Origin: an uncultured Eubacteriaceae bacterium
GTDB lineage: Bacteria; Bacillota; Clostridia; Lachnospirales; CAG-274
DNA: 64,000 bases
Direction: 5' to 3'
Assembly: GCA_947086655.1 (NCBI GenBank)
Contig: CAMTZM010000002.1
Span: forward strand, 124,001-188,000
Both the position numbers and the translations under genes were made by a program. Positions 1 through 64,000 of this stretch are shown here, piece after piece; positions within the stretch are counted from its first letter, which is position 1; each line of letters starts with the position of its first letter. The notes beneath the pieces were generated by a model. It saw nothing but the letters and a program-made list of their open reading frames with translations, was not told where the DNA came from and did not search any database.

Positions 1-369
1 GTTATTACATCATTATGCGAAAAAAGAATAAGCCCAATAACAAATAAAGAGGAGTTTCATAATGGAGTTGATATAGCAATAAAAGAAAATACTCCTGTGG
101 CTGCTGTAAAAAACGGTATGGTTACTGAAGTAGGTGAAAGTAAATCATTTGGAAATTATGTAAAGTATTTAACAAATGATGGCTATACAATTATGTACGC
201 ACACTTAAATGAAGTTACAGTAAAAAAAGATGATAAAATAAAACAAGGCGATATTGTGGCTTTATCAGGGAATACAGGCTATTCTACGGGCCCGCATCTT
301 CATTATACTATATGGAAAAACGATGAAATAATTGACCCAATAAAATTTTTAAGCCTTGATATTCCATAA
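1..369 (+). CDS. M23-family peptidase, SpoIVFA-like (5' end missing)
   Basis: The reading frame is open from base 1, so the gene begins before the window; about 122 C-terminal residues are present. They form an M23 (LytM-type) domain: an HNGVD segment matching the HxGxD zinc motif, then YAHL, and GPHLHY near the end, so the metal ligands look intact. In Bacillus the M23 protein SpoIVFA holds the SpoIVFB protease in the outer forespore membrane, and an M50 protease gene follows here after about 106 bases. SpoIVFA identity is therefore inferred from domain plus neighbour; the N-terminal membrane anchor cannot be seen. Confidence 0.8.
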   Translation, partial: VITSLCEKRISPITNKEEFHNGVDIAIKENTPVAAVKNGMVTEVGESKSFGNYVKYLTNDGYTIMYAHLNEVTVKKDDKIKQGDIVALSGNTGYSTGPHLHYTIWKNDEIIDPIKFLSLDIP

Positions 370-475
370 AAGTTTTATGTATCATTAATATTATTAAAAA
401 GTTTTTGTACATAATATAGATACATAATATTTATTAATTTAATTTTTCTTTAAAACGGTAAGGAGAGAGGCCTTA

Positions 476-1345
476 TTGAATGTTATGAATTTATTTGGTT
501 TTAAAATAATTATTAAACCATCTTTCTGGATAGTATTTTTTATAACGATTGCTCTTGGTTCCCTTGAGCAATTTTTTATTATTTTAATTGCTGTAACTAT
601 ACATGAACTCTCGCATGTTGCGGCTGCTTTTTTTGCTGGTCTAAAGCCAGAAAAAATTATTATTACTCCTATTGGAGAAATAGCTGTAATAAAAGGACTT
701 GAACAAATAGGTGTTTTTAAAAGAAGTTTTGTTGTTTTGGCGGGGCCAGTTGTAAATATTATAGCGGCTGTAATTATGAGCCTTTTTACAGGAGAAAAAT
801 TTATAAATATAAAAAATGTGAATTTATTTATAGCAATATTTAATTTGCTTCCTGTTTATCCTTTAGACGGAGGACGTTTTCTTCAATTTCTAATAAGCAG
901 AAAAATCGGCGTTTTATCATCGAATAAGTTTATAATAAAAATAAGCAGTATTATAAGTATAATTTTAATATGTATTGGGGTTGTTCAATTTACACTTTTT
1001 CCTTATAATATGAGTATTTTTTGTATAGGTGTATATTTACTTAAAAGAAATAAAAAAGAATATATAAATATGACATTTGAATTTTATAAAACAATTATTA
1101 ACTATAAAAAAAGATATAAGAAGAAAATGCCTGTAAGATTGTTTTATGTTGATAATAATTTAAACATTAAAAATATATTATACAGCATTTGCTGGGATTA
1201 TTATTCTATTTTTATAGTAGGAAATGCCGGAAAATCAGAAATAAGCATTACCGAAAGAGATATTATAAACTATATTCAATATAAAGGACTTAATGGAAGT
1301 ATATATGATGTAAAAAAATTACTTAACAATTCAAATATTGATTAA
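476..1345 (+). CDS. spoIVFB: Site-2 protease family M50, SpoIVFB-like
   Basis: Polytopic intramembrane zinc protease of about 289 residues. HELSH at residues 43-47 lies in the second hydrophobic segment and supplies the HExxH zinc site; NLLPVYPLDGGR at about 123-134 supplies the third ligand, Asp131. A C-terminal soluble part of about 90 residues may be a degenerate CBS-like domain. In sporulating Firmicutes SpoIVFB cleaves pro-sigma-K in the mother cell. The preceding M23 gene supports this role. The start is TTG behind AAGGAGAGAGG; an in-frame ATG at 485 is the alternative. Confidence 0.88.
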   Translation: MNVMNLFGFKIIIKPSFWIVFFITIALGSLEQFFIILIAVTIHELSHVAAAFFAGLKPEKIIITPIGEIAVIKGLEQIGVFKRSFVVLAGPVVNIIAAVIMSLFTGEKFINIKNVNLFIAIFNLLPVYPLDGGRFLQFLISRKIGVLSSNKFIIKISSIISIILICIGVVQFTLFPYNMSIFCIGVYLLKRNKKEYINMTFEFYKTIINYKKRYKKKMPVRLFYVDNNLNIKNILYSICWDYYSIFIVGNAGKSEISITERDIINYIQYKGLNGSIYDVKKLLNNSNID

Positions 1346-1414
1346 TTCAAATTTTGCTTAATTTACGTTTTCTGTTAATTTTCATTTTTATATTTTTTTA
1401 TACAATTTTTAGTT

Positions 1415-1443
1415 TTTAAATGAGCAATAAATTTTTATATAAT
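1415..1443 (+). promoter_or_regulatory. Possible sigma-A promoter for the radical SAM operon
   Basis: TTTAAA and TATAAT are separated by 17 bases in the gap between spoIVFB and the radical SAM gene. The -10 box is perfect but the -35 box is weak, and the DNA is so AT-rich that chance matches are common. Confidence 0.3.
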
Positions 1444-1518
1444 AAAAAAAGTATTTGATAATTATAAAAAAATATGGCACAATATATGAAAAACCTACTT
1501 TACGGAGGAATACAACAA

Positions 1519-3357
1519 ATGATAGATGAAATTCTTCTTCAAGTTGAGAAACCAGGAAGATACATAGGAAATGAAATAAATATGGTAAGTAAAAATCCCT
1601 CTGATGTCGATATACGTTTTGCTTTTTGCTTTCCGGATGTTTATGAGGTGGGAATGAGCCATATTGGATTACAAATACTTTATTTTTTCTTTAACAGAAG
1701 AAACGATACTTATTGCGAAAGGGTATTTGCGCCGTGGACTGATATGGAGGAATTAATGCGTAAACACAATATTCCTCTTTTCGCACTTGAAACAGGCGAT
1801 AGTATAAATAAATTTGATTTTGTAGGGTTTACTCTTCAATATGAAATGAGTTACAGCAATATAATAAATATGCTTAATTTAGCTGGAATAAGTATTTGGT
1901 CTAAAGACAGAACAGAAGATGAGCCTATTATAATAGCCGGAGGTCCTTGTGCATATAATCCGGAGCCTTTAGCCGATATAATAGATATTTTTTATATAGG
2001 CGAAGGAGAAGTAAACTATGATGAGTTTCTTGATATTTATAAACAATATAAAAAACAAGGAAAGAGTAAAAAAGAATTTTTTGAGAGAGCAGCTAAAATA
2101 GAAGGTATTTATATACCTTGTTTTTATGATGTAGAATATAAAGAAAATGGGGAAATAAAAGAATTTAAAAGAAATAATATAAACGCTCCTAAAAAAATAA
2201 AAAAAGTAATAGTAAAAGAGTTAAATAATGTTTTCTATCCTGATAAACAACTTGTACCTTTAATTGAAACTGTGCATGACAGAGTTACTCTTGAAGTATT
2301 TAGAGGCTGTATAAGAGGATGTCGTTTTTGTCAGGCAGGATATATTTACAGACCTGTAAGGGAAAAACATTCAGAAAGATTGATTAATGATGCAAAAAGT
2401 CTTGTTAAATATTCGGGACACGAAGAAATATCTCTTTCAAGTTTAAGTACAGGCGATTACAGAGAATTTAAAGAGTTATCTCAAGGACTTTTAGAGGAAT
2501 TTTCAAAGAAAAATGTTAACATAGCTTTGCCATCTTTAAGAATAGACGCTTTTACACTTGAACTTATGAAAAAGGTTCAAGAAGTAAGAAAGTCAAGTCT
2601 TACATTTGCACCTGAAGCTGGTACTCAGAGACTTAGAGATGTTATAAACAAGGGTATAACAGAAAAAGAAATACTTGACGGATGCAGGCTTGCTTTTGAA
2701 GGCGGCTGGAGTAGGGTAAAGCTTTATTTTATGGTTGGACTTCCCACAGAAACAGAAGATGATTTAGCTGGAATTGCTAAACTTTCCACAAAAGTTATTG
2801 AAGAATATTACTCTATACCAAAAGAAAAAAGAAGTAAAAGTATATGTGTTGTTTTGAGTTCTTCATGTTTTGTTCCAAAACCTTTTACGCCTTTTCAATG
2901 GGAACCGCAGGACACATATGAACAATTTTTGAAAAAACAGAAATTTGTAAAAGCAAACCTCGAAAAAAAACAAGTTAAATATAATTATCATGAAGTACAA
3001 TTAAGTTCAATGGAAGGCGTATTAGCAAGAGGAGACAGAAAAGTTGCAAAAGCAATTGTAAAAGCGTGGGAACTGGGAGCTAAATTTGACGGCTGGAATG
3101 AACATTTTAAATATGATATATGGACTAAAGCTTTTGAAGATACAGGACTTTCAATGGAATTTTATGCTAATAGAAAAAGAAGTTATGACGAAATACTTCC
3201 ATGGGACCATATATCTATTGGCATTAGTAAACAGTTTTTTATTAAAGAAATGGAAAAAGCTAAAAAAGGTGAAATTACATTGAATTGCCGTACTGAATGT
3301 GCAAACTGCGGCGCTAAATGTTTTGAAGGAGGAGTTTGCTATGAAGTACAGAATTAA
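1519..3357 (+). CDS. TIGR03960-family B12-binding-like radical SAM protein
   Basis: About 612 residues. The N-terminal third resembles a B12-binding-like fold and contains GGPCAYNPEP. The radical SAM core follows with RGCIRGCRFCQAGY, the CxxxCxxC cluster ligands, and GLPTETEDD. The C-terminus ends in clustered cysteines, which may bind another metal centre. The reaction of this family is not established. In Clostridia it commonly precedes a DUF2344 gene and RNase G, as here, hinting at a link to RNA or translation. The start at 1519 is chosen because CGGAGGA lies 9 bases upstream; an earlier in-frame ATG at 1474 has no ribosome binding site. Confidence 0.9.
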   Translation: MIDEILLQVEKPGRYIGNEINMVSKNPSDVDIRFAFCFPDVYEVGMSHIGLQILYFFFNRRNDTYCERVFAPWTDMEELMRKHNIPLFALETGDSINKFDFVGFTLQYEMSYSNIINMLNLAGISIWSKDRTEDEPIIIAGGPCAYNPEPLADIIDIFYIGEGEVNYDEFLDIYKQYKKQGKSKKEFFERAAKIEGIYIPCFYDVEYKENGEIKEFKRNNINAPKKIKKVIVKELNNVFYPDKQLVPLIETVHDRVTLEVFRGCIRGCRFCQAGYIYRPVREKHSERLINDAKSLVKYSGHEEISLSSLSTGDYREFKELSQGLLEEFSKKNVNIALPSLRIDAFTLELMKKVQEVRKSSLTFAPEAGTQRLRDVINKGITEKEILDGCRLAFEGGWSRVKLYFMVGLPTETEDDLAGIAKLSTKVIEEYYSIPKEKRSKSICVVLSSSCFVPKPFTPFQWEPQDTYEQFLKKQKFVKANLEKKQVKYNYHEVQLSSMEGVLARGDRKVAKAIVKAWELGAKFDGWNEHFKYDIWTKAFEDTGLSMEFYANRKRSYDEILPWDHISIGISKQFFIKEMEKAKKGEITLNCRTECANCGAKCFEGGVCYEVQN

Positions 3358-4015
3358 ATTTTCCAAATTTGGCAAAATGCGTTTTATAGGACATCTTGAC
3401 CTTTTGAATTTGTTTCAAAGGGCTATAAAAAGAGCTGATATTCCTATTTCATATTCAAAAGGATTTAACCCTCATCAACTTATATCATTTGCAATACCTT
3501 TACCAATAGGTATGAATGGATATGGAGAATATGCTGATTTGAATATTAAAGATGAAATAGAACCAGAATATATTATAAAGAAACTTAACAATGTAATGCC
3601 AGAAGGTATTTGTATTATTAATGCCAGAATTTTAGACAATAATGAAAAAAATTGCGCTGCTGCTTTATGCGCCGCTGATTACGAAACTGATTTGAATTAT
3701 ATTAAAAAAGACTTTAACAAAACTATTGAAAGTATACTTTTTCAAAAAGAAATAAATTTAGAAAAAAAGGGACGAAAAAAAGTTCGTATTGTAGATATAC
3801 GTCCTTTGATTTATGATATTAAAGTAAGTGACACAGAAAATCGAAAACTAAAGTTTTTAATAGCTACCGGCAGTAAAGAGAATTTAAAACCTGATTTACT
3901 TTTAGAATATATATGTAAGTTATTAGATGTTGAATATATACCTTATAAAGTAAATATATCAAGAAACGAACTTTATAGAAACGAAAACAACAAATTCGTA
4001 AATCTTTTTTTGTGA
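3341..4015 (+). CDS. TIGR03936 / DUF2344 family protein
   Basis: About 224 residues starting MKYRIKFSKFGKMRFIGHLD, the typical opening of the DUF2344 family, followed by the conserved SKGFNPHQ stretch. Function is unknown. In some bacteria the domain is fused to the C-terminus of the upstream radical SAM protein; here it is a separate gene overlapping it by 17 bases, with AAGGAGGAG inside the upstream coding sequence. That arrangement implies translational coupling and a shared role. Confidence 0.88.
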   Translation: MKYRIKFSKFGKMRFIGHLDLLNLFQRAIKRADIPISYSKGFNPHQLISFAIPLPIGMNGYGEYADLNIKDEIEPEYIIKKLNNVMPEGICIINARILDNNEKNCAAALCAADYETDLNYIKKDFNKTIESILFQKEINLEKKGRKKVRIVDIRPLIYDIKVSDTENRKLKFLIATGSKENLKPDLLLEYICKLLDVEYIPYKVNISRNELYRNENNKFVNLFL

Positions 4016-4025
4016 GGTGTCTATA

Positions 4026-5462
4026 ATGAATAAAATAATTATTGACAGCATTTCCAATCAAAAAAGGATGGCTGTTGTTGAAAAAGATTTATTATCTGAA
4101 ATTGTTATAGATTCAGGAGAAGAAATTTTAGCTGGAAGTATTTATATAGGAAAAATTATGAGAATACTCCCAAGCAAATTTGCATTTATTAATTTAGGAT
4201 ATGATAAAAACGCATTTTTATACTTAAATGATAAAAGAGAAAAAGGATTATACAAGTATAATGAGAATAAAAAAAAGTATGAATTAACAATTAAACAGGG
4301 ACAAGATATAATTGTTCAAGTTATAAGAGAACAGGTTGACGAAAAAGGTGCAGCAGTTACATCTCAGATTTCATTAAGCGGAAAATACGCTGTTCTTTTA
4401 TGTGGAGACAACAGTATAAATATATCAAAAAAAATAGACGACGAGCACGAAAGAAAAAAATTATATAATATAGCTCAAGACTGCCTTCCTGAAAATTGCG
4501 GACTTATAATGAGAACAAATTCTTTAGAAATTGAAAAAGATGAAATAGCAGAAGATATAAAGAAACTTTATGAAAAGTATAAAATTATAGTTAAAAAAGG
4601 ACAATTTATTAAAGCGCCGACGCAAATTTATAATGTTGGTTCAGTAATCGAAAAAACAATTTCAGATTTAACTTTAAAAGATAAATATGAAATAATAATA
4701 AATAATATAAATGAGTATGAGTATTTTTCTCAAAAATTTGAGAATGTAAAATTATACAACGATAAAATTCCGATTTTTGAGTATTATTTTATAGAAAAAC
4801 AGATAGAAAAAGCGTTACATGAAAGAATATGGCTTAAAAGCGGCGGATTTATTATTATAAACCAAACAGAAGCGTTAAATGTAATTGATGTTAATACAGG
4901 TAAGCATATTGGTAAAAATCACAGACAAACCGTAATTAAAACAAATGAAGAAGCTGCTTATGAAATAGTTCGTCAAATTCGTCTTCGCAATTTATCGGGA
5001 ATGATTATAATTGATTTTATTGATATGAAATTTGAAGAAGACAGAATTTATATTGAAGAAATATTGTCAGATTTAATAAAAAAAGATAGAATAAGTATTA
5101 CAAAAGTTGGTATGACTGAATTAGGGCTTATGCAGCTTACAAGAAAAAAAATAAATAAGCCTCTTAATAAGCAGCTTATGTGCAAATGCCCATGCTGTAA
5201 TGGACAGGGATATATTTATAATGAGTATTATATTGCTGATAAAATAACTTCTCAAATTTGTTCAATTTTTGCTCAAACTATTTATAATGAAATAATACTT
5301 TCTTCAAATAAAAGAGTTATTAATGCTTTTAAAGGTGAAAATGAGCAATATAAAGAAATTGAGAAAAAATATAACGCAAAAATAAAATTTAATGTAATTA
5401 TTACACAGCGTCTTGATTATTATGAAATTGAAAAGAGGAGACGGGATTATGCAGAAAAATAA
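4026..5462 (+). CDS. rng: Ribonuclease E/G family (RNase G)
   Basis: About 478 residues. An N-terminal S1 RNA-binding domain (residues 35-120) is followed by the RNase E/G catalytic domain. The two metal-binding aspartates are visible in NVIDVNTGK (about Asp288) and IIIDFIDM (about Asp330). A cysteine cluster, CKCPCCNGQGY at about 385-395, matches the zinc-link region that joins subunits. The family endonucleolytically processes rRNA and mRNA. The start at 4026 follows GAGGTG by 6 bases; a GTG at 4017 is less well placed. It is the third gene of the radical SAM-DUF2344 operon. The L21/L27 ribosomal genes that often follow in Clostridia are absent. Confidence 0.93.
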   Translation: MNKIIIDSISNQKRMAVVEKDLLSEIVIDSGEEILAGSIYIGKIMRILPSKFAFINLGYDKNAFLYLNDKREKGLYKYNENKKKYELTIKQGQDIIVQVIREQVDEKGAAVTSQISLSGKYAVLLCGDNSINISKKIDDEHERKKLYNIAQDCLPENCGLIMRTNSLEIEKDEIAEDIKKLYEKYKIIVKKGQFIKAPTQIYNVGSVIEKTISDLTLKDKYEIIINNINEYEYFSQKFENVKLYNDKIPIFEYYFIEKQIEKALHERIWLKSGGFIIINQTEALNVIDVNTGKHIGKNHRQTVIKTNEEAAYEIVRQIRLRNLSGMIIIDFIDMKFEEDRIYIEEILSDLIKKDRISITKVGMTELGLMQLTRKKINKPLNKQLMCKCPCCNGQGYIYNEYYIADKITSQICSIFAQTIYNEIILSSNKRVINAFKGENEQYKEIEKKYNAKIKFNVIITQRLDYYEIEKRRRDYAEK

Positions 5463-6348
5463 TAAATATATAGCTCTTAGAGTTTCAACTGTTTCTGTTA
5501 TAGTGAATATGATTTTATCTGTATTTAAACTTTTAGCCGGAATAATTGGAAACTCTTCAGCTATGATATCAGACGCAGTACATTCAGCCTCAGATGTTTT
5601 TAGTACGTTTATTGTAATAATAGGTGTAAATATGTCAAGCAAAGAATCTGACGCCGAACACCCTTACGGACATGAAAGACTTGAATGTATAGCCGCTTTT
5701 ATACTTGCAGCTACACTTTTTGCAACTGGAATAGGAATAGGATATGCCGGAATAAATAAAATATTTTTTGAAAAAGGGAATATTGAAGTTCCTAAATATC
5801 TTCCTTTAGTTGCCGCAATTTTTTCGATTGCGATAAAAGAGGGAATGTATTGGTATACAAGAAATGCTGCAAAAAAAATAAAATCAGATGTTTTAATGGC
5901 AGATGCATGGCATCACCGTTCGGATGCACTTTCTTCAGTTGGAAGTTTTATTGGCATTTTAGGTGCATTATTTGGTTATCCGGTATTTGACCCAATAGCA
6001 AGTGTTGTAATTTGTTTATTTATAATAAAAGCGGCATATGATGTTTTTAGCGAAACTGTAAAAAAGCTTGTAGATACTTCATGCGAACAATCTATTGTTG
6101 ATGAGATAAGGTGTGAAGTTTTAAAACAAAACGATGTAGTTTGTGTAGATGAACTTAAAACGAGAATGTTTGGTTCAAAAATTTATGTTGATTTGGAAAT
6201 AGGAGCAGATGAAACTATTTCATTTAAAAAAGCACATGCTGTCGCTGAAAATGTTCATCATGCTATTGAAAAAAATTTTCCAGAGGTAAAGCATTGTATG
6301 GTACATGTTAATCCTGTAAAGGTTTCAAAAAATGAAAATATGAAATAA
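5449..6348 (+). CDS. Cation diffusion facilitator family transporter
   Basis: About 299 residues with several transmembrane helices and a C-terminal cytoplasmic domain rich in His (HHAIEKNFPEVKHCMVHVNP), typical of the CDF dimerisation domain. Metal-site motifs are visible in helix 2 (SDAVHSASDV) and helix 5 (ADAWHHRSDALSS). The family exports divalent metals such as Zn, Mn or Fe in exchange for protons; the metal cannot be assigned. The start at 5449 follows AAGAGGAG and lies inside the end of rng (14-base overlap), so it is probably translated from the same message. Confidence 0.9.
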   Translation: MQKNNKYIALRVSTVSVIVNMILSVFKLLAGIIGNSSAMISDAVHSASDVFSTFIVIIGVNMSSKESDAEHPYGHERLECIAAFILAATLFATGIGIGYAGINKIFFEKGNIEVPKYLPLVAAIFSIAIKEGMYWYTRNAAKKIKSDVLMADAWHHRSDALSSVGSFIGILGALFGYPVFDPIASVVICLFIIKAAYDVFSETVKKLVDTSCEQSIVDEIRCEVLKQNDVVCVDELKTRMFGSKIYVDLEIGADETISFKKAHAVAENVHHAIEKNFPEVKHCMVHVNPVKVSKNENMK

Positions 6349-6583
6349 TGTTTAAAAACAAAATACAAATTAGATATAAAGTCAAAAACTTTATTTTCTA
6401 TAAATAAACTAAATTTAATTTATATTTGATTTATATATTTTTGATATTTAACGTAAGAAAATTTTTAGCAAAGCATACAAAAAACTTCATAGTAAAAAAA
6501 ATTAGAGTTAAATTGCCTCTGATTTCTTTTTTAATTCTTGTGTTAGTTAATGCTTATTTTTAGAAACTTAAGAAAACATATGT

Positions 6584-6612
6584 TTGACCTTAAAAAAACA
6601 TTTTGCTATAAT
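6584..6612 (+). promoter_or_regulatory. Sigma-A promoter of the chemoreceptor gene
   Basis: TTGACC (6584-6589), a 17-base spacer and a perfect TATAAT (6607-6612) stand about 54 bases before the chemoreceptor start. The rest of the 317-base gap between the efflux pump and the chemoreceptor (6349-6665) is AT-rich, with no ORF and no strong hairpin that I can see. Confidence 0.75.
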
Positions 6613-6665
6613 ATCTTTGTAAATATTTAAAAATTATTTGTTAAAAGAAAGAAGGGATAATAAAA

Positions 6666-8459
6666 TTGAAAAAAGATAAATCTGTTCGCAAACAAATTTT
6701 ATTAGGTTATAGTAGGATTATTGTAGTAATGATTTTGTTGGTTGTACTTTCATTACTTTCATTAATGCAAATTAGCCGAAACTATAATAAGGTATCAAAT
6801 GATTATAATAATCAAACAAATACTCAGGCAGCATTAGCGAAACATTATGAATGGCTGGATTTATTTAGTGAAAGTATTCAATACGGAACTGAATTTAAAG
6901 GAAGTCTTGATTCTAATACTTGTCTGCTTGGACAATGGATTTCTGAAGTTGATGATGAAGATATTTCAAATACAATTATTTTAAATTCTTTAAACAATAT
7001 TCAGATTCCTCATGAAAAAATGCATACTTTAGCTTCTGAAATTTTAGAACTTTCAAAAACTGACAAAGATATGGCATATGAAAGATACATAAAAGAAATT
7101 AAACCTTTGGTTGAGGAAGTAATTTCCGGAATTGAAAAAATTTCAAATGAATATTATAATATTGCAGCTAAAACTTCTAAAGAATTTGAAAAATTAATAA
7201 TAATTACTATTGTTATAACTGTATTAGTTGCTTTAATAGGAATTTTAGCAGCAATATTCTATGGTAGCCGTTCAGCAAATCAAATTTCAGAACCAATTAC
7301 TTCAGTAGCGGAGTGGTCACAAAAACTTTCACAGGGTATTGACCAAATTGAATTTAACCAAAAAATGTTTGAAATTAATAAAAATAATGAAATTGGTTCA
7401 ATGATTTCTTCATTTAAGAAAATGGTAGATAATATACAAGAAAATGTTCGAGTAATTCAAAGACTTGCGCAAGGAGATATGACAGTATTTGTAAATATAC
7501 ATTCTAACGATGATGTACTTGGAAAAAGCCTTTATCATCTTGTGCAGTCAAATGACTTTATGTTTGCAAAGATTATAAAAATTGGCATGTCTGTTGCCTC
7601 AGGCTCGCATCATATTGCAAATGCAAGTCGATTGTTGGCAGATACTGCCTCTAAACAAGCTTCTGCTGTAAATGAATTAAATAATTCTACCGAAGAAACT
7701 AAAACACTTGTTCAACAATGTACGGAATATATGAATAACGCCACAAAACTTTCGCAGTCAATGCGCCAAGATGTGCAAAACAGTAATGAAAAAATGAAAT
7801 TGCTTGTACAATCTGCAGAGGAAATAAACAAATCATCTCTTAAAATTTCTGATGTTATTAAATTAATTGATGATATTGCTTTTCAAACCAATATTCTTTC
7901 ATTAAATGCGGCAATAGAAGCAGCTCGAGCTGGAAAAGCCGGAAAAGGCTTTGCAGTAGTAGCTGAAGAAGTAAGGCAGCTTGCTCTTAAAAGTGCTGCT
8001 GCCGCAAGTGAAAGTAAAAACTTAATTGAAGCTACAATACGTGCAACAAATGACGGCAGCAAAACAAGTTCAGAGGCATTTGAAACATTCCAGCATATTG
8101 TTATTGACCTTGATAAAATTATAGAAATGGTTTCAGGAATTTCAAATTCTTCAGAAAAACAAGAAAAAGCAATTGAACATATACATACTCAAGTTGAGTT
8201 GATTAACGATTCAATTACATCTAATGTATCAGCAAGTGAAGAAACAGCTAAGGCAAGTAATAAAATGAAAGAAAATGCGAAATTGCTTGAGGAAGAAATG
8301 CGTAAATTTAATCTTCGTCAGCGTGAATTAGGTCGAGCTTATATTCCGCCGGAGAAAAAAGACGACGAGGAATTTATTAGAGAAGCCAACAGAAATTATA
8401 ATAAAGCTTTTAAGGAAAATGCTGAAAAAATAATTCGAGTGGATAATTTGGAACTTTAA
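6666..8459 (+). CDS. Methyl-accepting chemotaxis protein with extracytoplasmic CZB-like motifs
   Basis: About 597 residues, translated from TTG behind AAGAAGGG. One membrane helix at about 18-35 and a second at 177-199 enclose a sensor region of about 140 residues, followed by HAMP (200-265) and the signalling domain with the conserved hairpin tip (about 407-440, containing [20 protein letters not shown]). The sensor region carries H60xxW63, C86xLGxW91 and H116xxxH120, the spacing of chemoreceptor zinc-binding (CZB) domains, though here between the two membrane helices. It stands alone with its own promoter and terminator. The ligand is unknown; zinc or zinc-dependent redox sensing is inference. 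Confidence 0.93.
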
Positions 8460-8469
8460 AAAAACTAAG

Positions 8470-8501
8470 GGAGGCAGAACAATATAAAAAGTTCTGCCTC
8501 C
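8470..8501 (+). terminator. Rho-independent terminator after the chemoreceptor
   Basis: GGAGGCAGAAC (8470-8480) and GTTCTGCCTCC (8491-8501) form an 11-bp perfect stem with a 10-base loop just after the stop codon. The T tract that follows is short and interrupted. Confidence 0.8.
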
Positions 8502-8532
8502 TGTTTCATATTTATTTTAACATTTCCCTTTC

Positions 8533-8561
8533 TTGACAAAATCTCTTACTTAATATATACT
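8533..8561 (+). promoter_or_regulatory. Sigma-A promoter of the LacI-type regulator
   Basis: A consensus TTGACA (8533-8538), 17 bases, then TATACT (8556-8561). The transcript would start near 8568 and carry a leader of about 160 bases that includes repeat copy A. Confidence 0.75.
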
Positions 8562-8581
8562 TAAAATTAAATTATTATAAA

Positions 8582-8634
8582 TTTAACCGACGTAGGAAGT
8601 CCACCGTTTCTTAAACGGGTAGAGAAGTCTTAAC
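8582..8634 (+). repeat. Dispersed hairpin repeat, copy A
   Basis: Starts TTTAACCGACGTAGGAAGTC and contains an imperfect hairpin, CCGTTT/AAACGG at 8604-8618, ending near AGTCTTAACT. The first 20 bases match copy B near 30472 almost exactly, and copy C near 35143 (reverse strand) shares TTTAACCGA, AAGTCC and CTTAACT. It lies between a promoter and the LacI-type regulator gene. No ORF. Confidence 0.6.
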
Positions 8635-8728
8635 TAAAGAGATTTATGATAACTTTCACATTAAAGAGCTAAAATATATTATAAATAAATTTTATTTAAT
8701 ATTAAAAAATTTGAAAGGAATCATTAAA

Positions 8729-9757
8729 ATGGCAGTTACAATAAAAGATGTTGCAAACCTTGCGGGAGTTTCACCATCAACTGTATCACGTACCTGTAAA
8801 AACCATCCGTCAATTAGCAACGAAACTAAAGAAAGAGTTCGTTATGCTATTGCGCAGCTTGGTTACGAACCGAATCTTTCAACTTCGACAGATAATAATT
8901 GCATACAAAAAACAATTGGTATTATACTTCCTCCGTCTGATAAAGAGGCGTTTGAAAATTCATTTTATCTTGAAGTAATTCGTGGAATCAGCCAATTCTG
9001 CAATAAACATGGTTATATAAATACAGTTATAACTGGTCAAAGCGATGATGAAATTCTATCCATAATAAAAAATCTTGAAAAAAATGATATGTCAAATGGA
9101 TTTATATTATTATATTCCAAACAAGAAGATGCTGTTATTGATTATCTTTATAACTCAGGTTTATTATATGTTTTAATAGGAAAAGCGTACAAATATGCTA
9201 ATCAAACGGTTTATATTGACAATGATAATATTCTTGCCGGAAAAGATGCAACGGATTATCTTTGCAGACTTGGACATAAAAAAATAGCTTATATTGGCAG
9301 TGATAATAATATGATATTTTCAGCGGATAGAAAAAGCGGATATATGCGTTCTCTTGAAGAAAATAAAATTAATTATGTACCTGAATATTGTCTTGAATTT
9401 TCTTCTACACAAACCGCCGCTGAACCTATACGCATATTATTGCATTCTGAAAACAGACCTACTGCTATTGTAGTAAGCGATGATATTTACGGCGTTATTT
9501 TTGAACGTGTATGTGCAGAAGAAGGAATTAAAATTCCAAATGATATATCAATTATTTCTTTTAATAATTCGTTATTCGCTCGTCTAACATCATCGCAGCT
9601 TACATCAATTGATATTAATTCAGTTCAACTTGGTATTGAAGCATCATCACAGCTTATTAATCATATTGAGAATCCTAATCTTATGGCTACAAAAATTATT
9701 GTTCCACATATATTAATTGAGCGTAGCAGTTGTAAGCAAGTTGATACTATAAAATAA
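8729..9757 (+). CDS. LacI-family transcriptional regulator
   Basis: About 342 residues. The N-terminus has the LacI helix-turn-helix and hinge (TIKDVANLAGVSPSTVSR, residues 4-21), followed by a periplasmic-binding-protein-like effector domain with SDDIYGVIF and the family's usual C-terminal strand, ending in a typical ILIERSS. The start at 8729 follows GAAAGGA. It has its own promoter and terminator, and no sugar transport or catabolic genes adjoin it, so neither target nor effector can be inferred from the neighbourhood. Confidence 0.92.
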   Translation: MAVTIKDVANLAGVSPSTVSRTCKNHPSISNETKERVRYAIAQLGYEPNLSTSTDNNCIQKTIGIILPPSDKEAFENSFYLEVIRGISQFCNKHGYINTVITGQSDDEILSIIKNLEKNDMSNGFILLYSKQEDAVIDYLYNSGLLYVLIGKAYKYANQTVYIDNDNILAGKDATDYLCRLGHKKIAYIGSDNNMIFSADRKSGYMRSLEENKINYVPEYCLEFSSTQTAAEPIRILLHSENRPTAIVVSDDIYGVIFERVCAEEGIKIPNDISIISFNNSLFARLTSSQLTSIDINSVQLGIEASSQLINHIENPNLMATKIIVPHILIERSSCKQVDTIK

Positions 9758-9784
9758 AAAAATATTGATATTTTTACATTTGTT

Positions 9785-9810
9785 AAAGGGCTATCATAAG
9801 ATAGCCCTTT
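9785..9810. terminator. Bidirectional terminator between the LacI-type and CAP-domain genes
   Basis: AAAGGGCTATC (9785-9795) and GATAGCCCTTT (9800-9810) form a perfect 11-bp stem with an ATAA loop between two convergent genes; A and T tracts on either side let it act in both directions. Confidence 0.85.
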
Positions 9811-9855
9811 AATTGTTTAATTTTCATATATATTTAAAATTTTAAACATCTAATT

Positions 9856-10596
9856 TTATTGTTTTATAAACATTTGAGTCCAATAAGGTGTAGAACCTTT
9901 TAACGCATAGCCAATACCCATTTGCGTATAATTAGGATTTAATATATTAGCTCTATGTCCTTCTGAATTCATCCACGCATTAACAACTGCCTCTGGAGTT
10001 TTCTGCCCTTTAGCAATGTTCTCACCGGCATATGTATACTTTACATTAAACTTTTTAAGCATGTCAAAAGGTGAACCATATGTAGGCGATGTATGACTAA
10101 AATAATTTTTATCACGCATATCCTCTGATTTCATTTGCGCTACTTTTGACACTTCAGCATTTAAAGTAAGTGGACTTAATCCGTTTGCAGTTCTTTCTTT
10201 ATTTACTAAATCAAGAACTTGCTGTTCTATTGACTTATTTACAGAAGGATTATTTGAAGTTTGACTTTGAGTAGTTGTTTCGGTAGGTTTTTCAACTACT
10301 GCCGAAGTAGTTGTTTCGGTAGGTTTTTCAACTGCTGCCGAAGTAGTTGTTTCGGTAGGTTTTTCAACTATTGCCGAAGTAGTTGTTTCAGTAGGTTTTT
10401 CAACTGCTGCCGAAGTAGTTGTTTCAACAGGAACACAAGGTTTGTTTGAAACATTTTTATGACTGTTAATATACTTAATATACCCATTCCTTAAATAAAT
10501 ATCAAAAGCATCTTTCTTAACATTTCCTGATTGTGCATATACCCCTGAGGAGGAAAGAATAGTTAATACACAAAATATTGATAAAAATTTTTTCAT
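9856..10596 (-). CDS. Secreted CAP-domain (SCP/YkwD-like) protein with Thr/Pro repeats
   Basis: About 246 residues. A signal peptide (residues 1-21, cleavage after VYA) is followed by a linker with four near-identical 12-residue units of the type TTTSAAVEKPTE, then a CAP domain (about 125-246) with NKERTANGL, FSHTSP, GENIA, SEGHRANIL and GIGY. The putative active-site His and Glu residues of the CAP cavity are present. Related YkwD-type proteins are secreted by many Firmicutes and their function is mostly unknown. The ribosome binding site is AAGAAAGGAA. The gene is monocistronic. The Thr-rich repeats are a plausible flexible or glycosylated linker. Confidence 0.9.
   Translation of the reverse strand: MKKFLSIFCVLTILSSSGVYAQSGNVKKDAFDIYLRNGYIKYINSHKNVSNKPCVPVETTTSAAVEKPTETTTSAIVEKPTETTTSAAVEKPTETTTSAVVEKPTETTTQSQTSNNPSVNKSIEQQVLDLVNKERTANGLSPLTLNAEVSKVAQMKSEDMRDKNYFSHTSPTYGSPFDMLKKFNVKYTYAGENIAKGQKTPEAVVNAWMNSEGHRANILNPNYTQMGIGYALKGSTPYWTQMFIKQ
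10271..10426 (-). repeat. Four tandem 36-bp repeats inside the CAP-domain gene
   Basis: Units begin at 10271, 10307, 10343 and 10379, with a 12-base partial unit from 10415. They differ at only a few bases and encode the 12-residue linker repeats in frame. Near identity suggests recent expansion, so copy number probably varies between strains. Confidence 0.93.
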
Positions 10597-10795
10597 AATA
10601 AAAATTCCTTTCTTAAATGTAAATTATTTTTCTATGTCGTAGATTGGAACTTTTTTATTCTTGTGAGCGTTTTGCTCTATGTATATTGACTTTTTTATTT
10701 TCTGCTTTGTATGCCTATATACTAACACATAAATATTTAAAAAGTAAATACAGAATATATGGTACGTTAGGTAAGGCAGTCCAGTGATTGAATAA
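10597..10795 (-). other. Leader and upstream region of the CAP-domain gene
   Basis: No ORF. On the minus strand a small hairpin, GAGC-AAAAC-GCTC (about 10664-10676), lies some 70 bases before the start codon. No clear -35/-10 pair and no riboswitch consensus were recognised. Confidence 0.35.
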
Positions 10796-11590
10796 TTAAT
10801 CTATTAAAACAAAATATGGTTTCAAAGCTTTAAATCTTGTTATATATTTAAAACCTGCTTGTTTTGCCATATCGTAAGCAATGTCAAAATTATTTGCAAT
10901 ATCAAAAACATTGTGAGCGTCAGAACCAATTGTTAAAATTTCTCCGCCTAATTCTTTGTATCTTTTTAATATTTCAAAACTGGGGTAAGTTTGATTTATT
11001 CCGTATCTATATCCGGATGTATTTATTTCAATACCTTTCCCTCTTTTTATAAGTTCTTTTAATACATTATCTATTATATCAGAAAAGTCGCTGTATTTAA
11101 GCGAATTATCATTATAAATACCATAACGAGATATAAAATCAATATGTCCATATACACAAAAGCTTAAACATGTCTTTATATTTTTAAGCATTTCATCAAA
11201 ATATTTTGTATAAGCCGTAAATTTATCCATATTTTCGAAATAATTATCAAAATATAAATCCTTGCCTAAAACAGCATGTGAAGACCCAATAATAAAATCA
11301 AAGGGATAAAACTTAGAAAATTCATTTATAATATCGGCTTTTTTATTATCAAGACCTATTTCAATTCCATAAATAACACTTATTTTTTTTGAATATTTTT
11401 CTTTAATAATACTTATGTCATTTATATAATCGTTATAATTAGAAACTTCATACCTATCGTCGTAATCTACATGGTCTGTAATGGCAATTTCACTTATATT
11501 TTTATCAATAGCTGATTTAACCATTTCCTCCATTAAAGCGTCGCTGTCACTTGAATAATTGCTATGACAATGATATTCTATTCTAAACAT
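10796..11590 (-). CDS. PHP-domain histidinol-phosphatase (HisK-like)
   Basis: About 264 residues with the four PHP motifs in order: YHCHSNYSSDS at residues 6-16, ITDHVDYD, GSSHAV and IGSDAH near the end, which supply the metal-binding His and Asp residues. The arrangement and length fit the HisJ/HisK type of histidinol-phosphate phosphatase of Firmicutes, the penultimate step of histidine synthesis. No other his genes are in the window, and PHP enzymes also act on other phosphoesters, so the substrate is inferred. The ribosome binding site is AGAAAGG. Confidence 0.8.
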   Translation of the reverse strand: MFRIEYHCHSNYSSDSDALMEEMVKSAIDKNISEIAITDHVDYDDRYEVSNYNDYINDISIIKEKYSKKISVIYGIEIGLDNKKADIINEFSKFYPFDFIIGSSHAVLGKDLYFDNYFENMDKFTAYTKYFDEMLKNIKTCLSFCVYGHIDFISRYGIYNDNSLKYSDFSDIIDNVLKELIKRGKGIEINTSGYRYGINQTYPSFEILKRYKELGGEILTIGSDAHNVFDIANNFDIAYDMAKQAGFKYITRFKALKPYFVLID

Positions 11591-12065
11591 TTATAACCAA
11601 CCTTTCTTACTTTAATTATAATGAATTTTTGCGTTTTTACGGTTAAATATAAAATTTTATGCCGTTTATAACATAATATCATAAAAAACAAAAATTTTCA
11701 TTAAAGTTATTTGTTTTTTATGAGACAAAAAAATTATTTAAAAAAATTGATTTTTGTTTTGGTATTGTTGAAGGTATTGCTATGATTAGAATAATATGTT
11801 ACTATAAATCAAAGGTATGAACAATTTGTTTTACAAATTAACTCATATTATACTAAAGACTATTTAATGGTCTTAGTGTTATATGGTGTTTAAAAATGCT
11901 TTTATGTTAAATCTTTATTATATTATAGAATTAACATAATCAGTAAATAATTGCCATAGCATGTGCCTTGTTAAAATAGTATAAAATGTACTTAGTAATG
12001 TGTCTTTAGAAAATACATAATCTTTAGACTATTTTAGTGTATTTGAAAGGAAAAAGTATATTTTT
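11591..12065. other. 475-base intergenic region with hairpins, no ORF
   Basis: The strongest structure is a hairpin around 11844-11885 whose core is ACTAAAGAC/GGTCTTAGT with an 8-base loop; it extends outward through A-T and G-U pairs and has no T tract. Near the 3' end, TCTTTAGA occurs twice (12002 and 12021), and AAATACA can pair with GTGTATTT. No riboswitch or RNA family was recognised. It may be a long leader for the DUF2225 genes. Confidence 0.35.
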
Positions 12066-12854
12066 ATGGAAGAAAAAAATAGCAATATTTATGAATTAAT
12101 CAACAGTATTGACTTAAAAAACCTTTATACATCAAAGGAAGAAAAAAAGACAAAAGAAAGGGAAATAAATAAAATAAATCCGGCAGACTGTTTATATGAC
12201 AGAGTATGCGAATGTCCTGTTTGCAGAAACAAATTTAAAACAAAGTCAGTCCGAAAAAGCAAAATAAGATATATAAATAATGAAATTGATTTAAAACCTT
12301 TATTTGAGCCAATACAGCCAGATTATTATGATGTTGTAATTTGTGACAAATGCGGTTATTCCGCAATTTCGTCTAAATTCCAAAAAATTACCGATTCTCA
12401 GGCTGAAAAAGTACTTAAAATTATTACTCCTAAATTTTATCCTAAGCAATATCCTGATTTATATTCGATTGATGACGTTATTGAAAGATACCAGCTTGCG
12501 CTTTTAAATTGTGTAGTGAAAAATGTAAAAGCTGGTGAAAAAGCTTACGTTTGTTTTAAAATAGGATGGTTTTATAGAGACAAAAAGGATGAAAAAAATG
12601 AATTAAAGTATATGGAAGCGGCATTTGGCGGTTTTAAAGTCGCATATGAGAATGAAAGTTTTCCTATGTGCGGACTTGATGAAAATACACTATTATATTT
12701 AATTGCTGCCACAGGCGCTAAAATCGGATGCTACGATGAATCGTTAAGGTTTTTAAGTCATCTAATGGCAAAAAGGGGGCTTAGCATACGACTTAAAAAT
12801 AAAATTTATGATTTAAAGGAATTTATTAAAGAAAAGAAAACTTCTAAAAAATAA
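12066..12854 (+). CDS. DUF2225 family protein, copy 1
   Basis: About 262 residues. Two CxxC pairs (CECPVCRNKF near residue 48 and CDKCGYSA near 92) should form a zinc ribbon; the rest is predicted helical with a TPR-like region (AEKAYVCFKIGWFYRDK). The family is widespread in Clostridia and its function is unknown. It is followed after 81 bases by a shorter paralogue with the same cysteines and the motifs RYQLALLNC and YRDK. This copy has an extra lysine-rich stretch of about 30 residues before the first CxxC. The ribosome binding site GAAAGGAAA is modest. Confidence 0.88.
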   Translation: MEEKNSNIYELINSIDLKNLYTSKEEKKTKEREINKINPADCLYDRVCECPVCRNKFKTKSVRKSKIRYINNEIDLKPLFEPIQPDYYDVVICDKCGYSAISSKFQKITDSQAEKVLKIITPKFYPKQYPDLYSIDDVIERYQLALLNCVVKNVKAGEKAYVCFKIGWFYRDKKDEKNELKYMEAAFGGFKVAYENESFPMCGLDENTLLYLIAATGAKIGCYDESLRFLSHLMAKRGLSIRLKNKIYDLKEFIKEKKTSKK

Positions 12855-12856
12855 CG

Positions 12857-12900
12857 AGATACTGATTTTAAATATTATATAATATTTAAAATCAGTATCT
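12857..12900 (+). terminator. 20-bp perfect inverted repeat between the DUF2225 genes
   Basis: AGATACTGATTTTAAATATT (12857-12876) and its exact complement (12881-12900) flank a 4-base loop. There is no long T tract, so it could be a leaky terminator or an mRNA-stabilising hairpin within the operon. Confidence 0.65.
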
Positions 12901-12935
12901 TAATAAACAAACAATATCTATGAGGAGATAAATTA

Positions 12936-13667
12936 ATGAGTAACGAAAATAATGAACAATTAACTGATGAACAAATTCTTATGTGCTTGTATGATAAAAC
13001 TTTTACATGTCCTGTATGTGAAAAAACATTTAAGTCGAAAATGATTAGAAAAGGCAAATCAAAATATATAAGAAGCGATATTGACTTAAAACCTATTTAT
13101 TATCCCTTAAAACCGGAATATTATGATGTAATTGTTTGCAATAACTGTGGCTATGCTGCTGTTTCAAATAAATTTGACAATTTAACATACAGTCAGCAAG
13201 GTGAAATATTAGAAAAAATAACTCCAAAATATGTAAAAAAGGATTATCCTGATATATATGATGCTGATACAGCTATTGAAAGGTATAAACTTGCGCTTTT
13301 AAATTGTATGGTAAAAAAATCAAGAGTTGGAGAAAAAGCTTATATATGTCTTAAATTAGCATGGATTTACAGAGATAAAGAAGATAGAAAAAATGAATTT
13401 TCATATTTAAAATCAGCTTATGATGGTTTTAACGAAGCTTTTACAACTGAAAAATTTCCTATATGTGGAATGGACGAAGATACATTGCTTTATATGATAG
13501 CTGCCATAGGTGTTTTAATAGGAAACTTAGAGGATTCAAAGCGTATTCTTGGAAAACTTATAGTAAAGAAAAGCTTGACAAAAAGATTAAAAGATAAAAT
13601 AATTGACGCTAAAGAGAGAATAAAAATAATTGAGGAAAATAATATTACAAATGAAAATGAATCTTGA
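12936..13667 (+). CDS. DUF2225 family protein, copy 2
   Basis: About 243 residues with cysteine pairs FTCPVCEKTF and CNNCGYAA, then RYKLALLNC and AYICLKLAWIYRDK, each with a counterpart in the preceding gene. The two genes clearly arose by tandem duplication but have diverged in sequence, so the event is not recent. Function is unknown; the zinc ribbon plus helical repeats suggest protein or nucleic-acid binding. GAGGAGA precedes the ATG. The smc gene starts 10 bases after the stop, suggesting co-transcription. Confidence 0.88.
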   Translation: MSNENNEQLTDEQILMCLYDKTFTCPVCEKTFKSKMIRKGKSKYIRSDIDLKPIYYPLKPEYYDVIVCNNCGYAAVSNKFDNLTYSQQGEILEKITPKYVKKDYPDIYDADTAIERYKLALLNCMVKKSRVGEKAYICLKLAWIYRDKEDRKNEFSYLKSAYDGFNEAFTTEKFPICGMDEDTLLYMIAAIGVLIGNLEDSKRILGKLIVKKSLTKRLKDKIIDAKERIKIIEENNITNENES

Positions 13668-13677
13668 GAGGTAAATT

Positions 13678-16600
13678 ATGTATTTAAAAAGGCTTGAGAT
13701 AAAGGGTTTTAAATCTTTTCCCGAAAAGATAACACTTGAATTTGATAAAGGTATAACAGCCGTTGTAGGACCTAACGGAAGTGGAAAGAGCAATATATCA
13801 GACGCTATAAGGTGGGCTTTAGGCGAACAAAGCGTAAAAAACCTACGCGGAGACGGAAAAATGGAAGATGTTATATTTGCCGGAACTCAAAACAGAAAAA
13901 AACTTGGCTTTGCTGAAGTATCAATGATTATGGATAATTCAGATAACGCTTTAAATATAGATTATAACGAAGTTACAGCAACAAGACGTCTTTTTCGTTC
14001 CGGTGAAAGTGAATTTCTTATAAACGGCTCAATATGCCGACTTAAAGATATTCATGAATTGTTTATGGATACTGGAATAGGCAAAGAAGGATATTCTATA
14101 ATAGGGCAGGGACGTATAGATGAAATTTTAAACAGTAAGTCTGAAGATAGAAGACTTTTGTTTGAAGAAGCTGCTGGTATAATAAAATATAAAAGCAGAA
14201 GAATTGAAGCCGAAAGAAAACTTGAAAGAGAAAAACAAAATTTAATAAGAGTTAATGATATAATATGTGAAATTGAAAACCAGCTTGAGCCTTTAGAAAA
14301 ACAAGCTGAAAAAACAAAAAAATATTTAATGCTTACAGAGCAAATTAAACTTATAAAAGTAAATTTGTTTATAGATGAATTTGAGAAAATCGAAAAACAA
14401 AAAGAAAATGTTGACGAAAATTATAATAATACGGTAATTGAAATCGGAAACGAAGAAAAAAATCAAATAAAATTTGAAAAAAAACAAGCCGATTTAAAAA
14501 ACAAAATAAACGAAAATACAAACGAACTTGAAAATATTAAAAATCAATTAGGGGATATAAGAAGCTCTATTGAACAGAAAAAAAACGATATAAAACTTAT
14601 TTTATCTGAATTGGATTATAAAAATGAGGATATAAAAAGATTAAATCGTGATTTAATTTCAAATAAAAATGAAAAAGAGCAAAAAAATGAAGAATTGAAA
14701 ATATTAAACATAAAAAAACAAGCTCTTGAGCTTGAAAAAGCGCAAAAAAAAGAAAAATTAGACAAGCTTTCAAATGAATTTGAGCTTATAAACAGCAATG
14801 TTGACTTACAAGAAGAAAAAATTGAAAGTTTAAATTCAAATATTATTGAAAAAATGAAATTTAATGTACAGCTTGAAACTGAAATAAAAAATGCAGACAC
14901 TAATTTAGAACAATTTATTAAAAACACAGAAAAAATAAAATCTGATATAAAATTTATAAAAAGCCGTATAAATGATAAGACTACTCATTTACAGGCGCTT
15001 AATATTAAATTGGATGAATTAAATAAAGAAGAAAATAATTTAAAAATAAAAGCTGTTAATTTAACAAATTCAATTAATATTTTAAAAAATAAACTTGAAA
15101 ATGAAAATATTAAACGTGAAAACACAGCAAAAAATTATAATAACAGTATTTCAAAACATAATATTCTTTCTGAACTTGAAAAGGATTATGAGGGATATTT
15201 TACAAGCGTAAAATCGGTTTTAAAACAAAAAGAGTCAAATAATCCTTTATTTGAAGGAATCTGCGGCGCATTAGGAGAATTAATTAATGTTAATAAAAAA
15301 TATGAGAACGCTATTGAAACAGCTTTAGGCGGCGCTATACAAAATATAGTTACTAAAACTGAAGATGATGCCAAAAATGCAATCAATTATTTAAAACAAT
15401 CCAATAAAGGAAGAGCTACGTTTCTTCCTTTATCGTCTGTAAAGGGCAAGTACGATAACGATGTTTCTAAACTTAAAAATGAAAACGGCTTTATAGGCAT
15501 GGCAAAAGATTTAATAAGCTATGATATTATATATGAAAATATTATATCAAGTATTTTAAACAATGTAGTTGTAGTTGAAAATCTTGATTATGCTGTAAAA
15601 ATTAATAAAAAATACAATTATATTTTTAAGATAGTAACTTTAGGCGGAGATGTTGTAAATAAAGGCGGTTCAATGACTGGCGGAAGTATAAGCAGAAAAT
15701 CAGCCGCTATATTTTCAAGAAACAGAGAAATTAAAGAACTTAATAAAATAATTGATGATAATAAAAAACTGCTTGATAATATAAACAATGAAATTTCTGA
15801 ATTAAAAATTAATTTAAACGAATTAGAAAAAGATGAAAAAATAAATAATGATTTGATTAATGGAGTATTAATTGAAAAATCGGACATATTAAGTAAAATT
15901 GAACAGACAAAACAAAATATAAATGAATTAAATGAAAATAATAATAAACTTATAGAAGACAAATTCAAATTTGAAAAAAGCTTTTCTGAAAATCAAAACA
16001 GTTTGGAAACTAAAAAAGCAGAATTTTCTAAGCTAAAAAAAGAAATAGATGAATTAAATAAACAGCTTATATCATACCAAAGCGGTATAGAATCGGACAA
16101 GGAAAAAAGAAACGAACAAAATAAACTTCTTTCCGAACTTCGTATACAAATAAGCGAAATAAACTTTAATGTAAGTTCTTATGAAAAAGATTTTAAAAGA
16201 ATAAAAAATGAAATAGATTCCATTGAAATTAAAATAAATGATATAAATAAAAATTTAAACAATTTAGATGTAGATATAAATACTAAAAAAGACGGAATAG
16301 AAAATTTAGAAAACTTAATTATTGAAGAAGAACAAAAGCAGTCTAATATGAACGAAAAATATAAAGATACAAATAATTTAAAGGAAAAGCTTATTTCTGA
16401 ATCTGATAAACTAAGTAAAGAAATACTACAAAATATGGAACTTATTTCTAATTTGAAAAATGAATTATCAAGGCTTAAACTAAGAAAAGAAAATCTTGAT
16501 GAAAAAAAATCACGTATTTGCGATGATATGTGGAATGAATATGAAATAACATATTCATTTGCAAAGGGATATGAAAGACTTAAAATACCTATTGAAAAAC

Positions 16601-17250
16601 TTTCTGAAGAAGAAAAGAAAATAAAAAATAAAATAAAAGAACTTGGAAATATTAACCCAAATGCGGTTGATGAGTTTAATTCATTAAAAGACAGATTTTC
16701 TTTTTTAACAAAACAGCGTAATGATATTATAGATGCCGAAGATAACCTTTTAAAAATTATAGAACAGCTTCAAAATTTAATGGAAAATCAGTTTAAAGAG
16801 CAATTTAAAAAAATTAATGATAATTTTGGGATTGTTTTTTCGGAAATGTTCGGCGGCGGAACAGGGTTTCTAAAACTTTCTGACGAAAAAGACGTGCTAA
16901 ACTGCGGTGTTGATATAATTGCACAGCCACCCGGAAAAAATGTTCAAAGTATGTCTCTTTTGTCTGGAGGTGAAAGAGCGCTTACAGCCATAGCACTATT
17001 ATTTGCTATTTTAAAAATGAAACCATCTCCATTTTGTATACTTGATGAAATAGAAGCGGCTCTTGACGATGCTAACGTGAGAAGATATGCAAACTATTTA
17101 AAAAATTTTTCTGACAATACGCAGTTTATAGTTATAACTCACAGAAAAGGAACTATGGAAGCCGCTGATACATTATATGGTGTTACTATGCAGGAACAAG
17201 GAGTCTCTGCACTTGTTTCAGTTAAATTTGTAAATGAAGAATTAGCGTAA
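13678..17250 (+). CDS. smc: Chromosome segregation protein SMC
   Basis: About 1190 residues, full family length. Walker A GPNGSGKSN at residues 31-39, two very long coiled coils, a hinge at roughly 505-665 (GGAIQNIV, GGDVVNKGGSMTGGS), the ABC signature LSGGERAL from residue 1095 and Walker B FCILDE with catalytic Glu1124. SMC works with ScpA/ScpB to organise and separate chromosomes; scpAB are not in this window. GAGAGG precedes the ATG. It forms an operon with ftsY, which follows 16 bases on. rnc, which usually precedes smc, is replaced here by the DUF2225 pair. Confidence 0.98.
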   Translation: MYLKRLEIKGFKSFPEKITLEFDKGITAVVGPNGSGKSNISDAIRWALGEQSVKNLRGDGKMEDVIFAGTQNRKKLGFAEVSMIMDNSDNALNIDYNEVTATRRLFRSGESEFLINGSICRLKDIHELFMDTGIGKEGYSIIGQGRIDEILNSKSEDRRLLFEEAAGIIKYKSRRIEAERKLEREKQNLIRVNDIICEIENQLEPLEKQAEKTKKYLMLTEQIKLIKVNLFIDEFEKIEKQKENVDENYNNTVIEIGNEEKNQIKFEKKQADLKNKINENTNELENIKNQLGDIRSSIEQKKNDIKLILSELDYKNEDIKRLNRDLISNKNEKEQKNEELKILNIKKQALELEKAQKKEKLDKLSNEFELINSNVDLQEEKIESLNSNIIEKMKFNVQLETEIKNADTNLEQFIKNTEKIKSDIKFIKSRINDKTTHLQALNIKLDELNKEENNLKIKAVNLTNSINILKNKLENENIKRENTAKNYNNSISKHNILSELEKDYEGYFTSVKSVLKQKESNNPLFEGICGALGELINVNKKYENAIETALGGAIQNIVTKTEDDAKNAINYLKQSNKGRATFLPLSSVKGKYDNDVSKLKNENGFIGMAKDLISYDIIYENIISSILNNVVVVENLDYAVKINKKYNYIFKIVTLGGDVVNKGGSMTGGSISRKSAAIFSRNREIKELNKIIDDNKKLLDNINNEISELKINLNELEKDEKINNDLINGVLIEKSDILSKIEQTKQNINELNENNNKLIEDKFKFEKSFSENQNSLETKKAEFSKLKKEIDELNKQLISYQSGIESDKEKRNEQNKLLSELRIQISEINFNVSSYEKDFKRIKNEIDSIEIKINDINKNLNNLDVDINTKKDGIENLENLIIEEEQKQSNMNEKYKDTNNLKEKLISESDKLSKEILQNMELISNLKNELSRLKLRKENLDEKKSRICDDMWNEYEITYSFAKGYERLKIPIEKLSEEEKKIKNKIKELGNINPNAVDEFNSLKDRFSFLTKQRNDIIDAEDNLLKIIEQLQNLMENQFKEQFKKINDNFGIVFSEMFGGGTGFLKLSDEKDVLNCGVDIIAQPPGKNVQSMSLLSGGERALTAIALLFAILKMKPSPFCILDEIEAALDDANVRRYANYLKNFSDNTQFIVITHRKGTMEAADTLYGVTMQEQGVSALVSVKFVNEELA

Positions 17251-17266
17251 AGGATAGGTGAATGTT

Positions 17267-18433
17267 TTGATTTTTAATTTTTTCAAAAAAAATAAAAATA
17301 ATGAGAACATTTCTGAATCAAATGAACTTGAAAATGAAATACAAATTGAACAAAATACAGATTTAGAAAATAACGAAAATAATAATGAAGAAACTGAAGA
17401 AAATAAAGAAAATGAAAATTTTGAAACACAAAAAGAAACTGAGGAAACATATAACGAATTAAACGAAACAGCAGATACTTCAAAAAATTTTGAAGAAGAA
17501 AATATAAACAATAAAAAAAGCTTTTTTGAAAAAATAAAAAGCGGTTTGTCAAAAACGAGAAATAATATTTTAAACGGTGTCGAACAAGTATTAAAAAATT
17601 TCAAATCTGTTGACGAAGAACTTTTTGAAGAATTAGAAGAGGCTCTTATAATGGCAGATATTGGAGTTAATACATCCAGCGAAATTATAAACAGAGTTAA
17701 AGAAATTTCAAAAAAAGAAAAAATTATTGATTCGTTAGAGATTAAACAAGTTATTATACGTGTTATAAGTGAAATGCTTGAATCAGAAACAGATGAACTT
17801 GAATTAAAAAGTCCGGCAGTAATACTTGTAATAGGAGTAAACGGTGTAGGAAAAACAACAACAATAGGCAAATTGACATATAATTTTAAACGTGAAAATA
17901 AAAATGTTCTTATAGCAGCGGCTGATACGTTTAGAGCAGCGGCAATAGACCAGCTTCAGGTTTGGGGAGACAGAACAAAAACCGATGTAATTAAGCATCA
18001 GGAAAATTCAGACCCGGCGGCAGTTGTTTTTGATGCTGTAAAGGCTGCTAAAGCAAGAAAATCTGATATTCTTATTTGTGATACCGCTGGCAGACTTCAT
18101 AATAAAAAGAATTTAATGGAAGAACTAAAGAAAATATCGAGAGTTATAGAAAGAGAATATAGTGACGCAGCAATTGAAACATTTCTTATATTAGATTCTA
18201 CAACAGGGCAAAATGCGTTACAGCAGGCAAAGTTATTTAAAGAGGCTGCTAATATAACAGGTATTGTAATGACAAAGCTTGACGGTACAGCAAAAGGCGG
18301 TATAGTTATAGCTATAAAAAATGAATTAAAAATACCTGTAAGATATATAGGCGTTGGGGAAGGAATAGAAGATTTGCAAAAATTTGATTCTAAAGAATTT
18401 GCAAAGGCTTTATTTGAAGATTCTAAGTTATAA
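17267..18433 (+). CDS. ftsY: Signal recognition particle receptor FtsY
   Basis: About 388 residues. An acidic, Glu/Asn-rich A domain (about 12-80) precedes the helical N domain and the GTPase G domain, with G1 GVNGVGKTT at about 190-198, DTFRAAAIDQL, DTAGRL and TKLDGTAKGG. FtsY docks the ribosome-SRP complex at the membrane. I choose TTG at 17267, 6 bases after AGGTG, because the protein then begins MIFNFFKKNK like other FtsY proteins; GTG at 17258 is the alternative, but its ribosome binding site would be too close. ylxM-ffh do not follow. Confidence 0.96.
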   Translation: MIFNFFKKNKNNENISESNELENEIQIEQNTDLENNENNNEETEENKENENFETQKETEETYNELNETADTSKNFEEENINNKKSFFEKIKSGLSKTRNNILNGVEQVLKNFKSVDEELFEELEEALIMADIGVNTSSEIINRVKEISKKEKIIDSLEIKQVIIRVISEMLESETDELELKSPAVILVIGVNGVGKTTTIGKLTYNFKRENKNVLIAAADTFRAAAIDQLQVWGDRTKTDVIKHQENSDPAAVVFDAVKAAKARKSDILICDTAGRLHNKKNLMEELKKISRVIEREYSDAAIETFLILDSTTGQNALQQAKLFKEAANITGIVMTKLDGTAKGGIVIAIKNELKIPVRYIGVGEGIEDLQKFDSKEFAKALFEDSKL

Positions 18434-18504
18434 TTAAGCTTGTTTTTTAAAATTTATTAATGCTTTATAATATTTAAAAAAAATATAAAAAGGAGTTCAA
18501 AATT

Positions 18505-19770
18505 ATGAAAATCGAAACTAAATGCTTACATTCAGGCTATACGCCTAAAAACGGAGAACCAAGAGTAGTGCCTATTGTTCAAAGTACAACTTATTGTTTT
18601 GATTCTACGGAACATATAGCTGAACTTTTCAATATGCCTATGGAGTGTATGTACTCAAGATTTGCCAACCCTACGGTTGATGCAATAGAAAAAAAGATTG
18701 CACAGCTTGAGGGAGGGGTTGGAGCGTTGGCAACAAGCAGTGGGCAAGCCGCTTCACTTCTTTCTATTTTAAATTTATGCAGTGCTGGAGATAGTTTTAT
18801 TTCAGCATCAGCAATATATGGAGGTACTGTTAATTTATTTGCAGTAACTTTAAAAAAACTTGGAATAGAGTGTATATTTGTAGACCAAGACAGTTCAGAA
18901 GAAGAAATACAAAAAGCTTTTAAACCAAACACAAAAGCGGTATTTGGAGAAACAATTGCAAATCCGGCTTTATCTGTATTTGATATAGAAAAGTTTTCAG
19001 CAATAGCACATAAAAATGGAGTACCTCTTATTGTAGATAACACGTTTGCTACTCCTATTTTATGCCGGCCTATTGAATGGGGAGCTGATATTGTAGTACA
19101 TTCGACTACAAAATATATGGATGGACATGCTGTACAAGGCGGCGGAATAATAGTAGATGGAGGTAAATTTGACTGGACAAATGGAAAATACCCTGATTTT
19201 GTGCAGCCTGATGAAAGCTACCATGGAATTTCATATACAGAAACTTTTAAGGAAATGGCTTACATAATAAAGGCAAGGATGCAGCTTATGCGTGATTTTG
19301 GATGTTATCCATCAGCAAATTCAGCATTTTTACTTAATTTAGGATTGGAGACTTTGCCGGTTAGAATGAGACAATACTGTGAAAATGCTTTAAAAATGGC
19401 GGAATTTTTAGAAAGTTCCGAGCATGTTGTTTCTGTTAGTTATCCGGCCCTTAAAAACGATAAATATAACAAATTGGCTCAAAAATATTTGCCGTTTGGC
19501 TGCAGCGGAGTTATCTCATTTTGTATAAAAGGCGGCAGAGAAAATGCCGTAAAATTTATGGATAGTCTTGAACTTGCTTCAAAAGTTGTACATGTAGCTG
19601 ATATTCGTACATGTGTTCTTCATCCAGCTTCTTCAACTCATAGACAACTTACAGATGAACAGCTTGAAGCTGCTGGGATAAATGCCGGAATGATTAGACT
19701 TTCAGTAGGCCTTGAAAATATAGAAGATATAATTTGTGACATTAAAAAAGGATTTGACGCTATAAAATAA
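18505..19770 (+). CDS. O-acetylhomoserine sulfhydrylase-type PLP enzyme
   Basis: About 421 residues of the Cys/Met metabolism PLP family. Features are YSRFANPT (residues 50-57), the Asp of VDNTFATP, and the Schiff-base lysine Lys203 in HSTTKYMDGH. The length and the GGGIIVDGGKFDW insertion fit O-acetylhomoserine aminocarboxypropyltransferase, which makes homocysteine from O-acetylhomoserine and sulfide, better than the shorter cystathionine synthases and lyases. Methionine gamma-lyase activity cannot be excluded. AAAAGGAG precedes the ATG. It is a single-gene unit; no SAM riboswitch was seen upstream, where only 71 bases separate it from ftsY. Confidence 0.87.
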   Translation: MKIETKCLHSGYTPKNGEPRVVPIVQSTTYCFDSTEHIAELFNMPMECMYSRFANPTVDAIEKKIAQLEGGVGALATSSGQAASLLSILNLCSAGDSFISASAIYGGTVNLFAVTLKKLGIECIFVDQDSSEEEIQKAFKPNTKAVFGETIANPALSVFDIEKFSAIAHKNGVPLIVDNTFATPILCRPIEWGADIVVHSTTKYMDGHAVQGGGIIVDGGKFDWTNGKYPDFVQPDESYHGISYTETFKEMAYIIKARMQLMRDFGCYPSANSAFLLNLGLETLPVRMRQYCENALKMAEFLESSEHVVSVSYPALKNDKYNKLAQKYLPFGCSGVISFCIKGGRENAVKFMDSLELASKVVHVADIRTCVLHPASSTHRQLTDEQLEAAGINAGMIRLSVGLENIEDIICDIKKGFDAIK

Positions 19771-19793
19771 AAAAACATTAATAATATAATCTT

Positions 19794-19838
19794 ATATAAA
19801 AGTCTTATACGCATATTAATAAGCGTGGACTTTTATAT
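19794..19838 (+). terminator. Terminator-like hairpin after the sulfhydrylase gene
   Basis: ATATAAAAGTC (19794-19804) pairs with GACTTTTATAT (19828-19838); an inner ACGC/GCGT pairing extends the stem. It is followed by GGGATTTT, a weak T tract. Confidence 0.65.
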
Positions 19839-19929
19839 GGGATTTTAATAGTAGTTTTGACAAAATAATAGGCAAAAACAATAAGTTTTTGCCAAATAAA
19901 ATTTTAAAATACACTTTAAACAAATAATT

Positions 19930-20154
19930 TTACATATTATCTAAAAAAATAATAAAAATCAGCAATATGAACAAAGTATCTTTAAAATCCGGCTGGCAAT
20001 TCGGTTTAGGCTGACAATCAGGTTTAGACGGACAAGGCTGACAAGGCTGACAGTTTGATGCTGGAGCTGATACCGAACGCCTAAAGTCCTGCTTATTTAC
20101 ATATTGTTTAAATTGTTCAGGAATGTCGTTTAAATTATTATTTTGTGAATTCAA
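19930..20154 (-). CDS. Small Cys/Pro/Gln-rich protein with hydrophobic C-terminus
   Basis: About 74 residues, read from TTG with an excellent GGAGG about 7 bases upstream. The middle contains short CQPCQPC- and CQP-type repeats (six Cys in about 25 residues), and the last 18 residues are strongly hydrophobic (TLFILLIFIIFLD), ending near Met. I do not recognise the family. Short proteins with a hydrophobic FILL-type tail occur among spore-associated proteins (the YjcZ type), but the similarity here is only in composition. It stands alone and diverges from the Re-citrate synthase gene. Confidence 0.6.
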   Translation of the reverse strand: MNSQNNNLNDIPEQFKQYVNKQDFRRSVSAPASNCQPCQPCPSKPDCQPKPNCQPDFKDTLFILLIFIIFLDNM

Positions 20155-20367
20155 TTAATTAACCTCCGTTTATAATTCTTTATTTTATAATATATTATAA
20201 ATATTGATATATTAGAACACTAAAAAAATGAAATTTGAATTTAAAAAAAATTCATTTTTAATATTATATATAATTTGAATATATGATATTAATCGCAATT
20301 ACTTATTTTTTTTACTTATTTTTTGAAATGTTTTTGTCTTAAAAATCCATTTTTCAGAAAAATTATG

Positions 20368-20396
20368 TTGACATTAGTATTTTTATTAAGTAAAAT
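20368..20396 (+). promoter_or_regulatory. Sigma-A promoter of the Re-citrate synthase operon
   Basis: TTGACA (20368-20373), a 17-base spacer and TAAAAT (20391-20396), about 65 bases before the start codon. The rest of the 305-base divergent gap (20155-20459) is AT-rich without an ORF. Confidence 0.7.
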
Positions 20397-20459
20397 AATT
20401 ATAATTGATAAAATACATAATTATTTGTTTTTATTGCCAATAGAAGAGGAGGAATATAT

Positions 20460-21842
20460 ATGTTTGTTTTTAATAAAAAAACGAACCTTTTGGAAAGACG
20501 TGAATTAAATTATCCCCTTCAGGATGTTAAAGAACCTAATTTATTTAGAAATTTATATAGTTATACTGAAGTTCCTAAAGTTGCGTTTAATCATAGAATA
20601 GTGCCTATTGATATGCCTGATGAAATATGGATTACAGATACTACATTTAGAGACGGGCAGCAATCAAGAGAGCCTTATTCTGTGGAGCAGATTGTTCATA
20701 TATACGAACTTCTCAACAAACTTGGCGGTCCAAAAGGGATTATAAGACAGAGTGAATTTTTTATATATACAAAAAAAGACCAAGAAGCCGTATACAAGTG
20801 TCTTGAAAAGGGGTATAAATTTCCAGAGGTTACTACATGGATAAGAGCCTCAAAAAGTGACTTTGAACTTGTAAAATCAATAGGAATAAAGGAAACAGGT
20901 ATACTTGTAAGTTGTTCTGATTATCATATTTTTTATAAAATGAATATGACAAGGAGAGAAATTATTGACCACTATATAAACATAATAAGTGAATGCATAG
21001 ATATGGGAATAAAACCACGATGTCATTTTGAGGATATTACACGTGCTGATTTTTATGGGTTTGTAGTTCCTTTTGCATCTGAACTTATGAAACTATCTGA
21101 GAAAACAGGAGTACCTGTTAAAATACGTGCTTGTGATACAATGGGATATGGAGTTACATTTCCGGGAAGTGTTTTGCCAAGAAGTGTTCAAGGTATTATT
21201 TATGGACTTCATCATCATGCAGGAGTCCCAAAAGAACTTATTGAATGGCATGGACACAATGATTTTTATAAAGCGGTCTCAAATGCGTCTTATGCCTGGT
21301 TATATGGTGCATGCGGTATAAATACTTCTTTATTTGGAATTGGAGAAAGAACGGGAAACACGCCTTTAGAGGCTATGGTTATTGAATATGCACAGTTAAG
21401 AGGTACTCTTGATGGTATGGATACTACTGTTATAACTGAACTTGCCGAGTATTTTCAAAATGAAATAGGATATAATATAGCTCCTAATACTCCGTTTGCC
21501 GGTTCTGAGTTTAATGTTACACGTGCCGGAATACACGCTGACGGATTACTTAAAAATGAGGAAATATACAATATTTTTGATACTGAAAAGCTGCTTAACA
21601 GACCTTGCCGTATAGCTGTATCGAAAACATCTGGACTTGCAGGTATTGCTCATTGGGTGAATACATATTATAATTTAACTGAAGATGCCGCATATGACAA
21701 AAAACATCCTGTTATTGAGGCAATTAAGCTTTGGGTTGATGAACAATATGATGAAGGTCGTGTTACAGCCATAGGCGATAAAGAACTTTATAAAGTTTCA
21801 AAAAGAATAATAGATAATTTTAATAAAGGAAAAAATGATTAA
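20460..21842 (+). CDS. Re-citrate synthase (homocitrate synthase-like)
   Basis: About 460 residues of the DRE-TIM metallolyase superfamily: TDTTFRDGQQS (about residues 60-70) holds the Arg-Asp pair, and EWHGHNDF supplies the His-x-His metal site. The long N-terminal extension before the barrel and the overall length fit the Re-face-specific citrate synthase described from Clostridium kluyveri, unrelated to GltA. It condenses acetyl-CoA and oxaloacetate. Isocitrate dehydrogenase follows in the same direction, supporting a short oxidative route to 2-oxoglutarate for glutamate. Isopropylmalate- or homocitrate-synthase activity is less likely. AGAGGAGGA precedes the ATG. Confidence 0.87.
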   Translation: MFVFNKKTNLLERRELNYPLQDVKEPNLFRNLYSYTEVPKVAFNHRIVPIDMPDEIWITDTTFRDGQQSREPYSVEQIVHIYELLNKLGGPKGIIRQSEFFIYTKKDQEAVYKCLEKGYKFPEVTTWIRASKSDFELVKSIGIKETGILVSCSDYHIFYKMNMTRREIIDHYINIISECIDMGIKPRCHFEDITRADFYGFVVPFASELMKLSEKTGVPVKIRACDTMGYGVTFPGSVLPRSVQGIIYGLHHHAGVPKELIEWHGHNDFYKAVSNASYAWLYGACGINTSLFGIGERTGNTPLEAMVIEYAQLRGTLDGMDTTVITELAEYFQNEIGYNIAPNTPFAGSEFNVTRAGIHADGLLKNEEIYNIFDTEKLLNRPCRIAVSKTSGLAGIAHWVNTYYNLTEDAAYDKKHPVIEAIKLWVDEQYDEGRVTAIGDKELYKVSKRIIDNFNKGKND

Positions 21843-21903
21843 TTCAGTAGGGAAGAAAGCTCTCATTGAATATAAAGGCAAATGTTTCCGTTTGTCGAAT
21901 ACT
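21842..21903 (+). repeat. Dispersed hairpin repeat, copy D
   Basis: ATTCAGTAGGG, AAGCTCT, TTGAATATAAA and GCAAATGTTTCCG align base for base with the 3' half of copy B (30524-30588) with few differences. ATTCAGT (21842-21848) can pair with ATTGAAT (21865-21871). It starts in the stop codon of the Re-citrate synthase gene and lies in the spacer before isocitrate dehydrogenase. Confidence 0.6.
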
Positions 21904-21984
21904 TGAATTTTTGACTCTTTAAATACTAAAATTTTATTAATTTTGTTTATAGATATACTAATTATATATAAAGGAGTGCGTAAA

Positions 21985-23142
21985 ATGAATAAAATTGAAA
22001 CAGCAAAGGAAAAGTTTGGGGCATTAATTGAAGAACAGCTTAAACGTGTTGAAAGAATGAAACAAGATAAAGAATTTATTGATTTTAGCAAACTTGACAA
22101 AATTAGAATTGGAATTGTTGGCGGCGACGGTATTGGACCAGCTATAACCGAGCAAGCTCAAAGAATTTTAGAATTTCTTTTGCAAGATGAAGTAAAGAGC
22201 GGAAAAATAGAATTTAATGTTATTGATGGTTTAACTATTGAAAATAGAATCGCTTCAAAAAAGGCGATTCCAGATGATGTATTAGAGGAAATAAAGAAAT
22301 GTCCTGTTATATTGAAAGGACCTACAACTACTCCGAGAGCCGGAGATAAAGTTAATATAGAAAGTGCAAATGTTGCTATGAGAAAAGAGCTTGATTTATT
22401 TGCAAACGTACGTCCTGTTAAAATTCCAGAGGAAGGAATTGATTGGGTATTTTATAGAGAAAATACAGAAGGAGCTTATACACTTGGAAGCAAAGGGTTT
22501 GATGTCGATGATGATATAGCTTTTGACTTTACCGTTGCTACAACAGACGGTACTGAAAGAATTATAAGAGCTGCTTTTGAATATGCGAAAAAGAATGGAA
22601 GAAAGAGAGTAACGGCAGTTACAAAAGCAAATATAATAAAAACAACCGATGGTAAGTTCCTTAATATATTTAAAAACATAGCTAAAGAATATCCTGATAT
22701 TGAAGCTGATGATTGGTATATTGATATTATGACTGCAAAACTTGTTGACCCTAAACGCCGTACACAATTTCAAGTTGTTGTTCTTCCAAACTTATATGGG
22801 GATATAATTACAGATGAAGCGGCTGAATTTCAAGGCGGAGTTGGTACAGCTGGAAGTATAAATATGGGGAAAAAATATGCTATGTTTGAAGCTATACACG
22901 GTTCTGCCCCAAGAATGGTTGAAGAAGGCAGAGCAAAATATGCTGACCCTTGCAGTATAATACGTGCCGCAAGTATGCTTTTATCTCATATAGGGTATGC
23001 TGATAAAGCTGAAAAACTTGATAAAGCACTTGATATATGTACTAAAACAGAAAAAAAATATGTTATTACAGGCAGAAGTGACGGTTGTACTTCAGAACAG
23101 TTAGCGGATTATATTATGGAGACAATAAGAAAAAATGGATGA
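21985..23142 (+). CDS. Isocitrate dehydrogenase (isocitrate/isopropylmalate dehydrogenase family)
   Basis: About 385 residues. Ser127, Asn129, Arg133 and Arg143 (in ESANVAMRKELDLFANVRP) reproduce the spacing of the isocitrate-binding Ser113/Asn115/Arg119/Arg129 of E. coli Icd; the serine argues against isopropylmalate dehydrogenase. NLYGDIITDEAAEFQGG is the metal- and cofactor-side signature. It makes 2-oxoglutarate from isocitrate; NAD versus NADP use cannot be told. The start at 21985 follows AAAGGAG. With the preceding Re-citrate synthase it covers two of three steps; aconitase is not in the window. Confidence 0.9.
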   Translation: MNKIETAKEKFGALIEEQLKRVERMKQDKEFIDFSKLDKIRIGIVGGDGIGPAITEQAQRILEFLLQDEVKSGKIEFNVIDGLTIENRIASKKAIPDDVLEEIKKCPVILKGPTTTPRAGDKVNIESANVAMRKELDLFANVRPVKIPEEGIDWVFYRENTEGAYTLGSKGFDVDDDIAFDFTVATTDGTERIIRAAFEYAKKNGRKRVTAVTKANIIKTTDGKFLNIFKNIAKEYPDIEADDWYIDIMTAKLVDPKRRTQFQVVVLPNLYGDIITDEAAEFQGGVGTAGSINMGKKYAMFEAIHGSAPRMVEEGRAKYADPCSIIRAASMLLSHIGYADKAEKLDKALDICTKTEKKYVITGRSDGCTSEQLADYIMETIRKNG

Positions 23143-23803
23143 ATTTAATGGATTTTCAAAAGAGTCTGTTGACTTATTGTGGCAAATTAGATTCAATAAT
23201 ACTAAACAATGGTATTGTGAAAACAAAAATAATTATGACGAATTGATTAACACTCCAATAAAACTTCTTTCATCTTATATACTTAAAAGTATGAAAGAAG
23301 TTTACAAAGATTTTAACGCAAATGTTAAAATATCAAGAATTAACAGAGATATTAGGTTTACAAAAAATAAATTGCCTTATAAAGAAAATAAGTGGTTTTT
23401 TATAAGAGAAAGTTCAAAAGGCGGTATAAAATGCAACAAACCTACTTATTTTTTTGAAATATCTCCGGAGTGGTATAGATATGGATTAAGTTATTGTCCT
23501 GAAACAGATGGACTTTTAAAATACAGAAATAAAGCTGATAATGACTTAAGTAGTTTTAAAAAAATAATAAAAAAATTTAATTCACAAAAAATTTTCATAA
23601 TTGAAGGTGAAAAATATAAAAAGCTGAAACGAAAAGATTTAGACTCTTTTGTTTCAGATTGGTATAATAGAAAAGAACTTATTTTTGTTAATTATGAAAA
23701 TTATAATAATAAAACATTTTTTGAACCAGATTTAAAAAATATTGTAGTTGAAGATTTTAAATCAATTCACTTTTTATATAACTATTTTTGTACAATAAAC
23801 TAA
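23135..23803 (+). CDS. DUF2461 family protein
   Basis: About 222 residues, overlapping the end of isocitrate dehydrogenase by 8 bases. The FNNTKQWYCENKNNYDE opening and the conserved RINRDIRFTKNKLPYKEN segment are typical of DUF2461, a family of unknown function. The middle contains YFFEISPEWYRYG. Tight overlap implies translation from the same message as the two citrate-pathway genes, but there is no evidence for a metabolic role. Confidence 0.87.
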   Translation: MDEFNGFSKESVDLLWQIRFNNTKQWYCENKNNYDELINTPIKLLSSYILKSMKEVYKDFNANVKISRINRDIRFTKNKLPYKENKWFFIRESSKGGIKCNKPTYFFEISPEWYRYGLSYCPETDGLLKYRNKADNDLSSFKKIIKKFNSQKIFIIEGEKYKKLKRKDLDSFVSDWYNRKELIFVNYENYNNKTFFEPDLKNIVVEDFKSIHFLYNYFCTIN

Positions 23804-23811
23804 TTATATAA

Positions 23812-23852
23812 AAAACGGCTGTTAATTTTTATTATAAATTAACAGCCGTTTT
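23812..23852. terminator. Strong hairpin terminator, probably bidirectional
   Basis: AAAACGGCTGTTAATTT (23812-23828) and its exact complement (23836-23852) form a 17-bp stem with a 7-base loop. On the minus strand it is followed by six Ts; on the plus strand only the four Ts at the stem end are available. It therefore suits termination of a minus-strand transcript at least as well as DUF2461. Confidence 0.88.
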
Positions 23853-23957
23853 CAGCGTCTCAATTTTATCGACACGCTTACAGAAAATTACGGCATCTTT
23901 TGCAATTTTACGAAATTTGTGACTTTTACGGGAAACAATGTCATTTTCTAAATTCAA
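23832..23957 (-). CDS. Possible small protein, 41 residues, basic
   Basis: An open frame from TTG (23957-23955) to TAA, with GAGGAG 5 bases upstream and an in-frame TGA just before that. The product starts NLENDIVSRKSHKFRKIA after the initiator and is rich in Lys and Arg, with one Cys. Its last codons form one arm of the terminator stem, whose T tract lies on this strand. Upstream, CAGAC/GTCTG and an inner GCAAG/CTTTGC pairing give a structured leader. It lies 126 bases after the transglycosylase stop codon and could share its transcript. No family recognised; it could be chance. Confidence 0.4.
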   Translation of the reverse strand: MNLENDIVSRKSHKFRKIAKDAVIFCKRVDKIETLKTAVNL

Positions 23958-24083
23958 ATTTTCTCCTCAGACGAGCAAAGCCTGTCTTGCGGATTTAAGT
24001 CTGCAACACTTTTTGTAATTTCCAATTCTTTAAAAATTCATATTTTTTAATATTTAGGGTTTCTATTATTCTAAAAAAAATTC

Positions 24084-24689
24084 TCATTTTTTAGCAGTTT
24101 CAGAATATTTTTTCATTATATATTGCTTTTGATAGTCTAAAACCTTAGGAACATAATTTTGAGTTTCTTTAAACGGAGGAATACCTCCATATTTGCTTAC
24201 ATTTCCGGGACCAGCGTTATAAGCAGCAAGCGCAAGAGAAACATTGCCGTTAAATTTATCAAGCATTTGACTTAAATATTTTGTTCCGCCTTCAATGTTT
24301 TCATCTATATCATAAGGATTTGAAACATTTAAAGATTTTGCGGTATTAGGCATAAGCTGCATCAAACCCATTGCTCCGGCTGAAGATTGTGCCTTTGGAT
24401 TAAAATTACTTTCTTTTCTTATTACAGCTTTAATTAAACTTTCATCAACATTATATTTTTTAGCAGCGGCAGCTACTGCATTTTCTATTGCGGCAGAAAT
24501 TTCAGGACTGTCGGAAATATCAGAATCACCTGAAATATACTTATTTAATATAGTTTCAAAACTTTGAGTGTTTGTTATATCATCTGAGTGTTTATTCAAA
24601 GCTTTTGAATGGCTTAAGCTTACAGGTACTCTGCTTTGTATATCAGCTAAAATACTGTCATATATAGAACTTACATCTAAATTAAACAT
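24084..24689 (-). CDS. Lytic transglycosylase, SLT domain
   Basis: About 201 residues. An N-terminal region of about 65 residues without an obvious signal peptide precedes an SLT domain with catalytic Glu93 in [26 protein letters not shown] and [12 protein letters not shown]. Such enzymes cleave the glycan strand of peptidoglycan to a 1,6-anhydro product. The lack of a signal peptide is common for the SLT proteins of Clostridia linked to flagella or sporulation; the context here does not decide which. AGAGG precedes the ATG. Confidence 0.9.
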
Positions 24690-24891
24690 AATTATATAAC
24701 CTCTTTTTAAATAAAATTTTATAAAATACAGAAATAAATTTACAAAATAAATTGTATTAATTTTAATATGTATGTTATAATAATTTTAAAGTATTGATAA
24801 AAAAAAATCAATAACTAAATAAAAAAATTTTTTTAATAAAGCATTAATAAAATTACAATATTTAACTTTTATATTTAATATGACTTAAAAA

Positions 24892-24920
24892 TTGACACAC
24901 ATTTTAAGTTGTTTTTTAAT
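24892..24920 (+). promoter_or_regulatory. Probable promoter of mutS2
   Basis: Consensus TTGACA (24892-24897), 17 bases, then TTTAAT (24915-24920), about 44 bases before the mutS2 start. The -10 box is imperfect. The remaining gap to the transglycosylase is very AT-rich. Confidence 0.5.
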
Positions 24921-24963
24921 ATTATTATTTAGTGACTTCATTATAAAGAAAGCAGGATAATTT

Positions 24964-27339
24964 ATGAACGATAAAGCACTACGCACATTAGAATATAGTA
25001 AAATAATAGAAAAGCTTAGAGGATTTGCTGTTTCTAAAATGGGAAAAGAAACAGCAGAAACTTTAAAACCTATGAAAGATATAAATGAAATTATAAATTC
25101 ACAAAAAGAAACAAGCGAAGCTGTAAGTATGATTTTAAAAAAAGGCTCTCTTTCATTAGGAGGTTTAAAAGATATACGCTCATATATAAAAAGAGTAGCA
25201 GTAGGAGGTATGCTTTCAGCAGCAGAATTAATTGATACATCTGATTTTATAAGAACATGTAAAATAGCAAAAAAATATTCAGCCGCTGAAAGTAAAAATG
25301 ATATTTTTGAAATACTTATGCCTAAATTTGATTTGATTGAAATATCATCAGAACTTGAAAGAGAAATAAACCGATGTATTATATCAGAAAATGAAATATC
25401 AGACGATGCTACAAGCGAACTTAGAAATATAAGACAAAGTATAAGTTCATCAAATAATAAAATAAAAGAACAGCTTAACAGCATTATTCATTCTCAAAGT
25501 TACAAAAATATGCTTCAAGAACCTGTTATTACAATGAGAAACGGTCGTTACTGCGTTCCTGTAAAACAGGAATACAGAAACAGTTTTAATGGTATGGTAC
25601 ATGACCAATCTGCTACCGGAGCAACATTTTTTATTGAACCCATAGGTGTTGTACAGCTTAATAATAAAATAAAAGAATTACAAATAAAGGAAAAAAATGA
25701 AATTGAAAAAATATTAATATATCTTTCTGAAAAAGTTAATGAAAATGCAGATTTGCTTTTAAGCAATACAGAAATTTTGACAGAAATTGATTTCATATTC
25801 GCAAAAGGCGAACTATCAATTAGTATGAATGCTACGGAGCCTATTTTTAATAATAAAGGGTATATAAACCTAAAAAAAGCAAGACATCCTCTTATAGATA
25901 AAAATTCAGTTGTTCCAACAAATATTTATTTAGGAAAAGAATTTACTACATTGCTTATAACAGGCCCAAATACTGGCGGTAAAACTGTATCATTAAAAAC
26001 TATTGGATTATTTACTTTAATGGGGCAGGCAGGGCTTCATATACCAGCTTTTGATAATTCCGAACTTTCTGTTTTTGACGAGGTTTTTGCAGATATAGGA
26101 GATGAACAAAGTATTGAACAAAGTTTAAGTACATTTTCATCACATATGAAAAACATTGTTAAAATAATTGATGAGGTTACGGATAAATCTCTTGTGCTTC
26201 TTGATGAACTTGGAGCAGGAACTGACCCTACTGAAGGTGCAGCGCTTGCTGTTTCTGTTATTGAATATCTTCATAAAAGAAAAATAAGAACGGCTGTTAC
26301 AACACATTATAGTGAATTAAAAATATACGCTATTTCTAAAGACGGTGTTGAAAATGCAGCATGTGAATTTGATGTAAATTCATTAAAACCAACATATAAT
26401 CTTCTTATTGGAGTTCCCGGAAAAAGCAACGCTTTTGCTATATCAAAAAGACTTGGACTTCCTGAATTTATTATTAACGACGCAAAACAATATTTAAGCC
26501 ATGACGACAGGCGGCTTGAAGATGTAATATGTGACCTTGAGATAAGCAGAAAAACGCTCTCTATTGAACAGGAAAGAGCTAAACAATATAGGCTTGAATC
26601 TGAAAATCTAAAAAAAGAACTTGAGGAACAAAAAATAAAGACAAAGACACAAAAAGACAAAATAATATTATCAGCACATGAGCAAGCTCGAAAAATGTTA
26701 AGTGATGCAAAAGATGAAGCAGACAAAATAGTTAAACAAATGCAAAAAATGATTAAAATGAATGTTTCTTATAAAGAACTTGAAGAACAAAGACAAAAAC
26801 TAAAATCAAAATTATCAGATGTAGATAATAAAATAAGCAATTCAGCAAAAAAGAATATAAAACATAAAAAAATTAATAAGAAACTTGTAAAAGGTGACGG
26901 CGTATTTATAAATTCTCTTAATCAAACAGGTATTGTAATTAACCCGCCTGATTCAAAAGGTGATTTAATGGTTAGAGCCGGAATTATGAATATAAAAGTA
27001 AATATATCGGATTTGTCTATGGACGACTCAGTAAAAAAAGAAAAAAATATTATGAAACAATATTCTTCAAGCACTGTTTCAAAAAAATCTCAGTATATAT
27101 CTCCTGAAGTTGATTTACGTGGTTTAATGGTTGAAGAAGCTATTGAAAAAACAGATAAATATTTAGATGATGCATGTCTTGCAGGAGTTTCACCGGTAAC
27201 AATTATACATGGCAAAGGTACAGGGGTATTGAGAAATGCAATTCATGATTATCTAAAAAATCAGACTTATGTTAAAAGCTATCGTTTAGGTGTTTATGGA
27301 GAAGGTGAGACAGGCGTTACAATAGTTGAATTAAAATAA
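24964..27339 (+). CDS. mutS2: MutS2 family ATPase/endonuclease
   Basis: About 791 residues, normal length. MutS core and clamp helices (about 1-320), Walker A GPNTGGKT at 334-341, Walker B LVLLDELGAGTDPTE, a coiled-coil arm with many Lys/Glu (about 520-640), and a C-terminal Smr domain from about 716 with VDLRG and HGKGTG (about 749). MutS2 limits homologous recombination and in Firmicutes also rescues collided ribosomes through the Smr domain; both are known for the family rather than visible here. It is transcribed alone. Confidence 0.96.
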   Translation: MNDKALRTLEYSKIIEKLRGFAVSKMGKETAETLKPMKDINEIINSQKETSEAVSMILKKGSLSLGGLKDIRSYIKRVAVGGMLSAAELIDTSDFIRTCKIAKKYSAAESKNDIFEILMPKFDLIEISSELEREINRCIISENEISDDATSELRNIRQSISSSNNKIKEQLNSIIHSQSYKNMLQEPVITMRNGRYCVPVKQEYRNSFNGMVHDQSATGATFFIEPIGVVQLNNKIKELQIKEKNEIEKILIYLSEKVNENADLLLSNTEILTEIDFIFAKGELSISMNATEPIFNNKGYINLKKARHPLIDKNSVVPTNIYLGKEFTTLLITGPNTGGKTVSLKTIGLFTLMGQAGLHIPAFDNSELSVFDEVFADIGDEQSIEQSLSTFSSHMKNIVKIIDEVTDKSLVLLDELGAGTDPTEGAALAVSVIEYLHKRKIRTAVTTHYSELKIYAISKDGVENAACEFDVNSLKPTYNLLIGVPGKSNAFAISKRLGLPEFIINDAKQYLSHDDRRLEDVICDLEISRKTLSIEQERAKQYRLESENLKKELEEQKIKTKTQKDKIILSAHEQARKMLSDAKDEADKIVKQMQKMIKMNVSYKELEEQRQKLKSKLSDVDNKISNSAKKNIKHKKINKKLVKGDGVFINSLNQTGIVINPPDSKGDLMVRAGIMNIKVNISDLSMDDSVKKEKNIMKQYSSSTVSKKSQYISPEVDLRGLMVEEAIEKTDKYLDDACLAGVSPVTIIHGKGTGVLRNAIHDYLKNQTYVKSYRLGVYGEGETGVTIVELK

Positions 27340-27371
27340 TATTAAAAAAATGTTTATATTTTAAAAAATTA

Positions 27372-27401
27372 TTTACAGATATTTGATTAATTTGATATAA
27401 T
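27372..27401 (+). promoter_or_regulatory. Probable promoter of the 93-aa gene and response regulator
   Basis: TTTACA (27372-27377), 18 bases, then perfect TATAAT (27396-27401), about 37 bases before the start codon. Confidence 0.6.
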
Positions 27402-27437
27402 GAATTGATTTATAATATATAATAGGGGGGATCTTTA

Positions 27438-27719
27438 ATGAATCTAAAAGATAGCGCTGAAGTAATAAAAAAGGAAATTGATAGCACGACTAATGATAAA
27501 AATAAAGAAGATGCCTTAAAAAAGTCTTTAGACGCAATGCAGGCAATAGAAAAAGTAAGGGATCTAATCTTTAAATATAGGTGTTCCGCTGTTACGTTAA
27601 AAAATCAAAAAACTTATTTTACCGAACATGATATAGGATATTGCAAAGGTGCGCTTGATGTCTTTGAACAGACTCAAGAAGATATCGAAGGAGTTTTAAG
27701 AAGATACGATTTGCTGTAA
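27438..27719 (+). CDS. Uncharacterised 93-residue protein upstream of a response regulator
   Basis: I do not recognise a family. The protein is charged and predicted all-helical, with two cysteines (Cys49, Cys69) and no signal peptide or membrane segment. The ribosome binding site AGGGGGGAT is strong. The response regulator begins 13 bases after the stop, so the two are almost certainly co-transcribed. A role linked to signalling is inferred from that alone. Confidence 0.75.
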   Translation: MNLKDSAEVIKKEIDSTTNDKNKEDALKKSLDAMQAIEKVRDLIFKYRCSAVTLKNQKTYFTEHDIGYCKGALDVFEQTQEDIEGVLRRYDLL

Positions 27720-27732
27720 AAGGAGGATAACC

Positions 27733-28425
27733 ATGACCAGCAAAACAAAAGTTTTAGTTGTTGACGATGATATACATATAGCTGAACTTATTTCTCTTTA
27801 TCTCAATAAAGAAGGCTTTGAAACAAAAGAAATATATAGTGGAAAAGCAGCGGTGGAAGAATTTGCTTTATTTTCTCCGCATATTGTTCTTTTGGATATA
27901 ATGCTTCCTGAAATGGATGGTTATCAAGTATGCCGTGAAATAAGAAAAGTAAGTTCTGTTCCTGTTATTATGTTGACAGCAAAAGGAGATGTTTTTGATA
28001 AAGTACTTGGGCTTGAGCTCGGAGCTGATGATTATATTGTAAAACCATTTGATTCTAAAGAGCTTATAGCACGTATAAAAGCAGTTTTAAGAAGATATGA
28101 TAAAAAAATTGATGATAAAAACTTAAACAATCAAATAGTAGTTCCAAATATGACTATTAATCAGTCAACATATATAGTAACATATCATGGAAATGAACTT
28201 GAACTTCCTCCAAAGGAATTTGAACTTCTTAATTTTTTAGCACAAAACCCAAACCGTGTTTTTACAAGAGAACAGCTTCTTGATAAAATTTGGGGATATG
28301 AATTTGTTGGAGATACAAGAACCGTTGATGTTCATATTAAAAGAATAAGGGAAAAAATGCCTTATGAAGACGTATGGAGTATAAAAACTGTTTGGGGAGT
28401 AGGATATAAATTTGAAATTAGGTAA
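27733..28425 (+). CDS. OmpR/PhoB-family response regulator
   Basis: About 230 residues. Receiver domain with acidic pocket Asp11-Asp12, phospho-acceptor Asp55 (VLLDIMLPEMDG), Thr82 in VIMLTA and Lys104 in DDYIVKPFD, followed by a winged-helix output domain with ELPPKEFELLNFLAQNPNRVFTREQLL and the GVGYKFE end. The tripeptide-level match to YycF/PhoP-type regulators is strong. No histidine kinase gene adjoins, so it is an orphan in this locus. AGGAGGA precedes the ATG. Confidence 0.95.
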   Translation: MTSKTKVLVVDDDIHIAELISLYLNKEGFETKEIYSGKAAVEEFALFSPHIVLLDIMLPEMDGYQVCREIRKVSSVPVIMLTAKGDVFDKVLGLELGADDYIVKPFDSKELIARIKAVLRRYDKKIDDKNLNNQIVVPNMTINQSTYIVTYHGNELELPPKEFELLNFLAQNPNRVFTREQLLDKIWGYEFVGDTRTVDVHIKRIREKMPYEDVWSIKTVWGVGYKFEIR

Positions 28426-28434
28426 AAATTATTG

Positions 28435-28463
28435 TTGCAGCTTTTTATAAGGTGTGTTAAAAT
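28435..28463 (+). promoter_or_regulatory. Probable promoter of secG
   Basis: TTGCAG (28435-28440), 17 bases, TAAAAT (28458-28463), between the response regulator stop and secG. No terminator separates the two genes. Confidence 0.5.
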
Positions 28464-28509
28464 AAATAATGTTGTTTTTGTATGAATTTTGAATTGGAGG
28501 TGTGAATTA

Positions 28510-28785
28510 ATGTCAACCATCAGAGCAATTCTTTCAAGAGAAAATGTCTTTATTGCTTTATCTGTAATAGAAGTTATATTATGCTGCGGACTTGTTGGTA
28601 CAATACTTATGCAATCGAAAAAGGCTGCCGGATTTGGCGGTGTAGTCGGTGGAATGGGCGGTGGACAAACTTATTGGGATAAAAACAAGGGAAGATCTTT
28701 TGAAGGTATACTTGAAAAGTATACAAAAATTCTTGCCGTTTTGTACATTCTTGCCGCTATTGGCATAGGTATTATATGCAAATAA
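28510..28785 (+). CDS. secG: Preprotein translocase subunit SecG
   Basis: About 91 residues with two membrane helices flanking the glycine-rich GFGGVVGGMGGGQ loop. The N-terminal region of about 15 residues precedes helix 1 (LSVIEVILCCGLVGTILMQ); the second helix is at the C-terminus. SecG assists the SecYE channel. The start at 28510 follows GGAGGTG. In many Firmicutes secG precedes rnr and smpB; here rnr lies 33 kb away. Confidence 0.93.
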   Translation: MSTIRAILSRENVFIALSVIEVILCCGLVGTILMQSKKAAGFGGVVGGMGGGQTYWDKNKGRSFEGILEKYTKILAVLYILAAIGIGIICK

Positions 28786-28792
28786 TAAAAAG

Positions 28793-28833
28793 ACTGCTGT
28801 AAAATATAAATCTATTTTGCGGCAGTTTTTTTT
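28793..28833 (+). terminator. Rho-independent terminator of secG
   Basis: ACTGCTGTAAAATA (28793-28806) pairs with TATTTTGCGGCAGT (28813-28826), with two G-U pairs, followed by eight Ts. Confidence 0.88.
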
Positions 28834-28868
28834 ACAAAAAAAGTTTAACAAGTTTTTAGTAAGTACAC

Positions 28869-28897
28869 TTGTCAAAATTTTAATAAAAATTTATACT
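28869..28897 (+). promoter_or_regulatory. Probable promoter of the Hpt protein gene
   Basis: TTGTCA (28869-28874), 17 bases, TATACT (28892-28897), about 110 bases before the Hpt start codon and just after the secG terminator. Confidence 0.6.
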
Positions 28898-29008
28898 AAA
28901 TATTATTTGAAAATTATTTTGTATTACAAAAAAGATTTAAAAACATATAATAAAATGATAAATTATAATATCAAATACATGGTTTTTGAAAGCAAGGAGG
29001 ACACAAAA

Positions 29009-29359
29009 ATGAGTTTAATGGATGAACTTAAAGATTTAGGAGTTAATGTTGATGAAGCGTTAAAAAGATTTATGGATAATTCTTCACTATATGAAAGAAT
29101 GATTTTAAAACTCACTTCAGCCGTTAAAGAATTAGAAGTAATGCCTTACCTTGAATCTGGAAACTATGATAAGGCGTTAGAAAATTCTCACACTTTAAAA
29201 GGTATAATGGGAAATATGTCTGTAACACCACTTTATAATGCCTACACGGATATTCTTACACTGCTTAGGGATAATAAAACAGATGAAGCAAAAGATATAC
29301 TTAAAAAAATTCTCCCAATTCAAGAAAAAATTATATCTTGCATAAATAATTATAAATAA
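29009..29359 (+). CDS. Stand-alone Hpt (histidine phosphotransfer) domain protein
   Basis: About 116 residues, all-helical. His61 in ENSHTLKGIMGNM matches the Hpt phospho-acceptor motif HxLKG, followed by a second amphipathic helix pair. Single-domain Hpt proteins carry phosphate between a hybrid kinase and a response regulator. The start at 29009 follows AAGGAGG; the open frame extends further upstream without a ribosome binding site. It has its own promoter and terminator. Its partners are not known; an orphan response regulator lies 0.6 kb upstream. Confidence 0.85.
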   Translation: MSLMDELKDLGVNVDEALKRFMDNSSLYERMILKLTSAVKELEVMPYLESGNYDKALENSHTLKGIMGNMSVTPLYNAYTDILTLLRDNKTDEAKDILKKILPIQEKIISCINNYK

Positions 29360-29373
29360 ATACATTTTCTAAA

Positions 29374-29416
29374 AAAAATAATACCTATAAACTAAAAAGT
29401 TATAGGTATTATTTTT
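29374..29416. terminator. Bidirectional terminator between the Hpt and SpoIIQ-like genes
   Basis: AAAAATAATACCTATAA (29374-29390) and its exact complement (29400-29416) make a 17-bp stem with a 9-base loop between two convergent genes. Confidence 0.88.
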
Positions 29417-29427
29417 TATTATTTACA

Positions 29428-30252
29428 TTATTCCTCAATGCTTGCTAATACCAACTTAGGGTCGGTATTATTGTCATCTTTTGTAAGTTTAAACTCAAGG
29501 TGAGGTCCAAGAAGAACATGATAATATGACGGTTCGCCAACAGCTCCTATTACAGCTCCTTCAGTAATGACCTCTCCTTCTTTTACAAGAATGTTTTCAT
29601 CTAATTGGCTGTATGTAGACAGCCATCCGTTGCCATGATTAATAACTATATTTTGTCCGCCTTCTTCATCTTTGAAAACCGATTCAACAATGCCTTCAGC
29701 AGAGGCTTTTACTTCTGTACCAATAGGAGCAGCTATACAAATTGAATCATTAGTACGATACTGATCTAAAGTTTTATCGTAAATAGCTGTTTCCATGCTG
29801 TAATCCATTACAATTTGTCCAGATACAGGCCAACTCATGTCTTTTGTATCATCAAATTGACTGAATATTTTTTTACTGTTATCAGAAGTATTAACTGTTG
29901 ATTTATTAGTATTGGTATTAGTTTGTGGCTGTGTTGTAGTATTTTCTGAAGATTTAGCGGTGGTTTTTTGGCTTTTCTCAGATTTTTCGGAAATTTCTGG
30001 TAAAGCTTTGTTTTCCGCTGTTTTTTGTCTTGTTTCAGTTTCCGTGTTTGCTTCTGTATAACTTTTTACATTACTTTGATTTGCCTGTTCAAGAGAAATT
30101 TCAGGCGGCGTTTCATCAGGCTGTTTAGCTGTTTTCATATTATTTACGGATACAACTCCGGCAATTACTGCTATGGCGGCTGCGCATGAATATAACGCTA
30201 TTGTAAAACCTTTTTTAGCAAATAAATCTTTAAATTTATTATTTTTGTTCAT
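29428..30252 (-). CDS. SpoIIQ-like M23 domain protein, catalytic motif degenerate
   Basis: About 274 residues. One membrane helix (about 15-35), a long Thr/Ser/Asn/Glu-rich linker (40-130), then an M23 domain. The first zinc motif, normally HxGxD, reads YRTND (165-169), so the ligand His is missing; GPHLEF (249-254) keeps only one His of the usual HxH. This pattern resembles Bacillus SpoIIQ, which is not an active peptidase and forms the forespore channel with SpoIIIAH. Identity as SpoIIQ is inferred from topology, length and the lost ligand; spoIID or spoIIIA genes are not near. GGAGG precedes the ATG. Confidence 0.72.
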   Translation of the reverse strand: MNKNNKFKDLFAKKGFTIALYSCAAAIAVIAGVVSVNNMKTAKQPDETPPEISLEQANQSNVKSYTEANTETETRQKTAENKALPEISEKSEKSQKTTAKSSENTTTQPQTNTNTNKSTVNTSDNSKKIFSQFDDTKDMSWPVSGQIVMDYSMETAIYDKTLDQYRTNDSICIAAPIGTEVKASAEGIVESVFKDEEGGQNIVINHGNGWLSTYSQLDENILVKEGEVITEGAVIGAVGEPSYYHVLLGPHLEFKLTKDDNNTDPKLVLASIEE

Positions 30253-30371
30253 TTAATTAACACCTCCAATAATATTATTGTCATAAAAAACAAAGCTTAT
30301 TCAAACTATATATTTTTTTTAAAAACTTTCCATATAAAGCCAGTAATTTTTAATAGTGATTTAAAGTAGTC

Positions 30372-30400
30372 TTGAATTATTTATAAAATTATAGTAATAT
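30372..30400 (+). promoter_or_regulatory. Possible promoter of argF
   Basis: TTGAAT (30372-30377), 17 bases, TAATAT (30395-30400). A transcript from here would carry a leader of about 205 bases containing repeat copy B. The 361-base gap 30253-30613 holds only this, the repeat and AT-rich DNA. No clear ArgR box was recognised. Confidence 0.4.
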
Positions 30401-30471
30401 TTGAATGTAATAAATATTTTTTATTTATACTAAATACTATTTAAAAATTTATACATTAAAAAAATAATTAT

Positions 30472-30588
30472 TTTAACCGACGGAGGAAGTCCATAGTTAT
30501 TTTAAGAGTGTACTTACTCTTATATTCAGTGGGATTTTAAGCTCTTACTGAATATAAAAGCAAATGTTTTCGTAGTTTTGTCAAATAT
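30472..30588 (+). repeat. Dispersed hairpin repeat, copy B (longest forward copy)
   Basis: Begins TTTAACCGACGGAGGAAGTC like copy A. It then has a hairpin AAGAGT/ACTCTT (30504-30521) and a second ATTCAGT (30524-30530)/ACTGAAT (30547-30553), followed by ATAAAAGCAAATGTTTTCG, shared with copy D. It links the 5' part of copy A with the 3' part of copy D and lies directly before argF. Confidence 0.65.
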
Positions 30589-30613
30589 ATCTTATAAATG
30601 GAGGATTAATAAA

Positions 30614-31558
30614 ATGAGCGTTAATTTAAAAGGAAAAAGTTTACTTACTCTTAAAGATTTTAGTAAAGAAGAAATATACTATCTTATTGATTTGGCGGCT
30701 GAGTTAAAAGAAAAAAAGAAAAATGGTATTTTTGAAAAAAATATGAAAAACAAAAATATAGCTTTAATTTTTGAAAAACCATCAACACGCACAAGATGTG
30801 CATTTACAGTGGCATGTAATGACGAGGGGGCTCATCCTGAGTATTTAAGTAAAAATGATATACAGCTTGGACACAAAGAATCAGTTGAGGATACGGCAAG
30901 AGTTTTAGGACGTATGTTTGATGGAATCGAATTTAGAGGATTTTCTCAAGAGGTTGTAGAAAAATTAGCAAAATACAGCGGTGTACCTGTATGGAACGGT
31001 TTGACAGACGATGACCATCCTACTCAGGTACTTGCTGACTTTTTGACTATACGTGAACATTTAGGAAAACTTGAAGGCATAAAATTTGTTTATGTAGGTG
31101 ATGGAAGAAATAACATGTCAAATGCACTTATGATTGGCTGTGCAAAAGCCGGTGTTAATTTTACAGTAGCCTCACCAAAAGAACTTTGGCCTAAAAGTGA
31201 TATTTTGAATATATGTAAAAAATTTTCAGAAGAAAGCGGAGCTGAAATTAATGTAACAGATAATAAATTTGACGCAGTTAAAAACGCCGATGTTATATAT
31301 ACCGATGTTTGGTGCTCAATGGGAGAAGAAAACAAAAGCGAAGAACGTATAAAACTTTTAAGCCCTTATCAAGTTAACAACGAACTTATTAAAGCATCAG
31401 AAAATGAAAAAGTTTTATTTATGCACTGTCTTCCGGCTGTTAAAGGAAAAGAAGTGACAGAAGATGTATTTGAAAGTAAATATTCAGTTGTTTTTGATGA
31501 AGCTGAAAACCGTATGCACACTATTAAAGCTGTAATGGTTGCAAGTATAAGAGGCTAA
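30614..31558 (+). CDS. argF: Ornithine carbamoyltransferase
   Basis: About 314 residues. The carbamoyl-phosphate site STRTR is at 57-61, [11 protein letters not shown] is in the middle, the SMG loop (WCSMGEE) distinguishes ornithine from aspartate or putrescine substrates, and MHCLPA carries the catalytic Cys. It makes citrulline in arginine synthesis, or runs in reverse in arginine deiminase fermentation; no arcA, arcC or other arg genes are near to decide. The start at 30614 follows GGAGGA. A glycosyltransferase gene begins 5 bases after the stop, so argF may head the rml operon. Confidence 0.95.
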
Positions 31559-31563
31559 AATTA

Positions 31564-32421
31564 ATGGATTTATCAATTATAATAGTAAATTATAATACAA
31601 AAAAAATTTGTGAGAACACAATAAATCATGTTATTAAAAATACTGAAAATATTGAGTATGAAATAATAGTTACAGACAATTCAGATATAAAATCTGAAGA
31701 ATTAAATTATAATAACAAAAAAGTGAAAATTATAAAGATTAATAATAAAGGCTTTGGAAACGCATGTAATATTGGTTCTAAATACGCAAATGGAAAATAT
31801 ATATTATTTTTAAATTCAGATACTATTGTATTTAAAAATACACTTGACAAATGTGTTGACTTTATTAAAAAAAATAGCGATATAGGTGTTTTGGGGATAA
31901 AGACTTATCTTTCAGACGGCAAAACATTAGACCATGGCTGTAAAAGAGGATTTCCAACTCCTTTTAATTCAATGTGTTATATATTGGGATTAGATAAATT
32001 GTTTCCTTATAATAAAACTTTTGGCGGATATAGGCTTACTTATTTAGATGAGAATAAAAGTCATTATGTTGATTCTGTTTCAGGAGCGTTTATGTTAATG
32101 CCGTTAGAACTTTTTAAAAGTCTTAAAGGTTTTGATGAAAGTATTTTTATGTATGGAGAAGATTTAGATTTATGTCTTAGGGTAAAAAATAAAAATTTAA
32201 AAATATTTTATTATGCCGATGCTGAAATGATTCATTTAAAAGGAAAAAGCGGACTAAGCACAAACAATAAAAAAGTATTAAAATACTTTTATGACGGAAT
32301 TAAAGTATTTTATAAAAAATATTACAAAGACAGTAACTTTATTATTATGAAATCAGTATGTTTTTTTATTGATATTATGTATATTATATCATATATAAAA
32401 TTGTGTGTAAAAAAGAGGTGA
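31564..32421 (+). CDS. Glycosyltransferase family 2 (rhamnosyltransferase-like)
   Basis: About 285 residues. GT-A fold with LSIIIVNYNTK at the N-terminus, the DxD-like NSDTIVF, and FDESIFMYGEDLDLCLRVK, the ED-containing acceptor-side motif of rhamnosyltransferase-like GT2 enzymes. A C-terminal hydrophobic stretch may touch the membrane. With the rmlABC genes directly downstream it probably adds a dTDP-activated sugar to a cell-surface glycan. It overlaps no neighbour but sits 5-6 bases from both. There is no strong ribosome binding site, suggesting coupling to argF. Confidence 0.88.
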   Translation: MDLSIIIVNYNTKKICENTINHVIKNTENIEYEIIVTDNSDIKSEELNYNNKKVKIIKINNKGFGNACNIGSKYANGKYILFLNSDTIVFKNTLDKCVDFIKKNSDIGVLGIKTYLSDGKTLDHGCKRGFPTPFNSMCYILGLDKLFPYNKTFGGYRLTYLDENKSHYVDSVSGAFMLMPLELFKSLKGFDESIFMYGEDLDLCLRVKNKNLKIFYYADAEMIHLKGKSGLSTNNKKVLKYFYDGIKVFYKKYYKDSNFIIMKSVCFFIDIMYIISYIKLCVKKR

Positions 32422-32427
32422 AAATTT

Positions 32428-33318
32428 ATGAAAGGAATTGTTTTAGCCGGAGGAGCCGGCACAAGGCTTTATCCTTCAACTATTGCTTGTTCAAAGCAAA
32501 TTTTAGCCGTATATGATAAACCTATGATATATTATCCTGTATCAACTCTTATGCTTGCCGGAATAAGGGAAATTTTAATTATATCCACCCCAAGGGATAT
32601 TAATTCATTTAAAGAATTATTTGAAGACGGAAAAAAATTCGGTCTTCAAATATCATATGCCGTTCAGAAAGAGCCTAAAGGACTTGCCGAAGCTTTTATA
32701 ATAGGTGAAGATTTTATTAAAAATGATAACGTATGTCTTATATTAGGTGATAATATATTTTATGGCTACGGTTTTACAGGAAGATTAAAAAATGCTATAA
32801 AAAGAAAAAAAGGAGCAACAATATTCGGTTACCATGTAAGTAATCCACAAGAATTTGGAGTTGTGGAATTTGATAGTAAAGGCAATGTTCTTTCAATAGA
32901 AGAAAAACCTTTAAACCCTAAGTCAAATTATGCTGTTCCCGGAATTTATTTTTATGATGAAAATGTTTCTGAAATAGCAAAACAAATTAAACCATCTAAA
33001 AGAGGAGAATTAGAGATTACAGCTATAAATAACATATATCTTCAAAAAGGAAGTTTGAAAGTTGAGTTAATGGGCAGAGGTATGGCATGGCTTGATACAG
33101 GTACACATAGAGCGTTGCTTAATGCTGCAAATTTTGTTGAGACTGTACAGACAAGACAAGGACTTTTTATAGCATGTTTAGAGGAAATAGCGTACAGAAA
33201 TAGATATATTACAAAAGAACAGCTTTTAGAGCAAGCTGAAAAACTTAAAAAAACAGAGTATGGACAATATTTATATATGATAGCTGAAAATACAGATATT
33301 AAAGAAACATTGATTTAA
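32428..33318 (+). CDS. rmlA: Glucose-1-phosphate thymidylyltransferase
   Basis: About 296 residues. GGAGTRLYP (8-16) with the catalytic nucleotide-binding loop, [22 protein letters not shown] and the EEKP motif are all in place, and the length matches RmlA. It makes dTDP-glucose from glucose-1-phosphate and dTTP, the first step of dTDP-deoxysugar synthesis. AGAGGTG precedes the ATG. Confidence 0.96.
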
Positions 33319-33347
33319 ACTTATAATAAAAACAAAGGAGAATAAAA

Positions 33348-34403
33348 ATGACAACATATTTAGTTACAGGAGGCGCTGGATTTATTGGGTCAAATTTTAT
33401 TATTTATATGCTGAAAAAATATAGCGATATAAAAATTATAAATATTGATAGCCTTACTTATGCCGGTAATCTTGACAATTTGTCAGATATTGAGAATAAA
33501 AGTAATTATAATTTTGTTAAAGCTGATATTTGTGATTTTGATGCTGTTAAAAAAATATTTTCCGAAAACGATATAAATTTTGTTGTGAATTTTGCAGCGG
33601 AAAGTCATGTTGACAGAAGTATAAATGAACCAGATGTATTTGTAAAAACAAATGTTTTCGGAACTGTAAATCTTTTGAACTGTGCAAAAAATAGTTGGCA
33701 AATAGGAGAAGATAAATATAAAGAAAATCATAAATTCATACAGGTTTCTACCGATGAAGTATATGGCTCTTTAGGTGAGGAAGGATATTTTACTGAAACA
33801 ACCCCTTTATCGCCGCATAGCCCGTATTCGTCAAGTAAAGCGTCGGCAGATTTATTTGTAAAGGCTTATTTCGATACTTATAAAATGCCTGTAAATATTA
33901 CGAGATGTTCAAATAACTATGGTCCATATCAATTTCCAGAAAAACTTATTCCTTTAATGATTAATAACACTTTAAGCGGTAAAAAGCTTCCTGTTTATGG
34001 AGACGGGCTTCAAATACGTGACTGGCTTTATGTTGAAGACCACGTTAAAGCGATAGAACTTACAGTTCAAAAAGGAGTTTACGGTGAAATTTATAATATA
34101 GGTGGAAATAATGAAAAAACTAATATAGATATAATTAAAAATATAATAAACTGTATAAATGAAGAAACAGGAAAAAATATAGATTACAATATAATAGAAT
34201 ATGTTAAAGACAGAAAAGGACACGATAGAAGGTACGCTATTGACGCTTCAAAGATAGAAAACAAACTTGGATGGTATCCTGAAACAAAATTTGAAGATGG
34301 AATTAAAAAAACAATAAAATGGTATCTTGATAATGCAAAATGGCTTAATAACATAACAAGCGGAAGTTATAAGGATTATTATAAACAAATGTATGAAAAT
34401 TAA
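33348..34403 (+). CDS. rmlB: dTDP-glucose 4,6-dehydratase
   Basis: About 351 residues of the extended short-chain dehydrogenase family. NAD-binding GGAGFIGSN at 8-16, STDEVYG with the catalytic Asp-Glu pair, and YSSSKA with the catalytic Tyr and Lys. It converts dTDP-glucose to the 4-keto-6-deoxy sugar. AAAGGAG precedes the ATG. Confidence 0.96.
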   Translation: MTTYLVTGGAGFIGSNFIIYMLKKYSDIKIINIDSLTYAGNLDNLSDIENKSNYNFVKADICDFDAVKKIFSENDINFVVNFAAESHVDRSINEPDVFVKTNVFGTVNLLNCAKNSWQIGEDKYKENHKFIQVSTDEVYGSLGEEGYFTETTPLSPHSPYSSSKASADLFVKAYFDTYKMPVNITRCSNNYGPYQFPEKLIPLMINNTLSGKKLPVYGDGLQIRDWLYVEDHVKAIELTVQKGVYGEIYNIGGNNEKTNIDIIKNIINCINEETGKNIDYNIIEYVKDRKGHDRRYAIDASKIENKLGWYPETKFEDGIKKTIKWYLDNAKWLNNITSGSYKDYYKQMYEN

Positions 34404-34421
34404 GTGATTGGAGTGCTTTTA

Positions 34422-34973
34422 TTGGGTAAATTTATTTTTAATAAGACTGACATTAATGGACTTTACGTTATTGAATCTGTTGCAATTAATGATAACAGAG
34501 GCTATTTTATGGAAACATATAATTATAATGATTTTAAACAAGCTGGTCTTGATATGGTTTTTGTTCAAGATAATCAGTCAAAATCAAAAAAAGGCGTTTT
34601 AAGAGGGCTTCATTTTCAGAGAAAAAACCCGCAAGGAAAACTTGTAAGAGTAATAAACGGAGAAGTTTATGATGTTGCCGTTGATATTAGAATAGGCAGT
34701 CCTACATTTGGAAAATGGTTTGGAATTGTTTTAAGTTCTGAAAATAAAAAACAATTTTATATTCCGTCCGGATTTGCTCATGGCTTTTATGTATTAAGTG
34801 ATGAAGCTGAATTTGTATATAAATGCACTGACTTTTATGCGCCTGGAGATGAAGGCGCAATATTATGGAATGACAGAGAACTGAAAATAAATTGGCCTAT
34901 AGATAATAGCGTAGGTGTAATTTTAAGTGAAAAGGATAAGCTTAATCCTTCATTTAGTGAATTATATACTTAA
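34422..34973 (+). CDS. rmlC: dTDP-4-dehydrorhamnose 3,5-epimerase
   Basis: About 183 residues, cupin fold. DNRGYFMETY (25-34), the catalytic His64 in RGLHFQ, and the substrate-site segment ending in FAHGFYV. I take TTG at 34422, 6 bases after GGAGTG, giving MGKFIFNKTDI, the usual RmlC length; a GTG at 34404 immediately follows rmlB but would place the ribosome binding site inside the gene. rmlD, the final reductase, does not follow, unlike the common rmlACBD operon. Confidence 0.94.
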   Translation: MGKFIFNKTDINGLYVIESVAINDNRGYFMETYNYNDFKQAGLDMVFVQDNQSKSKKGVLRGLHFQRKNPQGKLVRVINGEVYDVAVDIRIGSPTFGKWFGIVLSSENKKQFYIPSGFAHGFYVLSDEAEFVYKCTDFYAPGDEGAILWNDRELKINWPIDNSVGVILSEKDKLNPSFSELYT

Positions 34974-34994
34974 ATAGATTATATTAAAGCTTTG

Positions 34995-35143
34995 TGTCAA
35001 AGACTATTCGCATTTTTGCTTTGCAAAAATATTCATAACTGACGGTTTCTAACAAAACCGATTTAGTAAATGGTAAAATCCCACTGAATACAAAAGTTAA
35101 GTCCCCCTCTTTTTAAGCGGGGGACTTACTTATATCGGTTAAA
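34995..35143 (-). repeat. Dispersed hairpin repeat, copy C (longest copy, reverse strand)
   Basis: On the minus strand it starts TTTAACCGATATAAGTAAGTC, then has a perfect 10-bp stem TAAGTCCCCC/GGGGGACTTA (35098-35128), ATTCAGTGGGATTTTA as in copy B, CGGTTT/AAACCG (35043-35060), and ATTTTTGC-AAA-GCAAAAAT (35012-35030) followed by ATAGTCTTTGACA as in copy E. It lies between the convergent rmlC and Gx transporter genes and contains no ORF. Confidence 0.65.
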
Positions 35144-35197
35144 CTATCAAAATAAAAATTTTAATGCTATTACAAAAAAAATAAATACTTTTTAGTT

Positions 35198-35707
35198 TCA
35201 ATTATCATTTTTTTTATTTATGTAATACAAAGCTGGCATTACCGCTTTAAGCAGCATACCTGTTATACAGCCCATTATAACTCCCGATATAATTAATATA
35301 GGTATATAATAGAATATATAATTTTGTTTTAAAATTAAAGATAATGCTGTAATTTGCCCTATATTATGAAACACCGCCCCAAAAACGCTTAAAATAATAT
35401 AAGAAATTTTTTTAATAGTATACATAAGAATAATAATAACAATAATTGATAAAATTCCGCCGCTTAAACTTAATATAAATGCTGTAACACTTCTTGTCGA
35501 TAAAACAAAAACAGACTTTAAAAACGCAAGAAAAAACGCTTCTTTTTTTCCTATAAAAAAAACAGCATACATTATAACTACATTTGATAAACCAATTTTA
35601 ACACCTGGCGGAAGAAAAGCAACCGCCGGAAACATACTTTCAGCAATAGACAATACAACAGTAAGCGCAAGCATTACTCCCAATAAAGTTATTTTTTGTG
35701 TTTTCAT
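35198..35707 (-). CDS. Gx transporter family protein (heptaprenyl diphosphate synthase component I-like)
   Basis: About 169 residues, almost entirely hydrophobic, with about five membrane helices resembling the substrate-binding (S) component of ECF transporters; FLPPGVKIGLSNVV is the family's conserved N-terminal motif. The annotation as heptaprenyl diphosphate synthase component I is historic. Substrate unknown. The NusG-II gene lies 36 bases upstream, a common pairing in Clostridia. GGAGT precedes the ATG. Confidence 0.85.
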   Translation of the reverse strand: MKTQKITLLGVMLALTVVLSIAESMFPAVAFLPPGVKIGLSNVVIMYAVFFIGKKEAFFLAFLKSVFVLSTRSVTAFILSLSGGILSIIVIIILMYTIKKISYIILSVFGAVFHNIGQITALSLILKQNYIFYYIPILIISGVIMGCITGMLLKAVMPALYYINKKNDN

Positions 35708-35743
35708 AAATACTCCTTTTTTAATGAAAGCAATTAATTTTAA

Positions 35744-36127
35744 CTATGAAACAGCATCAAAATCATTATCAGATTTATTAGATTTAATTGTTAAAGACAT
35801 TTTATTAGGCAAACATACTGCCGTTTGTCCGGCTATCCCTATAAAACCTGTATTAACACAGATTTTGTCCGGACAATCTGACTCTAAAAAACGTATTTTA
35901 TTGTCTTTAATCTCAAATTTAACATGTGGATTACTTTTAACAGAAAATACCTTATTTTCATCTAATAAAACAATCTCTTTTTCTTTAGCGTTTATACTTA
36001 TTTCAGCATATAAAGTATCATATTTTGCAAATATATAATTATATAAGTAATAAATAATAAATGAAATAATTAATAAACTTATAATTATATATATATCTTT
36101 TTTATTAAAAAAATTTGATTTATACAT
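35744..36127 (-). CDS. NusG domain II-containing membrane-anchored protein
   Basis: About 127 residues: one N-terminal membrane helix (about 13-33) and an extracytoplasmic NusG_II domain with SDCPDKICVNTGFI and GQTAVCLPNK. The conserved cysteines suggest a metal or redox role. The family is usually adjacent to a Gx transporter and sometimes to an FMN-binding protein or ApbE, hinting at a cofactor or membrane electron-transfer role, but no such gene is here. AGAGGA precedes the ATG. Confidence 0.85.
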   Translation of the reverse strand: MYKSNFFNKKDIYIIISLLIISFIIYYLYNYIFAKYDTLYAEISINAKEKEIVLLDENKVFSVKSNPHVKFEIKDNKIRFLESDCPDKICVNTGFIGIAGQTAVCLPNKMSLTIKSNKSDNDFDAVS

Positions 36128-36170
36128 TTTTTATTTTCCTCTTAATACTAATTTTATCATATATAATAAA

Positions 36171-36719
36171 TTAATGTTTTTCCGACTTGTTTAAATATTT
36201 ATCTATTATTTTTTCTGCAAGCTGTTTTCTCATATACGCTTCATTTATAAGCATAAGTACTGTAAGTAAATAATTTGTATTTTCGTCATTATCATCTAAT
36301 ATAATATTTTTTGTTTTATACATTATATCTTCCATTAACGAGTTTTTTTCATTTTCTTGAATATTAATAAATGTTTTATAAATTTCTTCTATTTTATCAT
36401 CACTAATTTTAGAAAGAAATATTTTTATATCATTAATAGAAAGTATAGATTTTAAATAATAAATCATAATTAAAGATATAATATGTTTTTTTGAATATTT
36501 TTTCTTATTCGGAGGACTAATAAGTCCTGCTTTTGTGTAATTATTTATCATTGTTTTTGTTAATATTTTGTCGTCGTTATTTCTCCTTAATAAATTAAGC
36601 TTGTCCTCAGCAAAAGTAGTTATTTGATCCATATATAAATCTATATCAGGAATTTGAGATAATGGAATCAAATCAATTTTAATTAAATCGTTTATAGTTT
36701 CCTTAATGTTTTCGTTCAT
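36171..36719 (-). CDS. DUF1836 family protein
   Basis: About 182 residues. The middle contains LTKTMINNYTKAGLISPPNKKKYSKKHI, which includes a MerR-like winged-helix segment typical of DUF1836, so DNA binding is possible. Function is unknown. The start at 36719 follows AGGAGGA; the frame continues upstream without one. A possible promoter lies 55 bases upstream. Divergent from the hemolysin III-type gene. Confidence 0.85.
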   Translation of the reverse strand: MNENIKETINDLIKIDLIPLSQIPDIDLYMDQITTFAEDKLNLLRRNNDDKILTKTMINNYTKAGLISPPNKKKYSKKHIISLIMIYYLKSILSINDIKIFLSKISDDKIEEIYKTFINIQENEKNSLMEDIMYKTKNIILDDNDENTNYLLTVLMLINEAYMRKQLAEKIIDKYLNKSEKH

Positions 36720-36773
36720 AAAAAATCCTCCTACAAAACAAAATAACAAATACTATAAATCAGTATTTCTTAT

Positions 36774-36801
36774 AGTATACCATGTTATAGGGTTATGTAA
36801 A
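36774..36801 (-). promoter_or_regulatory. Possible promoter of the DUF1836 gene
   Basis: On the minus strand TTTACA (36801-36796), 16 bases, TATACT (36779-36774), about 55 bases before the start codon. Confidence 0.5.
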
Positions 36802-36915
36802 ATAAAAAATTTGAAAAAAATAAAAAAATATATTGTAAATATAATCATATTATGTTATTATAATAATATAATAAGTAGTAATTAAAACTATATAATGCAT
36901 TTTGGAGGTGTATTT

Positions 36916-37566
36916 ATGAAAATTGAAAAACTATGTAGAGAACCTATAAGCGCTTTAACTCACTTTATCGGATTTTTATTTGCTATTCCATGTGCTGTTT
37001 TATTAATATATGAGGCTTCAAAATATGCTACGGTATGGCACGTTGTATCGTTATCAATATTCGGCTCTGCTTTAATGCTTTTGTATGCTGCAAGTTCTTT
37101 ATATCATATGCTCCCCGTAAGTGAAAAAATTGTTAACATTTTCAGAAAAATCGACCATATGATGATTTTTGTATTAATTGCCGGAACATATACTCCTGTT
37201 TGTCTTGTATCTTTAAAAGGTGTATGGGGATGGACACTTTTAAGCGCTGTATGGGGATTTGCAATAATTGGAATAATACTTAAAGCATGTTGCATTGACG
37301 CTTTAAAGCATCTGTCAACAGCTTTATATGTAATAATGGGGTGGCTTGTTATAGCAGCTTTTTATCCTCTTGTAAAAGCCGTACCTATTGGGGGGATTCT
37401 TCTCTTATTAGCCGGAGGAATTGTATACACATTGGGAGCTGTTATATACAGCATGGAAAAACCAGATACGATTATAAGAAAATTTGGTTTTCATGAAATT
37501 TTTCATATATTTGTTATGGGCGGAAGTTTCTTTCATATACTTTTTATGTTTGAATATATTTTATAA
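36916..37566 (+). CDS. Hemolysin III / PAQR family membrane protein
   Basis: About 216 residues with seven predicted membrane helices. Conserved family motifs are EPISALTHFIG near the N-terminus, SSLYHM, FRKIDHMMIFVLIAGTYTP and HEIFHIFVMGGSFFH, whose Ser, His and Asp are the putative zinc ligands of PAQR proteins. The bacterial members (YqfA/YplQ type) affect membrane properties; haemolytic activity is doubtful. The start at 36916 follows GGAGGTG. A single-gene unit. Confidence 0.92.
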   Translation: MKIEKLCREPISALTHFIGFLFAIPCAVLLIYEASKYATVWHVVSLSIFGSALMLLYAASSLYHMLPVSEKIVNIFRKIDHMMIFVLIAGTYTPVCLVSLKGVWGWTLLSAVWGFAIIGIILKACCIDALKHLSTALYVIMGWLVIAAFYPLVKAVPIGGILLLLAGGIVYTLGAVIYSMEKPDTIIRKFGFHEIFHIFVMGGSFFHILFMFEYIL

Positions 37567-37576
37567 TTAAAATATA

Positions 37577-37635
37577 AAATCATAAGGAAATGAAATAAAA
37601 CATATGTACATTTTAATTTTATTTCTTTATGATTT
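37577..37635. terminator. Long A-T hairpin between convergent genes
   Basis: AAATCATAAGGAAATGAAAT (37577-37596) pairs with ATTTTATTTCTTTATGATTT (37616-37635) through 20 positions with G-U pairs. It overlaps the last codons of the exporter gene and serves both directions. Confidence 0.7.
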
Positions 37636-38071
37636 TTTCGTATAATTTAGTTTTTGCGTATGTTCTGATAAAAACAGACGCTATTATTATTCCGGCGGCA
37701 ATACCTAAAGTTGTCATAGCTGTTATTTTTCCATATTCATTAAATTTCTCGCTGTTTCCGCTTATTATATTTATTATAGTATAATAAAGACTTCCGCCGG
37801 GGGCAAGTGGAATTATTGAAAGAATAAGAAATACCGTAGCCGGAGCTTTATATAAACGTGCTGATATTTCAGAAAATAAAGTAGCGAATATTGATGCAAT
37901 TATATTACATAAAAATATATTAGAAATAAAAAAACACGATATAATATATATAAAACTTGTAAGAACTCCTCCAATAGCCGTATAAATTATTTTCTCTTTT
38001 TTTATATTAAAAATCAAGCCAAATCCTATTAAACCAATAAAAACAAACAGTAAATTATAAAATTCACTCAT
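37619..38071 (-). CDS. Threonine/serine exporter, ThrE second domain (ThrE_2)
   Basis: About 150 residues with about five membrane helices. LAPGGSLYYTI is the conserved motif of the ThrE_2 domain (DUF3815). In Corynebacterium ThrE the two halves are fused; here they are separate genes overlapping by 4 bases, the usual Firmicute arrangement. The pair would export threonine or serine by proton exchange; the substrate is inferred from the family. Confidence 0.85.
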   Translation of the reverse strand: MSEFYNLLFVFIGLIGFGLIFNIKKEKIIYTAIGGVLTSFIYIISCFFISNIFLCNIIASIFATLFSEISARLYKAPATVFLILSIIPLAPGGSLYYTIINIISGNSEKFNEYGKITAMTTLGIAAGIIIASVFIRTYAKTKLYEKIIKK

Positions 38072-38841
38072 TTAAGTGTACCTCCTGATATAAATATCAC
38101 TGCCGCAAAACTTAATCCTATACTTAATGCCGTAAGGAGAGCCTCTATAAGTCTTATTGTGCCTGCTATAATATCACCTAAAAGCATATCACGTATTGAA
38201 TTTATTGTAGCCATTCCTGGTATAAGAAGCATTATATTGCCTATTATTATTTTATCAATACTTTCCCCAATTCCTAATTTAGTAAGTATAACAGCAAAAA
38301 TACCTGACATAGCAGAACATATAATTGTATAAACTATTCTATTTATATAAGAAATTCTTGTATATACTGTAATATAGAAAATAACAAGAGATGCTGCCGC
38401 TGATACAAAGGCATCTAAAAAATTAGCGCCGAAATACATAGAAAAAGACCCTGATATAAGCATATTTCCAATACATTGTTTTAATGGAGTTTTTATACTT
38501 TCATGAATCAAATCATTAATTTTAAACTCTATTTCATCTATATTAGGTTTGTTTTTACATATATACCTTGAAAGAGAATTTGCAGTTTCAAGCATTTTAA
38601 GGTTTGTACCTACATCATAAATTCTTCTTATTTGAGTTAATGTTTTATTATCCGAAGTAGTTATGCAAACTGAAATTATAGAAGTAAATGAAAAAACATT
38701 TATTTTTTTTATATTATAAGCTTGACATATTTTTATAATTGTAGTTTCTGTCCTATTTACTTCACCACCGCTTTTAAGTATTATTTCTCCTATGTCAAGA
38801 CATAATGACAGTAAATTATCAAAATCGATATTCTTATCCAT
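38068..38841 (-). CDS. Threonine/serine exporter, ThrE first domain (DUF1212)
   Basis: About 257 residues. A cytoplasmic N-terminal part of about 110 residues with GEIILKSGGEVNRTE, the conserved family opening, then about five membrane helices including LLIPGMATINSIRDMLLGD. It pairs with the overlapping downstream gene to form a complete ThrE-type exporter. AAAGAGGT precedes the ATG. Confidence 0.87.
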   Translation of the reverse strand: MDKNIDFDNLLSLCLDIGEIILKSGGEVNRTETTIIKICQAYNIKKINVFSFTSIISVCITTSDNKTLTQIRRIYDVGTNLKMLETANSLSRYICKNKPNIDEIEFKINDLIHESIKTPLKQCIGNMLISGSFSMYFGANFLDAFVSAAASLVIFYITVYTRISYINRIVYTIICSAMSGIFAVILTKLGIGESIDKIIIGNIMLLIPGMATINSIRDMLLGDIIAGTIRLIEALLTALSIGLSFAAVIFISGGTLK

Positions 38842-38985
38842 CTTATACCTCTTTAGTATTTTTTATACAGTATTTACATAAAAATAAAATATTATTATAA
38901 ATATACAAATTATTTTCAAATATATAGACATGTTTATATAATATCCTTTTTATATATATAAGTAAATATTTTTTTTAGAAAATAC

Positions 38986-39014
38986 TTTAAAAAATTTGAA
39001 AAATAATGTATAAT
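38986..39014 (+). promoter_or_regulatory. Possible promoter of the mbl-flagellar cluster
   Basis: TTTAAA (38986-38991), 17 bases, TATAAT (39009-39014), about 90 bases before mbl. The -35 box is weak and the surrounding 260 bases are extremely AT-rich. Confidence 0.4.
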
Positions 39015-39103
39015 GAATTTGTGCTGTTTTTTATTATAAAAATTAAACTAATTTGATATTATATATATATTGAGTAAAATACTTTTTATTAAGGAGATTT
39101 GTT

Positions 39104-40108
39104 ATGTTTGGTACTGATATTGGTATAGATTTGGGTACCGCCAGCGTACTTGTTTATGTAAAAGGTCAGGGTATTGTGCTTAAAGAACCTTCTGTTGTAG
39201 CAATAGAAAAAAACAGTAAAGAAATTTTGGCGGTTGGAGAAGACGCAAGACGTATGCTTGGAAGAACACCAGGTAATATTGTCGCTATAAGACCTTTGAG
39301 AGAAGGTGTAATATCGGATTATGATATTACTGAAAAAATGCTTAAATATTTTATAATGAAATCGGTTGGACATCATTTATTTAGAAAACCAAGAATTGCC
39401 GTATGTGTACCCAGCAGTGTAACAGAAGTTGAAAGACGTGCTGTTGAAGATGCAACAAAACAAGCCGGTGCAAGAGAGGTTTTTGTTATTGAAGAGCCTA
39501 TTGCGGCAGCAATAGGCGCTGGAATTGATATATCAAGAGCTATGGGCAGTATGGTAGTTGATATAGGTGGCGGAACAACTGATGTTGCAGTAATATCTTT
39601 AGGCGGCACTGTTGTAAGTACATCTTTAAAAGTGGCTGGAGATAATTTTGACGAAGCTATTGTGAGATATATGCGTAAAAAGCATAATATACTAATTGGA
39701 GAGAGAACCGCTGAAGATTTGAAAATAAACATAGGAACAGCTTTTAGAAGACCTCCAATAAATATGGATGTAAGAGGAAGAAACCTTGTGACAGGACTTC
39801 CAAAAACAATTAATGTTACATCAGATGAAATGTTTGAAGCTTTACAGGAATCTGTAACAAGTATAGTTGATTCTGTACATTTCATACTTGAGAAAACCCC
39901 GCCGGAACTTGCCTCAGATATTTCTGATAGAGGAATACTTATGACAGGAGGCGGCAGCCTGCTTTATGGGCTTGATATGCTTATTAAGGATAAAACCGGT
40001 ATAGAGGCTTTCATAGCTGAAGACTCAATATCATGTGTTGCAATAGGAACAGGCAAATATATAGAATTTGAATCAACAGGTAAAATGAAAGGCAAAAGGA
40101 GGAAATAA
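39104..40108 (+). CDS. mbl: Rod shape-determining protein, MreB/Mbl family
   Basis: About 334 residues, actin fold. FGTDIGIDLGTASVLVYVKG is the phosphate-1 loop, VVDIGGGTTDVAVISLGG the phosphate-2 loop and GILMTGGGSLLYGLD the adenosine motif. The family forms membrane-associated filaments that guide cell-wall synthesis. I call it Mbl rather than MreB because no mreCD follow and the next genes are flhO/flhP-like, as in the mbl-flhO-flhP order of Bacillus subtilis. spoIIID, which precedes mbl there, is absent. AAGGAG precedes the ATG. Confidence 0.93.
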   Translation: MFGTDIGIDLGTASVLVYVKGQGIVLKEPSVVAIEKNSKEILAVGEDARRMLGRTPGNIVAIRPLREGVISDYDITEKMLKYFIMKSVGHHLFRKPRIAVCVPSSVTEVERRAVEDATKQAGAREVFVIEEPIAAAIGAGIDISRAMGSMVVDIGGGTTDVAVISLGGTVVSTSLKVAGDNFDEAIVRYMRKKHNILIGERTAEDLKINIGTAFRRPPINMDVRGRNLVTGLPKTINVTSDEMFEALQESVTSIVDSVHFILEKTPPELASDISDRGILMTGGGSLLYGLDMLIKDKTGIEAFIAEDSISCVAIGTGKYIEFESTGKMKGKRRK

Positions 40109-40111
40109 TAA

Positions 40112-40885
40112 ATGATTAGAGGGTTATATACGTCAGCGACGGGCATGATTACGCAAATGCGTAAAATGGACGTCGTTTCAAATAATCTCGCAAATGCTGA
40201 TACAACGGGATTTAAAAAAGATTCTACAATTACACAGTCTTTTTCAAGTGAACTTGCTAAAAGACTTGACGACCCAAAATACAGGCTTATAAAACATAAT
40301 ACTGGTATTGGTGAAATGAGTTTAGGAGTATTTGTAGATGAAGTTTATACCGATTTTTCGACAGGGTCTTTTAAAGCAACAGAAGCTCCTTTAGATGTCG
40401 CTATAAATGGAGAAGGTTTCTTTGTAATAAGTGTAACTGACAATCAAGGTGAGACAACAGAAAAATATACACGAGACGGCGGTTTTACTTTAGACGCTAA
40501 TAATACACTTGTAACAAAAGACGGCTATAAAGTTATGGGAGAAAAAGGCGAGATTAATATACCTAACGGCGTAATAACAATTGATGAAAAAGGCAATATT
40601 TATTCAAATGATGAACTAATAGACAAGCTTTCAATAGTTGATTTTGAAAATAAGGAATCACTAAGAAAGTATGGTGATAATTTATATGATACAATTGATG
40701 AAACTGTAACAAAAGATTTTGAAGGTACAGTCATTCAAAGCAGACTTGAAACATCAAATGTAAATACTGTATCAGAAATGGTTAAAATGATAACTTTATC
40801 AAGAAACTATGAAGCAAATCAAAAAATGATTCAAACTCATGATTCAACTCTCGGTCGTACCGTAGGTGAATTAGGAAAGAAATAA
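40112..40885 (+). CDS. Flagellar hook-basal body protein, FlgF/FlgG type (FlhO-like)
   Basis: About 257 residues. N-terminal GLYTSATGMITQM and VVSNNLANADTTGFKKD and C-terminal ETSNVNTVSEMVKMITLSR form the conserved D0 helices of rod and hook proteins, with PLDVAINGEGFFVI in the middle. It builds part of the flagellar rod. It starts 3 bases after mbl with AAGGAGG inside the mbl end, so it is in the same operon. The length and position match FlhO. Confidence 0.9.
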   Translation: MIRGLYTSATGMITQMRKMDVVSNNLANADTTGFKKDSTITQSFSSELAKRLDDPKYRLIKHNTGIGEMSLGVFVDEVYTDFSTGSFKATEAPLDVAINGEGFFVISVTDNQGETTEKYTRDGGFTLDANNTLVTKDGYKVMGEKGEINIPNGVITIDEKGNIYSNDELIDKLSIVDFENKESLRKYGDNLYDTIDETVTKDFEGTVIQSRLETSNVNTVSEMVKMITLSRNYEANQKMIQTHDSTLGRTVGELGKK

Positions 40886-40901
40886 TAGGAGGTAATTTAT
40901 T

Positions 40902-41717
40902 ATGATGCGTTCTTTATGGACTGCGGCGTCAGGTATGACAGCACAGCAGCTTAATGTTGATACTATTTCAAATAATATAGCTAATGTTAATACTACGGGC
41001 TATAAGCAGGAAAGACTTGAATTTAGGTCTTTGCTTTATCAAACAATGGAAAGAGCTTCTTTAGATGACAGCGATGATGGAAAGCCTGTTAATTTACAAG
41101 TTGGGCATGGAGTAAGACCAATTGCTTCTTCAAGGTCATTTGTAAATGGAAGTATGGAAAGAACAGAAAATCCTCTTGATTTTTATTTACAGGGAGACGG
41201 TTTTTTTGTAATAGAAACTGATGATGATACAATTAGATATACAAAAGACGGCAGCTTTAAATTGAGTATTGTAGATGATACATCTTATCTTGTAACATCA
41301 GAAGGATATTCTGTTTTAAATGTGGATGGAGACCCAATTTCTTTTGACAGTGATATTAAAATATCACAAATAAGCGTAAATGCCGAAGGAAATCTTACAT
41401 ATATAGACGAAGACGGAGAGGTACAGGAAATGGATATGCAATTTGATATTGTACAGTTTCCAAACGTACAAGGTCTTGAAGCGATTGGAAACAATCTTTA
41501 TAAGACAACTTCTGCTTCTGGAGAAGCTATACAAGAATCTGAAGGCGATATAAACGAAACAAGTAAAATTATTCCAAAGTATTTAGAAATGTCAAATGTA
41601 AATATTGCAAATGAAATGATAAAATTAATTATTGCTCAAAGAGCATATGAATTAAATTCAAAAGCTGTAACAACATCAGACGATATGCTTCAGCAGGCAA
41701 ATAACTTAAAGAGATGA
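40902..41717 (+). CDS. flgG: Flagellar basal-body rod protein FlgG-like (FlhP-like)
   Basis: About 271 residues. SLWTAASGMTAQQLNVDTIS and NNIANVNTTGYKQERLEF at the N-terminus, PLDFYLQGDGFFVI, and YLEMSNVNIANEMIKLIIAQRAYELNSK at the C-terminus are close to the FlgG consensus, the distal rod protein. It is a paralogue of the preceding gene. GGAGGT precedes the ATG at 40902; a second in-frame ATG follows directly. Export is by the flagellar type III system, so there is no signal peptide. Confidence 0.9.
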   Translation: MMRSLWTAASGMTAQQLNVDTISNNIANVNTTGYKQERLEFRSLLYQTMERASLDDSDDGKPVNLQVGHGVRPIASSRSFVNGSMERTENPLDFYLQGDGFFVIETDDDTIRYTKDGSFKLSIVDDTSYLVTSEGYSVLNVDGDPISFDSDIKISQISVNAEGNLTYIDEDGEVQEMDMQFDIVQFPNVQGLEAIGNNLYKTTSASGEAIQESEGDINETSKIIPKYLEMSNVNIANEMIKLIIAQRAYELNSKAVTTSDDMLQQANNLKR

Positions 41718-41735
41718 TAAAGGCGGCGATTTATA

Positions 41736-42122
41736 ATGGAAGGCTTAAACAGTCTTAATAACTCACAAATAGCTGAAACTTATAATAATATAAATAAAAA
41801 TAAAAAAGAAGTTGAAAACTTAAAAAATTCTATTGAAACAGCACAAGAAAATTTCGATAGCGAAAAGCTTATGGAAGCATGCAAATCATTTGAAAGTTAT
41901 TTTATGCAAATGATGTATAAATCAATGAGACAGACTATTAATTATTCAGATGGATTTATTCCTCAAAGCAACGCTCAAAAAATATTTCAAGATATGTTAG
42001 ATGAGCAGCATTGTAAAACTGCAGCAGAGGGGAATAATGGTGTTGGTTTAGCAAAGGCATTATATAAGCAGTTATCAAGAAGATATACAAACTCTAATGT
42101 AAATTCTGAAACAGATAGTTAA
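41736..42122 (+). CDS. Rod-binding protein (FlgJ N-terminal domain)
   Basis: About 128 residues. The segment from LMEACKSFESYFMQMMYKSMRQTI to the C-terminus is the rod-binding domain of FlgJ, without the muramidase domain found in proteobacterial FlgJ. It likely caps or guides assembly of the flagellar rod made by the two preceding genes. AAGGCGG precedes the ATG. It is the last gene of the mbl operon, followed by two hairpins. Confidence 0.87.
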   Translation: MEGLNSLNNSQIAETYNNINKNKKEVENLKNSIETAQENFDSEKLMEACKSFESYFMQMMYKSMRQTINYSDGFIPQSNAQKIFQDMLDEQHCKTAAEGNNGVGLAKALYKQLSRRYTNSNVNSETDS

Positions 42123-42144
42123 TTAAATAAAAATTAAAAAAAAG

Positions 42145-42194
42145 GCGCGCTGAAATTTTCAGCGCGCTCAAAGGCGTCTAATATAAGACGTCTT
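42145..42194 (+). terminator. Two consecutive terminator-like hairpins after the mbl-flagellar operon
   Basis: The first, GCGCGCTGAAA/TTTCAGCGCGC (42145-42167), is a near-perfect, strikingly GC-rich palindrome with no T tract. The second, AAGGCGTCT/AGACGTCTT (42171-42194, one G-U pair), is followed by TTTTT. Only the second has the full form of a Rho-independent terminator. Confidence 0.85.
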
Positions 42195-42219
42195 TTTATA
42201 TATAAAGGAGTAATTAAAT

Positions 42220-43419
42220 ATGAGAATATTACATACAGCCGACTGGCATTTAGGAAAAAATCTTGAAAGTTTCAGCCGTTTGGAAGAACAAAAGATGTTT
42301 ATTGATGAATTGGCTGATATATGTGATAAAAATAATGTAGATATTATAATTGTCGCAGGTGATATTTATGATACAAGCAATCATCCGGCAAAAGCAGAAG
42401 AACTCTTTTATAAAGGATTAAGAAAACTTTCAAAAGATGGCATGCGTCCAGTAGTTATTATAGCTGGAAATCATGACAGCCCAAATAGAATTATGGTTAG
42501 TAATCCTATTATTGAAAATTATGGAATATTATTGTTAGGAGACTCAAAAGAAATTGTAAAAATAAAAAAGCATAATGGCTTTTCTGTTGTAGACAGTGGA
42601 GAAGGATATTTTGAAATTAATAAAAATGATGAAAATATAGTAATACTTGCTATTCCTTATTTAAGTGAAAAAAATTTGGATGAATTAATTTCAGAAACTA
42701 TTGAAGAAAAAGAATTTCAAAAAAATTATTCAGATAAAGTAAAATATATACTTGAAAGTAACAGCTGTAAATTCAGAGATGACACTATTAATATAGTAAC
42801 AGGGCATTTTTTTGTTTTAGGAGGAGAAAACAGCGGTTCAGAAAGAAATATACAAATAGGAGGAAGTTATGCAGTAAACGGCGATGCGTTTCCTAAAAAA
42901 GCACAATACGTCGCTCTCGGACATCTTCACAGAGTACAATCAGTAAAAACAAATTCAGAATTAGCATATTATTCCGGTTCTCCTATACAATATAGCAAAA
43001 GCGAGGCTTACAACAGCAAATGTGTTATTTTGGCTGATATCGTTTCTGGAAAAAAAGCTGATATAAATAAAGTATATTTAAGTAATTATAAACCAGTAGA
43101 AGTTTGGAAAGCCGAAAACATAGAAACGGCAATAAAAATGTGTCATGATAAAAGTAATGAAAATTGCTACGTATTTTTAGATATAATGTGCGATAGAGTT
43201 TTAATGCAATCTGAAATCAAAAAACTTCATTCATATAAAAAAGATATTGTTGAAATACAAGCAATATTTGAAGATAATAAAAATGAATTTTTTGAATATG
43301 AAACAGAAGAAAAAAGCTTGAAAGAACAATTTGAAAACTTTTACTTTTCATGCAAAAATGTTATGCCTTCTAAGGAATCAGTTGATTTATTTTTGTCTGT
43401 CGCAGAAAATTACGATTAA
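42220..43419 (+). CDS. sbcD: Exonuclease SbcCD subunit D (Mre11-like nuclease)
   Basis: About 399 residues. Calcineurin-type phosphoesterase motifs ILHTADWHLGK (1-13), VAGDIYDT, AGNHDSPNR and GHLHRVQ supply the two-metal site. A C-terminal capping region follows. With SbcC it forms the MR-type complex that opens hairpins and processes double-strand ends. AAAGGAG precedes the ATG. The sbcC gene starts 24 bases later. Confidence 0.95.
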   Translation: MRILHTADWHLGKNLESFSRLEEQKMFIDELADICDKNNVDIIIVAGDIYDTSNHPAKAEELFYKGLRKLSKDGMRPVVIIAGNHDSPNRIMVSNPIIENYGILLLGDSKEIVKIKKHNGFSVVDSGEGYFEINKNDENIVILAIPYLSEKNLDELISETIEEKEFQKNYSDKVKYILESNSCKFRDDTINIVTGHFFVLGGENSGSERNIQIGGSYAVNGDAFPKKAQYVALGHLHRVQSVKTNSELAYYSGSPIQYSKSEAYNSKCVILADIVSGKKADINKVYLSNYKPVEVWKAENIETAIKMCHDKSNENCYVFLDIMCDRVLMQSEIKKLHSYKKDIVEIQAIFEDNKNEFFEYETEEKSLKEQFENFYFSCKNVMPSKESVDLFLSVAENYD

Positions 43420-43443
43420 AAAAATTTGTGGAGGAAATTAAAA

Positions 43444-46400
43444 TTGAAACCTATAAAATTGAAAATAGCCGGACTAAATAGTTTTACTGACGAACAGACA
43501 ATTAATTTTGAGAAACTTACAAAAAATGGACTGTTTGGTATATTTGGTCCGACAGGCAGCGGAAAATCAACAATAATAGATGCAATTACATTTGCACTTT
43601 ACGGAGAAATATCAAGGTATGACGGGGCAAACGCAAACAAAGCTTTTATAAACACAAATTCAAATTATATGAGTATTACTTTTGAATTTATATTGGGAAA
43701 AGGAAAAGATGAAAATTTATATGAGGTAAAAAGAGAATATTTAAAAAGAAATGATGGAAGTGTTAAACCTCCTTCAGCAAGACTTGTTTTAAAAAAATCT
43801 GATGAAAATATTAAAGTTTTAGCCGATAAGCCTAAGGAAGTTACAAAAGAAATAATCAAAATAATAGGATTAAAATATGATGACTTTACTCGTTCGATTA
43901 TTCTTCCGCAAGGTAAGTTCAGTGAATTTTTAATGCTTGAAAATAAAGCAAGAAGAGATATGCTTGAAAGATTATTCGGACTTGAAAAATATGGAAGTGA
44001 ACTTAGTTTAAAATTAAACAATGCTAAAAATAAACAAAAAGATATTGTTGATGAAATTAAAATAAAACTTGAAATTTATGGAAATATTACAAAAGAGGAC
44101 GTTGAAAATTTAAAAGAAACATTATGTAACGTATCTAATGAGATTGATGAAGATAAAAATATACTAACTTTAAAAACAAATGAATATAATGAGACTTTAA
44201 AATATATAAAAGATAAAAAAGAATATGATTTGAGTTTAAATAAATTAAAAGAGCTTGACCTTAAAAAAAGTAAAATAAAAGAACTTGAATTTAAGCTTGA
44301 TAATTATAAAAAAGCTGAATTAATTTATCCTTATTTAAAAGAGTATTTAAGTACTAAAAATAAACTTGAAAATAATGAAATTGAATTTAAAAAAAATAAT
44401 GAAGAAATTTTAAATATAAAAAAACACAAAGAAAATATTAAATCTGAATATGATAAAATATGTAATGAAAATGAAAAATTAATGCCTATATTAATAAAAA
44501 AACAATCAAAAGCAGAACAGGCTTTGACTATAAAAAGCGATACAGATAAAATTGAAATTGAGATAAATGAATTGAGAAAAGAATATAAAAAAAGAATTGT
44601 TAATTTGAAATTTTTAAATAAAAACTTAGAAACCGAGTGTATAAATAAAAAGCAAAATGATACAGAATTAAACACAGTATTAAATAAAAAACTTGAAAAC
44701 ACTGTAAATGCTAATTATAGAAAGCAAATAGAAATTTATGCCGATAAGGAAAGAGAATACAATAATAATTTAAAAAAACAAAAAGAATATAATACAGAAT
44801 TACAAGAAAAACAAAATTTAATAAAAGTACAAAATGATGAATGTAAAACTTTAGATAATGAAATAAAAAAAATTAAAGAAGATAATAAAAAAATAGAAGA
44901 AAAGTTATATTTTTTGTTAAATCAAAATTATAATTCTGACGATATTTTAATTGAACAAAAAAATACTTTGAAATTTGAACAGGAATATAATAATAAATCT
45001 GAAATGTTTAATAAATTAAATTTATTAATAAAAAAGATAAAAAACACAGAAGATAATATTATAGACTGTCAAAAAAAATACGATAATTTATGTTCTTCTT
45101 TAAATGATTTAGAAAAACTTTTTGAAGAAAAGCAATATCAAATAAAATTATTTGAAAATGAAAAATTTATCACACTTATAGCCGGTGAATTAAAAGACGG
45201 TGAACCATGTCCTGTATGCGGCTCAAAAGAACATCCAAACCCTGCTGTTATAAAATTTAAAGCTGTCGAAGATGAATTGCTTGACGATATTGAAAAACTT
45301 AAAATAAAAATAAATAAAATTAATGATGAAAAAAATAAATTAAATATTGATATATATAACTATAAAAGCAATTTAAGTGCATTTGAAAATGAAAAAATAG
45401 AAATTGATAAAAATATAAACGGCTTTGATAAAGAAAAAGAGTTTGAAAAATTAAAACTTTTAAAACAAAATCTATTAGAAAAAAATGAGAAATATAAAAA
45501 ATGGAAAGACGACAAAGAGTCATTTGAAAATTTATTAAAATTAAATAATGAATCTCTTAATAAAAAACTTTTAAAATTTACTGAAATTAAAAAAAGTCTT
45601 GATAAAGATAATGAGCAAATAAATAATATTGAGTTAAAACTAAAAAAAACAGACGAAATTATTTATAATGAAAAAGGTGATATAAATAAATTGAAACTTG
45701 AATTAAATATTGAAAGTTTTTTAAAAGAATATGATAAAATAAATGAAAAACAAAGAATAAAAGATATTGCTGAAAAACAAGAAACAAATATTAGAAAATC
45801 TATTGAAGAAATAAATATAAATATTCAAAATATAAAAAATGATATTTTAAATATTGAAAAAGAAATTGAAAGTTTTAATATATTAGGACAAGAAAAGAAA
45901 AATATTATAAATAAAAATAAAAAAAGTATAGCAGATATATGCGGAGATAAAAATCCTGAAATTTATATTTCCGAAATAAATGAGAGAATTAAAGAAAACA
46001 AAGATTTAGAAAATGATTTAAAAAAAGAATTTGAAAAATCAGAAAATGAATATAACAATATAAAGAAAAAAAACACAGAACTTAACAAAGAAAATAATAC
46101 ATATAAAGATTTACTTAAAGAACAAGAAAAAAAGTTAATTAAAAGTATGCATGAAAATTCAATAGAAAATATTGATGAAATTAAAAACAATATTGTAAGT
46201 AAAGATAAACAAAACGATATTGAAAAAATAATAAAAGAATATTATGAAAATTATAAATACATATCTGTAAATACATCAAAACTTGAAGAGTGTATAAATA
46301 AATATGATGAAAATATAAAAAAATGCGATATAGTTAAAACTAAAGAAATAATTGAAAAATTAGAAAATAAAATTGAAATAGGAATAAACAAAAAAGCTGA

Positions 46401-47028
46401 TTTAAGTTTAAAACTGTTACAAACAGAAGAAGCTTTAATTAACATAAAAAAATTAAATTCCGAATTTAATAAAAATCAGCATAAATTAGATATTTTAAAT
46501 GACATAATAAGCGTAACTCAAGGAAATAAATTTGTTGAGTTTATGGCAAAAAAACAACTTAAGTATATAACTATGGAAGCGTCTATGCGATTAAATAAAA
46601 TGACATCTGGGCGATATTCTATTGAACTTGACAGTTACGAAGAATTTTCTAAAACAAATGGAAGTAAACTTGATGGGGTGAATTTTGTAATAAGAGATAA
46701 TTATAACGGAGGGATAAGGCGTACTCCAAAAACATTATCAGGCGGAGAAATTTTTATGACTTCACTGAGTCTTGCTTTGGCTTTATCAAGCCGTATACAA
46801 TTAAAAAATGAAGCTTCTTTAGAAATATTTTTCCTTGATGAAGGATTTGGAACGCTTGACAGTAAACTTTTAGATACGGTTATGGATTGTCTTGAACATC
46901 TTTCATCTGAAAAAATATGCGTTTGTATAATAACCCATGTAGAAGAAATGAAAAACAGAATACAATCTAAATTAATTGTAAAACCTCCTTTTAACGGAAT
47001 ATCTGGTACGACTATAAGTTTTGGTTAA
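43444..47028 (+). CDS. sbcC: Exonuclease SbcCD subunit C (Rad50-like ATPase)
   Basis: About 1194 residues. Walker A GPTGSGKST at about residues 32-40, a very long Lys/Asn/Glu-rich coiled coil interrupted in the middle by the zinc hook PCPVCGSKEHPNP, and at the C-terminus the ABC signature LSGGEIFMTSLSLALALS and Walker B LEIFFLDEGFGTLD. I choose TTG at 43444, 9 bases after GGAGG, giving the family-like start MKPIKLKIAGLNSF; a TTG at 43426 precedes that ribosome binding site. Confidence 0.95.
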   Translation: MKPIKLKIAGLNSFTDEQTINFEKLTKNGLFGIFGPTGSGKSTIIDAITFALYGEISRYDGANANKAFINTNSNYMSITFEFILGKGKDENLYEVKREYLKRNDGSVKPPSARLVLKKSDENIKVLADKPKEVTKEIIKIIGLKYDDFTRSIILPQGKFSEFLMLENKARRDMLERLFGLEKYGSELSLKLNNAKNKQKDIVDEIKIKLEIYGNITKEDVENLKETLCNVSNEIDEDKNILTLKTNEYNETLKYIKDKKEYDLSLNKLKELDLKKSKIKELEFKLDNYKKAELIYPYLKEYLSTKNKLENNEIEFKKNNEEILNIKKHKENIKSEYDKICNENEKLMPILIKKQSKAEQALTIKSDTDKIEIEINELRKEYKKRIVNLKFLNKNLETECINKKQNDTELNTVLNKKLENTVNANYRKQIEIYADKEREYNNNLKKQKEYNTELQEKQNLIKVQNDECKTLDNEIKKIKEDNKKIEEKLYFLLNQNYNSDDILIEQKNTLKFEQEYNNKSEMFNKLNLLIKKIKNTEDNIIDCQKKYDNLCSSLNDLEKLFEEKQYQIKLFENEKFITLIAGELKDGEPCPVCGSKEHPNPAVIKFKAVEDELLDDIEKLKIKINKINDEKNKLNIDIYNYKSNLSAFENEKIEIDKNINGFDKEKEFEKLKLLKQNLLEKNEKYKKWKDDKESFENLLKLNNESLNKKLLKFTEIKKSLDKDNEQINNIELKLKKTDEIIYNEKGDINKLKLELNIESFLKEYDKINEKQRIKDIAEKQETNIRKSIEEININIQNIKNDILNIEKEIESFNILGQEKKNIINKNKKSIADICGDKNPEIYISEINERIKENKDLENDLKKEFEKSENEYNNIKKKNTELNKENNTYKDLLKEQEKKLIKSMHENSIENIDEIKNNIVSKDKQNDIEKIIKEYYENYKYISVNTSKLEECINKYDENIKKCDIVKTKEIIEKLENKIEIGINKKADLSLKLLQTEEALINIKKLNSEFNKNQHKLDILNDIISVTQGNKFVEFMAKKQLKYITMEASMRLNKMTSGRYSIELDSYEEFSKTNGSKLDGVNFVIRDNYNGGIRRTPKTLSGGEIFMTSLSLALALSSRIQLKNEASLEIFFLDEGFGTLDSKLLDTVMDCLEHLSSEKICVCIITHVEEMKNRIQSKLIVKPPFNGISGTTISFG

Positions 47029-47261
47029 TAGTTATTATTGACACAAATGCTAATAATAATTATAATAAAAAATAATTATATTTTTAAAATTAAAATATAT
47101 ATTACAAAAAGTGTTTTAAAAGTAAAATTAACCCTTTTTTATTTTAATTTTTATATACACTTTAGTTTATTTTAAAAAATAATATATTACATATAATACC
47201 ATACTTAAACTATGTGCATTATAAAAAAATTGGACAATATTAATTGAAATGAGGGATATTA

Positions 47262-47696
47262 ATGAATAGCGAAAATTTATATGGTTTTATTAAAAATTGT
47301 AAATGGTGTGGAAAAGCTTTTCAGAACAAATATTCTAACATTTGTCCTGAATGTGCAAAAAAAGACGAAGACTATTTTCAAAGGGTAAGAACTTATCTCA
47401 GAGACTATCCCGGAAGTAAAATAGATGAAGTTGAACAAATGACAGATGTATCAAGAAAAAGAATTACAAGATATTTAAGAGAAGGGCGCATAGAACTTGT
47501 TGAGGCAAACGGAGCTCTGACTTGTTTAAAATGCGGAAATCCTATAAAATCTGGTCTATATTGCGATACATGTTTTAAAGAACACAAAGACTCACTTAAA
47601 TCAATTTATGCAACATCTCATTCAAGTGAGGATTACAGCGGTGAAATGCACTTATATAAAGGCGACAGAATTAAAAATAAACATAAAAGAGATTAA
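47262..47696 (+). CDS. Flagellar operon protein, TIGR03826/YvyF type
   Basis: About 144 residues. Three zinc-binding cysteine pairs are visible: CKWCGKAF, CPECAKK and CLKCGNPIKSGLYCDTC, and between them DEVEQMTDVSRKRITRYLREGRIEL, a MerR-like helix-turn-helix segment. YvyF-type genes usually sit in flagellar operons near flgM and flgK, but none is adjacent here. The function is unclear; a regulatory role is plausible. The ribosome binding site is weak (GAGGGA). Confidence 0.87.
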   Translation: MNSENLYGFIKNCKWCGKAFQNKYSNICPECAKKDEDYFQRVRTYLRDYPGSKIDEVEQMTDVSRKRITRYLREGRIELVEANGALTCLKCGNPIKSGLYCDTCFKEHKDSLKSIYATSHSSEDYSGEMHLYKGDRIKNKHKRD

Positions 47697-47700
47697 TGTA

Positions 47701-47729
47701 TTGACATATAATGTTTTTAAGTTTATACT
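47701..47729 (+). promoter_or_regulatory. Consensus promoter of the T-box-pheST operon
   Basis: TTGACA (47701-47706), 17 bases, TATACT (47724-47729), starting 4 bases after the preceding stop codon and about 30 bases before the T-box stem I. Confidence 0.8.
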
Positions 47730-47757
47730 TTATAAATGTTATTTATTTTTAAAAGCT

Positions 47758-47993
47758 TTGAAAACGATAGTAAATAATAATTCGCTATACAGAGAAAAAA
47801 CGCCGTTGGCTGTAAGCGTTTTTTAGTTTGAATATTATTGAAGTTCACGTTTGAGCTTATCCTTTGAAGGCTTTAGCTTGTAGGGGGATACGTATAAGTA
47901 CGTTACACTTAAATTGAGAGCTTAAATTCTTTTTAAGAATCAGGGTGGTACCGCGAATATTACTTCGTCCCTATGTGGGACGAAGTTTTTTTG
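47758..47993 (+). promoter_or_regulatory. T-box leader, tRNA-Phe responsive
   Basis: Stem I begins near GAAAACGATAGTAAATAAT and contains ACAGAGA. A likely specifier codon TTC (Phe) is at 47844-47846, flanked by AG and AC. The T-box AGGGTGGTACCGCG is at 47942-47955; its TGGT would pair with uncharged tRNA ending in ACCA. The terminator ACTTCGTCCC/GGGACGAAGT with seven Ts (47962-47993) competes with the antiterminator. Uncharged tRNA-Phe would allow pheST transcription. The specifier agrees with the downstream gene. Confidence 0.95.
47962..47993 (+). terminator. T-box intrinsic terminator
   Basis: A 10-bp stem ACTTCGTCCC (47962-47971)/GGGACGAAGT (47977-47986) with a 5-base loop and a run of seven Ts, just before the pheS ribosome binding site. 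Confidence 0.95.
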
Positions 47994-48027
47994 TTTCAAA
48001 TTATTTTTGAAAGGAGATATAAAATTA

Positions 48028-49053
48028 ATGAAAGAAAAACTTATCAAAATAAAAGAGGATGCTATAAAATGCCTTAATGAAGCAGAAGATTTAAAAACTC
48101 TTGAAGAACTTAGAGTTAAAATTTTAGGGAAAAAAGGCGAGTTGACACAAATTTTAAAAGATATGAAAAATCTTACAGCAGAAGAAAGACCTATAATAGG
48201 GCAAACGGCAAATGAAGTCAGAACGGCAATTGAAGAAAAAATAGACTCTGCTAAAAATATATTTTTACAAAAGGCTCAAGAAATTAAATTGAAAGCTGAA
48301 ACAATTGACGTTACAATGCCGGGAAGAAAAAAAGCGTTAGGACATCTTCATCCAATGACACAAGTAATAGATAATATAAAAAATATTTTTATAGGAATGG
48401 GATATGAAATAGCTGAAGGGCCTGAAGTTGAAACGGCTCACTATAATTTTGAAGCACTTAATATACCCAAAAATCATCCGGCAAGAGATGAACAAGATAC
48501 ATTTTATATAAACGGAAACGATGATTTTTTATTAAGAACTCAAACTTCTCCTGTTCAAGTAAGAGTAATGGAAAATAAAAAACCTCCTATAAGAATAATA
48601 GCTCCGGGACGTGTTTACCGTGCTGATGAAGTTGATGCTACACATTCTCCTATATTTCACCAGCTTGAAGGATTAGTTATTGATAAAGGCATAACGATGG
48701 GTGATTTAAAGGGAGCTTTGGCTGTTTTCGCTAAAGAACTTTTTGGAGAAGATACAAAGGTGAGATTCAGACCTCATCATTTTCCGTTTACAGAACCAAG
48801 CGCAGAGATGGACGCATCATGTTTTGCATGTGGAGGAAAAGGCTGCCGTGTATGTAAAGACAGCGGTTATATAGAGGTATTAGGTTGTGGAATGGTACAT
48901 CCTAAGGTGCTTGAAATGGCAGGAATTGACTCAACAATATATAGTGGATTTGCTTTTGGAATGGGGCTTGAAAGAGTTACAATGCAAAAATACGCAATAA
49001 GCGATTTAAGACTTTTATTTGAAAATGATATTAAATTTTTAAAACAATTTTAA
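48028..49053 (+). CDS. pheS: Phenylalanine-tRNA ligase alpha subunit
   Basis: About 341 residues. An N-terminal coiled coil that binds tRNA, then the class II core with [15 protein letters not shown] (motif 2 region), [16 protein letters not shown] and the motif 3 [11 protein letters not shown]. The cysteine-bearing [16 protein letters not shown] insert is normal for Firmicute PheS. It charges tRNA-Phe as an alpha2-beta2 enzyme with PheT. The start at 48028 follows AAGGAGATA. Confidence 0.97.
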
Positions 49054-49099
49054 TTATATAAACATTTATTAATTACTAAAAAATAGGGAGGAATACAAA

Positions 49100-51493
49100 A
49101 TGAATTTGCCCATTAGCTGGCTTAAAGATTATGTTGATATAGACTGTGACACTAAAACATTTGCTGATAAAATGACCTTGTCAGGCTCAAAAGTTGAATC
49201 TGTAACTAATGCCGGCGATTTTATAAGTAATGTTGTAGTTGGAAAGGTACTTTCCATTGATAAACATCCCGATGCTGATAAACTTGTTATTTGCCAAATT
49301 GACGTTGGACAAAGTGAGCCTATACAAATTGTTACCGGAGCGTCTAACTTATATGTAGGCGCTTTTGTGCCTGTTGCACTTGACGGTGCAAAATTATGCG
49401 GAGGCATAAAAATAAAAAAAGGTAAACTTAGAGGTGTTGTATCAAATGGAATGATGTGTTCTGTTGAAGAACTTGGATTTACAAGAAATGATTATCCAGA
49501 AGCTCCTGAACACGGAATTTATATATTTGATAAAGAATATGCCTTAGGTTCTGATGTAAAGCCTATTCTTGAAATAGACGACGATGTTGTTGAATTTGAA
49601 ATAACATCAAACCGTCCTGACTGTTTTAGCATAGTTGGACTTGCAAGAGAAGCAGCGGCTACTTTTAAAAAACCGTTTAAATATCCTAAAATTAGCGTTA
49701 AAGAAGAAGGCGGCTTAAATACTTCTGATATGATTTCAGTGGAAATAAAAAATCCTGAGCTTTGCCCGCGATATATAGCAAGAGCTGTAAAAAATGTAAA
49801 AATAGGACCTTCTCCTCAGTGGTTAAGACATAGGCTAACAGCTTCTGGAATAAGACCTATTAATAATATTGTAGATATAACAAATTATGTAATGCTTGAG
49901 CTTGGACAGCCAATGCACGCTTTTGATATAGATAGTATAGATGAAAGAAAGATAATTGTAAGAAATGCTGAAGATGGTGAAAAAATTGTAACTCTTGATG
50001 GAGTCGAACGTGAACTTGATTCATCTATGCTTGTAATTTCAGATTGCAGCAAAGCGGTTGCAGTTGCTGGAGTAATGGGCGGAGAAAACTCAAAAATAAC
50101 AGAAAATGCCTCGGCTATATTATTTGAGTCTGCAAATTTTAATGGTCCTAATGTAAGAATAACAGCAAAAAAATTAGGTCTTCGTACTGATGCTTCAGGA
50201 AAGTATGAAAAAGGACTTGACCCTAATTTATCTTTAGATGCTGTAAACCGTGCTGTACAGCTTGTTGAGCTTTTGGGCTGCGGAGAGGTTATAGAAGGAA
50301 TGGTAGATTGTTATCCTAATAAAAAAGAAAAATCAAGGTTAAAATACTCTCCGGAAAATATTAATAAACTTTTAGGCATAAATATATCTTCTGATGAAAT
50401 GATAGAAATTTTCAAACTTATAGAAGTTGACGCAGACGGAAAAGAGGCTGTAATCCCTACTTTTAGACCTGATTTAGAATCGGAGGCCGATTTAGCAGAA
50501 GAAATAGCAAGATTTTATGGATACGATAATATTGATACAACACTTGCTGCCGGAACTCCAACTGTGGGAAAGAAAAACAAAAAACAAATTATAGAAGATA
50601 TAATAAGAAATATAATGACAGCAAATGGTTTATCGGAAGCAATGACTTTTTCGTTTGAAAGTGCAAAAGTATTTGATAAACTTGGATTAGATAAAGATGA
50701 TAAAAAAAGAACTACCGTTACTATATCAAATCCTTTAGGTGAAGATTTCAGTGTAATGAGAACCACTTCTATAAACGGAATGCTGAATTCTTTGTCAATA
50801 AACTATAATAGAAGAAACTCAAGTGCTTATTTATTTGAACTTGCTAAAGTATATATACCAGAAAGTATTCCGCTTGAAAAACTTCCTTATGAAAAAAACG
50901 TATTATCCATAGGAATGTATGGAAATACCGACTTTTTTGAATTAAAGGGAATAATAGAAGAACTATTTGATGTACTTGCATTAAGCGATAAAACAGAATA
51001 TATATCAGAAACCAATATAAGCTATATGCACCCCGGCCGCTGTGCAAAGATTGTAACCGAAAATAAGATTATAGGAATAATAGGACAAATTCATCCTAAT
51101 ACAGCTAAAGCTTATAATATAGGAACAGATGTTTATGTATGTGAATTAGATATAGATGTTTTAATTAACTTAGCTGTATTCTCAAAAACTTATAACCCTT
51201 TGCCGAAATATCCATCAGTTCAAAGAGATATAGCTCTTATTGTTAAAGATGATATACCTGTAAAAAGCATTGAAAAAATAATAAAAAACAAGGGTGGAAA
51301 ACTTCTTGAGAGCATAACACTTTTTGATGTATATAAAGGCGGACAAATAGAAAAAGGTTATAAATCAGTGGCTTATAATATAACATTTAGGTCTTTGGAA
51401 AATACGTTAAAAGATGATGAAGTAAATCCTATTGTAAACAAAATATTAAAAGCAATTGAAAATGAACTTGGCGCTCAATTAAGAGAAAAATAA
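49100..51493 (+). CDS. pheT: Phenylalanine-tRNA ligase beta subunit
   Basis: About 797 residues, the full bacterial length: an N-terminal tRNA-binding (EMAP/OB) domain (about 40-150), B3/B4 editing domain, B5 domains, catalytic-like core and a C-terminal anticodon-binding ferredoxin fold (YPSVQRDIALIV). It contributes editing and tRNA recognition to the PheST enzyme. It follows pheS by 46 bases with AGGGAGGA before the ATG and shares the T-box control. Confidence 0.97.
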   Translation: MNLPISWLKDYVDIDCDTKTFADKMTLSGSKVESVTNAGDFISNVVVGKVLSIDKHPDADKLVICQIDVGQSEPIQIVTGASNLYVGAFVPVALDGAKLCGGIKIKKGKLRGVVSNGMMCSVEELGFTRNDYPEAPEHGIYIFDKEYALGSDVKPILEIDDDVVEFEITSNRPDCFSIVGLAREAAATFKKPFKYPKISVKEEGGLNTSDMISVEIKNPELCPRYIARAVKNVKIGPSPQWLRHRLTASGIRPINNIVDITNYVMLELGQPMHAFDIDSIDERKIIVRNAEDGEKIVTLDGVERELDSSMLVISDCSKAVAVAGVMGGENSKITENASAILFESANFNGPNVRITAKKLGLRTDASGKYEKGLDPNLSLDAVNRAVQLVELLGCGEVIEGMVDCYPNKKEKSRLKYSPENINKLLGINISSDEMIEIFKLIEVDADGKEAVIPTFRPDLESEADLAEEIARFYGYDNIDTTLAAGTPTVGKKNKKQIIEDIIRNIMTANGLSEAMTFSFESAKVFDKLGLDKDDKKRTTVTISNPLGEDFSVMRTTSINGMLNSLSINYNRRNSSAYLFELAKVYIPESIPLEKLPYEKNVLSIGMYGNTDFFELKGIIEELFDVLALSDKTEYISETNISYMHPGRCAKIVTENKIIGIIGQIHPNTAKAYNIGTDVYVCELDIDVLINLAVFSKTYNPLPKYPSVQRDIALIVKDDIPVKSIEKIIKNKGGKLLESITLFDVYKGGQIEKGYKSVAYNITFRSLENTLKDDEVNPIVNKILKAIENELGAQLREK

Positions 51494-51509
51494 TAAGGCA
51501 GGCTTGATT

Positions 51510-52391
51510 ATGGAAGATTATGATTTATTGTCGAATATACAAAAAAAGATGCCGCATTTAAGCAAAGGACAAAAAAGAATAGCTAATTTTCTTATTGAAC
51601 ATCTTGATAAAGCGGTTTATCTAACAGCGTCAAAATTAGGTGAGATATCTGGAGTAAGCGAATCAACCGTAGTAAGATTCGCAATTGAAATGGGTTTTGA
51701 CGGTTATCCTAAACTTCAAAAAGCCATTGAGGAGCTTGTGAGAAATAAACTTACAGCCGTACAAAGAATAGAGGTTACATCTGACAGAATAGAAAGAGAT
51801 AAAAATATTCTTAAATCGGTATTAAAAGCTGATGCTGAAAGAATATGCATGACTTTAAATGAAATAGATGAAAATACGTTTGAAAAAGCTGTAAATAAAA
51901 TATTGAGTGCAAGAAAAATATATGTTGTAGGAGGAAGGAGTTCGGCTGCTTTATCAAGCTTTCTTTCTTTTTACCTTAACCTTATGGTTGATAATGTTAT
52001 AGGAGTTAATTCTTCCAATGTTACAGAGGTTTTTGAGCAAATATACAGAATTGAAGAATGTGATGTTTTCATTGGAATAAGTTTTCCTCGTTATTCTCAA
52101 AAAACAATAAAAGCAATGGAATATGCTTTTAACAAAAATGCTTTTACAATAGCGATTACAGATAGTTTATTTTCGCCGCTTGCTAAATTTGCTAAAAATT
52201 GTCTTCCTGCTCATAGCGATATGATTTCTTTTGTTGATTCTTTAGTTGCGCCGCTTAGTGTTATAAACGCTTTGCTTGTTTCTGTAAGTGTAAACAAAAA
52301 AGACGATATTATTAAAAATCTTGCTAATCTTGAAGGACTATGGAATGAGTATCAAGTTTATACATCTAATAAATCTAAAAAATATATATAA
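51510..52391 (+). CDS. MurR/RpiR family transcriptional regulator
   Basis: About 293 residues. The N-terminal helix-turn-helix contains AVYLTASKLGEISGVSESTVVRFA, and the SIS sugar-isomerase domain follows (YVVGGRSSAALSSFLSFYL). Such proteins sense phosphosugars. It lies 16 bases after pheT and may share its transcript. No sugar-metabolism gene is next to it, so its regulon is unknown. I choose ATG 51510; a TTG at 51504 is possible. A terminator follows. Confidence 0.92.
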   Translation: MEDYDLLSNIQKKMPHLSKGQKRIANFLIEHLDKAVYLTASKLGEISGVSESTVVRFAIEMGFDGYPKLQKAIEELVRNKLTAVQRIEVTSDRIERDKNILKSVLKADAERICMTLNEIDENTFEKAVNKILSARKIYVVGGRSSAALSSFLSFYLNLMVDNVIGVNSSNVTEVFEQIYRIEECDVFIGISFPRYSQKTIKAMEYAFNKNAFTIAITDSLFSPLAKFAKNCLPAHSDMISFVDSLVAPLSVINALLVSVSVNKKDDIIKNLANLEGLWNEYQVYTSNKSKKYI

Positions 52392-52392
52392 G

Positions 52393-52425
52393 GAAATACT
52401 GATTAATTCAGTATTTCTCTTTTTA
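52393..52425 (+). terminator. Terminator after the RpiR regulator
   Basis: GAAATACTGA (52393-52402)/TCAGTATTTC (52408-52417), a 10-bp stem with a 5-base loop followed by TCTTTTT. Confidence 0.82.
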
Positions 52426-52456
52426 AAAAAACATATTTCACGTATGGAGTGATACA

Positions 52457-53680
52457 ATGAAAAATGTAATTGTAATAGGCGGAGGACCGGCCGGAATGAT
52501 TGCAGCCGGTATAGCGGCAAAAAACGGAAACAAAACAATACTGATTGAAAAAAATGAAAAGCTTGGTAAAAAATTGTATATTACAGGTAAAGGAAGATGT
52601 AATTTAACAAACGCCTCCGACCCTGAAACACTTATAAAAAATATAACTGGAAATCCTTATTTTTTATACAGCGCTTTTTATACTTTCACAAGTCAAGATA
52701 CAATGGAATTTTTTGAAAAACTTGGGGTTAGATTAAAAGTTGAAAGAGGAAACAGGGTTTTCCCTGTTTCCGACAAATCAAGCGATATAATAAAAGCGCT
52801 TGAGCGTTATTTAAAAATTAATAAAGTTGATGTAATTTTAAAAAAAGAAGTTGATGATATAATTATAGAAAATAAGTTAATAAAAGGAGTTCATACAAAA
52901 GACAACAAACTGTATTTATGTGATAATCTAATCATAGCAACAGGAGGACTTTCATATCCTGTTACAGGCTCAACTGGTGATGGATACAGATTTGCTAAAA
53001 AAGCCGGACATAATGTAACAAAGCTTTATCCTTCTATTGTGCCTCTTGTATCAGAAGAAAAATGGTGCAGTGAACTTCAAGGGCTTACTTTAAAAAATGT
53101 TTCAATTAATTTAAAGGTTGGCGGAAAAACAATTTATAAAGATTTTGGGGAAATGCTTTTTACTCATTTTGGCGTTTCCGGTCCTATAATATTAAGCGCA
53201 AGCAGATTTATAATTGATAAAATAGATAAAAAACCTCAAATAATTATAGATGTAAAACCATCTCTTAATGAAAAAGAACTTGATAACAGAATATTAAGAG
53301 ATTTTAAAAAATATAAAAACAAAGCATTTAAAAATTCTCTTTCAGAACTTCTTCCTAAAAAATTAATACCTGTTATAATTAAATTATCAGAAATAGATGA
53401 AAACAAACAAGTTAATGAAATTACAAAAGAAGAAAGAAAAAAACTTGTTTATACCCTTAAAAATATAACTATAAACATAAAAAGCACAAGGGATTTTTCA
53501 GAAGCCGTTATAACTGCTGGAGGAGTTGATGTAAACGATATTGAGCCTTCAACTATGAAATCAAAAATAATTGATAATTTAAGTTTTGCTGGCGAGGTAA
53601 TTGATACTGACGGTTTTACTGGAGGTTTCAATTTACAAATAGCGTTTTCAACTGGTTATTTAGCCGGAAATAATATATAA
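52457..53680 (+). CDS. FAD-dependent oxidoreductase, HI0933/YhiN family
   Basis: About 407 residues. The dinucleotide-binding motif VIGGGPAGMIAAGIAAKNG (residues 6-24), GKGRCNLTN, a second FAD-contact motif IIATGGLSYPVTGSTGDG and the C-terminal GGVDVNDIEPSTMKSK and GFNLQIAFSTGYLAG are typical of the HI0933-like (aminoacetone oxidase-type) flavoproteins. The substrate is not established for the family. It is the first of a run FAD oxidoreductase, AroH-Cmk, IspH-S1, with spacings of 20 and 4 bases, an order seen in other Clostridia. Confidence 0.92.
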   Translation: MKNVIVIGGGPAGMIAAGIAAKNGNKTILIEKNEKLGKKLYITGKGRCNLTNASDPETLIKNITGNPYFLYSAFYTFTSQDTMEFFEKLGVRLKVERGNRVFPVSDKSSDIIKALERYLKINKVDVILKKEVDDIIIENKLIKGVHTKDNKLYLCDNLIIATGGLSYPVTGSTGDGYRFAKKAGHNVTKLYPSIVPLVSEEKWCSELQGLTLKNVSINLKVGGKTIYKDFGEMLFTHFGVSGPIILSASRFIIDKIDKKPQIIIDVKPSLNEKELDNRILRDFKKYKNKAFKNSLSELLPKKLIPVIIKLSEIDENKQVNEITKEERKKLVYTLKNITINIKSTRDFSEAVITAGGVDVNDIEPSTMKSKIIDNLSFAGEVIDTDGFTGGFNLQIAFSTGYLAGNNI

Positions 53681-53700
53681 TACTAAAAGGAATGATAAAT

Positions 53701-54726
53701 ATGAGTATTTGTTGTATCAGAGGCGCAATTACTGTCGAGGAAAATACAAGAGAAAACATATTGTATAATTCAAAGCTTCTTTTAAATGAAATTATTAAAA
53801 AAAATAATATTAACATAAATTCTATAAACTCTGTATTTTTTACGGCAACAAAGGACATTACAAAAGTATATCCAGCGGTTGCGGCAAGAGAAATTGGAAT
53901 ATGCGAAGCCGGACTTATGTGTGTACAGGAAATGTTTGTAGAAGGAAGTCTTGAAATGTGTATACGTGTGCTTATAACAGCCAATATTGATATAAACCAA
54001 AAAGATGTAAAACATGTATATATGAAAAACGCAAAAAAACTAAGACCGGATTTATCTGATAAAAAAAATATATGCGTTGCAATTGACGGTCCGGCAGGTT
54101 CCGGAAAAAGCACCATAGCAAGAATAATAGCAAAAGAACTCAATTTTATTTATGTCGATACGGGAGCAATGTATAGAAGTGTGGCTTTATATTGTATAAA
54201 TAATAATATAAGTACAAATGATAATAAAAAAATTATAAATATACTTGACAATATAGATATTAAGATTGATTATATAAATGATATACAAAATATATTTTTA
54301 AATGAGGAAAATGTAACTGAATTAATAAGAAATCAAATTGTAGCCGATGGAGCGTCTAAAGTTGCTGCCATAAAAGAAGTTAGAGAAAAACTTGTAGATA
54401 TTCAAAGAAAAATAGCTCTTAATAAAGATGTTATAATGGATGGGAGAGACATTGGAACACACGTACTTCCAAATGCTCATGTAAAAATATATTTAGATGC
54501 AAGTATTGATGAGAGAACTAAGCGAAGATGTAACGAACTCAAAGAAAACGGTATAGCTTTTAAAGAAGATGAAATAAAAAAAGAAATAGTAAAAAGGGAT
54601 AATTATGACAAAAATAGAAAAGAATCACCTTTAAAACAGGCTGAAGACGCTATTTTTATTGATACTTCCTCAATGAAAATAGAAGATGTAAAAAATGAAA
54701 TAATAAAAATAATAAAAAGGGTTTGA
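53701..54726 (+). CDS. Fused chorismate mutase (AroH type) and cytidylate kinase
   Basis: About 341 residues in one frame. Residues 1-120 are an AroH-type chorismate mutase: Arg7, Arg63, Cys74, Glu77, Arg89 and Tyr107 occupy the positions of the Bacillus AroH active site (each within one residue of the reference number), ending in LRPDLS. Residues 125-341 are cytidylate kinase, with P-loop GPAGSGKST at 130-138, DTGAMYRSV, and MDGRDIGT. One half makes prephenate, the other phosphorylates CMP and dCMP. The start at 53701 is set by AAAAGGA about 10 bases upstream; ATG 53692 is too close to it. The join is about 5 residues long. Confidence 0.9.
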
Positions 54727-54730
54727 AAAA

Positions 54731-56653
54731 ATGGAAATAATATTGGCTAAATCAGCCGGATTTTGTTTTGGAGTTAAACGTGCTGTCGAGTGTGTGTATA
54801 ATGAAGTGGAAAAAGGGAAAATATATACTTATGGTCCTATTATTCATAATAAAGAAGTTATAAACGATTTAAAAAAATATGGTGCTGATATATGTGAAGA
54901 TTTAGATAAAATAAAAAAAGGAAAAGTTATTCTTCGCTCTCATGGAGTTCCCGAAAACGTGTATTTACAACTTGAAAAAAAAGGTATTGAATATATTGAT
55001 TGTACATGTCCTTTTGTAAAAAAGATTCACAATATAGTAAAAAAGGAGTATAATGAAGGTTATAATATAATTATTGTAGGAAATTCCTCTCATCCTGAAG
55101 TACAGGGGATAAACGACAGAGCTTTAAACAGCGCCATTATATTAAATTCATATGAAGAAGCCGAAAAAGCTGAGTTTGACAAAAATTCAAAATATGCTCT
55201 TGTTGTACAAACGACATTCCAAAAGGATATTTTTGACAGAATTATAAATCTTATTAAAGACAAAATAAATTTAAAAGTTTATAATACAATTTGTTCCGCA
55301 ACAAGTGACAGGCAAAACGAGGCTGTTGATATTTCAAAAAAAGTTGATAAAATGATTGTTTTAGGAGATAAAAACAGCGCAAATACTCAAAAATTATATG
55401 ATATTTGCAAAAAAAATTGCAAAAATACATTTTTATGTGAAACTATTTACGATTTAGAGTTGAATATTTTGCAAAAAAATGATAAAATCGGAGTAACTGC
55501 TGGTGCGTCTACACCACCGGCGATAATAAAGGAGGCTATAAGAATAATGAATGCAAATGAAAGTAAACAATCTTTTGAGGAGATGCTGAATGATAGCTTA
55601 GTTACTTTACATACAGGCGATATTGTCAAAGGTACTGTTATCGGTGTAAGTAATGGCGAAGTTTCAGTTAATCTTGGGTACAAATCTGATGGAATTATAA
55701 CAAAATCAGAATTTTCTGAAGATGTTAATATTGACCCGTCAGAACATGTTAAGCCTGGCGACGAAATAGAAGTTTATGTTATTAGGGTAAACGACGGCGA
55801 CGGAAATGTTCTTTGTTCAAAGAAGAGACTTGATGCTACAAAAGGTTATGAGGAGATTGAAAAAGCATATAACGAAAAATCAATCGTTAAAGGCAAAGTA
55901 ACAGAAGTTGTTAAAAGCGGTCTTATTGTTCTTGTAAACAATATAAGAGCGTTTGTTCCTTCCTCACAAATCTCAAACAGATATGTTGAAGATTTAAAAA
56001 GTTTTGTAGGACAAGAACTTAATTTTAATATTCTTGAGTTTGACAGAAGCAAACGTCGTATTGTTGTAGGCAGAAAAGACCTTGTACAGAAAGAATATGA
56101 AGAAAAGAAAAATAAGGTTTTCAATTCAATTAAGGCTGGAGACAGAATTGAAGGTACTGTAAGCCGTATTGTTGATTTTGGAGCATTTGTTGATTTAGGC
56201 GGCGTTGACGGACTTGTTCACATTTCTGAAATATCATGGGGACGTGTTAAAAAAGTGTCTGATGTTTTATCTGAAGGAGATAAAGTTACAGTTACGGTAT
56301 TGGATATAAATAATGAAAAAGGAAAAATATCATTATCATTAAAAGATATTAACAATGACCCATGGAACAAAGTTTCAGAAAAATATAAAGAAGGCATGAT
56401 TGTTGATGGAACAGTTGTGAGAATGGTGCCTTTTGGGGCATTTGTTGAACTTGAGGAAGGCGTTGACGGGTTAGTTCATATATCACAAATTTCTCAAAAA
56501 CATATAGCAAAGGCTGAAGATGTTCTTAGTATTGGACAAAAAATTAAAGCTAAAGTTACAGAAGTTAATTTAGAAAACAAAAAAATAAGTTTAAGCATTA
56601 AAGATGCGGAAGGTGTAGACGCCGCAGAGGGTGCAGATTCTAACGAGCAGTAA
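54731..56653 (+). CDS. ispH: Fused HMB-PP reductase (IspH) and S1 RNA-binding protein (RpsA-like)
   Basis: About 640 residues. Residues 1-278 are IspH: Cys12 ([10 protein letters not shown]), Cys93 (DCTCPF) and Cys188 (TICSAT) hold the [4Fe-4S] cluster, His39, His71 and His121 line the active site, giving IPP and DMAPP in the non-mevalonate pathway. Four S1 domains follow at about 296-367, 384-451, 469-539 and 554-625, the last two near-canonical ([17 protein letters not shown]). This fusion is known in Clostridia. The S1 part probably acts as the ribosomal S1-like protein. It starts 4 bases after the AroH-Cmk gene. Confidence 0.95.
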
Positions 56654-56682
56654 AATTAATGAAAATATAGGAGGAATTTCTA

Positions 56683-57897
56683 ATGAAGTTAAAAAGATTA
56701 GCGGCTTTGTTGACAGCCGGAATATTTGTTTTATCCGCAGTTGGCTGTACGGGCGGCGAAACATCGAAAGATGATTTAAATGCTGATTCAGGAACACAAA
56801 CTGAAAATAATAACGACGGTAATAATAATACTTCTGATAACTCAGACACAATTAAAATAGGAGGTATAGGGCCTCTTACAGGTGAACTTGCTATGTATGG
56901 AACAAACGCAATGAACGGCGCTCAGCTTGCTATAAATGAGTCTGATGGCGCTTTAGGCAAGAAGATTGAGTTTATCATACTTGATGATAAAGGAGATATT
57001 ACAGAAGCTACAAACGCTTATAATAAGCATGTAAATAACAATGAAGTTTCTGCTATTATAGGAGCTGTTACAAGTCAGCCAAGTGCGGCTGTTGCCGTAG
57101 CGGCAGCAAAGGATAATACGCCTATGATAACACCTACCGGAACTGCTATTGATATAACAACTTATGGTGAAAATGTTTTCCGTGCTTGTTATACTGACCC
57201 TTTTCAAGGAAAAGTTATAGCAGCCTTTGCGGCATCAAGCCTTGAAAAGAAAACAGCTGCTGTTATTTATAATAAAGACAGTGACTATTCGATAGGATGT
57301 GCTGAGGCTTTTAAAACAACATTTGAGGAAAAAGGCGGAAGTATTGTAGGATATGAGAGTTATTCAAATTCAGATAAAGATTTTAAATCTCAGCTTACAA
57401 ATATAGCATCAAAGAATCCTGATGTTTTATTTATACCTGATTATTATTCAGTTGTAGCTTTAATAGCTAAACAGGTAAAAGATGTAAACTTAAAAGCTGT
57501 TCTTTTAGGTACAGATGGCTGGGACAGCGTTCACTCAGTTGTTGAAGATCCTTCATTAATTGAAGGGGCATTCTTCTGCAACCATTATTCACCTGATGAT
57601 ACTGACCCGGAAGTACAAAACTTTATAACAAAATATAAAGAAACTTACGGAAGTGAACCTAATGCTTTTGCTGCTTTAGGTTACGATGCTGCAAAATTAA
57701 TAATTAACGCTATTGAAACAGCCGGAACAACTGATAAAGAAGCAGTAGTTGAAGCGTTAAAAAATACAGATATTTCAGCTGTAACAGGTTCAATTAAATT
57801 TGACGAGGAAAGAAATCCTATAAAGAGCGTTTCTATTTTACAGATTCAAAACGGACAATATAAGATGTATGAAAAGCTTAACCCAAGTGACCTGTAA
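56683..57897 (+). CDS. livJ: Branched-chain amino acid ABC transporter, substrate-binding lipoprotein
   Basis: About 404 residues. A lipoprotein signal peptide ends at Cys22 (LSAVGC), followed by an Asn/Asp-rich linker and a type I periplasmic-binding fold starting IKIGGIGPLTGELAMYG. It captures Leu/Ile/Val or a related amino acid at the outer membrane face of the cytoplasmic membrane. AGGAGG precedes the ATG. Only 29 bases separate it from the IspH-S1 gene with no terminator, so a promoter inside that gene or read-through must serve it. A strong hairpin follows, setting it apart from the permease genes. Confidence 0.94.
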   Translation: MKLKRLAALLTAGIFVLSAVGCTGGETSKDDLNADSGTQTENNNDGNNNTSDNSDTIKIGGIGPLTGELAMYGTNAMNGAQLAINESDGALGKKIEFIILDDKGDITEATNAYNKHVNNNEVSAIIGAVTSQPSAAVAVAAAKDNTPMITPTGTAIDITTYGENVFRACYTDPFQGKVIAAFAASSLEKKTAAVIYNKDSDYSIGCAEAFKTTFEEKGGSIVGYESYSNSDKDFKSQLTNIASKNPDVLFIPDYYSVVALIAKQVKDVNLKAVLLGTDGWDSVHSVVEDPSLIEGAFFCNHYSPDDTDPEVQNFITKYKETYGSEPNAFAALGYDAAKLIINAIETAGTTDKEAVVEALKNTDISAVTGSIKFDEERNPIKSVSILQIQNGQYKMYEKLNPSDL

Positions 57898-57901
57898 TTA
57901 G

Positions 57902-57930
57902 AGCAAATACTTAATAAATTAGTGTTTGCT
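57902..57930 (+). other. Hairpin just after livJ
   Basis: AGCAAATAC (57902-57910) pairs with GTGTTTGCT (57922-57930), one G-U pair, 11-base loop, no T tract. It may protect the livJ mRNA 3' end. Confidence 0.5.
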
Positions 57931-57952
57931 GAAAATTATTAATAACACCTGT

Positions 57953-57986
57953 AAATTAAGGGGGATAAATTTATCCCCCTTAATTT
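57953..57986 (+). terminator. Perfect 34-bp palindrome between livJ and livH
   Basis: AAATTAAGGGGGATAAA (57953-57969) is followed directly by its exact complement (57970-57986). It is a partial terminator or RNA processing signal that would leave much more message for the binding protein than for the membrane parts, as is common in ABC operons. Confidence 0.8.
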
Positions 57987-58012
57987 ATAGTTGTTTAAAA
58001 GTGAGGGATTAT

Positions 58013-58885
58013 ATGAATTTTATACAACAGCTTATAAATGGATTAAGCATAGGCAGTGTTTACGCACTGGTAGCTTTAGGATATACAATGGTATATGGAA
58101 TTGTAAAGCTTATTAACTTTGCCCATGGAGATATTATAATGGTAGGCTCATATATAGTTCTTTTTTCTATGAAAAGCGCTGGTTTTCCTTTTTGGATTTC
58201 AATATTGGGAGCTTTTACTCTTTGCGCAATATTGGGAGTTGTTATTGAGCGTGTCGCATATAAGCCTTTAAGACAAGCTCCGCGTATTTCAGCTCTTATT
58301 ACAGCAATAGGCGTAAGTATTTTAATTCAAAATGTATTTATGCTTTCATTTAAGCCTGACCCACGGCCTTTTCCGAATGTAATAGACGGAAATTTCGGTA
58401 TTGGTTCTATTAATGTAAGTTATACAACAGCGTTGACAATAGGAATTTCAGTTCTGCTTATGATTCTTTTACAGCTTATCGTTAAAAAAACTAAAGTAGG
58501 AAAGGCAATGCGTGCTGTTTCGGAAGATGAAGGTGCTGCTTCTCTTATGGGTATTAATGTAAATCGTACAATATCAATAACATTTGCTATTGGCTCAGGT
58601 CTTGCAGCCGTAGGCGGTGCTCTTTACAGTGCAGCATATCCTCTTGTTGACCCTTTTATGGGAGCAATGTTTGGTTTAAAAGCGTTTGTCGCTGCTGTTA
58701 TAGGAGGTATAGGAAGCATTCCCGGAGCAATTTTAGGCGGACTTATAATGGGCATTGCAGAGAGCATGACAAAAGCTTATATATCTTCTCAGCTTACAGA
58801 TATAATTGTTTTCGGTATTTTGATAGTCGTACTTCTTGTAAAGCCTTCCGGTATTATGGGCAAGAATGTAAAAGAGAAAGTGTAG
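58013..58885 (+). CDS. livH: Branched-chain amino acid ABC transporter permease LivH
   Basis: About 290 residues with about eight membrane helices. GLSIGSVYALVALGYTMVYG and INFAHGDIIMVG at the N-terminus and VGGALYSAAYPL and FVAAVIGGIGSIPGAILGG near the C-terminus are standard LivH motifs. It forms the channel with LivM. The start at 58013 follows GAGGGA; the frame extends upstream into the palindrome without a ribosome binding site. Confidence 0.95.
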   Translation: MNFIQQLINGLSIGSVYALVALGYTMVYGIVKLINFAHGDIIMVGSYIVLFSMKSAGFPFWISILGAFTLCAILGVVIERVAYKPLRQAPRISALITAIGVSILIQNVFMLSFKPDPRPFPNVIDGNFGIGSINVSYTTALTIGISVLLMILLQLIVKKTKVGKAMRAVSEDEGAASLMGINVNRTISITFAIGSGLAAVGGALYSAAYPLVDPFMGAMFGLKAFVAAVIGGIGSIPGAILGGLIMGIAESMTKAYISSQLTDIIVFGILIVVLLVKPSGIMGKNVKEKV

Positions 58886-58894
58886 GTGAATTTT

Positions 58895-59878
58895 GTGAAG
58901 AATAATTTTAAATACACAGCTTTTATTGTTTTGCTGCTTTTGGTTACATATTTTGTTTTTGTATTTTTAATATCTTCAAAAACAATTAATAACTATTATC
59001 AAGGCATATTAATGCTTATTATGATTAATGTTATGCTTGCAGTAAGCTTAAATCTTGTTACAGGCTTTTTAGGACAACTTACCCTTGGACATGCGGGATT
59101 TATGGCTATTGGCGCTTATGTATCGGCATTATTTACCAAAGTTTCAGAATTACCTGATATTTTATCTTTTGTTATAGCCTTAATTTTAGCCGGCATCGCT
59201 GCTGCCGCTGCCGGAATTATAATTGGTATACCGGCGCTTAGACTTAAAGGAGATTATATAGCAATTTTAACATTAAGTGCCGGAGAAATAATAAGAGGGC
59301 TTATTATATATTTTGATGAATATACAGGAGGCTCAAGAGGAATGAAAATGATTCCGGCTTATTCTAACTTTTCAAATGTATTTTGGATTATGATAATAAC
59401 AATTTTTGTTATTTACTCAATAATACATTCAAGACATGGTCGTGCTGTTATAGCTATAAGAGAGGATGAAATAGCGGCGGAATCAGTTGGAATAAATATT
59501 GTAAATTATAAACTTTTTGCATTTTGTATATCAGCTTTTTTTGCTGGTGTAGCCGGAGCGTTATTTGCTCATTATAATACACTTTTAGACCCTAATAATT
59601 TTGATTATAATTATTCAATAGAAATGCTTATAATGGTCGTATTTGGAGGTATGGGAAGTTTAACCGGCTCAATTGTTGCTGCTTTGGGATTAACTGCTTT
59701 ACCTCAGATTTTAAGTGACTTTTCAAATTACAGAATGCTTTTGTATTCAATACTTCTTATTATAATAATGCTTTTCAAGCCTTCCGGATTATTTGGAACA
59801 CACGAATTTTCAATTATGGCAATAGGCGGGCTTTTTAAAGGTAAAAAATCTAAAACAAAAAAGCGAGGTGATTTATAA
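58895..59878 (+). CDS. livM: Branched-chain amino acid ABC transporter permease LivM
   Basis: About 327 residues with about nine membrane helices. VSLNLVTGFLGQLTLGHAGFMAIGAY, LRLKGDYIAILTL and AESVGINIVNYKLFAFCISAFFAGVAGALFA are LivM signatures. I take GTG 58895, 6 bases after AGGTG; the GTG at 58886 lies directly after the livH stop, inside the ribosome binding site. Its stop overlaps the livG start by one base. Confidence 0.95.
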   Translation: MKNNFKYTAFIVLLLLVTYFVFVFLISSKTINNYYQGILMLIMINVMLAVSLNLVTGFLGQLTLGHAGFMAIGAYVSALFTKVSELPDILSFVIALILAGIAAAAAGIIIGIPALRLKGDYIAILTLSAGEIIRGLIIYFDEYTGGSRGMKMIPAYSNFSNVFWIMIITIFVIYSIIHSRHGRAVIAIREDEIAAESVGINIVNYKLFAFCISAFFAGVAGALFAHYNTLLDPNNFDYNYSIEMLIMVVFGGMGSLTGSIVAALGLTALPQILSDFSNYRMLLYSILLIIIMLFKPSGLFGTHEFSIMAIGGLFKGKKSKTKKRGDL

Positions 59879-60636
59879 TGCCTCTTTTAAAAACGGAAAA
59901 TTTAGGAATAACATTCGGAGGTTTAAAAGCTTTAAGCGATGTTCATGTTGAAATAAACGAACACGAACTTGTTGGCTTAATTGGTCCTAACGGAGCAGGT
60001 AAAACAACCTTTTTCAATTTAATTACAGGTGTATATACTCCTACTGAAGGGAAAATTATATTTGACGGCAAACTTATGAACGGAAAGAAAAATTATCAGT
60101 TTAATAACATAGGTATTGCACGTACTTTTCAAAACATAAGGCTTTTTAAAGGACTTACAGTAATTGAAAATGTTAAAACAGCTTTTCATTCAAGTATGAA
60201 ATACAGCCCTTTTTCAGGAATTTTAAAACTTCCTTCTTATTGGAAAGAAGAAAAACTAATACATGAAAAAGCAATAGAGTTATTAAGGGTTTTTTCTCTT
60301 GAAAATCTTATAAATGAAAACGCCTCAAATCTTCCTTACGGACAGCAGAGAAAGCTTGAAATAGCAAGAGCTCTTGCAACAAACCCCAAACTTTTGCTTT
60401 TAGATGAGCCGGCTGCTGGTATGAACCCAAGTGAAACATCTGAATTAATGGAAACAATAGATATAATTAGAAAAAGATTTAATATAACAATACTTTTAAT
60501 TGAGCATGATATGAACCTTGTAATGGGAATATGTGAAAAAATATTTGTTTTAGATTATGGAATGATTATAGCAAAAGGCGTACCTGAAAAAATAAAAAGT
60601 AATCCTAAAGTAATTGCCGCTTATTTAGGAGAGTAA
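59878..60636 (+). CDS. livG: Branched-chain amino acid ABC transporter ATPase LivG
   Basis: About 252 residues. Walker A GPNGAGKTT (about residues 36-44), NIGIARTFQNIRLF (the Q-loop region), LPYGQQRKLEIARALA as signature and LLLLDEPAAGMNP as Walker B, with the His of LIEHDMNLV. The LPYGQQR signature replaces LSGGQQR, as is normal for LivG. GAGGTG precedes the ATG, which overlaps the livM stop. Confidence 0.96.
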   Translation: MPLLKTENLGITFGGLKALSDVHVEINEHELVGLIGPNGAGKTTFFNLITGVYTPTEGKIIFDGKLMNGKKNYQFNNIGIARTFQNIRLFKGLTVIENVKTAFHSSMKYSPFSGILKLPSYWKEEKLIHEKAIELLRVFSLENLINENASNLPYGQQRKLEIARALATNPKLLLLDEPAAGMNPSETSELMETIDIIRKRFNITILLIEHDMNLVMGICEKIFVLDYGMIIAKGVPEKIKSNPKVIAAYLGE

Positions 60637-60649
60637 GGAGGGCTGTTTT

Positions 60650-61363
60650 ATGAGTAGTTTATTAAGTGTAAATGATTTGCATGTTTATTATGGCGCAATA
60701 CACGCTATTAAAGGTGTTTCATTTGAGGTAAACGAAGGTGAAATCGTATCTCTTATAGGAGCAAACGGCGCTGGAAAAACAACAATACTTCATACTATTT
60801 CTGGGCTTATAAAACCAACAAGCGGAAATTTTAGTTTTAATGGTAAAAAACTTAACTCAATGGCTGCCGATAAAATTGTCAAGCTTGGACTTGCTCAAGT
60901 TCCAGAGGGACGAAGGATTTTTTCTGAACTTACAGTACAGGAAAACCTTGAATTAGGATATTATTCCGTTAAGGACAAAGAATTTATTAAAAATGAATAC
61001 AAACATGTACTTGAATTGTTTCCGCGTCTGAAAGAAAGAAGAAAACAGCTTGCCGGAACACTTTCAGGCGGCGAGCAGCAAATGCTTGCAATTGGTCGTG
61101 CTCTTATGAGCAAACCTAAAATGATTCTTATGGATGAACCTTCAATGGGGCTTGCTCCTATTCTTGTAAAAGAAATTTTTTCTATAATAAAAGCATGCAA
61201 CAACGAGGGAATGACTATTTTAGTAGTTGAGCAAAACGCTAATATGTCTTTATCTATTTCAAACAGAGCCTATGTGCTTGAAACAGGCAGCATAGTTATG
61301 TCGGATACAGCTCAAAGCCTGTTAGGAAATGAGGATGTTAAAAAGGCTTATTTAGGCGGGTGA
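60650..61363 (+). CDS. livF: Branched-chain amino acid ABC transporter ATPase LivF
   Basis: About 237 residues. Walker A GANGAGKTT, LAQVPEGRRIFSELTVQENL, signature LSGGEQQMLAIGRALM and Walker B MILMDEPSMGLAP, with VVEQN carrying the usual Gln/Asn variant of the switch His region, typical for LivF. AAGGAGG precedes the ATG. It completes the transporter. Confidence 0.96.
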   Translation: MSSLLSVNDLHVYYGAIHAIKGVSFEVNEGEIVSLIGANGAGKTTILHTISGLIKPTSGNFSFNGKKLNSMAADKIVKLGLAQVPEGRRIFSELTVQENLELGYYSVKDKEFIKNEYKHVLELFPRLKERRKQLAGTLSGGEQQMLAIGRALMSKPKMILMDEPSMGLAPILVKEIFSIIKACNNEGMTILVVEQNANMSLSISNRAYVLETGSIVMSDTAQSLLGNEDVKKAYLGG

Positions 61364-61391
61364 TATTTTCTAAAACGGGGAGGTGTTTAAT

Positions 61392-63521
61392 ATGGAGTCA
61401 GAGTTTGAAATACGAAAGGGAAAAATACTTGATTTTATAGGAAGCAAACAATATAATCCTATGAGAACAAGCGATATTGCATATCTTTTAGAAGTACCGT
61501 CAAAAGATATGTATGATTTTGAAAAAATTATAGAAGAACTGTTAAAGGACGGAAAAATTGTTATTACAAAAAAAGGAAAAGTTATGACTCCGGAAAGTCT
61601 TAATATAATAACAGGAACTTTTATGAGTCATTCAAAAGGCTTTGGGTTTGTGCGTCCTGACGATGAAAACGAAAAGGACATTTTTATACCGTCTTTTTCT
61701 GTAAACGGCGCAATGCACAGAGATAAAGTATGGTGTCGTATAGTATCAAAATCGGAAAAAAGTGCAGAAGGCGAAATTATAAAAATACTTAGTAAAGGTA
61801 TAAATGTTATTATAGGTACGTTTGAAAAGGAAAAAAGTTTCGGTTTTGTTATACCAGACGATAAAAAAATTGCACAGGATATATTTATATCAAAAGAAAA
61901 TTGCAAAGGTGCTGTTACAGGTCATAAAGTTGCTGTTAAAATAACAAAACCGCCTGAAGGAAGAAGAAACCCGGAAGGTGTTATAACTGAAATAATAGGA
62001 CATATAAACGACCCCGGAGTTGACATATTATCAATTATTAAACAATTTGAGCTTCCTCTTGATTTTCCTGATAAAGTATATGATGAAATTGAAAATATAA
62101 ACGAATATGTTAAAGAAGATGAGACATATAATCGCCGTGATTTGAGAAATGTTAAAACTGTAACAATAGATGGAGAAGATGCAAAAGATTTAGATGATGC
62201 TGTTTCAATAGAAAAAATTGGGGATAAAAAATATAGATTAGGTGTTCATATAGCCGATGTTTCACACTATGTCCGTGAAAATAGCCATCTTGATAAAGAA
62301 GCTTTAAAAAGAGGTACAAGCGTATATCTTGTAGACAGAGTTATTCCAATGCTGCCCCATAAGCTTTCAAATGGGATATGTTCGCTTAATGCCGGTGTCG
62401 ACAGGCTTGCTCTTAGCTGTATTATGGAAATAGACGAATTTGGAAAGGTATTTAATCATGAAATATATCCTTCTGTAATTTGTGTTGATAAAAGAATGAG
62501 TTATACTATTGTAAACGACCTTCTTACAGATACTGAATCAAAATATAAATCTGAATATTCGGATTTTATGGAAATGTTTCAAAATCTTTTTGAATTAAGA
62601 AATATACTTTTAAATAAAAGGGCTAAAAGAGGCGCTATTGAATTTGACTTTAAAGAAACTAAAATAATACTTGACGAAAACGGAAAACCTATTGATATTA
62701 AACCGCATGAGAGAAATATTGCCACAAGTATAATCGAAGAATGTATGCTTGTATGCAATGAAACAATAGCAGAACAATTTTATTGGCTTGAAATTCCTTT
62801 TATTTTCAGATGTCATGATGAACCTGATGCGGAGAAAATCGAAAAACTATCTCAGTTTATAGGAAAATTCGGCTATATTTTAAAAGGGAGTGCAGCACAT
62901 CCTAAATCACTGCAAAAACTTCTTTTTAAATCAAAAAACAGTTCTGAAGATATAATAATAAATAAGGTTGTTTTAAGAAGTTTAAAACAGGCTCGATATA
63001 CTTCTGAAAATTCGGGACATTTTGGACTTGCTGCAAAATATTATTGTCATTTTACATCGCCTATAAGAAGATATCCCGATTTGGAAATACATCGCATTAT
63101 AAAAGAATATTTATCCGGAAAAATGAATGAAAAAAGAATTTTATCATTAAATAAAAAAATGCCGGAAATAGCAAGAATATCTTCAGCAAGAGAACGTACA
63201 GCCGATGATGCTGAAAGAGAAACCGAAAATTATAAAAAAGTTGAGTATATGAGTGATAAAATAGGACAAGTATTTGACGGCATTATATCATCGGTTACAA
63301 GTTGGGGCTTGTATATTGAACTTCCAAATACAGTAGAAGGGCTTATACCCGTAAAAAATCTTGATGACGACTATTATTCATTTGATGAGGATAATATGCG
63401 TTTTATTGGTCTTAATACAAAAAACACATATACTTTAGGAGATAAAGTAAAAGTTGTTTTAGTGAGAGCGAATTTATACGAAAGAACACTTGATTTTGAC
63501 TTTTATGAAAATGAGGTTTAA
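61392..63521 (+). CDS. rnr: Ribonuclease R
   Basis: About 709 residues. An N-terminal winged-helix region (1-65), two cold-shock/OB domains (about 75-200), the RNB catalytic domain with DGEDAKDLDDAVSI (the Asp cluster that holds the metals), and a C-terminal S1 domain (about 625-705). It degrades structured RNA 3' to 5'. I take ATG 61392, 7 bases after GGGGAGGTG; the GTG at 61383 is inside that site. It follows livF by 28 bases and may be read from the same transcript. smpB, a usual neighbour, is absent. Confidence 0.95.
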   Translation: MESEFEIRKGKILDFIGSKQYNPMRTSDIAYLLEVPSKDMYDFEKIIEELLKDGKIVITKKGKVMTPESLNIITGTFMSHSKGFGFVRPDDENEKDIFIPSFSVNGAMHRDKVWCRIVSKSEKSAEGEIIKILSKGINVIIGTFEKEKSFGFVIPDDKKIAQDIFISKENCKGAVTGHKVAVKITKPPEGRRNPEGVITEIIGHINDPGVDILSIIKQFELPLDFPDKVYDEIENINEYVKEDETYNRRDLRNVKTVTIDGEDAKDLDDAVSIEKIGDKKYRLGVHIADVSHYVRENSHLDKEALKRGTSVYLVDRVIPMLPHKLSNGICSLNAGVDRLALSCIMEIDEFGKVFNHEIYPSVICVDKRMSYTIVNDLLTDTESKYKSEYSDFMEMFQNLFELRNILLNKRAKRGAIEFDFKETKIILDENGKPIDIKPHERNIATSIIEECMLVCNETIAEQFYWLEIPFIFRCHDEPDAEKIEKLSQFIGKFGYILKGSAAHPKSLQKLLFKSKNSSEDIIINKVVLRSLKQARYTSENSGHFGLAAKYYCHFTSPIRRYPDLEIHRIIKEYLSGKMNEKRILSLNKKMPEIARISSARERTADDAERETENYKKVEYMSDKIGQVFDGIISSVTSWGLYIELPNTVEGLIPVKNLDDDYYSFDEDNMRFIGLNTKNTYTLGDKVKVVLVRANLYERTLDFDFYENEV

Positions 63522-63546
63522 AAAAATTATTAATATAAAGCTTTTA

Positions 63547-63619
63547 AAACGTATCTGAAAACTAAAATACACAAAAAATTTATAAAAAATAAATAGATAC
63601 AGTGTTTTCAGATACGTTT
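63547..63619 (+). terminator. Long-loop hairpin after rnr
   Basis: AAACGTATCTGAAAAC (63547-63562) and its exact complement (63604-63619) form a 16-bp stem around a 41-base A-rich loop. The stem is strong, but the loop is large for a simple terminator. Repeat copy E follows at once. Confidence 0.6.
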
Positions 63620-63620
63620 A

Positions 63621-63678
63621 TTTAATCGACGGTTATGAGTATTTTTGCAAAGCAAAAATGCAAATAGTCTTTGACATC
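63621..63678 (+). repeat. Dispersed hairpin repeat, copy E (short form)
   Basis: TTTAATCGAC matches the family start with one change; then GGTTATGAGTATTTTTGC-AAA-GCAAAAATGCAAATAGTC and TTTGACA match the 3' end of copy C nearly base for base. The middle hairpins found in copies B and C are missing. It lies just upstream of the comM-like gene. Confidence 0.65.
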
Positions 63679-63716
63679 TTTTAAAAAAGCTTAATCGTAT
63701 CATTGAGGTGATTATA

Positions 63717-64000
63717 ATGCTTTCCAAAGTACTTTCGTGCGCCTTAACAGGAATTGACGGTTACTTTGTCGATGTTGAAACCGATGTTAGTAGAGGATTG
63801 CCGGGGTTTGACATTGTTGGACTTCCGGATTCCGCCGTTAAAGAATCACGTGAAAGAGTCAGAACTGCTATAAATAATTCGGGATTTAATTTTCCCATTA
63901 AAAGGATAACCGTTAATCTTGCTCCGGCAAATACAAGAAAAGAAGGACCGGCATTTGATTTGCCTATGGCAGTGGCAATACTTATATGTATTGATGAGAT
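63717..64000 (+). CDS. YifB/ComM family Mg-chelatase-like AAA ATPase (3' end outside the window)
   Basis: The first 94 codons are present and the frame is open at the window end. [62 protein letters not shown] and [10 protein letters not shown] are the conserved N-terminal domain of the YifB/ComM family, which remodels DNA during recombination of transformed DNA in some bacteria. The AAA core lies beyond the edge. GAGGTG precedes the ATG at 63717. Confidence 0.92.

Follow-up and report, generated by a model that had tools for sequence, protein, structure and literature searches.

A single gene in the stretch analysed here (the window: 64,000 nucleotides of the genome of an uncultured Eubacteriaceae bacterium) encodes a type I (AroH) chorismate mutase and a CMP kinase (Cmk) joined in one polypeptide chain, and the fusion is confirmed as genuine. 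Chorismate mutase, which serves aromatic amino acids, and CMP kinase, which serves nucleotides, are unrelated household enzymes. We hold it to be very probable that the product is a bifunctional housekeeping protein that came from an adjacent aroH-cmk pair by loss of the stop codon between the two genes, and that this step has been repeated many times. AroH-Cmk is a sound, little-described composite enzyme whose recurrence is its notable part. Its recognition corrects a single-function annotation for a likely essential protein of gut and environmental Clostridia.

Two enzyme domains in one reading frame

The AroH-Cmk gene is a single stop-free frame on the forward strand (53701-54726) comprising 341 codons and a TGA stop. 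The frame is also open from an ATG at 53692, the start given in the ORF listing, which yields a version of 344 residues. The sole Shine-Dalgarno-like stretch at this place, recognised by reading the sequence (AAAAGGA, 53685..53691, forward strand), lies 9 nt before the ATG at 53701 and directly touches the ATG at 53692, and for this reason translation is likelier to start at 53701. Residues 1-118 (53701..54054) form the AroH domain, residues 119-122 (54055..54066) the linker, and residues 123-341 (54067..54723) the CMP kinase domain with its P-loop and CMP-site residues, all on the forward strand. The length of the linker is set by the choice of domain borders and amounts to about 4-7 residues.

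Both domains were recognised in profile searches well above the respective cut-offs. PF07736 (AroH) matched residues 4-118 with 143.7 bits (cut-off 27) and PF02224 (Cmk) residues 126-339 with 246.3 bits (cut-off 26), while the NCBIfam-type profiles TIGR01796 (AroH) and TIGR00017 (Cmk) gave 120.1 and 241.1 bits, the curated cut-offs being 82 and 135.55. The initial annotation, which had placed an AroH and a cytidylate kinase in the same frame with a linker of about 5 residues, is borne out by these matches. The six AroH active-site residues that it listed were all found in the window protein as well (R7, R63, C74, E77, R89, Y107), and we take them to be the equivalents of the catalytic residues R7, R63, C75, E78, R90 and Y108 of B. 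subtilis AroH. In the Cmk half, residues G130, G135, K136, S137, T154, R159, S219, R228, D247, R249, R299, D303 and R306 are present; they cover the P-loop and the CMP-binding positions, the latter presumably as in E. coli Cmk, from which they were assigned.

An AlphaFold2 model built from an alignment of 49 fused sequences (mean pLDDT 94, pTM 0.66; pLDDT 75 for residues 111-120 around the linker) predicts two confident domains whose mutual placement is uncertain. Compared by Foldseek, the AroH half resembled B. subtilis AroH (2cht) with a TM score of 0.95 by target and an rmsd of 1.0, and the Cmk half a bacterial CMP kinase (1q3t) with a TM score of 0.90. The AroH half is expected to keep its trimer, and the product would then be a trimer with three flexibly tethered kinases.

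AroH and Cmk each occur at one site only in the source genome, namely the fusion locus, and the genome also has one prephenate dehydratase and one chorismate synthase. No AroQ-type chorismate mutase was found in it by a PF01817 search, which gave matches in 13 of 14 control genomes. A hidden second chorismate mutase was rejected, given that neither PF01817 nor the protein itself as query found one in this genome. Because the fusion is the sole mutase site and both prephenate dehydratase and chorismate synthase are present, the AroH half would be required for phenylalanine, converting chorismate to prephenate as the cell's only recognised chorismate mutase, and probably serves tyrosine as well. 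The C-terminal Cmk half would phosphorylate CMP and dCMP. Both activities are predicted from the intact residues.

Conservation of these residues was evaluated over 106 fused sequences. In the AroH half, R7, R63 and R89 were present in all 106, Y107 in 105 and E77 in 97, and 11 of the 13 Cmk positions were invariant, with S137 and D247 present in 104. C74 was substituted in 36 of the 106 fused sequences as compared with 5 of 69 unfused neighbours, and E77 in 9 as compared with 2. Given that C74 or E77 is replaced in part of the fused set, the AroH half may be weak or altered in certain fused lineages.

Two groups of loci differ in detail at this position. Two loci of family f1, genus g4 (L028, L030) have Asp in place of Cys74 (LLDYPEL). 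In a second group of fusions, from gut Clostridia (L042, L046-L053, L058-L061, L063, L065, L068-L071, L084, L111), the junction is shorter (LRKD...NIAIDG) and Cys74 is mostly replaced by Ser or Ala.

Gene order, unfused relatives and probable repeated fusion

The gene lies between an HI0933-like flavoprotein gene (52457..53680, forward strand), which ends 20 nt before the ATG at 53701, and an IspH-ribosomal S1 fusion of the PRK00087 kind (54731..56653, forward strand), which begins 4 nt beyond the stop codon of AroH-Cmk. Two fused genes with four functions are thereby adjacent to each other. All 33 of the same-family loci that were examined have both the HI0933-like neighbour and IspH, and the order HI0933-like flavoprotein, aroH-cmk, ispH(-S1) was also found in most other clostridial loci. 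Further out, inspection by eye revealed an ORF resembling an RpiR-type regulator (51504-52391), which has pheT (49100-51493) on one side and the HI0933-like gene on the other, and ORFs resembling the binding protein and permease of a branched-chain amino acid ABC transporter (56683-58885).

The initial annotation had suggested that the fusion may only preserve an ancient gene order. A tyrA-aroF-cmk-rpsA string is documented in the 2005 TyrA family paper, whose authors interpret gene fusions as frozen gene order; in Geobacter the string has lytB (ispH) inserted behind cmk and ahead of rpsA (PMC1173090). Among the Actinomycetota loci examined, four have the order aroH-tyrA-cmk (L057, L067, L087, L104) and two the order aroH...aroA-cmk (L075, L091). 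The clostridial aroH-cmk pair looks like the old aro-cmk-rpsA string minus its middle genes. These strings, together with the unfused adjacency of aroH and cmk in many relatives, speak for an ancient order that has been kept; as an explanation of the fusion, however, gene order alone is insufficient, given that similarly close neighbours of the operon are unfused.

The latter point was quantified over 84 loci with flanking sequence. Fusion was found at 0 of 73 HI0933-AroH junctions and 0 of 77 Cmk-IspH junctions, at 71 of 84 AroH-Cmk junctions, a proportion enriched by the choice of query, and at 42 of 43 IspH-S1 junctions. The gap between the HI0933-like gene and aroH has a median of 20 nt and is in frame in 28 of 73 loci; the gap between cmk and ispH has a median of 15 nt in the window's family and of 600 nt over all loci. 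HI0933-AroH is the better control junction, since the Cmk-IspH gap is short mainly within the window's own family. With similarly close operon neighbours fused in none of these loci, proximity alone is insufficient to account for the fusion.

The state of the aroH-cmk locus was determined for 264 loci, of which 110 were fused and 108 had aroH upstream of cmk, while 38 were without an upstream aroH in the examined stretch and 8 without a cmk match. Both domains were near full length in 203 loci (L004 being excluded for its stop), and 197 were left after removal of identical loci: 102 fused, 26 in frame with a stop, 40 out of frame and 29 more than 700 nt apart. The 66 unfused close pairs thus comprise 26 in the same frame and 40 in another frame, the in-frame share being biased upward by the query. 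An intermediate is visible in one genome (G282), in which aroH ends with ...LRPDLKR-TAG, followed by AGGAGG and, still in frame, the Cmk start codon ATG; loss of the stop in such an arrangement would give the architecture of the window gene. We propose that, within one operon, drift in spacing would bring aroH and cmk into one frame and the aroH stop would then be lost.

A quick tree of 127 rows already displayed 16 changes between the fused and unfused states, at least 9 of them forced. A careful tree was built from 113 rows (54 fused) thinned at 76% identity, including 3 outgroup rows, with at most 9 rows from family f1 and at most 7 from the second fused group, and with the long-branch locus L136 excluded; it is a gene tree rather than a species tree and leaves aside genomes without aroH adjoining cmk. 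It revealed 20 state changes (bootstrap 19-21), at least 13 of which are forced by well-supported (starred) branches. A single ancient fusion was rejected, as placing the 54 fused rows in one clade costs 689 lnL (p-AU 1e-59). Clear nested gains were found in families f17 and f33, plus f93. Parsimony counts do not distinguish gain from loss; a two-rate model gave a gain rate of 0.75 and a loss rate of 0.02, with a no-gain model 16.7 lnL worse and a no-loss model equally good. These rates are rough, and that of gain may be inflated, given that rows were retrieved by similarity to the fused protein and fusions are enriched among them. The fusion has apparently originated on many independent occasions from an adjacent gene pair, and if most changes are gains, the same step would have been repeated in Clostridia and related classes.

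As to why the pair fuses, we give even chances to a neutral by-product, in which short spacing and a common operon would ease stop loss and the protein surfaces would tolerate the joining with no benefit to the cell. In-frame spacing is distributed at random on the tree (22 changes as compared with a shuffled mean of 22.0), linkers vary in length from 2 to 14, and to our knowledge the two reactions have no common substrate, all of which speaks for a neutral event. The unfused state of the similarly spaced neighbour junctions argues that at least structural tolerance is specific to this pair, and the near absence of inferred fusion losses also counts against neutrality.

Less probable, in our judgement, is that fusion was favoured because an AroH trimer holding three Cmk units would be stable, fix the dosage or allow the supply of aromatics and pyrimidines to be controlled jointly. 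The many independent origins, the almost complete lack of inferred reversals and the fixation across a whole family are consistent with such a benefit, but we know of no metabolic link between aromatic and pyrimidine supply, the modelled placement of the domains is uncertain, the linkers are not conserved, and fusions are over-represented by sampling. More doubtful still is that the aroH-cmk junction is a convergent fusion hot spot, with its 13 or more changes on this one sampled gene tree nearly all gains while similarly close operon neighbours stayed unfused; if true, this would indicate a real benefit in tethering CMP kinase to a chorismate mutase trimer and, through it, a coupling of aromatic with pyrimidine metabolism. 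Either both ends tolerate joining, namely the free C-terminus of AroH and the N-terminal strand of Cmk, or joining is beneficial, and we favour tolerance combined with a ratchet. The system amounts to a natural repeated experiment, with the same unrelated enzyme pair adjacent in many lineages, fused only in some, and an intermediate visible, and it offers a direct test of fusion by selection versus mere proximity.

The junction and the spread of the fusion across genomes

The ratchet that we favour would act through decay of the separate cmk start once the stop is lost, making the fusion hard to reverse. An ATG was present at the junction in 13 of 102 fused genes as compared with 59 of 66 unfused pairs. 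It is thus rarer at fused junctions than in segments of equal size inside the domains, where Met was found in 41-44%. In the window gene itself, none of the 17 codons scanned at the junction is an ATG, GTG or TTG. It is improbable that free Cmk is additionally made, be it by cleavage or by internal initiation. An in-frame ATG accompanied by a Shine-Dalgarno-like stretch does persist close to the junction in 9 of the 102 fused genes, from which free Cmk could be made, but 89 of the 102 lack an ATG there, and the window gene has no start codon in the segment scanned. The programmed split that the initial annotation had considered is therefore not supported, the separate cmk start being gone from most fused genes, and the product would be a single uncleaved polypeptide in the cell.

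Six fused loci (L136 of genome G447, L182, L184, L186, L187, L193) keep an in-frame junction ATG, some of them with a Shine-Dalgarno-like stretch. Fused genes of this kind are possibly young fusions. The long frames of certain unfused Cmk genes were considered as C-terminal fusions and rejected, as all six that were read end normally. The unfused Cmk of an Oscillospiraceae locus (L116) lies in a stop-to-stop frame of 353 residues, the first 130 of which look by eye like chance coding.

The prevalence of the fusion, on which the initial annotation had made no statement, was surveyed in sampled genomes, and the fusion proved to be common in Clostridia. The sample of the window's order comprised 295 genomes, 48 of them from the same family. 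A match was obtained in 45 of these 48 (none in G024, G025 and G030), and the junction was open in 45 of 45, contrary to the separate genes in close relatives that would have spoken for a sequencing or assembly error. The match was full-length and stop-free in 42; two (G238, G252) were cut by a contig end and one (G026) had a TAA inside the Cmk part, so that a reading of these interruptions as split genes was rejected. Over the whole order, a full-span stop-free fusion was present in 70 of 295 genomes, 28 of which lie outside the family. The corresponding numbers were 13 of 277 genomes for the class beyond the order and, at a strict E of 1e-60, 7 of 193 for the phylum beyond the class, including three single-contig genomes (G604, G649, G680). 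At least 26 of the 80 named loci listed carry the fusion, with Anaerotalea alkaliphila (L041) as the only named species among them. Although the source genome is a draft of 96 contigs, a stop lost between two genes by sequencing or assembly error is a negligible explanation given the open junction throughout the family, the independent genomes of other families and classes, the named strain of A. alkaliphila, and the fusions in single-contig assemblies, which besides the three above include G057, G155 and G259.

Comparison with known systems

No NCBIfam model for AroH-Cmk was among the profile matches to the window protein, and no paper on such a fusion was found in open-access PMC text, a scope that leaves room for a listing among InterPro or UniProt architectures. 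The aro-cmk-rpsA supraoperon is alike in that an aromatic gene adjoins cmk and rpsA, with lytB (ispH) possible between them; in the part of its description used here, cmk adjoins aroF (EPSP synthase) or the mutase belongs to the AroQ type, and aroH-cmk is not described (PMC1173090).

Stand-alone AroH enzymes (B. subtilis 1com and 2cht; C. thermocellum 1xho) have the fold and catalytic residues of the window AroH half in common with it, but end in a short free tail, whereas in the window protein this tail continues into Cmk. The AroA-Cmk fusion (NF008816, EPSP synthase/cytidylate kinase) is alike in arrangement: Cmk is again the C-terminal half, its N-terminal partner belongs to the shikimate/aromatic pathway, and the pair derives from the same aro-cmk string. 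That partner is, however, an EPSP synthase, and the window protein reached 178.4 bits against a cut-off of 943, through its Cmk part only. A frame of the AroA-Cmk type, with a half that resembles EPSP synthase by eye and is partly masked in the record, was seen in Candidatus Microthrix (L113).

PanC-Cmk (NF010004) and Cmk-Der (NF007071) similarly join Cmk to an unrelated household enzyme, but with another partner; the window protein scored 242.8 against 524 and 167.1 against 953, respectively, again through the Cmk part only. The IspH-S1 fusion next door (NF000907, PRK00087) is a further case of two unrelated household functions in one protein. It differs from AroH-Cmk in the enzymes joined and in having an NCBIfam model of its own.
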